A DNA stretch of 64,000 nt from Aquila chrysaetos chrysaetos (Eukaryota > Chordata > Aves > Accipitriformes > Accipitridae). The position numbers and the translations under genes were made by a program. Shown here piece after piece: positions 1-64,000 of the stretch; positions within the stretch are counted from its first letter, which is position 1; each line of letters opens with the position of its first letter. Below the pieces are notes generated by a model that did not search any database, was not told the DNA's origin, and saw only the letters and a program-made list of their open reading frames with translations. Where the stretch lies: contig NC_044016.1 of assembly GCF_900496995.4 (NCBI RefSeq), positions 21,866,932-21,930,931 on the forward strand. Direction: 5' to 3'.

Positions 1-3000
1 TACACTGACCAGGACCCACACAGTCCTGCTGACTGTAGGACAGGGAGCCGAGCCTTGTGGAGCTTGTGAGGCAGCAAGAACTCAAGCAGTCTTCCCAGCA
101 AGCCCTTGAACTCATTCACAAAACGGGAGCTCAGATCCCCATGAACTCACACACTCACCAAAAGGAGCCTGGAAATGATCTGAGGGAGAACACAGATGGA
201 AATCATTGTCATCAGGGAGGCCAAGAGCTTTGCAGGAAGCACGAAAGGATCAGATGTTTCAATGGGTAAAAAAGAACATCCAGAGCTACACAAGACAGAA
301 TAAAAACGTAAGAGATCTAAGCCCTCTTGCTCCAGGATACAAGCCAGCCCTGACTGACAGGGATTAAGACAAAATGACACATCTGAGCAGGTTGTTTCAT
401 AATTACCTGCAGCTGCATTTCCTGCCCCTCTTCCCTGCAGTGTCTGGCACTGGCCCCATCCCAGATGCAGCTCTGAATTAGACCACTGGGAAACTGGCAG
501 GAGTGGAAGGAGGCTCTGTGGAGGGGAGACGAGGAGACAAACTGAGAAACCTCAACTGTGGTAGAGCGCACTCATCTCCCTCCTGCTCTCCCCCTTATCC
601 CCATCTTCTCCCCCACTTCTGCTGAGGAAAGATCTTGCCTAAGCAAAGCTCTGATGACAGAATAGCCTGCTTTGGATCTTTAGGTAGGCAAGGGAAAAAA
701 TTAATTTTCAGACCATCTGTCCTGTCCAAAGAAGAGCAGTCTTTCCCAAACTGAGCTAACTCCATGCAATGGCAACAGTAAGCAACATGATATTAAACAA
801 TAATAAGTCAAAACTGATACCATTTGGAGCATGCATAGACCCTCCCCTGGGGGGTATCACTCTTCTGGGTAGACGGAGCGTGTCTGACGGTGTAGATGGC
901 GTGTCAGTGGAGGGAAAAGAAAAGCAGAAAGAAACCTAATCTGAATCAGATAAAAGGGCTGCTCGCAGTGGGCCTAGGATGGTGTTTCTGAGAGAGAAGA
1001 CCCCTCTTAAAGACTTGCTGTGGGCACCATGAGGGTGGGAGAGAGAGGCACTGGGAGGAAGAGTGGGGCAGGATGACTTGCCTCCTTTGTGGCAGATAAT
1101 TGTCTAGAACAGCAAAGCCACCCTTGGTGCAGAGGGCTGGGACCATCCGTCCCCACTGCAGCATGCAGTACACCTTCTGGAGCCCCTGCATTTGAGCAAG
1201 ATCCCTTCATCCAAATTACAAGAGGGCTGCACCCCTTGGTCCAAACCAGCAAGCCCAAGAGCTCAGACATGTATTGGGAGCAGCAGGGCAGAAGGGGAGC
1301 GCTTGCGGTGGCTCTGGACTGGAGGATGTGGTGGGAGTTTGGCAGTGACATAAAGTGCCAAAACAGCAGTCCAAAATCATGAGGATGGCTTGGGGAGACA
1401 TCCTTGAGCCAACTTAAACTAGCTGAGGACTAATGGGAGAGCAGCAGACAGCCAAGCCTGGCCTAGGAGGGGTCTGCAATCCAGACATCTGAGTGACACA
1501 CTGCTACAGATACCCATGCTAACAGGCAGAAAACTAGGTTAAAACTCAGATTAAAACCCAAGCTCGTTAGGGTGTGTTTACCAAGCCGTGATCCCACCTC
1601 TGGAATGCCATGCAGACATACCCAAGGGATGACTGGATTTATCTATCTCCTCATAAAATACGAATGGAGAAGTGACTTAAGGGAGTTTTACTACAAGACC
1701 AGTCCTAGAGCTCTATACTAAGCACTTCAAGGTAAACCTACATTTTGGTGTATTTAATGGGAGCAGAAAAATGAAGCCATTTCCCCAGTGATGTACCAGC
1801 AAGGGACACCAGTGTCAGGGAGGTGTGCTGCAGACATGCTTTCTGCTCATGTCCCTACTCTGCACACCCCAGGTTGGGGTATTTATACCTAGACACATAG
1901 AAGTGTCCTTTCTCTCTAGTTTGGTGCTTTCTTCAAGGACATGTCCAAGAAACCAGGCAGCAGGCAAGGGCAAGCTGGTAGGTGGATGGTGTTCAGAGAG
2001 CACAGCTTCACCCTAAATGCTGAGGGCATCTCCCAGCTGCAGATCTACAACTGTGCTACAGGCACTGTCAACCCAGCGCAGGGCTGCACACAGCACATGA
2101 GGGCAGTGCCATCCTTCAGCTTCTTCAGCCTTTAAAAGAGGTTGCAGACATCAGGGTGGATGGCTCTGAAGAAACCAGAGTCCAAGGCACTGGTTGAAAA
2201 ATGAGCTTTGGATCATGTCCCTGACAAGCCCATCAGGCTGGAGGGAGGTATTGGGGGCCTGGGGCTGGGCTGGTGGGAGCCATGGGGCAGGAGAGAGGGG
2301 CGAGCAGAAGCAGAGCCAGAGGGGCTGGGCCCAGGCTTAGGGGGAATTTAAAGGGGGTTAAAGTGACAGGGTAAGGAATTATCTCTGTTACTTTGTTCTC
2401 CCACCTCCCTTTCCCCTGGCCATGTGCACTCCCTTATAATGACTTGCTTCCAGTGATGCTGGAAGCTCTTCAGGCCACAGAGTAATTCTCCAGAAATGCT
2501 GTGCAGCTCCAAGAACCAGGGATTATGATACAGAGCACTTCTCTCTCTGCTGCCATCACTGCAGACACTGAGATGTGCACATGGGAAAAGAGATGGTTTA
2601 CAGCAGAGAGAAGAAATAAAGTGTTTGAGCTTCTTCCTTTCAGTTTTAATGGGCTTCTCATAGGTGTGCCACTGCTAATGAGTGTTGAGTCATGCTGGCC
2701 AGAGCTTTCTCTTGCACAACCTCTCCCTGTCTCTCTAGGTTGCTCTGTATCTGCCCTCTGATAGTGCTGTACCTGATGACGAGGACAAGCACCACTGCCA
2801 GCAGCAGGTTTTACACAGTATTTGCTGAGCTTTACCTGAACAGGATCGATTGTTTCACTTTGGTGGCTGTTTGCTCGGCCAGCTCACTGTTTGCTCAGTC
2901 GTTCCTCCCCACCGCCCCTTCAAAACCCCCCGCAGCCTCCCTTGCCACGCTCAGAGCAGCGAAGGGTGAAGCCCCCCCGGGAGCAGCCTCAGCCAGCCTG

Positions 3001-4479
3001 GCAGCCCTGGGTGCACCCTGGCAGCAGCCAGTGCCGGGGCCACGCTGCTCCCCTCTGACATCACCTGCACCCCACCCTGGCTCGCCAGCACCCACAGTCC
3101 CACTCCCTGCCCCTGAGCACAGGAGGAGCCACCCACCTGCCACCCGAGCTGCACTTCCAGGGCCAAACGCTGAGGCTGCAGGTGAAACTGGCTCTTTCCC
3201 GCTGCCTTGGACCCTCTCCCACGCAGACCCCCTTGCAGCATCACACCAGCCCCCTTCAGCTCCGCCTGGGCATAGACTAACCCCAGCGGAGAACACACCA
3301 GCTCAATGCAGGGATGGCTCACACCCCAGCCAGGTGGAAGCAGCCGGGAGCTTCAGTACAACGTGACTGGCCCCCATACATGCTTCATTTTACTTTTCCT
3401 TCCTATTTTTCTTCCAGGCTGCCAGCGGAGGAGTCATGCGCGGTGGGCAGGATCCAGGCACCCCATTCAGAGGCACCGATCCCATCAGGGCTTTCTTGAT
3501 GACCTCTGTGCAGAGGGGAGCACATCTTAAGCTGGTGCTTGAAACCTCCTATACCAGGACTGTGAGTCCAAAGACACTGTGTAAGTAGGTAGCATTCCCT
3601 TGCTGATTCAGCTAAACATACTGGCACATTGCAGGGAAAAAGCTGAAGTATTTTCACTGACTCACACGGGTCCAGAGATCCTGTTAGATCTACCCCAGGC
3701 TATGAGAGTGGGTAGAGCCTGTCTCTGAGTCTCAGTGCTTTGGGATTGCAACGGGTGGGAGAGGAAATCCCTTGTGGGGAGGAACTTGGATCCTGTCTAA
3801 TACACCATGGAGAGCAGAGACCTTCCACCTTGCAACAGGCACAGGCTGCAGGGCTGCACAATGCAGCATCTTACACCAGTTTAGGCTCATCTCTGAATCC
3901 AGCCTTCAGTCTCTGAGTGGCTCCACATGCCAGGGCACAGTGTCCCGGCATTAAAAATACCAAGGCTGACAGATAGTGTTTATTAATAGCACAAGTGGTG
4001 TTTATTGCTGAGCAACAGTCAGCAGCTCGGAGGTTACTGCTGTTGCAAGCCAAGGTCTGAGAGCATTGCCACATTGCTTTGTTCTCAGGGGAGAGAAGCT
4101 CCATCTTTGGAGGCAGAAGCTGTGGGGATGGGCGGCGAGATGGGTGCCCAGCTGCCTCGGGGACCTGCTGTGTGCAGGGGAGGGGGTTACAAGCAGACCA
4201 TCCTGACCTGAGGCGCAGGCCAGCCCCCATGGACTGGGGGACCCCAGCTCCCTGTGGTGACCTGCGTAACACAGCACAGCTTGTGCAAACGGGTGCAGAG
4301 CAGACATGCCAGCTCTGAGCATCCGCTTTCTTCCCAGCACCTGCACTCGGCTGCATTGGAGGCATCATGCCCCATCCACGAAGAGTCCTGGTCTTTTGGG
4401 GTATTGCTCAGACCTACACATGGCCCCCCCAGCTCTGCCCCTACCCCTTGCTCCTGCCTCATGGCCCCTACCATGTTGG

Positions 4480-4560
4480 TTTTAACATCCCTGTTTTACA
4501 GAGAAGAAAACTGACGTGCAGAGAGGTGAAAAAATCCACCAAGGGTGATCTTCTACCTGC
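4480..4560 (-). repeat. MIR-like SINE fragment
   Basis: The plus strand reads TGTTTTACAGAGAAGAAAAC, then TGACGTGCAGAGAGGTGA, resembling the reverse complement of the MIR core (TTTACAGATGAGGAAACTGA, then GGCACAGAGAGGTTAA). It is short and diverged. Confidence 0.45.
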
Positions 4561-5399
4561 ATTCCAGAGATCTCCACGGATCTGGCGACTACATCTTAGT
4601 GATCCAGAAGAAGTGACAAAGCAGGGCACTTTGCTGGGTGTTCTGCAGAGATCTACGCATCTGATTTCTCTGAAGAGCTCCTAAACACTCCTGGAAGAGG
4701 GGCAGGGGTTCTGAGCCTGAAAAAACTTGAAACCTAATAAGCAGTTGTCATACCCCAGACTCACAGTTCATACCATGGAGGTGGAGGCCAAATCCATCCC
4801 TCAGCAGACATTTCTTTCCAATCCTTGATCTTACCCTCCCAGCAGACTTTGTGTGATACTTTGCTCCCTCCAAGTTTCTCTCCTCCAGAGCCATGCTCCT
4901 GAGCTTTCACCAGTTTATGGTTAAAACACTACAGCACTAGTATGCTACAAGCAACATCCCACTTTGCTCTGTTTCTCCTAGTTTTTTCCCTTTGCTCTGT
5001 CATGCAACATGTGGGGGTCTCATAGAGAATGTTACCCCTGGATTATCTCTTTACATATTGCTTCAAGGGAAGACAGTTGCAGCTGGGAAGCTACTCCATC
5101 CTGCCCACACAGACTGCTGCACACCTGGAAATAACATTACGTGACTGATGAGTGCTTGTCTTAATCAAGGCGTGACTTTCCTTTGGAGCCACACAGAAAG
5201 GAGCAAAGACTCAGAGACAAGATGCAATGTAAGCAAAGCTGTGCTTTGCACAGCACACAAAACTTCGGCTCACCACTCACTGCCTGCTATCGTGGAATCT
5301 CTGAGCACTCAACAGAGGCTACCAATTAATTCTTCTTTAACTCCTTGCCATTAATTCACTTACAGATCATCCCCCAGGGTAGCTCACTACTGTTATCGC

Positions 5400-5545
5400 C
5401 ACTGTAATGTTATCACCACTAACAGATGAAGAAACTGAGGCACAGACTGGAGTAGTGATTGACACTGACCTAATTAGCAAGGCACATGGCTGGGAAGAGG
5501 ACCTGGGACTCCCAGCTCTGGCACAGAACCAAGGTACAGGATCAC
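5400..5545 (-). repeat. MIR-like SINE relic
   Basis: The plus strand carries ACAGATGAAGAAACTGAGGC, then ACAGACTGGAGTAGTGA. Further on come AAGGCACATGGCTGGGA and GACCTGGGACTCCCAGC. This is the order expected of an inverted MIR/CORE-SINE. Confidence 0.6.
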
Positions 5546-8500
5546 CTGTACTGTACAACCCTGTAACTTTTAGCCACTTTCTCTTACACCAAGCCAAAAC
5601 CCAGAGTTTGGCAAAAAAATCTTCCATAGAGGCCGCAGCTTTGGTTCATCTTGGCTAAAAGATCCTATCCAAAACTCCCTTCATTCTTTGTAGCAGCCTC
5701 CAAGCAGGTTTCCTGTCATTACTCTGCCTTCCATCTTTATGCACACCCCCTCATGCCCAGCAAGTTAGAGACCAGTCATCCAGTGCTAGCTAACAGCCCC
5801 GGCTCAAAGGATCCACTCTTTTCTGGTGCAGGGCTCAGTCTGCCTGGCCGCCTGGGCTGGGAGAGCCAAGGACCTGGTTCAGAGGTACCCACAGACTGAT
5901 TTTTGTCACTAACATGTTCCACGCACTTATCGTCTGAACGAGAAAATGGGAAGCCTCTGGAGTCCATGCATACAGGCAGGTCTGCGTGGAGATGCTGGAT
6001 GAGCACACGGACCTCCTGTGCTCCCAGCATAGCAAAAGCTAGGTACCTCCTCTCCTCCCTCAAGGACCCCAATCCAGGTCAGGGAGCCGGGCTGTGGATG
6101 TTTAGTCTGGAACAGTCTGCAGGACACGATTTGGTGGTGTTCCCGTGATATTTCGCACAATAAGCTTAGAGAGGACAATGCAGTTGCTTTGTGAGACATG
6201 GTGATGCTGTGTCTTGTGACACAGCCTATTAGCAGATTGGCTAATGCTGGGTGTGCAGCTGCTTTCTGTCACGGGAAAGGCTGAAAGCAGCCAGAATATA
6301 CCTGTGAATCCTGCCTCTAATTACTTAGAGCAAAACATACTGTGCTCCCGGTTTTCCTGTATCCAAGTACCTTGCACACACATGAAAAATAACAGTCAAT
6401 AACCAGAACAAAAATCCCCTTTTATGCCTTACTTAAAATCCTGCTCAGTAAACAGGATTATACTTGAAATAGGCTGTGATAGAGATATAAGGAAAGACAG
6501 ATGCCCACATTTCTTTTCATGAAGACAACTTGCTAAACAGCGGAATGGATTTTGCTACCTCTGCTTAACCCCAGCTGCCTCTACAACCCCTATTTAAAAC
6601 GTTGCCTCTTTACAGGGTCTGTCTGGCAGCCCTCCATCACTGCCTAATTTTGCTGCTGTGGGATGCGAAACAGCCCAACGAGGGAACATAACGTTTTTCC
6701 CTTAATTTCACTGAGGCCAAGATTTCCCCTTCTTGCTGAGGGTGGCTTGGTGGTAACCAGGATCCTGGCAGTGAACTTCCTGTGAACTGATGGGAACAGC
6801 CCTTCTCCCAGAGTGAGGAGACAATATCCAAGGGCTGTGGATGAAAAAACAAGGTAGTCAGATAGTAAAGAAAATTAACATGGTGGACATGATTTGCCTG
6901 CATTCTCCAAAGGTGGAGTTCTTTTATAAGGCTTGCTGCAGAAAGCTCTTAAGGATAACAACTAATCCCTGGATAAGGGTCAAAGTTCTTGCTGGGCATT
7001 AAAACTTGGTGATGTGATTAAAGAAAAAGTGAAAACTCGCTGCTCAGAGCAGAGCATCCAATGAGGAAGCTGCAGGGTGCCAGTGCTCTGGTCGCTGCTG
7101 AATGACCCCAGGACACCGAGGATGAGGAGCTAATGGGTTTGGCTCATGGTCCTCAGATGTCTGAGGAGCCTGGAAGAGATGTAAAGATACTTTGGACTGA
7201 AGCAGCACAACAGCCCTCTGAAACAGCCCCTGGATAGGCGCAAGGTGACATACCCTGGCACAGAACAGCCAAAACTTCACCTCTTCACCAATGGGTCTTG
7301 AAGGTCCCCTCTGCAAAAAATATTTAACAGTTGCCATGGATACCTCAGCAATTGGATGCCTGGGTTTTGTGTGTATCTACAACCCAAAAGGCAAACAGAG
7401 CTCAAGTGACTTAAAACTGGGAGAGAAACTGTAAAAAATATCCACAGCGAGACAAGGACGTATATACAATCCCCTTCCAGGCTTAGGAAACGTCTGAGAT
7501 TGACAACACCAGAAGATGGGGCATGGATTAAAAATAGGGTGGAACCTGGATGTAAAGGGATATGGCAAGAGCCTGGAGAGCAGAGTCTGAAGCATGCCCC
7601 AGGAGACTCACTGGCCTGGCAGGATTTAGGGCTAGGAAGGAAAGTAGAAAGAAGCTGGCAAATCACCCACCCAGATGAACCCCACAGCAGTTTGAAAACT
7701 AACACTGTCTGGGGATGTTTGCCTTCCAAGCTTTTGGAATATACTTTGGTCATGTTGGTTTTTATTTTTTCACAAGTATGAAGGATTGAAAGCTTTTTGA
7801 TTTGACTAAAAGCAGGTAGTCTTGCACACCACACAGTTCTTGTGCTGGTGTAAGTAGCACAAGATTCTCAGTGTTGGCCACCATGGGCTCTAGCAGCTGC
7901 CTCTTTGCCTGCATGGTCACCCCACAGAGATGGGAGACTTCAGGGAGTCAATAGCCATGGAGGCATCCGTGCAGCATCTCACCACCGCCCTTTCTGCGGC
8001 AGGGCTCTCTGTGGCATGGGGAGGCTGAGGGGCCGCCCAGGGAAAGCTTCCCAGCTGCTCGTGAAGCTGGCAGCTCAGGTGCTCCTGCAAACCCTACCCA
8101 TGAGTTTTCCAGCACTCAAAGCAATTCACACCAGCAAGAGATGTGTCCATGGGAGTGCAGGAGATTTCGTAACTGGGAGCGTTCCCTGCCTGGGGCTGCC
8201 AGATAATCTCAGGCTTGCCCCACCCCACTCCTGAGACACAGTCAGCCTATTCCTCCTCATCCTTACACCTTACAGGGCATCCCTTACCTTCTGCCCTCAT
8301 CGCCCTTGCACTGTCCCCCACCTCTCCCAGCCAGCAAAGCCCCTCCTGAGCTGTGCCTTGCTGTTTCCCCTCCCCTCCACCCCCGTACCCCGTATGCTCC
8401 TCTCCCCTTCCCAAACAGCAGATAGAGGGAGGTACTATTGGTACCAAAATACCTGTTGAGGTTCTCTCTCAAATGATGGAGAGGAGCACAGAAACATGAC

Positions 8501-8654
8501 TGCAACTGGGACTGGGTGGTGAGGGGACAATGACTTACCTGCTTTTGGGGAAAGTGGACAGCAAGCACTTCAGCAAGATGGGAAGCCTTCTACTAACTGG
8601 CAATAAAATTATAAGAAGTGAATGGCACTTGATTGTCTGTCAAGGGTCCCAGAA

Positions 8655-8785
8655 GAGGAGAATGGGATTTGTCTTATGCATGGAGAAATCGAGGCAGGGA
8701 GGGAAAGCAGAGCATCAGTGGCCCAGCTGGGAACTGAACCCAGCTCCCTCACTTCCCACATCTCTGCTCTGCTCTACAGACTAGG
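8655..8785 (-). repeat. MIR-like SINE relic
   Basis: The plus strand has GCATGGAGAAATCGAGGCAG, then GGCCCAGCTGGGAACTGAAC, then CCAGCTCCCTCACTTCCCAC. The GAACTGAACCCAG segment is the inverted tRNA-like B-box region typical of these SINEs. Confidence 0.6.
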
Positions 8786-9035
8786 ACCCGGTGACTCCCA
8801 CAGTTCCTCCAGCTGCGCTAGGCAATTCCTATCTGATGGTGAGGGAGAAATACAGCTCACCAGATGATTGAACACAGCTACGTGCAGGGCCACACCTTCA
8901 CCCACACTGTGGGGCACCCTCACCGCAGCACTGGGAGCCACAGCACCCTCCTGACTCAGCAGCACCAAGGAGAAGGTTCCCCCATGAACTCCCCAAGCTG
9001 GCACCTCCAGCAGAAGTGATTGCGAATTCCAGTGC

Positions 9036-9115
9036 AAACTGAGAAATCCTCCAAAAGGATTTAGAGAGATTAGAAACTGAGAAATCCTCCAAAAGGATTT
9101 AGAGAGATTAGAAAC
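9036..9115. repeat. Perfect 38-bp tandem duplication
   Basis: Two identical 38-bp units (9,036-9,073 and 9,074-9,111), plus four bases of a third. The unit includes CTGAGAAATCCTCCAAAAGG. The absence of any mismatch suggests a recent slip or, possibly, an assembly artefact. Confidence 0.95.
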
Positions 9116-12100
9116 GAGCAGGAAACAAAATGCGATTTAACTTGGGAAAAGATAAGCTAATATTTCTGGGGCAAAGCTGCTTTGCAGTGGGAGGGGACAC
9201 CCTGGAAAGCAGAACTGCCAGAAGAGGTTGAGAAAGAGCAACCATGGAGAGATGCATCCAACACAAGACACAAGGGGTTATGTTCAGAGCCATCTGCCTG
9301 TTTCTTCTTCTATGGTTCTGGAGCGATCCACCTTTGAGTGTGTTCAGCAGTAGACAGCTTTTGAAGGAAAAGGAGTATTATTGTTATATATATGAAAGGT
9401 GTCAGGAGATGAAGAACAGGAATGATCGAGGGCAAAGCTGAATGAGTTGATGCCAGGGGCTTTGTAGAACCATTTTATGTCACCATCCAAGAAACGTCCG
9501 CAGAGGAGATGTGATGAGACTCCACAAGCATCTGAGGGGTCTACGTCAGAGAGGAAGGGAACACATCTACTGACACATCTTCAAACTCACAGCAACAGGG
9601 TGAAATTAAGTCAGAGAAAACAGAGGCTAAAGAGCAGGACAGAGGCCAGGCAGTGCAACAGTTTAGGCTGTGGGCTACAACCTGCACAAAGATAGACATG
9701 TTCAGAACAGCAGCACATTTGCAACTACTTGACAAGACAACCTAAACCCAGAAATTGTTCCTCTTGGGATGTCTCTGAGTCCGTGACTGGTCCCAACAAT
9801 TCAGGAGGGGTGTGGATCACACTCAGTCCCACAAAGTGACTCACAAATGTCACAGCCTCTTGCACTGTACATCCAGCCACTCCAGTGGGGTACTGGTGCA
9901 GAGGGCAGTGCCACTCCCTGACTCAGCACCTCCTCCAGCAGCTCAGCCAGTTCTCCTAGGTGCTGTGTATTGACTAGGTCTACACTGCACATTCACAACA
10001 CAGAGCTCTGACAAGCCAATACTGTAAGCAAGTAACTGGCCGTAAACCTCCAGACCAGCCTCAGATTAGTCACCAAATAACTCAGGACAATCCTGTGACT
10101 CATAATTTATGGTGCCTATGGAGACTGGAAACAGATCCAGTGCTGTTGACCCCCAATTCACTGCACTTCTAATGGTAAATCAAAATAAGTAGGAGCTGGG
10201 TCCTCATTCCCCAGGAGCAACAACACCTCAGAAGAAACGTGATCTGCTCAGGAGTCTCCATGCTGCTTCTCCCAGATGTGAGGTCCTTGCAATGCAAATA
10301 AAAGAAGGTTTGAATGTTCCTGCAACATGCCCAACATAAGGAAGGGGACTTGGAGGAGGAATGAGCCAATTCAAGCTGGAAAAAAAAAAGTGGAGATGAT
10401 TGACAGCAAGTTGCATTTCCAAAAGTTAGTACCTGCACTGGCCTCCAAGCAGCCAGGTGAGGTTTCTTTGAAAGGAATGAGTCCATCATAAAACTCTATT
10501 GGGGCTTTTGCTTCTGCACTCATGGAGCCAGAGCGGATCACGGGCAGGGAGGCATGCTGGTGGGAGCCCAGCTTCTGGAGAAGAGGCTGATGACACAAAC
10601 ACATACTCCCTGGGTATCAATATGTTCATGGCACAGGCTGCCTCCAGTGCCACCAGGTTCTCTGTAGGTGAGAAGGACAGTAAGGACAGGCAGTGAGACA
10701 GCAGCTTGGATGCCTTTCCAAAGTGTCCACAATGGCTCAGGTAGGAGTTATGGGCAAGATGAAGGTGAAGGGCTCTGGTCGGCTCAGGCAGGTCACGCTT
10801 CAGGCCTTAAAATCTCTGAAGAGATGATGGAACTGAATTATTTGCTTAAGCTGATCATTGTACTCATCTTGTGCCACCTCTCCTGAGCTGTCCATAGGGC
10901 TTCCAGATAAAGGGTTAGGTCTCTCCCCCTTTTGCTTAGATAATACTCCCATTGAACAGGGTTGCACACAAAAGGCCCAAAGGCTTGTGTGAGACACACC
11001 CTTCCTTCACCACAGACCCATTCAACCAAGATTCAGAGGTATTGCCATCCAGAGCCAAAGCTTCTCACCTCCAAGGCACCACACAGGTTGGGAGCAAGAC
11101 ATCCTGACCTGCATCCCGGATTATTTTGCATTACACAGGCCTCCCTGGGGAGTGCTCAGCAGGAATTGCCACTCATCAGCAGTCCTGGCAGGGCACTCAG
11201 CAGAGCCAGACGCCTTTCCCAGCCTGGGTCCTACCACGCAACACGCTCCAAGCATGGAGCACACAAACAGCTCCCAGAATAGCTGGCAAAGGAGGTGTCA
11301 AAGTAACCCCCTAGCTGAACCCCTGCCGTGCTGGCATCAGGCTTGCAGCACACCTTCCCCGTTGTGTGCACCAAGCTTGGCCAGGAGACAGGCAGCACAG
11401 GGTGGGCAGCAGAGGTACCTGGGTGCCAAAGGCATGTAGAAGCCTACAGCAGCAGGTTGCAGCAGGCAGCCCCGATGCCTAAGGAGATGCTTGGGCACTC
11501 TCAGGTTAGGGAGGGATTGGGCTTTTTTTTCACCCCCAAAGAAATGTCTGGGGCGTCCGAAAGTGAGAGGTAAAAATAAAGAGCACGAACCAGCAAGATT
11601 AGCGCAGTATCACAACGTACAGCTATAGCCCAGAAGCGCAGATATTTCCTAACGTGTCCCTCAGCTGTGAACATGCGGCATCGCCCGCCTGAATGTATAG
11701 AGGCGGCTCAGGCACCCCGTCGAAAGGAATCCTTATGGGAAGGCTTTTTTGGCCTCAGGAGGTCCACCTTGGGCAGGTGGGCAGATGGCATGTACCCAAC
11801 AAGCCCATTTGCCCATATAAGCCTGTAACCTCCTCACACAGATGGCGAGCTGCAGTTCTGGGAGGTACTTGGGGACCCCCTCCCTGATGCAGGCAGCCAG
11901 CAAACCACTGACATTTGAGGGGGGACCTCACCCTTGTCCCCTCCATGGTGCAAAGCCCCCAGGATCCTCCCAGCTCACCAAACTGAAGGGAAAGCCTTCC
12001 CCAAAGCTGCGGTCATGCACTGTTTGCATTCCTTTCCCACCCTCCTTCACTGCTGGTGCAGGGGATATCACCTCCCTGCTCTTATCCAGAACTTGCCACC

Positions 12101-14659
12101 TCCTACGAGATATGGGGTACTTGGCTGGAGGTCCAGGCACAAGCGCCTGGTCCCTCTGGGATGGCTGGCAGCTCAGCCGCCCCATCGCACTGCAGGGCAT
12201 CGGGCACTGTGGAGCCCAGGAGGGGCCAGCAGCTGCCTGTGGGGTGGCACAGTGCTGCTGGGGCCACACTGGCCCATCCCTGATCAGGGCGCTGGGAGCA
12301 AGCGTGGTGCTTGGACAGACTGAGACTGCAGACCTTGTGCTGGACGATGAGGATTAGCCTTAAATTTCAGGTGTCCCAAGCACAGAGAGGCTGCCTGCAT
12401 GCTCACTGCATGGTCTGGAATAAAAATACCCATCTCGCTACCAAAGCTCCTGCAGGCAGACAGTGGAGGATGTGGCCTGTGAACAGATTTCCTCTGGGCT
12501 TCCAACATCCCTCATGGGACCATGCTGAAGGACAGAAGCTTTACAGGCATTTCTAACATAGGCACTGCAGGCAGTGGTGGAGCCCAAGCAGAGCCTGGCT
12601 GACTTACAGACCCAATCAGCAGTATAAGACATCAGCAAGAAGGGGTTAAACCAGCTAGCAGGTGCCAAACGGGAAAGATAGAAGGGGTTTCCAACCAAAA
12701 GCACCCTTTCTTCATTGCTAGTGGGGTCTTCAGTCATGTCTGCCCAGGGCACCCTTTTCTGCCTTTCATGGTGCCTCCGCTCTTTGAATCCCACAGAATA
12801 AATGAAGCAGGCACGAAGAAAGCACCAGCCAGCTGCCTGAAGATAGCATTTTAATTAGCCAGCCACCAAAATGTGGATGTGACCGGAAGCCTTTGAGGGA
12901 AAGTTCTTGTGTGCAGGGTGAAAGGCTGCACATCGAGATCAGAGCGCCAGCCTGCAAACCTGGCCTCATTCCACGTGTCCTCACCTCACCTTGGGACAGA
13001 GCACTGGTCAGCCAGGTGCAAACCCTGGGCAGGGTGAGGGGCAGCCACACTCCTGCATCCTGGCCCCTCAAGGAGCAGGGTCCTCACTCACGCACAGCCT
13101 CTCCAGCCAGGCTGAGCTCCCCTCCAACATCAAGCTGCAATTGCTCTCCTCACAAGAGGTGAGACAGCCCAGCCATATCCACCCTGGAGGATAAAGGAGA
13201 AGAGCTGGACTGCTTCCAGGGCCCCAGGTAGCTCACCCAGAGCTGGCTTGGGCAGGTTCTTGCTGCAGTGGTTTGAGTCAGCTGCCTCGGCTCTGCTGCA
13301 GCCACATTCAAGCGAATCCTTTGAGAGGGTAGAGTTGTCCCGGCTGAAGCATGCCGTGCAGCCACTGCCTCATGGAGTAGGTGGCTACCAGGTCACCTGG
13401 CTCTGCAGATGTCCTACTTCTCCTGAGCCATCAGAGGTAGGAAAAGAGAGGGGTGCAGCACGTTCTTCCCCTCTAGGTGCTGGGAGTGGCCAGCCCAGCT
13501 CGCCATCAGCGGGAAGAGTTTGATGTATTTATTGCAACTGACAGTAGGGACCTGCTGCCTCATCCGTCTGGGAGACTTGGGCTCCATCGTGCTGAGATTT
13601 CACATGCAGCTCAGCCAGGGGAGCAACACTGACCTGCTGGTTTCAATCTTTTCAATTTATGACTTGTAAACATTTCCCAGGTCACAGAGACAATGCAGGT
13701 CTACTGAGGATAGGCTTGCTATCTTTGTCACCTTGCACAGCTATCTGTGAAACAGCCCATAGATCCTCACAGACCAAAAGCCAGTGGTGAATACGCAAGC
13801 AGCTCCTTGGGTTCCTCATGCAGCAACATCCAGAGATGGCCCCTGCTCACCTTCTCACCTCACTGCTGCACTCCACAAGATGTTATTGAACAAGACGAAC
13901 CAGAGCCTCCTCAGGTACTCTTCCTCTTTCCTCCACTCTGCCCTCTGCAGAGTCTGTGACCGGAGATCCACCTGTTGAGCTACCTAAGTCCACCCTAATT
14001 AAAAGCCAGATCCTTTACCTTCACAAGAGCAGGACTAAGGCAGCCATGAACTCAGTGGTCCGTATTAGCCTGGGCGAGTCGCCTCCTAGACATCCAGGAA
14101 CATCCTGTATGCTCCTTTCCAGTGCGGCCAGGCAACTGACACACAATACACTCGCCTTCATGGCTGATGAGGAAATGACACCACTTCCAAAGAGCTTTTC
14201 CTCCCAAAGACCCCAAAGCACAGCACAAAAGATGCAATGGTATCAAGATCCCTCACGAAGTGATAAGCACGGTCAGAGCTGAACAGTTCTTAGTTCAACA
14301 TCGTCCAGGATGGTGAGGTCTTGCTGAGCCATCACCGGCAGTGGGTTACATACACGCTGCTTCAGCTGCAAACACCAAGTCCATTACCAGTGAAGAGCAG
14401 GCTCAGAGCATTACTTTCACGTTGGATTGTAAGCTCCACCAGGATCGCGTCTACTCGTGCCTGTACAGCACCGAGCACACGGGGCTTGTCTCCTGACAAG
14501 GCAGAGGCAGGGCTGGGACCATCACCACACTCCTTGGCATCAGAGGCTGGAAAGGAACCCAGGAGTCCTGCCCCCTCGTTCCTGCCCATCAGACCACCCT
14601 CTTCTCACTGAGCAGGGAACTCAGGCTGAGCTCCACACCAAGTATTTTGGTGCCTGCCT

Positions 14660-14728
14660 ACCTCCCATGCATTTCAATGGACTTTAGGTACCTAGATGCT
14701 TTTGGAGGCTCTGGGCCCAAATCCAAGA
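14660..14728. repeat. Possible fragment of the same palindromic repeat
   Basis: CATTTCAATGGACTTTAGGT, then ACCTAGATGCTTTTGGAGGC and TCTGGGCCCAAATCC. It resembles the old repeat phrase with TTCAATGGGATTTAGG, CCTAAATGCCTTTGGAGG and ATCTGGGCC. It lies just past the VEGFA poly(A) site. Confidence 0.35.
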
Positions 14729-14859
14729 GTCCAACTGGCAGGTTGCTGGTGCCCTGTAGCCTCCAGAGGCAATGCTGGAGGGTCTGTTACACAATGGAAG
14801 AAAACCAGGATGCAAGGCAGAAGGAGAAGGCAAAGGAAATCAAGGTCAGAATTAAATTC

Positions 14860-14865
14860 TTTAAT
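14860..14865 (-). terminator. VEGFA: VEGFA poly(A) signal (ATTAAA)
   Basis: The minus strand reads GTATTAAAGAATTTAATTCT, the same context I recall at the 3' end of human VEGFA mRNA. Cleavage is expected about 15-25 nt beyond, near 14,835-14,845. No AATAAA was found on the minus strand between the stop codon and this point. Confidence 0.75.
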
Positions 14866-14999
14866 ACAAAAAAAAGTTTGTTTGTTGTCGTCGTTGTTGC
14901 TTTTTTAAGATATATCTGTAATTTCTTTGTTTAAAAATAAATATGTACTAAGGAATATCTTGAAAAAATTCACTAGACACAATATGTAGTGTTAATATC

Positions 15000-15105
15000 T
15001 TTCTTCCCCGCAATTATTACAGATAAACAGTAGCACCAATAAATAAAATGATAACAAATATTAAAATTAAAAAGGAGAGAGATTCAAGATGTAGAATTTT
15101 CTATT
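15000..15105 (-). promoter_or_regulatory. VEGFA: Conserved AU-rich element block in the VEGFA 3' UTR
   Basis: The minus strand carries TTTTAATTTTAATATTTG, then ATCATTTTATTTATTGGTGC and a GATAT segment, matching the human 3' UTR closely from memory. The nested ATTTA/TTATTT motifs are typical AU-rich elements that bind stability factors such as HuR or TTP family proteins. Binding itself is inferred. Confidence 0.6.
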
Positions 15106-15180
15106 TTTCCTGTTTCTTTTTTTTACATATATAAAAAAATCGTAGCGTCTATTTAATCCGAATCACACATATACATAAAC

Positions 15181-15199
15181 ATATATATATATATATATA
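15181..15199. repeat. (AT)n microsatellite in VEGFA 3' UTR
   Basis: An uninterrupted AT dinucleotide run, extended by imperfect AT-rich sequence to about 15,230. The human 3' UTR has a similar tract at the equivalent place, as I recall. Confidence 0.9.
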
Positions 15200-15392
15200 C
15201 AAACACATAGCCAAATATATATATAGTATGTAGATGTATATCTAACCCTTGTCTCAATAGGAATGTGTAGGGGTAGGTGTTAGAGAAATTAATTAAATAA
15301 CTGCCCATAACATGCTACTGACTCTGCCAACAATTGGGGAGAGATGGGACGGGACAACAGGAAGGTTAAATTTATACACAACCAGTACAAAT

Positions 15393-15412
15393 AAAAAAAA
15401 AAAAAAAAAAAA
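15393..15412. repeat. A20 run (U20 in VEGFA mRNA)
   Basis: Twenty consecutive A on the plus strand, hence a U20 tract in the 3' UTR. I do not recall a run this long in the human counterpart. Confidence 0.9.
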
Positions 15413-15420
15413 GGAGGTAC

Positions 15421-15545
15421 GGCTTATAAATAGTTGAAATTAAATATTAACAAAGAATACTGAAAAATCCCTACTCTTTAATTAAATTATCTGTTTAATT
15501 TCTAATTTTAAAAGGGATATTAAATAAGTATATAAAACACTTTCT
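15421..15545 (-). promoter_or_regulatory. VEGFA: Second conserved AT-rich block in the VEGFA 3' UTR
   Basis: On the minus strand this block runs from TTTTATATACTTATTTAATA through AATTAGAAATTAAACAG to CAACTATTTATAAG. It parallels a block of the human 3' UTR as I recall it. It has ATTTA pentamers and ATTAAA hexamers that could act as a weaker, proximal poly(A) signal. Regulation is inferred from conservation only. Confidence 0.5.
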
Positions 15546-15901
15546 CTTCCCTCCCCCCCCATCGGAAGCCTCTGTCTTGCGCACGATACAGCATGAGTAT
15601 TACACATTGCAGATGCAAGCACCCACCCGCGTGTTTTTTCTCCTTCTGAAAGCCATCAGTCGGATGGGGAGTTCCTAGTGGTTAGTAGTCGCTTGTTGTG
15701 AATCTGTTTTTAGACTGTCTTGTCTTTTTGGAAGCTTTCCGTGTTGTACATTATCAGGCGTTGAAAATTCAATTGCAGATGATGTTTGGCAGCATTCTGA
15801 CACAGACTGAGTACCTTTTTGATTATTATGATTATTATTAATAATTTTAATCACAGAACTAGATTATATATATCCACATAGATGTACAAACACGCTTTCA
15901 G

Positions 15902-15926
15902 GGGTGTGTGTGTGTGCGCGCATGTG
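15902..15926. repeat. (GT)n/(GC)n tract in VEGFA 3' UTR
   Basis: An alternating purine-pyrimidine run (GTGTGTGTGTGTGCGCGCAT) reading as CA-rich in the mRNA. CA-rich 3' UTR elements bind hnRNP L in human VEGFA; here that is only an analogy. Confidence 0.8.
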
Positions 15927-16992
15927 TAAGGTGGGTTTCACATACACCACAGCGTATATTGCAGATACACACATAGCCAAGATTCTCAGACACTGCTCAG
16001 GGATTTCAGCTGCCTTCACATTTGATTCCCCAGCCCAACGTGGAAAAGGGGCCTGATATTTACAGTTCATCATAAAAACGTTCTTAAGGGTCATTCACAC
16101 TGGGCACGCAAACTGAAGGCAGCAGAAGTCACTTTCTTCCCCCCCCCCTTCAATCTTGGCATACATATGTATTTTTTTTTATATATATATATGTATAAAA
16201 ATAAATATATATATATAAAAAAGAGAGAAAAACACAAACATACATACACACAGACGCAAACGCACACATTCACATACACACACACCCCCCTACTGTGTAT
16301 ATACTTTTGATTAATATCCCTTTCCAGAAATGTTCCGTAAGCATCTTGGATGCTCTTGAGTGGCAGCTCTGTGCATGAAGAAAGCAGACAGTGCTGAACA
16401 ACTGTGTGGCTATGCACCGGTCCCCATTCTTGCTTCAGCACACTGTAGGCCTTGTGTCCTTTTGCAGCCACCAAGGGCAGGAAATCTAGACTCCTGTGAT
16501 ACTTCCTTGAATGGAAAGTTAGTGCGCATCAGCTGCCCACCATCCTTAAGAGAAGCCAGCATGTCTCTCTGGCAAAGTTTCTATAGCGAATAAAGTCAAC
16601 GCAAAATGTACACTGACATCCCATGTCCCAGCAAGGCAGGCAGGTTATGAGACGAGTAAGGGCGAAGGTTGGGGGAAGAGAGGGGAGAAGGAATCCTTGA
16701 TCACGGAGACGGCCATTTCCTTGGCCTTTGACCCATCGCACCCTAGGATGCCGCTCTTTGGAACTCCCTGCCCATCCTCTCCATCACCTCTCCTCCCTGT
16801 CCCAGGCAAGGAGAAGGTGGTTTGTGGTACAGCACACTCTACAGAGAAACAGCGGAGGCCGCACGAGTCAGTTAAGAGTTAAGAAGTTTACACCCAGCGC
16901 TTCTACTCAAGTCCAGTCTTAGCTTGTTTCTTATACCCCAAGTAGCCCGCTTGTGTCCACAGCAGTCGAGTATTATCCAGTGAAGACACCAA

Positions 16993-17009
16993 TAACATTA
17001 GCAATGTTA
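16993..17009 (-). other. Short perfect hairpin in the VEGFA 3' UTR
   Basis: Seven-base arms TAACATT and AATGTTA flank a three-base loop. It sits in the conserved stretch that continues GTTATTGGTGTC on the minus strand. In human the arms are, as I recall, imperfect, so it may be chance within an AT-rich block. Confidence 0.4.
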
Positions 17010-17020
17010 AAAAAAATAAT

Positions 17021-17160
17021 CAGTATATATATATATATTATATATATATATGTGTGTGTGTGGTTAAGATATACATATATGTATATATAGATGTGGTTAA
17101 AATATATATACATATATATATATGTATATGCATGTATACACACATATATATGTATGCATG
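17021..17160. repeat. Compound (TA)n/(TG)n microsatellite in VEGFA 3' UTR
   Basis: Mixed TA, TG and CA dinucleotide runs over about 140 bp, with two copies of a GTGGTTAA motif. A TA/CA-rich region follows the stop codon at a similar distance in human. Confidence 0.9.
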
Positions 17161-17442
17161 GGAAAACCCATCAAATACACCCCTATAGTCTTCCTGGCTC
17201 TGTTATTTAGCAGCATGAAAAGAAAAATAAAATAAAACAGTTCAAAACCCAAAGGTGAATTCTGTGCGGCGGGTGCCTTGGGGAATGTTCCTTCCGGAGT
17301 CCATCGTCCGTACTGAAAGTGCTGTGCTCTACCGATCCTTCATTTTTAGGGTTCATTTGGATTAGTGTTTTGTTTTGTTTTTTCTGTCCAGGCGAGAAAT
17401 CAGGCTCCAGAAATAGGGCTGTTCCCCCTTCTTTTCCGCTGC

Positions 17443-17464
17443 TCACCGTCTCGGTTTTTCACAT
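17443..17464 (-). CDS. VEGFA: VEGFA exon 8 coding part (CEKPRR and stop)
   Basis: The acceptor TCTGACAG is followed by A TGT GAA AAA CCG AGA CGG TGA, completing R210 and adding C211 to R216 before the stop at 17445-17443. It corresponds to human exon 8a (CDKPRR). The terminal arginine is the neuropilin-1 contact residue in the human protein. The 3' UTR follows directly and stays open in frame for 26 more codons. Confidence 0.98.
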
Positions 17465-20400
17465 CTGTCAGAGAGGAGAGGGAAGGAAAAAAAAGAGAAA
17501 AGGGGTTAATGTTTGTGATGGGGGTGCAAGTAGGACAGGGAAGGGAAGGAAGGGAGGTGGCTGATGTGTTTAAGAGCACATGGTGTTAAGACATGGCATG
17601 ACATCACTGGTGGGGTGAAGTGCTGTGCAGATGGGGCAAAACAGCTGAGAATCTCCACCCATGAATGGGTCGATAAATTCTATTCCCCCAGGCTCACTTA
17701 CACAGGGTGGGGGCAATACTGGTACAGGGGTAAATTCAGGAGCAGAATCAGAGGTTTCCTCACAGATGAGCTGAGTGTCTTGTTTGCACTCTCTCACACC
17801 ATGCACACATAGATACACACAAACACACAGAAAAACAAGGCTAAGCAATGCATGCAGAATGACACACTCCCTCAGCTCTCCACCTATCCTGTTGTTTGGG
17901 TTGGAAGCAGTGCAGACAACACAGCCTCATGCAGGCAAGAAGGTGAAAAGAAAGTGCCTCTCATTCCACTAGCTGCCAAGAGCAGGGGTTAGCACCAGGG
18001 AACAGCAGCAGCAGCATGAAGAAGCAGCAGGAGAAATGAGAATTTACCCTCCCCAGTAGAGCCCAATTCCAATTCTACAAGAAAGAGCATGAGGAACTTC
18101 AGCTTAACCAGCTTTTTCTCTGGAAACAGGTAAGCTACCACTCCTATGACTCCTTCCCATCTTTCTCGCAAACACACCAGCTATGGAAACCTTCCCCAGT
18201 GCCAATTAATCCCACCACAGAGAGGAACTAGTAAGAGAAACTAGAAAACCCCTTCTGACATCATGACTTCTTTGGGGTACTCTTTGTTTTTTCTTTGTAT
18301 TTGTTACTATTTCTCACCCTTCAAACTCTGTAGGGTAATCTCCAGTTATTCTGGAGTTTGGGAACAGAGGCAGAGGGAAAAGTTAGGTCTGGTCTCACAC
18401 TTCAGAGGTTATGCTCACTGGGAGAAGTTTAACTCCAGAAGCTGCTCTATTCTGGCCCTCCATCAATCACTTTCCCACTGAAATTACAGCACGGAAGAAA
18501 AATCCTCTGTATACAGAGCAGTTTCCACCACACTGGCAGTGCAAACACCTCTCTGGTTTGGGCACAAAGCCTTTTCACACCTAAAGGAAGCACTTGCTAC
18601 TTGTAGCAGCCTTAGTCACCTAGCCAATTCCAGGCAGGCAAATGGAGGCAAATGGAAGTCTCTTTCAGGGTGTAGCCACAGAGGACCCTGGATCTCTCTC
18701 CCTTACTCTCTCCCATCCAGCCACTGCCACTGCAATACTCTGCTGACAGGAGGAATCACCTGTATCTCTGTGAAAGGGACCCGAGTTCAGAGTCACAGCC
18801 AAGGGCCCAATAGCAACCCCATTTCTATGTCTCTCTCTGGATAGGTAGGATGATCCCACACCAGAGATGTACACGCAGGTGGTGCGAGTCAAGAGACCCC
18901 ACTGAGTTCACCAAAGCGCTCAGGTGAGAACCAGGAATCGGTTTCTGCATGTCTATGCCACAGATGGTGCATGACAGGTAGCACTCAAATGACACATGCA
19001 CAGCATGGATCTCTGAACAAACACTAACCACACAGTGTCTTTTCATCTCCCACCTCACACCTGAAATACAGACCTCTGCCTGTCCTTCACCCAGAGACAA
19101 ACTGAATCCTGCTGTATCCCAGTCACAGCTCTGAGTGCAGCCCCTCAAACCACAACTCTGGCCAAGACATGGACAAGGAACTGTGAGCACAGTGCAAGAG
19201 GACAGAGTGCTCTCCCTGGCTTTTAGAAGAACAAAGAGGCAAAGGAGAATGTGGGGAGGCTCCTGGCCTGGCTTTCCTCACTCTGCACACAGCAGAGTGT
19301 CCACAAGCCGCATAAAAAGGGCTTGGAAGACAGGGGTGGTCAAATCCTAGTCAGCTAAGGATTTGTCTTTGTCAGTATGCTCAGAGTTGCATACAGATAA
19401 AGTACGGAGGGCTACAGACTCTCCCCCTGGCTACCTCAGCAACATGAACTCCGTTATCTTGTTCTATGGGAAAGGATACCTTAGATACAAATGCCCTGAA
19501 TCTGGGAGCCATCCCCATCCAAGTCCTGACAGCACATCTGAAACGCACAGCCGCCCTTTGACACAGGGAACCTCTGTCCTCATCTCAGTTAGCCCCTCTG
19601 CCCTCTGGCCCACGTAGGACAGAGAAAAGAAGTAATCATATAGCACTGGTGCCAGAAGTCAGCAGGAAGCAAGCTCCCCCCTCTTTCTCTTGCTCTCTCT
19701 TTCTCTTTGTGTGTTTCTCTTTCATCCTTCAGGACACAAACCTGCAAGTGCGCTCGTTTAACTCAAGCTGCCTCGACTTGCAACGTGAGTCTGTGAATTT
19801 GCAGGAACATTTACAGGTCTGGGGATCTTGTACAAACAAGTGCTTTCTCCTCTCTGAGCAAGGCTCACAGTGACTGCAAAAAGGCAAAAGGAAAGATGTC
19901 TAAGCTACAGCGCTTCAGCAGAAAGAAAATACACATGCAACACCCTAAACATCAAAGCAATCCCCTTGCCCCCTCCCGCAGCCCCCATGCTGCCCACTGG
20001 AGCGTCGCGGGCTGATGGATTTTCCAGCAGCACCCCGGCAGTCCCAGGACAGCACCCCCTTGCATTAGCGTAAAAAGAAAGAAAACAGGCTCTCTGCACA
20101 GTATTCACAAATGCTGCATTGGATCCATCGGCACAGGCCAGAGGGAGGAAGAAGAGGAAAGCAAGGATGGGAAGGTGAGAGGTCCCAACCAGCTACTGAT
20201 GTATCAACGAAAGGAGTTCTCTGAAGTGGGCTATTTGAGTAGAAAGAGGCCAGTGGCTAAACGAGTTAAATACACAGGGTCTCTCCTCCCCTGGAAAGCA
20301 GCTGGGCTCCAGCATCACATGCTTGCCCCTGCAGCCTGCACTGCCCTCCTTTCTGTAAGCCCCATCCCAACCTTGCCACCTAGGAGTCTCCTACAGAGGA

Positions 20401-23400
20401 GCCATGAATTTACAATGCAGAATTCTGTGAACCACCATGAGAGAGGCAGAGTGAAAGAGACAGAGAGAGACACAGGGAGAAAGAAGCCACCAAATCCAGC
20501 AGAAAGAGAGAAAAAAATGAGAAAGAGCCCCCCCAGTTCCCCAGCACCCCGTCTCCGGCTTCCCACCGTCCCACCTCTCCTCTCCGCCTGTGACTCCACC
20601 ACACACACACACGCGCGCACGCACGCACACATGCACGGCAGATGCCAGCCTGCCTGTCGCCTGTCATCGTAGCAGTGAGGGCACAAGACCATTGAGGAAA
20701 GCAGATGACAGAGCTGTAACCACAAGGCATGGAAAAGAGGTGCAGGGCGCTCGCCCACCCACCCACGCTCTTGTGCCTTGGGAAAATGGTCACCACTGAT
20801 GATTAGAGAGCCAAGCAAGCTAAAGCCACCTTCCCTGAGATACCCTCAGTGCCAGAGCGGTGCCACCACCAGTGCTGCCCCTGCAGGATCTGCAGCCCAC
20901 CAGTGACTGGAAGGGGAGGGTGAGATTTGAGTGAGCAGCAAGCAGGCGGATTGATTTGGGGAGAGGGAGGGAAGACAGTCTACAAGCAGAGGACACAAAC
21001 GTACAAGCTGGGTGGTTTGTACCGGCCTTTCTTGCGCTTTCTCTTTTGACCCTTCCCCTTTCCTCGCTTTGATTTTCTGGAAGAAAAAAAAAAAAACAGA
21101 GAAAGAGAGAGAGAGAGAAGGAAAGAAAGGGGGAGAGAGAAAGAAAATGGAAGAAAACGCAAGGAAGAAGAGGAAAAACAAAACCAGCCATGTGCCTTGC
21201 TGGGAGGGGGGAAGCACATGAGGCAGGACTGGAGGGCAAGTCCCGGGGCCAAAGCACAAATCTCCACCTCACGCACACATTCACTGGCCCTCCTGCACTC
21301 CTGCCAGCACTCCAACCAGCCTGCCCACAGCCAAGCCAACGCCAGGGGACTCAGCAGAGACCACCTCCAGCAGGGCTGCTGCCAGTAGAGGTGGTTCTGC
21401 TGGAGTCTCAGAGGGGCACCTGCCCCCTCCAGAGAGGGCCAGTGGGAAAGGGACAGGGGGTGAGGGGGAAGGAACAGAAAGCTTTGTGAAAGCATCACGC
21501 AACCGCAGCGAGTGCAGACAACTTTTCCAGGCGACAAGCGCGGGCACACACTGACTGACAAGAGGCAATCTGAGTGCAGGGGCTCTCCCCAGGGAAAAGG
21601 AAACCACTCTGACCTGACGCACTGCCCAGCACTGGGCCTAGGAGGGGGCAGCTGAGCTCCAACACGGCCGGTGGTAATCCTGCCTTGGGATGGGAGCAAA
21701 GGGGGCCTGGCCTCAGCACCCCGCAGACAAGGGGAAAGACCTGGTCTACACACCAGTGCTGTGTGGGAGAGGGCTATCTAGCCTGAAGGCTCTGCTCACC
21801 CACCCTACCTCCTGCCTGTAGTTTGGAAGACTCCAGAATACCTCACTGGATGTCTGCTAACATCCCCTCTGGCAGCCTCCATCCTGAGTACCAAAGGGGA
21901 AAGAGAGAGGCCTGACCTAGTTATGACACCCAGGAGATAACCAACAAGCAGCTTTCAGATCTTCCCTCCTTTCCCTCCCTCCCCTTGCCTTCCACATGAA
22001 TCTGCCAGACAGACAAGCAGACGGAGCCAAGGCACTGACTCCATCCTGAAAAATTCACCAGTTGCTCCTCACTCTTGGGCAGGAGCTGGGACAGGCAGGG
22101 GCTAGGATGTGCAGGCCTGGACACTAACCATGGATCCCTACAGGCCAGTGAGAGCACAGGGAGGGAAGGAGGCTGGAGCCTGCACTGCTCATTGAGCCAC
22201 ATTAGCACAGGACCAAGGGAGAGACATGCAAGGAGAAGGCCCTAGGCAAAGCACCAGGGCTTGCCAGACAAGTGAGCCCCAGCACTGTGGCAGTTCAGCA
22301 AAGGCTCTGTTGTTCCCTGGTGCAGCCCACCTCGGGAGGGAGCTGTTGAGGGGACATGGGGGGACAGAAGGGAAAGCACCATAGGTGTTTCTTAGGCCCT
22401 GTTCAAGTCGTCTCACTGGAACGAGTGTCAGAGCATCAGCTCGCTCCCAGTCTCTGCCCTACATGTCAGGAGTCACAGGGAGGCAGTGAGGGGAGGAAAA
22501 TCGACCTGAAGGGAGGACAGGGGCATCAATATAACAGGACTTTCAATCCAGCACAAATCAAAGCACATCAACCTCTCCCATCCCTTCCCTTTCTTCCCCG
22601 GGGAGTGCAGAACCAGCAAAGAGCAGGCAAGGTGCTGTTAGAACAGGAAAGGGAATGCAACACAGTCTGGGCTGGCTGCTTCACCCACACCCCATCCTCA
22701 CCAGAGTTCACACAGACCCAACTCTCGCACACATTCAAACCACAGAGCCACGCGGACCGACTGTCCCCAACACGGCCCTGCACAGAGAGGAGTGTTGGCT
22801 GCACACAGCCCGATGCAGCCAGGAGCAGATTTCCAGGGGGAGGAGGAGAGGCTGGAAGGCAGCTAGAAATAAACAATCACCAGGAGAGGGGTGAAAGAAG
22901 TTCTCTCACTCTCCCGCTTGCTCTCTCTGTCTGTTTCAGCCTCATCTCCCAATATTCACCCCCTTCCTCTCCAACTCCGCACCTCTAAATGGCAGACTCG
23001 CTATCCCAGCCATGCGCAGTCCAGCTGACCCTCTCGCTCAGAGAGGTCACTCTCTCTTTTCGATGTTGTTCCACATTTTGTGATCATCCCTGTGACTACT
23101 GCAGGACAAGAGCTTATTTCTCTACTTTCCACAACCTTTTTACTTTGGGGAGGAAGGAAAGGGAAGGTTGTGCCTTAACCTCCTTCAGGTCACCAGCAAA
23201 TCCATCAGATTGAAAAAACCTCTCATGAAAGCCTCCACCAAGACCCAGACAAGACATCCACCTCCCTTTACACCCTCCTGGGCCCCCACCCAACCAAAAC
23301 CAGCATCACATCCTGCATGGCATCAGTCCTGCCTCCACCAGGCCTCTATTGCCACCTCTCCCTGTAGCCAGCAGAGTTCCTACCCAAGCTGCTGTGAAAG

Positions 23401-26400
23401 AAGCCAGCAAGTACTCACTTAAGCAGCAAGAAAAAAAAATTAATAATAAAGAAAGGCAGCAATTTGCAGTAACCAGAAACACCCCAGGAAGAGGGAAGGG
23501 AGAATGGGGGCTGCACCTTGAATCCATTCTGGTAGGACACACACGACGGGACTTCCCTGACTCGGGATAAAGCATTAGGAATGACTGCCATGGTCGTGCG
23601 TCATGCAAGCTCCAGGTCTGGCGTATGAAGGAAGGACCGTCAGATCTGGGTTTCTGTGCCCACCTGGAACGGATTCAGAGTGTCGCCCCATGCACTATCA
23701 TATGCCATTTCCAAAAACACCTTCTCAAAGTAAGTACCTCCAACCAAAGAAAAGGGCAAGGGGCAGTGGGGAGAGGAAATGCCAACCAACCACCAAAAGA
23801 GAAAGGAGGAAAGGCTTGTCACTTACTTTTCTTGTTTGTTTTTGACATCTTTCTTTGGTCTGTGGGGGAAGAGAGAACAAAGGCCTCATTAGAAGGGAGC
23901 TTACTATATATGCTTCCAGTATTATCCCCAGTTCCCGCCAAGTCCAGGGAAGGACATGTACAGCTGGCATTGCAGGATGCCCATGGCACAGGTACAGTGG
24001 TCCTTCTCAAAGTGTTTGTTCTCCTGTTGCACCTCGCTGGCAGCCAGTGCCAAAAAAAAACAGGTTTCAGGCTAGCATTGTCCACCTGTGATAACTAGAG
24101 ATGGAGGAGCCTCGCCAGCAAAGGACTTCTTTTCCCAGGCTCAGCCATCCCACTGCAAACCAATTGAGGAGACTGCAGAAGCCTCTGCACAACAGTCCCA
24201 ACCCAATGGCAAAAAAAAGGAAAGGCTCAGAGTAAGTTTATTGCAAGAGGAACCAGTGCTGCTCCATTCTCACCTGCAGTCACATTTACTGTGCTGTAAG
24301 AAGCTCATGTGCGCTATGTGCTGACTCTGATGGGGTTTAATTCTCATGATCTGGAATGAAAGAAACAGAAAGGGTCACTGCCCATTCACTATTTATATTC
24401 ACAGCTCCAAATAAGCCTGCTGCGCAGCAAAGCATTTGCACCCCAGGTGCTCCTGGGAAGAGCATGGCAGAGTTTGAGCTGGCTTTGAGGCCCCATTCTC
24501 CCAGTCAGGGAAGGCCTTTGATCACAAGCAAGTGGCAACACAAGACTTGTGCCAAAGCTCTGTTTGCTCATGCATGCAAGGTGCCAGCACTGGTGGACTG
24601 CCTTGGAGACAGGCATGAGAGAGGGCATAACACCATAGCAAGGTTCTCACTGAGCCGTCCCTGGTCGATCCTAGAGAGACAGTAACAGGGCATCCAGCCT
24701 GCTCTCACGTAGAAGCATGCTTCAGTCTAACGCAGAGGCCCAAAGCAAAAATACCATATCCAACTCCTTTTCCCTAAGCCACCGTTCCTTCCCAGCTGAC
24801 ATCTCACTTTCTCAGTGACTTGACACACAACGTAGATTTGGTGATCTGTGCTTAAAACAGCCCTGCAGAACCAGACATTGCCCATCCCCCATCCCCAGAT
24901 GCCTCCAAGGAAGCTATATGAGAAGCGATGCATGTATTGTCACAGTCTCTCAACCCAGAACCCGGCTGGACCACTAGCTCTAGCACTTGCACCAGAGATC
25001 TGCTCAAGTGCCTCTGACCCTTTACAGGCATGCAGGCATACCAGCCAAAAACTGTAATTCAGCAAGGAATGGTAGTAAGAAACCCATCCCTAGCTACACC
25101 ATGCTAGTATGCTCTAGCCCAGGCTGGAGCCTGCAAGTAGAAAAGCAGTACGGCGAATCATGGAAGGGCACAGACAGGTTCTCCACCGCTGTTCAAACAC
25201 AGCTCAAATGACAAGTAAAAAGAGCTTGCTGGTTGATCACTTAGTACTGCATGTCTCTCATCTATATCAAAAAGTGATGGCAATATTTACAGTGGCCATT
25301 CAAGAGGCTGAGGGACAAGTAGGTGAGGCAGCTATGGGTTAAAGGTAACGGGTGCCGTTGTGGACACAAGCTGGCATCCAGGCTGGCAGACAAGGGCAGT
25401 GACAAAGCTCTCTAAAGCAAGTCTGCATCTTCCCCATGTGCCCAGCCTTTGCTATCCGGGCCATCTCTGTCTCTTCCAAGGAGCGAATTCAGCAGCCTCC
25501 AAACAAAGGAGGACGCCCAGAGGCAGAAAGGCTTTTCCACCTGACACTGAAGCAGTGTGTTTCTTAGAGCCCCCTTCCACCCCTGCTGTGCCAATGTAGC
25601 TAATGACCCAAATCCCCCTGCTCTGTTGGTAAAAGCTGACCTCACATGCCCTCCGGGAGAGAGTACTGACAGGCTTTCCCCTTTTGCACTACTCAGCTGC
25701 CTTCAGAGCAACAGCTGTCTGGACCAAACACAGAGTTAAGGTGGAGCAAGGGCCCAAGGAGCATCTTCTTTGGAACCTCAAAGATAATAGCACCAGAAAT
25801 GTCTTTTGCACTCTCTGCTTTGCAGAAATGCTCATTTGCATGCCCCTAGCTACTGTATTTGGGCACTAGCGAGGTCAGAGAGAAAAAACAGATTCTCATC
25901 TTAGCCTTGAATAGACACAGGCAACTCATCTTTTAATGCTGCATGGTGTAATGCTGGGCACAAGGGTCAGGAGAGAGGCAAGCCCCCTGATCTGACAATC
26001 TCCAGTTCCCTGGGGTAGGCTGCCCTCCCTCTGAATTAGCTGGGACCTGGGACTTGGGGTGGCTGTGATGGCTGACTTGCTTCCTTCCACCCAAGCATGC
26101 CAGCTTGCAAGATGGGCCCTCACCTCCATCGTGACGTTGTACACATCCACAGGGACACATTCTAGGCCCTCATCGCCGCAGCAACCCGCACATCTCATCA
26201 GAGGCACACAGGATGGCTTGAATATGTACTCCACCTCATCAGGGTACTCCTGGAAAATGTCCACCAGGGTCTCAATTGTCCTGCAGAAGCTGCGCTCATA
26301 GACTTCCAGGAATTTGATAACTAAAAGGAGGAATGGAGGAAATAAGTTAATGCAAACTTAGCTCAAGAACGACTAGTGCTTCACCCCTTAAAATGAGCCA

Positions 26401-29400
26401 GACAGTTGCAACACATCTACCTTATGCTCTTCACTAACAGTCTCGCAGGCCTAAGTCCTTTGTATCTGCCCTACACACACACACACACACACACACACAA
26501 AGCAAGTGGGGGAGAGAAAGAGACAATCTCTTCCTAGCGCTCCTTCAGGGCAGAGGCAAGATAGACAACAGAGCCTCACTATTTGCCTGCCTGGCACCAC
26601 GATGTGTCCCACAGGTGCCTCCTCCCCAAACCCCTTCCCTGCTATCCCCCATACTCTCAGATATGCTGCCACTAAGCATATTAGCTCAGCTAAAAAGCAC
26701 CTGTGGTTTTGCAGATGATCTGCACTCTGGATTAAGGCCCTTCACAGGTTTGCCTTTTACACCCTTTCAAAATAGCCAGTGGATGCCCCAGTGGGTTTTA
26801 GAAGGCAAGGGGATAAGCCAGAAGCATCCTTTCTACAGACCTCAGCGCACAGACACTTCTGAGAAGAAGCAGAGGGTTCTGAACCATGCATCCACGTATC
26901 TGCTCTCTTCCTGTCAGCAACCTCTTTCGCCCCTGCAGAACATCCACCTCAACAGGCTACCTCAGAACCATGACAGCACCTGCTACAAGTCACAGCCTCT
27001 GTGTCTCCACACTGACCACTTTCCCAGACCAAGGAATCAAGCCACCCGCTGAAAGATTCAAAGCAAGCCCAGGGCACCCCCAGGATTAACTAGACCATGT
27101 ACTTGGTTACCAAACCACAATGAGGCAGTGTGGGTGGGGGAACAGGGTGGATCTGCCATTATCCCCTGCCTTCACTACAAATGGAGCAAACACTAACTGC
27201 TTGCGATCTGCACTGATTTCATAAGCGTTTTTCAATGTTTCCCAGTCTCTTGCCAAAGCTTCATTTTGCTGCTTGGTCAAGGGTTGGAGAGATTTAAAGA
27301 GATGAGAGATAGGATAGATAAGTACACGTGCACAAAACCCAGCTGCTAGTAGTTCTGCAAACAGTGAGTACCTGGAGCCCTCCAGGCCTCCTAGCTCTAC
27401 CAGCATGCAGGCAAAGAAAGATGTCTCAAATGGAGCAGAGGATAAGAATACACACAAAGAGATAGTGCCTGCCCTATGCTGTTAAGCACTATAATGATCC
27501 ACCTGTACAGTATGCAGTCCTACAGCACCAAGGTTGATAACTCTGAGTGATAAGAGCAAACTGCTTGCATCATGGAAAAAAATGGTCTCCAGTAAGCGTT
27601 TCTGAACTTGTGACAAACTGGCATAAAGGTTACTTTGCCACAAAAATGCAAAAGCTGCAGGGCTTGGAGCTCACAGCCCGCAGTTAATTGTTGAAAGTTA
27701 ATTCTAGGTCATGCAGAGCTGACAGTGCCACAGTGCTGAGAGTGGGTACAAGAGGGGAGGAGCTTCCATCCAGGGAGTTTGAAGTGTCAGAGAGCGTGAG
27801 CAGCTATTAAAAAAGAAAGTGGCTTGTGAAAGGGAAATGTAGCCTGGCAGGCATGGACTGCTTGTTGGTATTCCTTGTCTAGAAGACAGCATGTTTCTGT
27901 TCCTTGTCCCTTCCCTTCCTCTTTCCTCCTCCCCTAGCGGCAGTATGCCTCCTGTCTGTTCTCCTATCTTGTCTATGGCTACCTCCTTCTTCCCATTCCC
28001 CTTCAGAGTGACCTTAGTCACCGCCTATGTTGAACAGGTTGAACAATTTAATATGTGCAAAATTCTGCAGGCACAATGACAGCCGCTGAACTGCACTGTT
28101 GATTATTCATGCTGTGCCAGCAGAAAGGATCTGGGAACTCTGGCAGTAAAGGCACAGTTCTGGATAAAAATGCTTACAGACCTACGTCGATGGGAGGGAG
28201 GGAAGAAAAGAGGGAGGGAAAGCGGCAGTTACCTGTGCAGATCAAATGCTGCTCACCGCAGTAGTCTGGGGCATAAAGGAGGCAGAAACCAAAACAGAGT
28301 AGAAAACTGAAGTGAAACTGATTCATGTCTGCCACGCTTTTTAAATGTTTGCACTGCGGAAGCAGCTGGATTATACCAGAGAATGTGGACTACAGATTGG
28401 CCACAGAACAGCACATTCAACTTCTTTTGCAGACCCTTTACTTTCACAGCTGCACCCTGATGATTACATTTGCGATCTGGGAGATTTGACAGGACCAAAT
28501 CCTTCCCATAAAGAATCTGGGAGTTTTTGCCTTCACTTTAACATACGATGATTTTCCAAAGTCTGAATCAGCCTCTGAAAAGGAAATGGGGAATCTTTCT
28601 CTGGCTGCCAGTCTGAAGATCCTGCCATGAAAGGCGCATTGCCTTGATTTTGCTGGACACAGAGCATTCACACGGAGACTGTGCAACACTCGATAATGCA
28701 TTTGCACAGTTAGCACCCAAACCGGAGCACATGACTGAGGTACAGTCATCCTCACAGCAAAGCCCTGCCCCTGCTACCGTACCTACACTTACTCCTATGT
28801 ACTGGGAGTCATATTCCACACTTTGCCGCGCTGATTCAGCCTGTGCTTCCTTCCCATTGGTTGTGTCAGGGACGGAAGAAGGTCTGTCTTTCATGGGGAA
28901 ATACAGGAAGGTCACTGAAGGACTAACACCACTTGGCCTGCTCCCTTCCTGCAATTTGGGCTTCAGCCCACATTAAAAGTTAATCCCGCATTTAACCCAC
29001 ACCACTACCCTGCAAAACACCTCCAGATTTGAGTCAGAGGTTCTTCTTTGTGAATGGAGCGGGAAGTAAGGTTAAAACCCAGTCAGGGCCCACATTAACT
29101 CTTCAGGGCAAACATAGCCACAGCAGGTAGGATTAAGTCCAAATTTGGAGCAGTCGAGTGGGAACATGCTAGACTAGAAAAGGAGCAAGTCTATGATCAT
29201 TTTGCCTCCCTCCCTGTCAATGGCTTAGCAGCAATACAGACACGCTGTTCTTTTAAAAATAAAAGTGCAGCCACAAGTGCTGGTGGTTTCCTTTATTTAT
29301 ACCAGAAAATCTTTTCTCGTGGAACAAACAAAGAGTGTTTGTCTAACTCCTCTACAACTTCCCGTGCCACAAAACACATGGAAGGCTCTCTTGAGCACAA

Positions 29401-32400
29401 AAGGGTAGGGGCTGAAGCTAAAATTACAGTCTCCAACCAGAGTAAGTCCATCCCAAATAAAAACCTGTCACAGCTCGACATCTCAGAGCAAGCACAAAAT
29501 GGCCGAAGACACAAAATCACCTTTCACCCCAACCCCAAAGCCCCTAAGAGCTTCAGTGGAAGAAACTACAGGACCTTCCTTGTGCAACAGAGGCACATCA
29601 TTGTCTCCTCTTCACAGAGGAGAAACTGAAGTACAGAGAGAGGACCTCCAAGGTCATACAGGAGGACAGAAGTAGAGCCAGGAAGGTAATGCCAAGAGTC
29701 CTGATTCCTAGCTCACAGATATATCTGCATCGCAGAACCAGAAATAGCACCGAGGCAATAGCACCAAAGTCTCACTGATCACACTGCCAGACCAACTTCT
29801 CCCACAATCCCATCAGCCTTCTTGTGACAGGGAATTAAATTCTGTTTGATACTTCCCCTCTCCAGGAAGGTAGCTGGACACAACAAATGGCACAGATGAG
29901 GACAGTAGCTCTTTTCTACCAACAGCAGAGGACTGGCTACCAAAATAAGCCTCACAGCAGGCTCCATCTTGATCTCTCTGGAGTCACTGAACCTTCTTCT
30001 GTTGACTTCAGCAGGAGCAAGGGTCAAGCGCAACAGGCGGCAGCCCACCAGCAAATCAGAAATTTTGCCCATGCGGAATGGATACCTATCCCAAACACAG
30101 CCTGCCACAAACCTCTGGCAATGCACATGCAGTCTGTCGCACCAATAAAGTTACAGAAATTGAAATCAAGTGCGAGGAAAAAAAAAAAAAGCGCCAATCT
30201 GGGCCCACACTGCTAGAGCCCTCTGCTGACCTCCAGCTGGAATAACGCTGGAGAGGTCACAACCCATGGGGACCCTGCAAGATCTTCACCAAACCCTGCC
30301 ATGCAGCAAGTGGTCTGCTCTGCTATGAAGGTATGGGGAAAACACGGTCATGATGGTCTTAAAGCAGCTGATGATCACCTCAGTCTGAAGGCTCCAAAGT
30401 CCACAGCCCTTTTACCTCACTTCTGAACTGAGGACTGTGGACAGAAAGCCAACCTCCTGTAACGCACAGGGCTCCACTAGACAGGGCACTTGCAGGAGGC
30501 ATCTCTGACTAACCTGGGGGCTGGCTGCTCTTCTGGTCTACATTTATTCACACAAACCAAGGAGGCAGAGGACACTGCCACAGCCTGGCCTTTAGGCAGC
30601 TGGAGAGACACAAAATCACAATGGCTGCAGAGGCACCACCTCATTTCCTCACCAGGCAATGGTCCCATTCGTACTGGACCACCAGCAACACGTTAAGTAG
30701 AACCTATCGGATCAGACTGCTGTCCCCTGAATCTGCTAAGCCTGCTAGCTCAAACCGGAGTAAAAGGGTGTATTTTTCGAGCCTGGCTCTGTACAGTGCT
30801 TAGCAATACACTGACTGGGGGAGGTACCTGGGACTGTCAGGAGGCAAAACTCTGGAAAATCATCCTGGGCTGCCCTTTTCTCTTCTTCTCCTCCCGGAGA
30901 CCTGCCGCCTGGCTGTCTGGGGAGGGTCGGGGCACTGCTTCGGCCTTTGTTTGGGGATCAGCCCCGGCCACCCAGCCGGGCACCACCAGCGCCGCCAGGG
31001 AAGAGGCGGGCAGCGAAGATGACAAATCCCTTCCTACGGCACTGTGGCGAATCCCTAGCAAACTGTTCGCTGCTACTCAGCTCTTTGTGTGTGAGCGCAC
31101 GCGTGTGTATGTATATATTTTTTTATATATATATATAAATGAGCGTGTGTATGTGCACAAGCGCACGCACGCAGTTTTCCTCAGAGTTGTGGGAAGCCAG
31201 CAGCGGGCCGGGCCGGCCCTGCTGCACGCCGCGGCCCCGCGGTGGCCCCGGGGCCCAGCCCCACGGCCACCCCGGCCCCACGGCCGCCCCGGGCCCGCAG
31301 GGGGGGCGCGGGGGGCGGCGCAGCCGCCGCGAAGGGGTTAATGGCGGCGAGGCCTCCCGCCGGCAGCCCCCCCCGCTCCCGCCGCCGCCGCTCCCCGGGA
31401 GGTGGCGGTGTTGGCCGCCGGCGGCTCCCGGGGCTCGGGCCTCCTTCCCCCGAGCCCCCGGCCGCCCCCGCCCGCCGGGAAGCCGCCCAGCGCTTACCTT
31501 CATTGGGTTTCCGCTCCCCATCCCCCAGGGCAGGAGCAGCCTTCGACAACTGCAAAGATAACAGAAAATCAGTCACAACACGGACTCCGGGGCGCGGGAG
31601 GGCTCCCGGGCCCGCCGCCGGCGGCCCACCGGGCAGGAGGCGGCGGGAGGCCCCGGAGGGTGGGGGCGCCCCCCGAGGTAGAGCCGTGCCCCTCCAGCCG
31701 CCCCGGCGGGCACAGAGGGACCTTTTGTTCCCCCCGTCCCGCGGGGAGCCGAGAGGGACACGGGAGGCGCGGGCGGGCCGAGGGAAGGGGCAGGCGGCAG
31801 GGAGGCGGCCGGGCCTCCAGCGCGGCGGGCCCGAGAGAGGCCCCAAAGGGAGAAACGCGTCCCTCGGGAGGAGCTTTCAGTGATTATGGTCAGAAACGAG
31901 AGAGCAAATCCGGGCCCAGGGGGAGAAAAATAACAGGGGTGACGTTCGACCACTGACACTACCGGTGGGCCTGGGCACCGCTCTTCTCCCCCAGGCCTTC
32001 ATTTACCCCTGCAAAGGTGAATCCAGCCCGAGATGGCAGAAGGGGGAGAAGCACAGCCAGGCGCAAAAGGGCATCGCTTCCCTCTCAGTGTCACAGATGT
32101 CTGTCGCCGAGCAGTGGTGGCCACCGAGGTGTTGGTATCTGGCCGGGCGTCAGGGCAATTAACTGTGACAGCACAGCTTTGCCGACAAATGCCGCCAAAC
32201 CGCCCGGGTTTCCCTCCTCTCCTCTGGAAGGGAGGGCGACGCGTGCCCTCACCTAACGGTCCCAGTCCCCAGCCCCTGTCTGTGCGGCTTCCCCTGGACA
32301 AACACCAAAAAGGCCCCAAGCTCTGTATTCGCTCTTGCTGCCTTTTGGGTCGAGGGGCATTTCCAAACCGCTGACGCAGGCAGGAGTGGTGACATGTAAC

Positions 32401-35400
32401 CCACCCCCAGACCGGGATGGAGAAGCGTTACACCGCTTTACTAAGGAAGTCTTTTTAATTCCAGGTGAAACAAAAACTCCACTCTTCCTGCTCTGCGTGA
32501 GGGTTTTAGCTCTGACGTAACTTTCCAGCCAAGTCAGGTTTCCCCCTGCTGTTCTGTTCTGAACCAAAACCGAAAAATGCCTGGCTTGCTTCACTTCTCT
32601 GAGGTATGTTGTCACCTGTGTGACACCATCCGCCCCAGAACCTGCTGCCTTTCAGCAGTGGCCCAAAAAGAGCATGGCAATACGTACAAAATACTGCTTC
32701 ATCAGTGAAATGCTGCATTTAGGCTCAGAAAAAGGCTCTCTGATCTTGTAGCCAGAGACAGAACTGAACTAAGCAGGCAAAGTCCACCCCAAGCTTGCAA
32801 TGGGAATCTGCCGCCTATGGTCTTCTAGGCAGCCCCGTGCACCACCATCCAAGCAGCCCTAAGTGTCAGCTTTTAAAAGGAGGGGGCAAGAGAGCCTGCA
32901 AAGCCCTAGAAGCCCCTCTTCCAGCCATTCCTTTGTGTCTGTTCACAGTTCCCTTTGTCTAAGGTCCCCCGACCAAACTCCTCGCTTCTCATTTCAACTG
33001 AAGTCTTTCTGTACCTGGGCATAACTCACCAGCCCAGACCTGAGCCACCCCATGTGTGGACCTGTTTCTTCTCTGGGGAGGGCTGTCTGCCCAACCTCAG
33101 CGCTGTGACAACAGTTTAAAAAGCAGGTTCCTAGAAACAGTTTCATTCCTGAACTGTGAAGGTCACTGCAACAGCACAAACAAAATGGAGGCAGCGGAGG
33201 TTGCAACAGCCTTCCAAAGCCACTCAGCGCCTGACAATCTATGGGTCAAAAGAAAACCGCATCAAGGGCAGAAAAGCCTCAACCTGTGTTGTAGCACAGG
33301 AAGAGGATCACGAGCTAAGTTAGTTTATCCAAGTCACAATGCCCCCAAGACCTTTCGCAGAGGGATTTTTGGTTCACACACCAAATGACCATGATGGACT
33401 GAGCAAAATTAGCTCAGAGACACCTTGAGGGTCATTCTACCCATTCTCTATGCGAGGCTGACCAGCTGGCTGCCAAGCCCACCGCCTCCTCACATGCAAG
33501 CACACATGGTGCAGAGGTGATGGGAAGCAGAAGCAAGCCACACACTTTCACTGCTCACCTGCACCTGGCTAGCACCTTGCTCTGCCCCTGATGTACCAGA
33601 GCATGAGCCAGAACACTCTCCCAGCGCTCACCTAGACCTGGGTTGCGATCCCACCCCAAGGACGGGAAATGAGATCGGTACGAAGTCTGCAGAGAGCTTC
33701 TGAGCACACCCAGGGGAGCTCTCAGCAAAAAGCCAAAAGGTTTCCTAGTACTATCAGTAACATGCTCTCTGCTCACTATACCAAGAAACTTTTCTGCCCT
33801 TTCAGCAGTGTCTTTCACCTGTGGCTAGTGCCCTCAAGGCCCATCCACTAGAACAGCAGGTGAGGCAGGGGCTTGCGCCTCACTTTAAACCAGTCTGCTA
33901 CATATCAGACAGGGCAATGGGGAACCAAAAGCGTTCCAAGGGATAAGCAGGCCTGGTGTGCCCTTCAGTGGGAGCCTGAAGGTCACACTCTCCTCTGCTG
34001 GCTTTTGGCATTTCCCAACAGCTCTGTAACACAATTTCCTTCCAAAAGATTTTCAACATTTCACAGAGGTGTGGAAGCAAGCCCTGCGCTTGAGAGCGGG
34101 ATAAATGACCCCGGGAATGGGGCTGACCAGGGAGAAGCTCCTTTCTGTGCCCTTTGCAGGTCACAGCGAATGCACGTCCTGCAGTGCAGTAAAACCCTCC
34201 CTAACTAATAAACCCACTTCACACCATCCATGTGTCTGCACCTTCACTGTCCCTCTTCTCCCCCAGTCCCTGCCCAAAGCAAGTTACTCACTGAAGGGAG
34301 AGAAAAGGTTAATCAAGTCACTCCTCTCTAACCATCACCCCCCTCACCACCACCACCAGCACTCTTTCTCTCCCTTCCCCTCCCCCTAATCTGTGCAGCC
34401 TCATTAAAAGAGCTTTGTAACTGTTTAGGACTGGAACAAACAATCCATCCACTTTGTGAGGGACTCTGGGACAGGAGTTAAGGCACTTTTCGTCTTAGGC
34501 ACTAGAAATTCTTCTCAGCGGTTTCTACTTAAGGGAGAGCAGGGGGATGGGACTCACTGCACTCCTCCTCCATTGTACATACAGACAGAGGTCAGTAATC
34601 CCAGAAGCTGCCAGCACAGCCGAGGCACTTCCCTGACACGGAGCAGGATGGTCAGGAGAGTGAATTTGGGGTTGCTCAGGAAATCAGTGAGCCCCTCTGA
34701 GATGTCAGCATGGGCTTCCCTCTCCCCGGGTCCCAAAGGAGCGCTCCTCCTCCCAGCCTGTCCTCAGAGCACGGGCCCAGAGCAGCTCTGGGGAAGGTGA
34801 CCTGCTGCATCCCCGCTGCCTATGGGCTGGGGAAGCAGGTTCTGGTGGCTCCCCATCGTGGCCTGGCGCAGAGGCACACCAAAGGCAGGGAGCCTGGTGG
34901 GTGTGCGATCATTAGCAGTCTAGTCACAGGCTCGCTCTCCCTCCCTCGATGTCTGATTGCTGCCTGTTCCCTATGCCAATACAGCTGGTGTATCCAGGTC
35001 CCTCCACAGTCCAGGGAAGGAAGGGAAGAGTTCCCAGATCATCATTAGGGGTGACCTGCCACCAGGCTGCCACCAGGACCCGCAGACAAAGGAAGACAGG
35101 GAATGACTGACCATCCCCCGTTCTTTAGGAAAAGGAGGGACTGGAAGGGGACACCACCAAACCTCTCTGACCCCGTGGGGCGTGAGGACTGTGCACCGAA
35201 GCTCAGCACAGGCAAACGGCTAGGCGGGTCGCACCGCAAAACCACCTTTTCCTCCCTCTCCTGCATGGAAAGGCTATTGCCACCAGTGGAGGCAGACACC
35301 TGTGGCATCAGCACCACCCAGCCTTGACCGTGACATGATTTCCCACCATCCCAGCCTCGCTGCAGGAGTGACCGTAACAACTCCCTCAGTAAGGAGTCAT

Positions 35401-37551
35401 CCCCCTGCCACCTTCACCAGAGGAGCACCGTGATTCCTGCATCCCTCCTCCTTCACCTTCAGGAAAGCTGCCTGACACGTGCTGGACCCCACTTTCCCAA
35501 CTCAGCCTCTGCCAGGGCTTTTATTTAATGCTCGCCAACGCGCCTGGCTAGCTAGATAGGTTTTATTCAGCGTGACAGCCAGATTAACAGTACAGATAAA
35601 TATTATCATCAAAGCACAAAACCCTAGTCCCGGCGTGAAGAGTCATGCCTTCTGCCATGCCCAGAGTCATCGTCAAGCTGCCTACGTGAGATCTGCTGGT
35701 ATTTCTAACGTTCCCATCACCGTGGTGCCTGGGCGATCAACAGACAAATAAGGACAGAACCGAAGGGCAGACCTCACCGCTGGTCTGCCTGAGCACTTAT
35801 ATGGCCCACATCACCCAGCTATCTGAACATCTCACCATCTCTCATGTATCTACCCCCCGCAACATTTCCCCCCAACCCCACCGACACCTCATAATTCCCC
35901 CCTACTTTTTTTCCCACCGTTACCCTCTTTCTTTTCTCACTGGCACCATCATCCTGCCTAGGAGAAAAAGACAGCACAAGGCTTTTAAGCTACTCCTAAG
36001 GACAGACAGACCCGGACTCTACCTGATCTGCCGTTTCCTCCTCTGGGGAAGAGGAAGGGGAGGGGAGAAGGAGCAAGGGGAGGGTTAAAGGGTATTATCA
36101 CTAGACACCGATACAGAATTGTCTAGCCTATAGCCGGGGAACAGATGCTACTGTACAAGTTTACTGAAGAGCTGGGAGGCAAAGAAACCCCCGTTTTAGG
36201 TCATGGTGGAAAAACTCTTGGGAGAGTGGAAAGAATTGTCCCACGAGCCAAATCTGGCAGGCAGGCAGCAACGGAGCTGCTCTGTGCCACAATCGAGTGA
36301 GAGCTGCGCCTCGCTTCCCATGGAGCACTGCCTAATGTGTGGCTGTCACTGGAGAAAGTAGAGATATAACAGGCTAGAAACAAAGCGTGCAGTTCCTGCA
36401 TGACTTCAGTTACAGCTGAAATGGCTCCTAACTGGGGAGTTACCTTCCAGCATTGGTGCTGAACAAACAATGTGAATAACTGATTAGTTTGCAAGTGACG
36501 TTTATTTTCATGATTGTGGGAGATTATGTGGCCCACGTTCTCTCAGAGTGCCGAGGAGAAATGGCAGGAGAGGACTAACCTGTTATAGCCTTTAAAACAT
36601 AATCCATGCCCATCTAGCGAACAGCCACTTTCACGTGGGCTCTCTGTCTAAACCCCTTAATATCTCTTGGCAACACAGCCCTCTCGGCTCTTTAGAAAAC
36701 AGATTTCTAAGACAGGTTTGCACAGAAAGCTGTCTTTCTTTTTTCTTAAAAAAAAAAAAGAAAGAAAAGGAGGAAGAGTTGATTTCTAATCCCTCAGGAA
36801 TGACAATGAGGCAAAAGTAAAAGTGACTGAGGAGGAAGAGAAGAGAAAAATGCGCAGTTTTGTAATCTCGGTGCAGTAGATATGTATTTTGATTTTTTTT
36901 TTTCAATCTGGAAGAAATTCAGGATCCATTTTGTCCTCTTTGATCTCTATTTGTTTTTCCAGCTAGGTATTTTGAACTCCACTCGGCGGCACGAACCCGA
37001 GCTGGGACCCAAGGCAAATACCGCTGAAACACCCTTTTGCAATGTCAGGAGACCCGAGGACGGCAGGCGAGGCTGATGCAAGAAGCCAGCGCGCTGCCTC
37101 CCAGCCCCGTGCCGCGCCGCCCGCCGGCCGCAGCGCCCGGGGCCCGGCCGCGGCCCCGCCGCCCCGGGAGCCCCACGCCGGGGACGTGCAATGCGCGCAC
37201 ATGTGCGCGGGCACTCCGCACGGCACTGCCGGTTGCTCCGGGGGCCTGCGAAGCGCAGGGCAGCGCTTTCCCCCCCGCTGCAGCAACTGCACGCACACGT
37301 GTGTGCGCTGCAGGCACCCAGCCGGACCCAGTGCCAGCAGCGCGGCGGCACCGCACCGAGCAGGTGGGAGGCAAAGGGGGGGGGGGGGGGGAAAAAAAAA
37401 AAACCGGGAGGGAAAAGTATTTTCCTCCGCGCCCCCCCCCCCCCCCCCGGTACGCGGGGCACAAAGCCCCCGTCCCGCCGCTTACCTCCGCGCTCTGCAG
37501 ATAGAGGAGCGCCGCCAGCCCCCAGTGGATCCAAGTCAGCAGAAAGTTCAT
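17443..37551 (-). CDS. VEGFA: VEGFA coding sequence, eight exons joined, 216-residue precursor
   Basis: Secreted cystine-knot growth factor that dimerises and binds VEGFR1, VEGFR2 and neuropilins to drive blood-vessel growth. The join, in transcript order, is 37551-37486, 31549-31498, 26320-26124, 24350-24274, 23859-23827, 21076-21005, 19873-19742, 17464-17443, totalling 651 nt including TGA. Every intron is GT..AG and the frame stays open across all junctions. Residues 1-26 form the signal peptide, with cleavage expected between A26 and A27 as in human. Residues 52-130 hold the eight conserved knot cysteines (C52, C77, C83, C86, C87, C94, C128, C130). N101-V-T is the conserved N-glycosylation site. 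Residues 142-166 are the basic heparin-binding block of exon 6, 167-210 the cysteine-rich exon 7 domain, and 211-216 the CEKPRR tail. Skipping exons 6 and/or 7 keeps the frame and gives mature lengths 190, 166, 146 and 122. Identification is secure; the isoforms expressed are inferred. Confidence 0.98.
17465..19741 (-). other. VEGFA: VEGFA intron 7
   Basis: A 2.3-kb intron with donor GTTTGT and acceptor TCTGACAG. I see no gene in it. Confidence 0.88.
19742..19873 (-). CDS. VEGFA: VEGFA exon 7 (neuropilin/heparin-binding domain, residues 166-210)
   Basis: A 132-nt exon, the same length as human exon 7, with acceptor TTTTTGCAG and donor GTTTGT. It encodes the eight-cysteine C-terminal domain: C168, C171, C186, C188, C190, C197 and C209 here, with C211 in exon 8. 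In human, this domain with the C-terminal arginine binds heparin and neuropilin-1. The donor GTTTGT is a weaker match than those of the other introns, which fits regulated skipping. Confidence 0.98.
19874..21004 (-). other. VEGFA: VEGFA intron 6
   Basis: A 1.1-kb intron with donor GTACGT and acceptor TTTGCAG. It holds a (CA/CG)n alternating tract at about 20,598-20,636. The first codons are open in frame to a TAG, so retention would truncate the protein. Confidence 0.88.
20598..20636. repeat. (AC)n/(CG)n tract in VEGFA intron 6
   Basis: ACACACACACACGCGCGCAC and following repeats; an alternating purine-pyrimidine tract with Z-DNA potential. Confidence 0.9.
21005..21076 (-). CDS. VEGFA: VEGFA exon 6 (alternative, heparin-binding, residues 142-166)
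   Basis: A 72-nt exon, equal in length to human exon 6a, encoding [18 protein letters not shown] and then YKPPS. The basic run (residues 143-160) is the matrix and heparan-sulphate retention signal. Exon lengths keep the frame if it is skipped; the junction residue then becomes N142 instead of K142. The donor is GTACGT, the same unusual donor I recall for human exon 6a. The acceptor is preceded by a pyrimidine tract of about 100 nt. Without splicing, the frame continues eight codons to a TAG. Confidence 0.95.
21077..23826 (-). other. VEGFA: VEGFA intron 5
   Basis: A 2.75-kb intron, GTAAGT to CTTCCAG, ahead of the alternative exon 6. Its last 100 nt are almost pure pyrimidine on the sense strand. 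Long open frames here (for example 22,356-22,988) look like chance; they have no recognisable domain. Confidence 0.88.
21079..21180 (-). promoter_or_regulatory. VEGFA: Extended pyrimidine tract before VEGFA exon 6
   Basis: About 100 bp with only a handful of non-purines on the plus strand, so nearly all C/U in the transcript, ending U-run then CUUCCAG. This is far longer than a normal polypyrimidine tract and suits repressor proteins such as PTB. It may govern inclusion of the heparin-binding exon. Confidence 0.7.
23827..23859 (-). CDS. VEGFA: VEGFA exon 5 (residues 131-142)
   Basis: A 33-nt exon with acceptor CCCACAG and donor GTAAGT. It encodes the end of R131, then [10 protein letters not shown] and the first two bases of codon 142. 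It is one codon longer than the 30-nt human exon, which fits the one-residue-longer isoforms (122/146/166/190) reported for birds. In human this segment contains the plasmin-sensitive linker between the receptor-binding and heparin-binding parts. Confidence 0.96.
23860..24273 (-). other. VEGFA: VEGFA intron 4
   Basis: A short 414-bp intron, GTGAG to CCCACAG. I see nothing else in it. Confidence 0.9.
24274..24350 (-). CDS. VEGFA: VEGFA exon 4 (residues 106-131)
   Basis: The 77-nt exon matches human length. Acceptor TTCCAG precedes ATC ATG AGA, and the exon ends TGCAG before donor GTGAG. It encodes [19 protein letters not shown] followed by HSKCDCR. It supplies the last two knot cysteines (C128, C130) and the basic KPHQ loop that contacts VEGFR2 in human VEGF. 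Confidence 0.98.
24351..26123 (-). other. VEGFA: VEGFA intron 3
   Basis: A 1.8-kb intron with donor GTGAGG and acceptor TTCCAG. I see nothing else in it. Confidence 0.88.
26124..26320 (-). CDS. VEGFA: VEGFA exon 3 (cystine-knot core, residues 40-105)
   Basis: The 197-nt exon, the same length as in human, has a CTTTTAG acceptor and ends GAG before donor GTGAGG. It carries most of the receptor-binding cystine-knot domain: C52, C77, C83, C86, C87 and C94. It also has the CAGCC knot motif (human CGGCC, so one G is A here) and the glycosylation site N101-V102-T103. The exon ends in phase 0 at E105. Confidence 0.98.
26472..26499. repeat. (AC)n microsatellite in VEGFA intron 2
   Basis: An uninterrupted AC dinucleotide run of about 28 bases. 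Confidence 0.95.
29600..29720 (-). repeat. MIR-like SINE relic in VEGFA intron 2
   Basis: The plus strand reads TTCACAGAGGAGAAACTGAA, then GTACAGAGAGAGGACCTCCA, then AGGTCATACAGGAGG and ending in GTCCTGATTCCTAGC. It follows the inverted MIR core closely. Confidence 0.65.
31185..31850. promoter_or_regulatory. Second CpG island, covering VEGFA exon 2
   Basis: About 660 bp of extreme G+C with many CG pairs around exon 2 (31,549-31,498), set in ordinary intronic DNA. Long open frames on both strands (for example 31,181-31,846) are explained by composition. It may be a conserved intragenic regulatory island or an alternative promoter; the sequence alone does not decide. Confidence 0.8.
31498..31549 (-). 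CDS. VEGFA: VEGFA exon 2 (residues 23-39 plus first base of codon 40)
   Basis: The 52-nt exon has acceptor TTTGCAG just upstream and donor GTAAG at 31497-31493, the same length as in human. It encodes [17 protein letters not shown] and the first base of V40. The sequence around A26/A27 fits the signal-peptidase site, so the mature chain should begin APALGD. It lies at the edge of a second, very GC-rich island. Confidence 0.97.
37194..37209. other. Perfect 16-bp palindrome in VEGFA intron 1
   Basis: CGCGCACATGTGCGCG, self-complementary over its whole length and wholly alternating purine-pyrimidine. A second, 10-bp palindrome CACACGTGTG with an E-box core lies at 37,294-37,303. Confidence 0.85.
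37376..37448. repeat. G16-A12 and C17 homopolymer pair at the start of VEGFA intron 1
   Basis: G16 at 37,376-37,391, A12 at 37,392-37,403 and C17 at 37,432-37,448 on the plus strand. In the transcript this is a G17 run 38 nt past exon 1 and a C16 run 95 nt past it, able to pair. Homopolymer lengths may be inexact. Confidence 0.9.
37486..37551 (-). CDS. VEGFA: VEGFA coding exon 1 (signal peptide, residues 1-22)
   Basis: The exon encodes M1 to E22, beginning [10 protein letters not shown] and ending LQSAE, which is most of the signal peptide. The ATG at 37551-37549 has A at -3, a good initiation context. The exon ends GAG followed by donor GTAAG (37485-37481), in phase 0. Its 66-nt coding length equals human exon 1. 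It lies in the main CpG island, and the intron begins with unusual G and C runs. Confidence 0.98.
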
Positions 37552-37739
37552 GGTTGCCGGCGCACGCCGCGGAGCGGGGCCCGCCGCGCTCCGCCTCGCC
37601 GCCGCCTCGCCGCCGCCGCCGCCCCGCCGCGCTCTCGCCCGCGCCTCCTCCGTGCCCGCCGCCGCCTCCTGGGGTGCCGCCGGCCGGGCGCTGCGAGGGG
37701 CTCCGGGGGAAGGGGGGTTCCTCTTCAGGGTCTCCGGTT

Positions 37740-37751
37740 TCACCCCTCCAT
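37740..37751 (-). CDS. Three-codon upstream ORF in the VEGFA leader (Met-Glu-Gly-stop)
   Basis: ATG GAG GGG TGA on the minus strand, 200 nt upstream of the VEGFA ATG and out of frame with it. The human leader, from memory, has ATG GAC GGG TGA about 190 nt upstream, with similar flanks (GGGCT before the ATG). Its conservation in a fast-changing GC-rich leader suggests selection. A short uORF in the human IRES-A region has been reported to control isoform-specific translation. Confidence 0.6.
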   Translation of the reverse strand: MEG

Positions 37752-37976
37752 AAGCCCGGCTCTCCGCCGGCCCCCGCTGCTGCTTTCGGTGGGCGCTCCG
37801 CCGGGCCGAGCGCACGCTCCGCGGCCGCCCCGCCGCCGCCCGGCCCCCGCCGCCGGGCAGTCCGAGCTCCACAGCGGCGCCCGTCCGCGGCCGCTCTCCC
37901 CGCGCCGGGGCAGGCAGGCACCCGCGCCGCGCTCGCTCGGTTTCGCGCACTCTCGCCAAAGTTTGCGCGGAAAGTT

Positions 37977-37985
37977 TCAATGCAT
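37977..37985 (-). CDS. Two-codon upstream ORF in the VEGFA leader (Met-His-stop)
   Basis: ATG CAT TGA on the minus strand, 434 nt upstream of the VEGFA start. It is also the tail of a longer open frame on this strand, so if the transcript starts above 38,642 an ATG there would read through in the same frame to the same TGA. I see no match to a human uORF at this point, so it may be lineage-specific or neutral. Confidence 0.35.
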   Translation of the reverse strand: MH

Positions 37986-38499
37986 CTCTTTTCCTGCGCG
38001 CCCTCTTCGCGGCGGCTGCCTCCGGCGACTCTCCGAGCCGGGGTCGCCTCCCCGGAGGGAAGGGGCTGATCCCGCCGCCGCTCGGCCCGACCCCTCTCCG
38101 CAAGTCGGGGTGGTGGTGGCGGAGGGGACGAACAGAGCGCTTTCCGCCTGCCCTCTCTGTCTCTCTCGCCCTTTCTCTGTCCACCGCTTTAAAAAAAAAA
38201 AATAAGAAGTGATGTAAAAAAAAAAAAAGAGAAAAAATCCAAACTGTCTAGAGAGAGAGGGAACTGGGGCGGGGGGAGGCTCTGCAGGAAAGGGAGGAAA
38301 AAAAAATCCCAGTGGATCAAAGTATAGGTGGGGAAAAAAATAAATTAAACGAGAGGATAAAGCAAGGCGGCAAGCCAACAGCAGGTCCCGGTGCCCGGGG
38401 AGGGCTGCTCCCGCGGCGCGCTGTCCCCCGCCGGCGCGGCGTGCGCTCCTCGCCCCCGGCGCGGCGGCACCGGCGCTCCGCGCACTCCAGCGGCGGCTC

Positions 38500-38830
38500 C
38501 GCGCAGCGCCCGCTCCCCGCGCAGCGCCCGCCCCACCGCCCGGTCGCCGGCGCTCTGCAACTGCTCGGCGCGGCCGCGGGGAGAGACGCTCCGGCGAAGT
38601 CCCACCCTCCCCGGCGATTCCCCTCCCTCCTCCCCTCCCCATCCCTTTTCGCGCTGGTCGAAAAGGCCACGGAGGTAAGGGGTGCGCGGCCCTGCGCCGC
38701 CCGCCCGCCCCACTCGCGACCGCAGCTCCCCGCGGCTCGCACATTTCGCCCCTAGCCTCCCTGCCCTGCCTTCCCCCCGGCCGCCCCACGGGCCGCGCTT
38801 CCTCCACCCTTTCTGTCTTGCCGATGGATG
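38500..38830 (-). promoter_or_regulatory. VEGFA: VEGFA core promoter, TATA-less with GC boxes
   Basis: Minus-strand GC boxes cluster at 38,717-38,696 (GGGGCGGGCGGGCGG) and 38,541-38,525 (GGGCGGTGGGGCGGGCG), within a CpG island and with no TATA box nearby. The human VEGFA promoter is likewise TATA-less, driven by Sp1 sites within about 90 bp of the start. If the upper cluster is that element, transcription starts near 38,620-38,650. The start itself cannot be read from sequence. Confidence 0.55.
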
Positions 38831-39001
38831 CGGCGTTCGGGTCAAAATTCACCTTGCCCGTGTGAATTGCTCCAAAGTCCAGCAGAGCCATTTGAGGGGA
38901 GGGGGCAGCAGGGGACAAATTGTGATCACAGTCATCATCAGTGTCCCCTCGAAGGCCTTCACTTTTCAGATACAGTGATTTCTGAGCACCTATGTGCTAA
39001 A

Positions 39002-39016
39002 GGGGGGGGGGGGGGG
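39002..39016. repeat. G15 homopolymer upstream of VEGFA
   Basis: Fifteen consecutive G about 1.45 kb upstream of the ATG, in the distal promoter. Confidence 0.9.
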
Positions 39017-40839
39017 CATCCTCAGTTGGGTTTTATTTCTCTTTATCCTTGGCTCAGGGGGCCTGCCAGCACTGGCTGAGCGGTGCCCCAGTGTGCGGAA
39101 GGGTGTCATACTGAAGGGGTGAAGATTTTGCCAGACAAACCCCACCCTGCTTTCTGGGATGGTATTTGAAGGGCAAACAGGCAGCTTTGTCTCACTGGGG
39201 TTACCACAGGCATTCCCCAACTGAGCTCCTTCACTCGTGTCACACGCAAAATTTCCTCATACGGGATATATAGTAACAACACGCATGTGTCAACATATAT
39301 AAATCCCTCTCTTGCCACTGTCCTCCAAGGACCTTGGGTGGCGGACGGAGTGGAAGTCCGGACTGGCAGATTTCTGGGGCACACCATGGGCTGGAGGAAG
39401 GGGAAGGGGAAAAAGACACCGAAGAAAGAAAAGGCCATATTGTCATTCGAAAGCAGGTATTCCAGTGCTCTGCCACAGACTCTTACCGATACAGGCAAAG
39501 CGCCGGCTCTATAGAGGCACCTGCTGGCTGAGGGAAACACACGAAAGAACAGCAACAGTCTTTGCTTTCGGTAGATCTTAGACCTGTTCTTCCTTTTGCT
39601 TATTTTTTAAAGATTTTGTGGCACCCCTTGGTGCAGTATGTGGGGATGTCGCCTGGGTCACAATGATCCCAAGGAGGGCTCGGACATGAGTGACGGGTCT
39701 GTCTGAGCAAGGAATGACTCCAGCTCCCGTCCGGCCCCTCCACTGCCCCCACTGCAGGGTCGCACCCCACACCCCTGGTGCCCACGGCCTTCCTTCTGGG
39801 TGAGGGGAGAAATCCAGCCTAGTCAAAAGCCTGGAGGCGAATATAATCCCTTTCCCCTCAGGGATCACGTTTCTACAGAGGAGTGGTGGGTGTTGTTCAA
39901 ACATTGCAAAAGAATCCCTTTTTCTTTGCTTTCTCCATTTTTTTTTTTACTAATTGTTGCAGGGTGGTTCTGGAGAAACAAATATCCATCCAAAATAACC
40001 AGAGTTTCCCATATTCAGAATGCAGTTCCCCAAAATGTCCTCCAAGACATAGGGAGACTTCAAGCTTCCCCTGGGAAAAAGAGGGGATATTTCACCAACT
40101 GAAGATAAAGCCAGATTAAAGTTGCCAGAGGCAGGAACCACTTCCGACTGTGTCACAGTTCACTGTGAGCAGCTCCCTCCTTACACCAGGCCTCTGCACT
40201 TCAGGGCAGCAGCAAGCAGATAACTCGCTCGGTACTTTTTTCTCTTTATTTGGTAGAAGGTCCTAGGTGCCTTTTCCCCTCCCGCTAGGTGAGCATTTTG
40301 TGAATGAAGGTAGCTCTACTGAAAATAACTTGCAATTTTAACACTCCTCTGGATGGACGAAATCCCTCTGGCTGCTGCATTGCTGAAAGTCCCATATAGG
40401 AATAGCACAGAAAAGATTAAATCCACAAGTGGCAAGGAATAGCCTTATCCCCTTAAAGTTACAAGGTACTGTAAATAATGTACAGAACCCAACTTCTAAA
40501 ATTACCACTACAGGATTGCTCATCTCGTCTTACATTTCATCTGGATCCTGTGATCTTCCCACCTGCCAACATCCTGTTACCAGGAAAGCGGTGTATGTGA
40601 AGTTTGTGCAAATGGTCATGTACTTGCCTGAATTCTGGCACCAGCAAGGACATTCATGTGCCTTCCATGTTAACATTACACCGTAATACTGACATTGCTA
40701 TAGTATCTACAGTGTTCGCGCTAAGCAGTGCTCACCAAAAAAGCAAATCAGTGCATGTCCCAGCTACGCTTCTTTATTAGCCTTGTTATCTTTCCCATGT
40801 CAATGGCTCCTGAGGCAGAAAGAAAGACGGCATCAACAG

Positions 40840-41130
40840 GCAGGATTTTAAATATGGAATACCTAAAAGCACGAGCTCCATGTTTAGGCACTTAAGGGAA
40901 GACGCGTGATTTGCAAAGAGGCTGGGTGATGACTTATTTGGAGCTGTGAGACGCTGAGAACTTTTAAGAACCTGACCATAATTTAGGACTTCATCTTGCA
41001 GATTGAATTCAGTGGAAGCTTTGGCATTGACTTCAAAGGGCATAAGATCAAGCCCTTATTTAGGGGCTCAAAATACAAAATTAGGAGCCTAAATTTAGGC
41101 ATCCATTTTTTAATACCTTGACCCATGTTA
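40840..41130. repeat. Candidate palindromic repeat relic (TTAGG..CCTAA type)
   Basis: It contains a perfect 14-bp palindrome GCCTAAATTTAGGC at 41,087-41,100, a stem-like GCCCTTATTTAGGGGC at 41,052-41,067 and related TTTAGGC at about 40,883. These resemble an old palindromic repeat common in turtle and crocodilian DNA as I recall it. A like fragment is at 14,665-14,725. Confidence 0.35.
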
Positions 41131-44100
41131 GTAATACCCTTCGTCTAATCCGTCTATTTGACCTGAAAAGAGGAATGTCAGTAACTCTTTACCAACTCGC
41201 CTAAAAGAACCTGTGGCTGACAAGGGGGAAATGCAAGAAACGCATTCCCTGCACTTCGTTTATTTTTTCTCCCGTCTCTCAGATCCCCAAAATAACAGCT
41301 GGAGCAATGTTAGCAGAGGAGCTCAGGCCCACTTTGAAATTGGAACAGGAAATGTGAGAAATGTGGACATTAAAAAACAAATGAAACAAAACAATATTTT
41401 CTTAGAATTCCATCTTGTGGGCAAGTCTTGGGGGGAATCTGGATTTGGATAATCTAAATTAGGAGAGAAGTCAGGGAAACAAAGAGTAATTTTAAACATT
41501 TTAGTGCCAGAGCTATTTCTTAACACACAGCACACTCTCTGATTTCAAATATAGTCCCTCAGCGCTGAGCCTGGAGAACAGCACGAGGAAAAATCAACGT
41601 CTTGATCCAGCCTTCTAGCAGACATGGAAAAAAGGCCAGAATGGAGTGAACTGTTGAGAGAAGCAGCCAGGTGAATGGATCCTAAACGTCCTGAGGTATT
41701 TCAGGTGCTTCCTTCCCTGTGAGAAAATCACAGGGACACAAGATGCAATAACCAGGCTGTGGCCGAGTTGGCTGCAGCATGATCACAAGACAGTGAATCA
41801 ATTAACCGCACGATCCTTATTATTGTGATTATTTTTGTGTCGGTTGCACTAATAGAGAAGGGAGCAGCTCTAGGTATAACAAAAGGTTGCTCCTCCTAGA
41901 TGCTTTGCCAACGCTCCCTCTGCTGTGGTATAAATAGAATACATGCAGCGGGCAAGGGCAGCACTAGGCTTGTATTTGCAAGCATTAGAGATGCCCATGC
42001 ACCACCCACTGGCAATTTCACTTGCCTCTGTCACTCAGGAGATTGTCCAAAGATCTTCAGCTCCTGGAAAGAGAGAAAAATGCTCACGAATGCACAGTAC
42101 CATCATTCACTCTGTCCTTCTGGGTTGACTCTCCCATAGTCAATAATTACAGCAGGTTATAAGGAGTTGCTCCCCTTACCTTACTCTTCATCTCTATTTT
42201 CCTGTCTCTCACTGGATCTTTGATCCTTTTGGAGCAAGCAGCAGAGGCAGTGACAAGTGAGTGGAGATAACAGAACGGGTCCTCAGCCATCAGCAGGACT
42301 GTTTTAATATCTACAGAGAGATAAGAGACTCAAACAGCTTTTTTCCTGCCAGAACTACATGTAATGTCAGCCTAAGGGTACAGACATCTTGACCCTGACT
42401 TACATGTCCCCAGCTAATAGAGCTGGTAGGAATATACACACACAGTTATTGTGATAGTACTTCACCTTACACTTACATCACAGTCCCTGGAGAAGCATCT
42501 GATGGGGCAGCCTTAGGTATTAAATCATTTCCTGGAGGGGAGAATTCATTTGGGCTCATTTATTATCATTTGTCTTGGAGCTCATATTTTACACTCTGAG
42601 CATAGGGAGTGGGTGTTATTCATGGCTATGGGTGTAAGAACCAAAGACTAATTTCAGAAAAGCTGTTCTGTTGTTTGAGGTTGATCACTTGATGTTCATC
42701 CCAGGTGCTGGACACATGTTGCTTGCTGAAGGAGGTATGACTTGGTCTCAGATTTCATCATTTTGGTAACTACCAAACAAAAATAAAACTAAACTCAAGC
42801 ATGCCTATCCCTCCCCTGCAAAACAAGTGGCCGTTAGCAATATTGCCTTGAACAACAAATAAACCTATGCAACAATCAAATCAGAATCACATCAATGATG
42901 CATCAAATGAGTACAGTAACAGAGGGACACAGAAGAGAAGTTGGACAGTCAGCATGCGCAGTCCTCTGCAAAGACAAGCAAATGGGACTTCAGTCAAGAG
43001 GAACCCACAAAGCATCTATTCTGTATGCTATGGGCCACAAAGTCCCTCCCAGCACCTCACACCACACTTCAGAGCTGTAGCAAAGGCCAAATACCACAAA
43101 CGTAACGTGCCACAGAAAGAGAGAAGAGCGCAAGGCCCTGTCCAAGCCCTGGCAGTGGCAGGCTGTGGTTTGCACCAGTGCCCCACATGACTATTCAGAA
43201 GTTGTCAGCACCAAAGATGAAGGTAGAAAACCCCAACCGGTGGTGTCTATCTGATCAAGGAAGAACTGCCTCCTGCCCACAGATCTGACAGTTGGATTAA
43301 ATGCTGGGGACACAGGGATGGGATCACGGATACACCTTGTCACAAATTATGTCTTTTCTCTGGCCAGTCACTCACCAGTGCTCCTGTAGAAGGAAGAAGC
43401 TGCAGCAGAAACCCATAAGCCGCCTTATTCTTCAAAGGCAGGAGAAACCCTTCCTGCCTCCTTCAGGAAGTGTGGGATTATTGCCGCACAGGCATGGTGC
43501 CAACAAGTGCTGACCCAGCCTCCTCTCAGATCTCCTTGGTGAGACTCAAAAGCCCCACTACAATGAAAGGGGGAGATTTGGGAGTTATAACTTCCTTAGG
43601 CTGAAAAGCTGGGGAGCAGCCAGCCATTTGTGGTTCCCCATTCCAGGGTACCAGAGGGGAGTGAAATGTATCTGCACCAAAGCAACACCTGTGCCTCTTC
43701 TCCAGCATTTAGGGTCTGAGGTAGGGAACCTCCCCATCCTCAAGCACCACTTCCCCACAGGTGACTCTGGACCTCCTTGCACCATTTCCTCCTCCTACCC
43801 TCTTTCCCACAAGTAACTCGTGTTCATCCCAGTCTCACCTGCACAAATTACCCGGGGCCCGATCCCTTCAGGAAATCCTGCCCACTCAACTGTGCAGGCT
43901 ATAAACCCCAACCAAAGGATTCTCCAATCAAATCTACAACTGGATGCCAGTTAAATATTTTCATACTTATGCTAGATTATTATCTGATGTGTAAACCACA
44001 AACAATACGTACAATTGTAAAGCTTCCATCTCAGAGGTATATTAATGTCTGGCTCTACACTCCAAAAATGTGAGATTTTTTTTTAAAATAACAGAATTCA

Positions 44101-47100
44101 ACAAATCGTTTTGGATAAATTGAAATTTGATAACTCTTTTGAATCACAGTTTACACAAGATAGTATTTCAGTTTTGTCAGGACCATAAGTAGAGCATATT
44201 GAGTACAGGTCAGTGAGCAATTTCATGAGAGCACACTGGGTTGCTCAAAGCAGGGGAGTTTTCTTAAATTCCTTCTGCCTCTGGACTCTACAGATGCCCA
44301 CACACCTTGGTGGCCATCTGCCTAGAGCCACACCTTCACATCCAAAAAAAGGTTGGGCAATACTCCAACTAATAAAAGATCAAAACAAGGACAAATAGGC
44401 TGTTAGGAGGTTCCTGAATTCGCCAGCTCTCAGTCTCCTGGGGGAGTACTTCTCAGCTCTGGAACTGAAATGCAGCCCGAACAGCGTTTCTCAAGAACAG
44501 AATTTGAGAGCGCCTTCCTCATCCTTGGCCAAGCTCATCAGCCTCCTCCTTGCTAATTATAATTTCCCAAATTCCTTTTTCCTCTCAGCATTTCGAAACC
44601 AAGTTCTTAGGGCAAATCTTGGAGGAGGGAACTTTGGTCCAAACAGCTTCAGCTTGAGACAACACTCCAGTAGTGTCAGTTCTGGGAAAACTTCATTTAC
44701 ACCAGTAGGAGAAAACATAGCCAAAGCTTAAGATGCCTGAGATGCCAGAAATGTCCCCTTTCTTACAAATATGATATTCATAAATAAAACTACTTTTGAA
44801 GAAGATTGGCAAAATCTGAATTGGGTAATAGGTTTTCTGATGTCACCAATTCACAGAAAGGTCAATACTAAAAGCCCAGATGACTTAAAACAAAAACCGT
44901 AGGGGCAGCTACTCATACGACTGCCATCCATCAGCAAAATTAAAGTTCAAACATATGATCAGTTTCATCATTTCCAGCTTATTTTCTGCTCATCTAAAAA
45001 GAAGTGGTTTTTCTGGAACTAAGCTATAGGTCAAAGAGCTTAGTTTCTGACATCTATAGTTTGATAGAGAAGTTGCTTTTCAATATTGTCTGTATTCCCA
45101 CATATATTCTTTTTCTCCCCAAGGGGCAATATTCGCTCTTCCAAAGGACGATGGACGGAGGAAGGGATGTGAGTTTGCAAGTCATCAGTGAATCTAATAT
45201 ATTCTCTCTATCCTGGTAGCAAGAAATATAGTGCAGGTTTATTCCATCCCCTTCCTGGACATTTCACAAGAGGTACATTGTGGGTGGAGTACCACCTTAT
45301 CCACTCACATCTTACCCATCTGTATTATGTTGCAGGGCAGCACAAGACTGTCAGGGCAGTGCTCGAAACCTGCACAGGGCAGTGCTCTCTTACCATTACA
45401 ATGTGAGGCAGCAGCACTGAAAAAGAGCAAGCTGCTTTCCTAGCAAAGGAAAATACACAGTCCGTGCTCCAAAACAACTTGCTATGAAGTATCTAGCAGT
45501 TTGTTTTCCCTGAAAGCGAGCCATAAAACAGCTCTTACAGCAATACATTTGTATCTGGATAGCCCATGTCCAGAGCCAACCAGTTTGCAAATACAAGAGA
45601 AGCAGGCTGAGCTGGAATAAGACTTCTCTTACCCTTTAGAAATAACAGCATGCCATTTCTTTCCATCTTCCTTTCTCATTTATCCCCCAAAAGTTTCAAA
45701 AGCCTCAAAACATCCTCTCTACCTTGGACTAAATGCTTAAACCACTTTACCTGTTTAATGCTCATAACCCTGAAGCTTGGATGGCAAAAAGCCCCTCCTG
45801 CCCTTTCAAAATATCTTTATGCCACAGCTGGAGCTGCATGCCATTAGTTCTTGGGGGGTTGGCTTATATGTCTCCCAGTTGCCATGTGCAGTGCTGTGCT
45901 GGGCCCCAGGATGCGCCTGACATCAGGATAAGACAACTGTTCTCTGAGGCAACATCCTGAGTAGATGTCACTGGCTAGGGACCAGGGCTGTCAGCAAAAC
46001 AGCTTTTGCTTCACTCAGCATCAGCCCAGTTAGGTGAAATAACGTGAGCTGAATCCCGTTTTCAAAGAAAATGATTGCACAACCCGGTGCTATCTATGAA
46101 AACAAACAATTAAGCAAACAAAGCCAAGCAGCAAACTCAATGCAAGAATAAGTGTGTTTCATGCAGCGCCATGCCTGGCTAGCTAGCCCTGCTCTGGAGA
46201 CCAGCAGTCCCATCTCTGACACTTCTGATCACTCTCCCCATTGCACACTGACACATTTCACTGCATTTCACCTGAGGAGCTTGCTTTGATCCTTTGCAGT
46301 ACTCAGCAGAGGGACCCTGCAATGGCGAATGGCTCCAGCTTCAAAGCTCTGCTGAAGCAGCATTTGTGCCCGTGATTTATCTGGCCTTTTGTGTTTGAAA
46401 GGAAGGTGGCTTTGCAGTCTTTGCAGGGAAGAGGTGACTTCCAGAATGGAAATACTTTATTCGTTCTGTACTTCAGTTCTTTCACTGATGAACACACCTC
46501 CTGTGCAGGTACCCACGTTCCTGCCCTGCCCAGGACTGAGGAGAGGTCTGGGCACACAAGGCTGGGCTGGGCAGAGAGTGCATGGTGAGGAGATGATGGT
46601 GGAAGGTCTGTAGCTCTTCACCCGAGGGATCATGCCTGGAGGATTCCATGGGAAGAGGACAACCCGTCAGTTCACGATGTAATAGAGCACCTCTGACAAC
46701 ACTAGAGACATTGAGAAGCCCAAGGGCTACCACCTTGGAGAATGAAGTGGTTGCCAAGGGAGTTGTCTTCTTTAATAACATATATCCTTGACCCAGGTGC
46801 AGACCATGTGCAGACTGGCCTCACTGCTGGACAGCATCCTATGGCACAGAGAGCTGAGGCCGGTGGCTGGGGGCTCGTGCCAGGTTTCGGTTGAAAGCGC
46901 TTGCCTTTCATTTTGCTCTGGACTGAGCAGTGGGAATGGAGGACCTGCATCAGCCAGCACCAATTTCATCTGGTCGAATGTTTGGCGTACTAGGATGAGT
47001 CAAGACTCATTAAGCTGCTGCTGATGTTGCCTGAGATGGCTGCGTTTTTCTTCAACAATGTGCACGTGTGCTTCAGAGAGCGGCTACCGGGTCAGCTACC

Positions 47101-48479
47101 TGCTGTCCCAGGTCTGCGGCTCACCCTGGCAGGGGCAGGACAATCATGCAGGCACTTCTCTCCTGGCATCCAACCTGGCCATGTGGGAGAATGAAGGTCT
47201 CTGATGGGGTCACCACTGAGACAGGCCTCCATGCAGGAGCAATCTCCTCACCAGAATTGGCCAGGTAGCAGAAACCAGACAAGAATCAAGGCGTGTGCCA
47301 TGGGGAGGTCCCTGCATGCTGATGGACAACAGTTAGCTGGAGACATGCAAGCACATAGCTGGAGCCAGCCAGCAAAGCAACTCTGTGCCATCTTACAGAA
47401 GATGACCTGTGCTCTGTCATTGTGGACACCCTGGGGACAGTCACCTGCTGGCAAATAGGGAAAATTATCCAGGGCAGTGTATTGCTGGCTGTTCCTGTCC
47501 TGAAGGCACCAAAGCACATCCAGCTCCAAAGCACGGCAGGATTAAGATTAAGGCAACAGCCTGTTGCATCCCAGGAGACTTGTGACTAGTGCATATTTTA
47601 CTCTGATCAGCACTAGTAGCACCTAGGCTAACGTGGAATGTGATCCCACAACAGCTAGCACATACCTGCACGCAGAATGGAGGCCGAGTGGGGTAGGAGG
47701 GGTCAGGGTGGACCTTCTAAAACACTTTTCTTTGGTGAAAACTCATTCCCTATTGGTATTCTGCACTAGATTAAGACTGCTAACTACAGAAGTAAAATGA
47801 ATTATTGATTAGTTAAGAGTCAAATGAGCATGACTCAATGTGATTTCTTACAGGCAAACAGAATAAAGTCCAAACTGCTAATGTACAAACCTGGAGTTTT
47901 AAAAGGGCCAGTTTCCAAAGGTAAAAACAATTCAGGTTTGAGCTAAATGAGATGGAAGAGAAACACAAACAGAATAAATGGAATAGCTGGGAAATGAATA
48001 TTTTTATTGGTGCTGAAATACCACAATTGAGAAAGAAGGCAGGTTTGGAGGGAAAATAAAGCAGTTGCAATAATGAAATATGTAGGTGTTGGTGTCTCTG
48101 TATGGATTTGTGTGTATGTAGATACAAGGTGGGGGGAGAGAGAAGTGGGTAGCAATAATTAATGTGACTGATAATTGAATTGATTGCAACTGTAGGAAAT
48201 TGATAGGGGGAGCAAAAGAACGGGAAGATATTTGTGGACAGGAGATTTAAGGGCAGTAAGACAGCTTTTTTAAGCAGAGTAAAAACAAAGGATATCATAA
48301 AACAATTCTAGTCCATTTCTACGTGGAAATAGTGGTGAAATAATTATCCAATAATGATACAGAGAACAGTTGTAGCCAACAAGTATGACTGTTGTAGACT
48401 TTGGACAGTGATGACACATATTTCCTTCCCAATAGGGACTATGGAGTTTTTTAAAAATTTAACAGAAGTGTGAGAAACC

Positions 48480-49890
48480 TGAAGGCAGCGATTTAGATTG
48501 AACACACCAAAAAAACCCTGCAAAGCATTAAAAAGAGCTGGCAGAAAAAGACTCTGAGGGGCTTCGATAAGTTTTGGAAAACAAGTTTCATAGGCCTAGA
48601 AACAAGGTGGCATTGTACCAGTATTAAAATGAGTAAATAAAGAAGGTTGTGTGACACTGCAGCAAGATACCCAGAGAGCTGGTGGAGCCTCCATTCCTGA
48701 GCGTTTCATTTAGGAAAAATGAATTAAAGGGGATAGCATAATTCGTATCAGTGAGCCTAGATACACAGAAAATTGATCTAGTTAGAATAATGACAGCTTT
48801 TATCAGGGACATTACGAGTTTGCTTAACAGAGGTAACAGGGTTGATGTAATTTACTTGGACTTCTTCAGGCTGTTTTAGTTCATTCCATAGGATGATACA
48901 AAATAAGCATGGATCTTATTAAATGGATTAAAAACTGGCTGACTAGTAGGTCTTGAGAAGTGATACTGTAAGTGAAGAGTCACCATTTGGCAGGTGGTGC
49001 TTTTGGCCCAGCTTCTTCAAATCCAGCTCAGAAGGATACATGAAATGATTCCTGTTGAAGTCTGAAGATGGCACAAAGATGGAACTATTAAGTAATGAAG
49101 AGGATATGTCTTTGCTGCAGAACAATAGAGATTGCCTGGGCTCATGCAAACATGATGCATTTTAATGCAGAAATGTATGAATTACAGCTGTGGAAGACAG
49201 CAAGAGACCTCCTACCAAAAGGGGATTTCTACCCAAGCAAGCCAGAAATCTGGAGAGGAGTTGGAGGTCATGGAAGTATCTGCCAGGGTGAAATACAGTG
49301 TCAAGTGTAACAAGATCCTGGGCTGCAAAACAGGAAATATTAAACAGGAAAAGGGAGGTTGCATTATCCCAGCCTTTAGCACCAAGACAACTGCTGCTGG
49401 GATCACCACATGGGCAGGGAGGAGTCGGGAGGGTGCTGAGAAGAGCCAGAGGATGACTGCAGCACTGGAAAAGATGCCATGCAGTAGAGCTGCCAGGACA
49501 CAGCCTGTTTGTTGGATGAAAAAGAAGGTCATGGGTGATTTGGTCATGGCATAGAAGAGTCTTATATTGGAGATAGCAATGCAATAACGAACAGTTCTCT
49601 TTGGTTTAGCAGTTACAAATATTAAAAGAGTCAATGGGGGAAATGATGCAAGGCAATCTTGGAGATTAGAAATCAGGCAAAAATACAACTGAGGAAAATT
49701 ACAAGAAGCTCTGATGGATTTTTTGAAAACTGGAAATCTTTCAGTCATTTATCTTCTAGAAAAGAGCTTTGATGTTTCTCCTTAATTCAAACAGGGATGA
49801 ACTCTGGCAAATTGTTTGGTAAGTGTTATACAGATCAGATGAGATGGTCACCACAGTCCCTTCTGCCCTATGTTTCTGAATCTGTTATAA
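48480..49890 (+). mobile_element. Decayed CR1-type LINE retrotransposon (ORF2 3' part and 3' UTR)
   Basis: At 48,841-48,876 the plus strand still reads VDVIYLDFFRLF and then a stop, a relic of the reverse-transcriptase motif with its catalytic Asp (family form DVIYLDFSKAF). At 49,061-49,078 the FADDTK motif has decayed to SEDGTK. Between and after these come further CR1-like stretches. The 3' end near 49,835-49,890 (GAGATGGTCACCACAGTCCC then TTCTG) matches the CR1 tail GATGATCACAATGGTCCCTTCTGG. Many stops and indels make it inactive. Similarity seems to continue upstream to about 47,800, but that edge is uncertain. The family name is from memory. Confidence 0.75.
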
Positions 49891-52800
49891 AAGTTGATGG
49901 ATTCTGTGGGTATACTTGTTGCTTGCTGTCATTGCAATAGGGATTCATGCCTTCCTGCTGGTCAGTCAGTGCTGTTTCTCTGCATCCGGCAGTGATTTCC
50001 TTCCTGATGGCCTGTTTTCCTTCTTCATCTCTGTAACCAGAAGCAGCAGTCTGCTTCATTACCTTCCCTCCTGCTTTCCACAAAGTTCAAACCCTCACAG
50101 GCCACTCCTGGCTCCCCACAGCTCCATTCCTGTCCCAGTGTGCCCAAGTCTCCACGCTCCGCCAGCATTAAATCCCTACTGCTCCTACTGTTAAATCCCA
50201 AGAGACATCTCTGGAAAAAGACCCTAGAGATGCCCTGAAAGATGCCCATGTGTCTGTCTTCGGCTACAGAGAGCAGCTATGCAACTGCCTCAGACTTGAG
50301 GCAAATTTTGGGGCAGCTAAAGGCAACTTTTGAGCAGGTAAGGCAACTTCCATGACGAAGAACTTGCCCATGTCATACTCCAGGTTTGTGGCAGAGCGGG
50401 GAAGGGACCCAGAGCAGAATTCCATCTCCTGCATCAGCATTCAAAACCTTGGACCGTGTTTGGTCGGTTGGTTGGTTTTACCCCTGACAGCAAAGCGACT
50501 AAATTTTCATGCTGCCCACACTCCCCCCTGCTGGTCACACTGGCGCTCGGCCCTCGCTGCAGGCTGGCCCATTTCTTACTGTATTAGTTTTCTGGCTACT
50601 TCCAATTCTGGAGGTGAAATACAGAAAAAGATCACGACGGCACGTGGTCCTTCGCCTGGAGGTACGCAGGATTAAGTATGCCTCATCCATGTGTTTCGAC
50701 AGGGCATGAATTTCTACCTGGATGAGGGGAGCAATGAGGAATGCCTCTTTTTTCAGCTGATGCTAGCAAGAAAATAAAGCCCATGTAAACACAGTCACCC
50801 AAGCCAGGAAGCCTCTGCCTGCAAATGCCACTGTAGGAAAGACTCAACAGCATCAAAGAGCTACAGAGGGCCATTGGGCAGGTGTGCGAACAGGAATGTC
50901 ATTAACTTGAATGTTACCTCACACTTTGCATGACTCATAGCTGGAAGTGGAAGCACATTACCTGCGCCCTCTGACAGTACGGTCATAACCCCAGCAGAAA
51001 TAGATTGCTAAAAAATAACTTATTAGTATCGTTGGTGGTGGTGGTGTCGTTATTACTAAGAAGCCAGATATGGGAGTACTAACTCAAAAGTATGGCCTGT
51101 CCCCTCCTGCCAGCCACTCTCTGAAGACAGGACTTTTCTGCTGAAGATAGGGATTAAGGAGAAAAATGAGTGAAGATTTCCGTTTCTGAGATAGCTGGTA
51201 ATAATTAACATGCAGCTAATGGAGGGGCATGTTAGTTGGGCTTTCCAGGGAATGTATTCTAGCTGCGAGAAGATGGAAAAATTCCAGAGTGAAATGCAAC
51301 TGGCCTTGCACCTCATATTTCTTGTGCTCCCCAGCTCCCATCAGGCCATTAGAAGGCCTGACCCTGAGCACGCTGAAGCTACTCTGAGCATTTTCTTTGT
51401 GTGTAGAGGACTTTGGGGCAAGGCTGCTAAATCCCAAAGAAGAAAACCAGGACTATACTCCTGTTGGAGAGAGCTGAGGCACAGGAAGCCCATGGTATAC
51501 CTCCATCTCTCTGGCAAAATCTTTCTGCCAAAATAACCCTGCCACCTCCTGCTGAAGCTCCCCCTCCAACCCAACCTACTCTCTCTTTCAGAAAAACTTG
51601 GATCCTTGGTGAAAGTACGGTCCAGGCTTTCGTACAAAAGGATTCTGATGTGCCTACCAACACAACAGACCAGTGTGTGGCCTGGTCTGTGGGCTGCGCA
51701 CCACCACCAAAACACTTGGAATAAAGCAATAAGGGAGCACAGACCTTGCTGTAACAGGGACAGCATGGCCCCCCTAGTGATAAGCTAAATTTTTAGTATA
51801 TCTCTGGCCTATCTGGTAAGGAATCCAGCACTGATTTCCTCTGTGGTAGGACACTTCTCACACTCTTAGCCCATACAACACTACCAGTTTTCAAGCAGGG
51901 AAGCGAAGAGCAACTTCTCCCAACAACTGGGATTAGACACATTTATATACAAAGAGTAAAAAAAGCCATGAGTTTGTGCTATCATTGTTTACCATTGCAT
52001 ATGCAGCAGGAATAGCTCAAGATAGCGTAAGAAAAATAGTTGAAGTCATGCAAACATATAGATTCTGGGGTATTTATGGGACAAGATAGCACAAAGAGGA
52101 AGGACAGATAAGGTGATGTAGGAAGAAAAGAAAATAAGAAACTTTGCATAGAGCAGTTGCAAGATTGAGGAAGACACAAATTTGAATGAGAAAGTTTTAA
52201 ACACCATATCTCCAAAGAACATTTGTGTTTTTCCTCTCCTTTGTAAACACAGAAGCAGCATAAACAGGGGGAGGGGAAAAACACACTGAAACATTAATTC
52301 ACATTAATAGCATGTAAAAAAGAAAGTCTCACTCCATGCAATTTATTGCAGCTCTGTACATGCAAAGACTCACGTGGGAAAGGGGAGTAAAGGACATTAG
52401 TAATTACAAAACCCAATCGCCTGTGATTACCATCCAACCTTTAAACAAAAAGTCTTCACAATTTGCCAACTGTAACCATAATTCTATTGTCTTTGCTCGC
52501 AGGTCACAGTTACAAGACCACTCATGCAGAACACCAGGTTATAATTCTGATAGCTAGTGCAGACAAAGAGAAAGTCCATCAGGGAAAGATAAATATTGTT
52601 CTATAAAGATCACCAACCAAATCTACTCAAATTCCAGAAGATAAGAATCGTTAATAATTTCCTGCTCACATGGTCAGCCCTGGCCTCTCCTGCAACCTCT
52701 TGTTCCCATGAAGATAACATTTTTTAATAATAATTTTTTAAAAAAATTACCCCAAACTAAAGCAGTTTTCCCCTGAGTAAAACTTCTGTCCCTAATTTAG

Positions 52801-53899
52801 CAAATGTTGACTTTAGGCCATCACACTTCTTCCTTCTCTAGTGGGTTGTATGGTGCATTTGGAGAAATGCAGCTAAATCTGAAATGCTCAAGCGCTTTAT
52901 TTTAAGAAAAACACAGTTTATAACCACCTCCAAAAGACATAAGTATTCCAGTACATAAAAGCTACCCATTCATCTTACCAGATCGCAAACTCTTTCAGCT
53001 GTCCCTCGAGAACAAAATAACAATAAGTAAATTTTGAACTAAATTCTGTCTTAAGGGCTAATGAAACACTTGCAACTCTGCAACTCTGCAGAATCATTCT
53101 CTGTCCATCTACCAGTGGACTCCAGCGCATTCAGACTCTCTCACACACTCCAATAGCTGGAAGTTTATAACCCTGGTTTTATTTTCAAGCATTTCCAAGA
53201 CCATTTTTGTTTGGTGATACATTCCCTTCAGTTAGAGAAAACATTTTGCAGGAGCTGCTCTCTGGCTCTTCTGGCTCTGAAAGATCCCCACAGTGGAGCA
53301 GCTGCAGAAGTGATTTGCCTTGTAAGAAGAACTGTAAACTATCTGCATCCCAGGACAGGGAAAACAGGACCAATCATTAGTAGAACAGCATCATATCATG
53401 GTCTGCAAAATATCTGTAGCCATGACCACTCCTTACGGCAGAGCTGAGCTCCCTGTGCCTGCCTTGTGCTGCTTATTCTTGAAACTCCCACCCAGGGCAT
53501 TTCCCTCTGTGCTAGTCCCACAGGAGCCATCCAGCTATGAGAGAGAAAACTGGTTCTGCTCACCAGAAACGTGGCATTTTGCTTATTGCCATGCACCAGA
53601 TTGAATCACTTTCAGGAGCCAGATCCAAGGGCAGGCTCGCGTGGTGGGCATTGGAGGTCAGTAAGTTATCGCTTTATTTGTAAACATGAGAAAACTTCAT
53701 CTGGAGTCAATAAAAACAGAGAGTCCTATGGGGCCATCTTCCCAAGTCAAAAGCAATAAATTCAAAGAGCTCATCCTCCCAGAGAAGGGAAATTGGCAAA
53801 GAACAGCAGCATAATAATATGTTACATTGTATATCTTACAGGCCCTTTGATCCCTGGATATTTACAAATATTAATGAGTCATGCTTCTCAAGCACCTTT

Positions 53900-54035
53900 T
53901 TGAAAGGTATCATTAGACCATTTTCCAGATGGGGAAACCCACAGGAGAGAGCAGTGATCTTTCCATAGCCACACACAGCGTCTGTGACACAGCCGAAAGC
54001 AGAAACCAGATATTCTTGCTTCCAGTCCTTTGTTT
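53900..54035 (-). repeat. MIR-like SINE relic
   Basis: The plus strand reads CATTTTCCAGATGGGGAAAC, then AGTGATCTTTCCATAGCCAC, then ACACAGCGTCTGTGACACAG and TTGCTTCCAGTCC. This is the order of an inverted MIR. Confidence 0.55.
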
Positions 54036-54741
54036 TTAATTATAGCAACATTCTTCTTCTCATATTTTATGTTGTATTTTATAACAAGTCATATATGAAG
54101 ACACCTATGTAGGACATTTCTTGCTGGTTTACTTTCCACCAGTCACACTGATATTTTACTCCTTACACTAAATGAATTTTAACTGACTCCATTACAGCAG
54201 AAAAGCCAGTAATAAATATACACTGCAGTCACACAGTGTTCCTCACACAAAATAGTAATTGCCTTTACAAGCAGTAACAGGACACTGAAAATTTAAGACA
54301 GAGGCACCTTTAATGTTTGAGAGGGAAATTTTAAAAGAGGAAGAAGAAAAATGCATCTATACATATGAATGAATGCCAAATAATATTGTGTTGTGCTGTC
54401 TTGGTCTTCAGCAACTCTGCAGCTACAATATCTTAAGGTATCAAATTCAAAGACAGAATTCAGTGTCTGTTGGTTTGAGGGAAGAGCACAGGTAGAAAAG
54501 AAAGAAATTAAAAAATCATCAAGTATTCTCAAGTATGTGAGAAAGCAGATATCTATAGGCTCCTTTGTTCTGGGGGAGCTGATAAAAGAAGCGGTCTTCT
54601 TTGGTGACACACCACCTAGCACTGCTTTTTTGCTCCTGTTGCGGATAAGCAGGACGGTTGTCACTGGATGACCTAACCCCTACAGCTCTGCTTTCCTCTA
54701 GAACACCACAGCATTTTCTCTTTTTTCCTTTTTCTCTTTTT

Positions 54742-54746
<5 letters not shown>

Positions 54747-54772
<26 letters not shown>
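54747..54772. repeat. T26 homopolymer in a pyrimidine tract
   Basis: Twenty-six T preceded by about 35 bp of T/C. I see no SINE body next to it, so it is a simple repeat rather than a poly(A) tail. Confidence 0.85.
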
Positions 54773-57700
54773 ACAATGTACAGATCCTTTGCATATAACA
54801 GCTCATGCTTTAAAGCCAGAACACTACCACAGAGTTTAGGCTAATGGGATAATTTCATTTACATACAGGGCCAGTACTTATTAGCTTATTTCTACAGACC
54901 GTATCAAAACATTCATATCCTCCTGTCTCCTCCCTCTGAAATCTATAAATTCTTCCCACCAAATCCATAAATAAGGGGATGAGCCAGGCCTCTGCACCAA
55001 CTCTGCTCCTTACCGGCCCTGAAGTGGTATGGGAATTTGATCACTTTATCATTTTCTCCCTGGCTTTCTCATCAGCCTCATTCTTTTCTGCTCTCACCCC
55101 TGATTTAGCTGTTTGTCCTTTCAAGAGAACAAAGTAATTGCTCTGGATTTTACCAGGGGACGTTTTGCTGGTGGGATAAACCTGTCCAGATGTTGGCATT
55201 TACATCAGAACTAGACGTCTAGACTTACTTTAACAGTCAGCAGAGAGAAACAGGCATTCTGGGGCATGGGTAATCACATTTTAAGGTAGATGTTGAAAAG
55301 TGCTTAGATGAACCAAGTCATGGAAGTGCCTATCTCTCTCCGTTGGCTATAAAGATTGCCTGGAGCAGAAGCTCAAACATAAACATCAAAAGTTAAGAGA
55401 GATGAAAGTGTATGGTCCTCAAAGTGCCTAATACAAAGCTACTTCAATAGTCATCAGGCTTTGGGTCTTTAGTAGTGCATGAAGTAATATCTATGTGTTT
55501 TCCATGATGTGATCAAACAGTAATAGAAAGTAAGGAAGAGGATTTTCTATGAAGGAATCACAACCCTATACTCCTTGTCTGGCAGTGGTATTCACTCACA
55601 TGTCTGAAGACAGAAAGTTAGGCTTAAGCCTCAGCCTCAAACCCAACAACTTCAGTTCAACTATTTTTGCTGCCATCAGTGGAGTCAGATTGCCCTGTCT
55701 CAGCAAAAGCAAGAATTACTTCACAGCAAACTCCATTCAAGGGAAGAGCTGCTTGTCTGCTGTCACTGAGCAGATGCCAATAAGATGCAGTCTTCCATAA
55801 TGCTAGCTCATGTTTCCCCAAAGTAATGTGAGGCAAAATACTTTATCATCTCTGAATTTATTTCAAGAAGGTGTATCAACTCAGTTGCCTTCATCAGGAC
55901 AGTTTGCAACTTGTCACCAGTGAGACGTCATCTTGTCCACCTCATGACAGGAGGCCACACTCAGACCCCCTCCAAATGACATCACAAGTAGACATTGCAA
56001 TTACTACCCCAACTGATGATGCAGCCAGAGACAGTCAAGCAACCCTAGATAGCAGGCTTTTAATCAAGCTTGTAATCACAAACTACTCTCGCATTTAGGC
56101 ACCAAAGTAATTGTAATGCCAGTATCATGACAGGCAGTAGAATAAAACTCAAAAGCCTTGCCACCCACCTCCCTCAAACCAACCATTTCTTCATGTTCTT
56201 CACACTAGAAGAAAACAGACAACCATTTGTGCAGATTCCTGGTTTTTTCCTTTCTTTAATAGCAGGGCTGACTGTCATTTTATCCATATTCTTTTTCAAA
56301 TTTAGATACATTTTCACAATGTCAGCATTTCAACAAGATTATTAAAGACACCAATATCACCCCATAACAGAAAAGCCTGGTTTGTTGTGAGGACTCTCGT
56401 TCCCCAAAAGCAAATTTTCCAAAGATGCCTGAGTGAAGAGGGAGTTTTTTTGTGAGCTTGCTCTAAACTACCTTCCTAATAATGTGGAAGTGTCTGGGAG
56501 ATTTTGCACCCTGCATGACCTTCTGCTCTCTGCTCTTCCAGTATTCAACACTGCTTTAATTTAGCTTGAGTCAAAGGCCTACTGGAATCCAAAAAGCTAG
56601 CCATAATGCTAGTTGTTCTTCCTTTCAGACAGTCTACTGGTAAAGAGTAATTTCCAAGCACTATGAACTAAGATTGTTTTTCTCAGTTTTCTTCTTCTTG
56701 TTCTCTAGGAACACTTACTGGCAGAAGTGTCTTTGTTTCTTAGAAGTTCATCGGCTCTCGCCATCTGTTTCTCCCATGATATCACCGCTCTCACTTTTGC
56801 CCCATCACTATTTCCACAGCCATCAATCAGAATTGGATGCCTCAAATGTCTGACCTCCGTGAGGAATTAAAAAAAAAGAACAGAAAGGATATGAAGAAAA
56901 AAAAGATAATGGGAATCAAAACCAGAGAAAAACAACTGCTCAAAATCTCTGATTGCCTCTAAATGTGATTTGTCTTCTAAATTTCTGTATTACGGCATCA
57001 TCTTTTAAGAATGTTTTGAAGATGACCTCCCAATAAAAGCTGTTTGAATTTATAGACTTTAAGAGTTAGATGTTTAATAATGCTTTCATAGCATTTTTAA
57101 AAGGAGTGATTTCTCTTCATTCTTGTACTCAGACTCCTATACCTGAGTATCAAGAGATGGTGTGAGAACTATTGACAGTTCTTACATCATAAGAAAAAAA
57201 GAATAGCACATAGGCATTTTAAGTTGAAGGATTCAGTTCTTTTTCTTAATATTGGCACCTAATAAACATAGGAAAAGAATAACATCTTTGTCAATAATCA
57301 CTGTAAATTTAGACAAGACATCTGTTGGTTCTGAAACATACATCAAAATCAAGGCAACCATTCCCTCTTCCCATTTTTCTTTCTTGTCCCGATCACACAA
57401 CGTCAACAAACAAACAAGGCCATAAACCTGGTTGTATTTTGACTTGGCAGGGCACCTGTAGCATGTGTTTGCTCTTACATAAAACAGAGCTTTTTAGCTG
57501 GTTTTTATTGCTCTCTCCAGTATCAAGGTGCCCACAACATTCCAGCCAGGAGCCGTCTTTGCTGCTTCTGGGGTTGTAACTATGCCAGAAATACCACTGC
57601 AAAAAGGAAGGCTTCCTTTCCATACACCAGAAATAATATTTTCCACAGATTCCCAACTTGCACAGGTTAGTGTGACCACAGGCTTCTTCCTCAGCCCCCT

Positions 57701-59269
57701 GTAGTGTCTATCATGATGAAAGCATTTGAAAGCGCTTTGTACACTAAACTTCCTGGAACCGACGGGAGGGCTCAGTATGGCGTTTTGCAATCTGAGCATC
57801 CATCTAAGCAGCCGTGTTCTTCATGAAGTCCCAGTGCTGCGTATGCTGCATATCTGTCCTAGCAATTACTGCAAAGGGGTGCAGCTGAGCCTGATCTCAA
57901 CACAGCTGAAGCTCAAGTGCTGCCAAGAACAGAGTGTGTTCAGTGTGGTTTTAAGAAGTATGGTTTGTCTTCATATGCAGGAGTTCTCCTTGTTCTCATT
58001 ACCTCTCTTGAGTGCCAGAGTTTTTGAGGTAAGCGAGAGAGTCCTCTCCTGCCTTGCTCACAGCGAAAACTACTTGCCTCAGTTTGGAACCTCATTTAAC
58101 TAGAAATTATCCCCTCTAGATGTTTGTTGTCACTGGAGGATCTGGTACATCCCAAACCACATATCCACATGTATCCATCCAATAATCTCCAGGAGGAACA
58201 TTTCCTCTGGACTTGGTAATGGAGACATCTCTCACTGTATCCCCCATTTCATCTTCAGATTGTTTCATGGGTCTTTGATTTTACCCTTTGACGTCCCCAG
58301 AAGGAGATTCCTTTTCTCTACATCTCATATGTGGGAATGGAGAAGAATGAGTACAAAGATTTTTATTATGTGATTATGTGTCTGTCTTGTTAGTAGCATA
58401 CCTATCTTGCTGCATCAGGATGAAAAGGTTGTTCTGAACAGATGATTATTTTTTTTTTTTCAGTGGGAGAGAGAGGCTGTGCTGGAACAATTTTTGTGCT
58501 TGGTGTTTGGCTAGCGTAAGCCAAGCAAAGGAAAAGGAGGACTTACGGTCCCCAGAAAACAGTATTTGGGTTTATCCCAGAAAATGGATTGATAAGATGA
58601 TTGTTGTAAACATATGAAGGGACGACAGCTGTGTTACTGCATAGTCACCATACCCCTTCCAGGTGGCCCTTCCCAGGAGTCCAGTGTTCCCCTTGTAGGA
58701 TTTCAAGCAAGACACCCATCAGTGCTGCCCTCTTCTTCAAACATTATGTGAGTGTAACTGATCTTTTTCAGTAGTTATGGATGAACACACCACTTCTGAA
58801 GGCTGAATCAAAGAAGGCCTCAGTAATCTCCAGCTGCATCATCTGCTTCCACATGTGCATACTCAGACTCTCCTCCTTCACTTCCCTCTGTCCCTCGTCC
58901 TTGGTTTCAGCTGCCCTCTCCCTCATCAGTTACTCTCCATATCTCACTTTACCCTGCAATATTCTTCATCCATCTCCCACCATTCCCCCTTACATTCCCC
59001 AGCCCTACCAGACTTAAAAGTTTAGGGTGCAGATTTTTCCTCATGCATGTGAACAACAGTGGATGGAGTGGCTGCTGAAATCTTACTGGATCTGCAATAT
59101 GGGCAGTGGGGTCTGTATGCACTTAAAAACAAAATCTTGAGGGAAATCCTGAAGCCAAGCTAAGACATCAGGATTTTGCTCAAAAGGCCAATAGATCTGT
59201 AGTTGAGAAAATGAACCCCTGGCACCAAACAAGATAAGCCGAAGATGTTGAAAGTTAGGCTGTTTGCCT

Positions 59270-59350
59270 AGAAGTCCTTTGTACTAATCCCTGCCTCTGA
59301 CTTTGAGGGTGACCTAGAGGGAGACTGTTAATTTGCCTCTAGATGATGAG
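59270..59350 (+). repeat. Possible MIR-like SINE fragment, sense orientation
   Basis: TAATCCCTGCCTCTGACTTT, then GAGGGTGACC and TTAATTTGCCTC, resembles the MIR stretch CCTGGCTCTGCCACTTA through GTGTGACCTTGGGCAAG and GTGCCTCAGTTT. It is weakly preserved. Confidence 0.3.
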
Positions 59351-62300
59351 ACGGCCTCAGGAGGAGAAGCAAGGAAGACCTTTAGCATCTCATTTCTTTG
59401 TCTCACCTTGCCTGGCAATGACCACTTCACTCACAGCTGCACTGACCCAAGTGTCTGTCTCATCAAAAGAAACCTGAGTTCAGCATCTATTCTGGGAAAT
59501 ACAGATGGGAGTGAAGGGAAGGAGGGGGGAGACCCGTTTCCATGGTTTCAAGCTCTTTCTTTCTCAATGTTGCTTCCCTCCTCATCAGCAGCTAATTTCT
59601 CCAGTTTCGGGGCTCAGGCCCAGCTCTGCCTCCTGCAGCATGGCAGGGTCTTTCACATCTTGGAAAGTCCTTCACTGAGGAACATGGCAGGGAAGCAAGT
59701 GATCTGCTCCTGCTTGCACCAAGGCAGGCTCTGCCACATGTTGCACCCTAGCTTTTGTTGGGTTTCCAGGTTGCTGTGCCCCACTGCAGCTTCCTCCTTC
59801 TCTTCAAGCTGCCCCTCACACAAATGAGACCCAGCTGCATGTCTGCCTTGGCTGCCCCTAACTATGGGGGATGTAATACCTCTAGGATAAGCCACAGCCC
59901 TCGTCTGTCCTTCTTTCCCCAGGGCAGGAGGCTCTTTACAGCCCTACTATGTCCCTCTCTTAGCCCCACTGAAGGGACACCCCAGCAACCCCATCTTTTC
60001 AAGGACAGCAGCCCATCTATCTAACTCCCTTAAAGGCTGTATCCAAACAGGTCCTGCTGGTGGCATGTGGGGTGTCCTGGCAGGGGCTGAGCTCACCCTG
60101 CTGCAGTGCCCTCCATCCCTGCCAGCCTGTGGCAAAACCTCTTGTCACTTTCCTCCCAGGCACTCCCTTGCTCTTTCTCCCCAAACCCCTTTCCCAGCAC
60201 ATTCTCTCCACAGACCAGAAGCAGACTTTCCCCCTGGAGACTCTGTAAATGAAAAGAGCCAGCTCAGAAAGATCTTTTGTATCACCCTGAGCCTGGGCTG
60301 AATTTTCCTGGGAACACCTCCCACCTGCTTTTTCTAGGAAAGAATGAATATAGAGAAGCTTAGAGTTAGGCTCATGGCTACAAGTCCAAACACAAGAAAA
60401 GGGAAAGAGGGACTGAAAAGCTAGCTACCCTGTCACTAAAATATGAAAAGGATTAAGCTTATCTTCTTTTTAGGAAATAGAGGACAAGTGGGAAGTGGCA
60501 CTGTAAGGGGCCTACAGTTGAACAAGCTTTGTTTGCAGGACAAGTGGCTTTTATTCCTGGTGAGAACTAAGCCATGTTTACAAATAATGCTGACGGTCCA
60601 CCCCGACTATGCTCCAAAAATGCAGCATCCCTACTCCTGGATTGCCTCAGCACTGCATCCCCAGAGGCAGGGAGAAGCAATAAATCAGAGTAGCAATCCA
60701 AAACATGACACAACTTTTGAGCAATATTTTCTTGTTCCTTGTGGTACGTAGAGGGCTGCTGTCCCCACATCCCACTGGCAATTGCTCTGGTAACAAAAAT
60801 ATTATTGTCTGCACTGTGATGGACAATAAAGACCCCTCGGGCTCATTGTTTTAAAGTCGGGATTTAGCCCAAGTATCCTTACCACGCCTCTGCCTCTAAA
60901 TGCTGTGACTCAGTAACTTGGCTGTGGGCTGGAGAGTCGCTCCCTCCCATCTGCTGCATGGGTCAGCCCTGTAGGTGGGGCAGAGGTGATGGGAGGGCCT
61001 CAGGCTGGCCTGAAAGACAAGGGCAAGTTACACCCCTGCGGAAGACAGTGCTTCAGAGCCCTTTGGATGAGAGTAGTTGAGAGGTGATCAGTGCGTCTCC
61101 TTCGCCCTCTCGCCCAACTAGTGGCTCTGCTCCTGTGGACTCCATCCCACATCCCTGAGTTCCCAGGTCCTGTGTCTTCTGAACCCTAGAGGGTACTAGA
61201 GAGCAATATTCAGCCTCCTGAGAAACAGGCTACTTGCCTGTGGTCCAGAAGGTGTCTTTTGTGAAACTATGAAGCAGCCGTGGGTACCTTGGAGGAGTCT
61301 TGGAGGCACCAGGGCCTAAGCATCTCTCTCATTCACCATCGGTCGCTGAAGGAACCCAAGCAGGCACCGTTCAGTGTAGGGAACATGCAACGCCTAGCAA
61401 AGGATGTACTCCCTTCTGCAGTTTCAGGATAGGCATCTCTGGGCCCTAGGTGATGATAAAAGGATGTTAACACACACACCTGTCAGCACCACCCTGAATT
61501 TAATAACCAGGGATCCGTTCGTTATCACCTCCTCTGCTTTACAAGACATGCTGCTCAGACACTGTGGTGATGGGGACCATACAAGAACAAGACACAAGTA
61601 GACTAGGCAACCTGTACCACATTATTCCAGCACTCCGGGCAGTGACTCTACACATCCCGGCATGGAGGAGAGCATGCAGTGTGAGCACATACCCTTCCCT
61701 GCCTGGAATCGTAATACAAAATGGGATCATCCTGAACCCATCCCATCTAGGCACTCATCCAAATTTTAAATGTTCTGCGAGTTCAGACACAAGAGAAACA
61801 TTTCTGCCCTTTCTGCTTTGCCCTGTGATGAGAGCAGAAGAGCAGCAGAGACTGGGTGGGAAGTAAGTCAAGAGGACCCCACCAAATGATGTCCTTGAAA
61901 ATAATGATCAGTCTTGGTGACTGGTTTCTCCCTCCTGGACCATGCAGAGTCCTGACATCAGTAAAGCCCTTCTGTTTCCAGAGAAGGAAACATCTCTGAT
62001 TCCTGACAAGCCAGGGTGACAGCTGTTAGCAGTGCTGTGGAGCATGCTGGCCATTTGCCAGCTTCTTGAGGTTGGCATGTTAGTTACACCTAAACTTACA
62101 GAAGATTTGAATCAGACCTAACCACTCACAGTTATAACTTTCTATGTGGGCAGCAAAAGCAAGCAGAATTTCACAAAGCATGGGTTAAAACAAAAATATG
62201 CTTTCAGAGCAGCAGGAGAAAGAAAGAACCTAAATAACATCTTAAATAACTAAAGAGTGAAAAAAAATGTGCCCTACTTATTTCTTAGCCCATTTTAACT

Positions 62301-64000
62301 TGGTGGAACTGGCACACGTGTTGTATTGCACAGTTGAGCCTGTCCTGGAATCTCTTTTTGGAAATCACTTCTTAAAGGTAAGATTTTCTTGTTCACAACT
62401 TCCTTCATAGCCTTGCAGAGCCGTATTTCAATGATCCATGAAGTTGTTCCCAGGGCTTAGACAAACAAATTGCAGTATTAGGAAGAAAGAGGGGTCTTTT
62501 CTGATAGCACTTCGCGCCATTCCTTCATCCCTTTTGGGTCTGAGCTTCTCCCTTCCACCAGCTGCAGATCTTAATCTCCTCTTCTTGTTCATGGCCTCCA
62601 CTGCTCAAACCTCTCCTGGCTGTTCTCCTTGCACAGCTATGGACTTTTCTGTATTTCATGCTAACAGCAAATTTGATCCTGACATCACTTGCACCAACAG
62701 ATTGTTTAAAAGAATGAAATGAAGGAAAGCACAGGTTGGCATGGGATGATTCGTTGTTTGTGGGGTAGCTGATTAAAAAGCTGTTAGAAAGACCTTAGAA
62801 CAAAATTTTCACCAAGAAGGAAGTACAGGTCTCCTGACTGAAACCAGATGTCTCCTTTCTGTTACTTAAACTAATGATTCAAAAGTTCTAAGTGGTTTAA
62901 TTTGTTACTGGTTTTGCTGTTCAGATGAATTAGAGAAACAGGATGTCCGCAAATATGTTCACAAACCATTTCAAAGAATGCCAGACAAACCCAAGCCCTC
63001 CTATGGCCCTGCATGTCTATCAGTCAACAGGCATTGACAATGATGCACAGTGGGGTCCTTTGCAAAACCTCACTTCCATCTTAGAAAACTAACAAGGAGT
63101 CCAGCTTCAAGGTGGAAATGGATCTGCAGACAAGGTGAACATTCTGTGTCCCTGAACACTCTAAACAATTCAACAAGGCAGTCTTGATGTTCCCTGTGCT
63201 TTTCAGCATAACTATTGCTGTCACCTTGGTATTGCCTGAGAGTTAGAAAGAAAAATGAGAGACATTATTTTGCCGAGGTCATTTTTGAAAAAGCCATAAT
63301 GGTTTTCTTGTCATCTTGCAAGCAAGAAAAGAAATAACTCATTCTTTGGCCTTAAAATTTGAAAATTTAATATAAAGGACAATTTAAGTGCCTGTAAAAA
63401 GCCAGAACGCAATGTGCTTTGCCATCTTCAGGTACTTCATTCCTTCATTGTTATAAATGTCTGTTTTAGTCTCAGAAGCACAACAAATTCTACCAAAAAT
63501 CTGGGAAGCTCCAGACAATCATTGACCATGCTATTTACCTACAAAAAGTGTAAGACTGCCATGATCAGCTCTCTGCTATCTGACAGACCTCATTGTATGA
63601 GCAACCATTGAGGATTTACTGTTTCTCACATACATTCACCTAAAGTACCTGTCTGTGGTCACCTGGATGAATTCTGTTTGCATCTACACAGCTTAAGGAA
63701 GGCTCTGCCAGGAAGTGGTCTAAACCCCGGCAAGCTCCCTGAATCCTGCTCCATGCAGCCATCCCCACCCATAGGTGTAGAGCACCTGCAGGTCAGCACA
63801 CGCATGGCCACACACAGAACACCCCACAGACACTGAAACCACTCCATGGGCATGAGGAAAACCAGGTGGACAACAGACAAGATTGGTCGTAAGTGCAGGC
63901 TCAGGCCCAGACACAAATTCAGGGGGGACATCCCTAATGAAACCATGGAAGAGGCAGCAGCTACCCTGACAGCAGCAATCAAAGCCCAAGTTTCCAGCAG

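What the first reader, a model, noticed from the sequence alone, without database searches (positions are those of the whole stretch)
37740..37751. Three-codon uORF conserved between this species and human VEGFA
The minus strand has ATG GAG GGG TGA, 200 nt before the VEGFA ATG. The human leader, as I recall, has ATG GAC GGG TGA about 190 nt before its ATG, also preceded by GGGCT. The protein is too short to matter, so start, length and stop are what is kept. That points to a translation-control device older than the bird-mammal split.
Basis: partly seen in the sequence, partly recalled or inferred. Interest (0 to 1): 0.7.

Follow-up and report, generated by a model that had tools for sequence, protein, structure and literature searches.

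The report
Known VEGFA mini-uORF, in a sauropsid
A tiny three-codon reading frame sits upstream of the blood-vessel growth gene VEGFA in this bird-like genome, at nearly the same place as a known control element of the human gene, so it is probably an old, shared translation brake rather than a new kind of element.

Summary
ATG GAG GGG TGA lies on the minus strand at 37751-37740, once in the window, 200 nt before the VEGFA ATG. The gene is VEGFA. The human counterpart is published: a review (PMC3783158, passages) describes one short human uORF at AUG 852, 186 nt upstream, inside IRES-A, translated, "highly conserved between species"; mutating its AUG raises VEGF121 only. The uORF sits in a different frame relative to the VEGFA ORF (200 vs 187 nt), and the in-frame extensions align no better than shuffles, so L-VEGF protein conservation is not the cause. 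Against homology: with the 12 nt masked, flanks alone paired the two uORFs in 0 of 16 alignments. No other sauropsid could be tested. Most likely it is the orthologue of the known human uORF; spread across amniotes is plausible but unproven.

The parts
37740..37751 (-). three-codon uORF ATG GAG GGG TGA (Met-Glu-Gly-stop); start context -3 C, +4 G
   Evidence: read directly; likely orthologue of the human AUG 852 uORF by position and sequence
37740..37760 (-). conserved block GCCGGGCTTATGGAGGGGTGA, 19/21 identical to the recalled human leader
   Evidence: best 21-mer of the last 700 nt; 8 of 2000 and 5 of 2000 shuffles reach 19/21
37977..37985 (-). second, two-codon uORF ATG CAT TGA; start context -3 G, +4 C; 434 nt before the main ATG; the recalled human leader reads TCG CAC TGA there
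   Evidence: it overlaps the second-best conserved 21-mer (37983-37963, 17/21), but the A and T of its ATG lie outside that block
37486..37551 (-). coding part of VEGFA exon 1 ([22 protein letters not shown]), followed by GTAAGC
37552..38247 (-). upstream extension of the VEGFA frame, open for 232 codons before the ATG; counterpart of the human L-VEGF frame by place, not by sequence
26120..26330 (-). VEGFA PDGF/VEGF-domain exon (approximate borders)
   Evidence: (PF00341, 2.3e-21)
19730..19880 (-). VEGFA heparin-binding exon (approximate borders)
   Evidence: PF14554, 4.9e-30

Best explanation
It is the sauropsid orthologue of the published human VEGFA uORF (AUG 852). A scanning or internally recruited 40S subunit sometimes starts at this AUG, which has a mediocre context (-3 C, +4 G). 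It reads three codons and stops. The 40S then either leaves, or resumes and restarts at the VEGFA AUG, which has a good context (-3 A), 188 nt after the uORF stop. The effect is a mild brake or filter on VEGFA translation that can change with isoform and stress. Shown here: sequence, place, block conservation and change of frame. From the literature on human: translation of the uORF and its effect on VEGF121. Inferred: that it acts the same way in this species, and the leaky-scanning and reinitiation steps.
For: Same 12-nt form except one base, same length and stop, similar distance (200 vs 187 nt), same -3 C and +4 G. Best 21-mer of the last 700 nt at 19/21, reached in 8 of 2000 (last 320 nt) and 5 of 2000 (last 700 nt) shuffles. 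A 3-codon uORF within 13 nt of the human place in 3 of 5000 shuffles. The one unmasked global alignment pairs the two uATGs. Human uORF described as translated, conserved between species and active on VEGF121 (review passages). Mouse has the same 12-mer as human. Short uORFs permit reinitiation depending among other things on their length and the distance to the main ORF (PMC5972666, passages).
Against: With the 12 nt masked, the alignment put the window uATG 36 nt off (12 of 16 runs) or in a gap (4 of 16), so flanks alone do not prove homology. At k=18 the block is less striking: 135 and 138 of 2000 shuffles. The unmasked alignment did not line up the second conserved block (TGAAACTTT), so it is not reliable over the whole leader. 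The human leader is recalled, not fetched. One species only. No translation data. The reported human effect is on one isoform, which plain leaky scanning does not explain.
Confidence: 0.75

Rival explanations
1. The block is conserved for another reason (a transcription-factor site in the GC-rich promoter-proximal region, or an RNA structure or IRES-A element), and the start-stop pair is carried along.
For: The match extends upstream of the ATG (GCCGGGCT). The region is about 77% GC (37500-37999) and strongly folded (-114 kcal/mol for 212 nt).
Against: The predicted folds around the motif differ between the two species (mean unpaired probability of the 12 nt 0.30 in the window, 0.52 in recalled human). 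The match falls off after the stop codon: the next bases are AACCG against GGCGG, and the best 27-mer is 22/27.
Confidence: 0.15
2. The two uORFs arose independently; the likeness is chance in two GC-rich leaders.
For: Masked alignment does not pair them; some uATG within 13 nt arises in 389 of 5000 shuffles.
Against: 3-codon form within 13 nt in 3 of 5000 shuffles; 19/21 block in 5 to 8 of 2000 shuffles.
Confidence: 0.08
3. The nucleotides are conserved because they code for part of L-VEGF/N-VEGF, the CUG-started N-terminal extension.
For: The VEGFA frame is open for 232 codons upstream in the window and 183 in recalled human; the review speaks of high conservation of N-VEGF between mammals. 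A short stretch, ALKL, is shared in frame near -430 (window) and -390 (human).
Against: The motif is read in different frames (200 vs 187 nt; TAT GGA GGG GTG vs TCA TGG ACG GGT). The two extensions align no better than shuffles (score 64, reached by 96 of 300). No in-frame CTG lies near -540 in the window.
Confidence: 0.02

Closest known systems
Human VEGFA uORF at AUG 852 (Bastide et al. 2008, not held; described in review PMC3783158, passages)
   Same: three codons, same start and stop (human letters recalled), similar distance (200 vs 187 nt), within 300 nt of the main AUG where human IRES-A lies, same -3 C and +4 G
   Different: second codon GAG instead of GAC, base before ATG is T instead of C, different frame relative to the VEGFA ORF, and a second mini-uORF upstream that the recalled human leader lacks
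Reinitiation-permissive short uORFs (class described in PMC5972666, passages)
   Same: very short, non-overlapping, 188 nt from stop to main AUG
   Different: no reinitiation assay; not a start-stop uORF; context is not strong, so the DENR-MCT-1 class reported for human cells does not fit

Membership tests
VEGFA AUG 852 uORF | lies in the VEGFA leader, about 186 nt before the main AUG | tested here: met
   200 nt before the VEGFA ATG; gene identity; that the stretch is transcribed here is assumed
VEGFA AUG 852 uORF | three codons ending in TGA (human form recalled; mouse form from primers) | tested here: met
   ATG GAG GGG TGA
VEGFA AUG 852 uORF | homologous position to the human uORF | tested here: inconclusive
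   19/21 block and one unmasked alignment support it; masked flanks pair them in 0 of 16 runs
VEGFA AUG 852 uORF | only uATG of the leader (the review calls the human uORF unique) | tested here: not met
   two uATGs between 38600 and the main ATG; the true transcription start here is unknown, and uniqueness describes the human leader rather than defining the uORF
VEGFA AUG 852 uORF | translated, and represses the VEGF121 isoform | not testable with these tools
   needs ribosome profiling and reporters
DENR-MCT-1 dependent start-stop uORF (human cells) | AUG directly followed by stop, in strong Kozak context | tested here: not met
   two codons between start and stop; -3 is C (definition)

The most novel reading that the evidence does not exclude
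The VEGFA mini-uORF is an amniote-wide device kept as start, length and stop while the reading frame around it drifted. In sauropsids a second two-codon uORF (ATG CAT TGA, 434 nt before the main ATG, better -3 base) was added or kept, making a two-step reinitiation relay that ties VEGFA output to stress such as hypoxia.
Probability: 0.12. Interest if true: 0.5.

Novelty: new member of a known kind. Interest (0 to 1): 0.27.

Why it matters
VEGFA dose is tightly controlled, and this uORF is a known part of that control. If it is shared by birds and mammals, chicken cells and embryos become a direct test bed. The frame difference would show that selection acts on the uORF or its nucleotides, not on the L-VEGF protein that overlaps it in human.

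Tried and rejected
Overlapping L-VEGF coding as the cause: rejected on the frame difference and lack of protein similarity in the main frame. In the same call some off-frame pairs scored above most shuffles (the human frame shifted by 1 against the three window frames: scores 106, 130, 116, reached by 5, 2 and 3 of 300; the human frame shifted by 2: 13, 34 and 16 of 300). Because one human frame matches all three window frames about equally, I read this as low-complexity composition, not coding; this was not tested further. A conserved RNA family: 0 Rfam matches at gathering threshold. A conserved fold: the two predicted folds differ. G-quadruplexes: no stretch of four GGG runs with loops of 1-7 nt in either leader; GG-type stretches in both, not followed. 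uATG depletion: 2 observed against 2.7-2.8 expected in the window (P 0.43-0.48); 1 against 4.5 in the recalled human leader (P 0.025). Exon 1 with intron read-through found no VEGF chain in the PDB, only weak antibody matches (best E 0.081). Six other window ORFs gave no Pfam family at E 0.01.

Other vertebrate copies in the collections: 0 in viral contigs; 39 loci in genome contigs, all titled bacteria or archaea. None of the 39 matched the leader by blastn at 1e-3; one tblastn match to exon 1 at E 0.78 is taken as chance. These collections hold no vertebrate genomes by design, so this is no evidence of absence.

Literature; 84 papers, 15 listed, 2 opened (PMC3783158; PMC9024919, which has no 'uORF' or 'conserv' in its text); 7 papers print ATGGACGGGTGA; I opened 4: two give mouse Vegfa primers, two are sequencing-index oligos; 3 not opened; 15 papers, 2 opened (PMC4419486, names Vegfa once, as a hypoxia-response gene, not for a uORF; PMC9082881). 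('VEGF, uORF, chicken'): 9 papers, 1 opened (PMC5799362), nothing on this uORF in the passages; 13 papers with related 12-mers, none with ATGGAGGGGTGA; one newly opened (PMC10162797, a chicken ANKRD1 primer), two opened before, 10 not opened. (phrases such as 'VEGF-A uORF'): only the review; 380 papers, 10 listed, 1 opened (PMC5972666). ('VEGFA, uORF, evolution, birds'): 4 papers, none opened. PMC4890304 on vertebrate uORF conservation has no 'VEGF' in its main text. All papers were seen as passages, none read whole. In these searches I saw no paper on the sauropsid uORF; the original 2008 paper was not readable here and may show one.

Full report
What is there. The window's minus strand carries VEGFA. 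Exon 1 begins [22 protein letters not shown] at 37551 and is followed by GTAAGC. Further exons lie at about 26.3-26.1 kb, 24.3 kb, 23.9 kb and 19.9 kb. The domain exon matches PF00341 at 2.3e-21 and the heparin-binding exon PF14554 at 4.9e-30. The 66 residues of the domain exon match PDB chains named vascular endothelial growth factor A best (2.8e-34), ahead of placenta growth factor (1.3e-26). The species was not identified. The exon 1 protein resembles chicken VEGFA as I recall it, so I call the window sauropsid, probably bird; no call tested that.

The uORF. ATG GAG GGG TGA occupies 37751-37740, once in the window, 200 nt before the main ATG. The start context is CTT ATG G (-3 C, +4 G). The main start has AACC ATG A (-3 A). 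Between 38600 and the main ATG there is one other uATG, at 37985: ATG CAT TGA, two codons, with G at -3. The transcription start in this species is unknown.

The human side. A review of VEGF-A mRNA control (PMC3783158; passages found by term, not the whole text) states that the human 5'UTR is 1038 nt and the first CUG lies 539 nt upstream. It says a unique short uORF begins at AUG 852, 186 nt upstream, lies in IRES-A, is translated cap-independently and is highly conserved between species. Mutating AUG 852 increased VEGF-A121 without effect on 165 or 189. The original (Bastide et al. 2008) is not held. It is 1038 nt long, has a single ATG at 852 and an in-frame CTG at 499, 540 nt upstream; the CUG context CGCGCUGA printed in PMC9082881 is also there. 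That agreement supports the recall but does not replace a database copy. Mouse Vegfa primers printed in two papers contain ATGGACGGGTGA.

Is the likeness more than chance? In a scan of ungapped blocks within 60 nt of equal distance from the ATG, the uORF block is the best 21-mer of the last 700 nt (19/21). The second-best location, at 37983-37963 (17/21), overlaps the ATG CAT TGA uORF, though the A and T of its ATG fall outside; recalled human reads TCG CAC TGA there. Shuffling the human leader gives 19/21 or better in 8 of 2000 (last 320 nt) and 5 of 2000 (last 700 nt); at 18 nt the same test is weaker, 135 and 138 of 2000. A 3-codon uORF within 13 nt of the human distance occurred in 3 of 5000 shuffles of the window's last 500 nt, within 30 nt in 10 of 5000, and any uATG within 13 nt in 389 of 5000. 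Against this, when the 12 nt are masked in both leaders, 0 of 16 alignments (four lengths by four scorings) put the uORFs together: 12 are 36 nt off and 4 place it in a gap. So homology rests on the block itself.

Why would it be kept? In human the motif overlaps the L-VEGF frame, so protein coding could conserve it. The window speaks against that across this distance: 200 and 187 nt differ by 13, so the motif is read TAT GGA GGG GTG here and TCA TGG ACG GGT in human. The two in-frame extensions align no better than shuffled ones (score 64, reached by 96 of 300), and no in-frame CTG is near -540 in the window. Some off-frame pairs did beat most shuffles (2 to 5 of 300 for one human frame against all three window frames), which I take for low-complexity composition. 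The predicted fold around the motif is not shared. What remains shared is start, length, stop and the upstream GCCGGGCT. The simplest reading is a short uORF that some ribosomes translate and from which some resume. The short length and the 188-nt spacing are compatible with reinitiation in general (PMC5972666, passages). The DENR-MCT-1 start-stop class described for human cells does not fit, as the uORF has two extra codons and lacks a strong context. How the human uORF comes to affect one isoform only is left open in the review.

Verdict. The element is the likely sauropsid form of a published human uORF already described as conserved. The claim that it predates the bird-mammal split is likely but rests on one species here. 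The modest new points are the frame argument against coding conservation and the second mini-uORF.

Noticed in passing
37977-37985 (-): A second mini-uORF, ATG CAT TGA, with G at -3, overlapping the second-best conserved block of the leader (17/21 with recalled human, which lacks the ATG).
   Followed up: partly
37552-38247 (-): The VEGFA frame is open for 232 codons upstream of the ATG, as for human L-VEGF (183 in the recalled leader), but without protein similarity beyond shuffles and without a CTG near -540. In-frame CTGs lie at -939, -366, -309 and -177. A second frame is open for 212 codons, so openness in this GC-rich stretch means little.
   Followed up: partly
37376-37450 and 38185-38310 (-): Long homopolymer runs (G, T and C) early in intron 1 and runs of T in the leader; their lengths may be uncertain in the assembly.
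   Followed up: no
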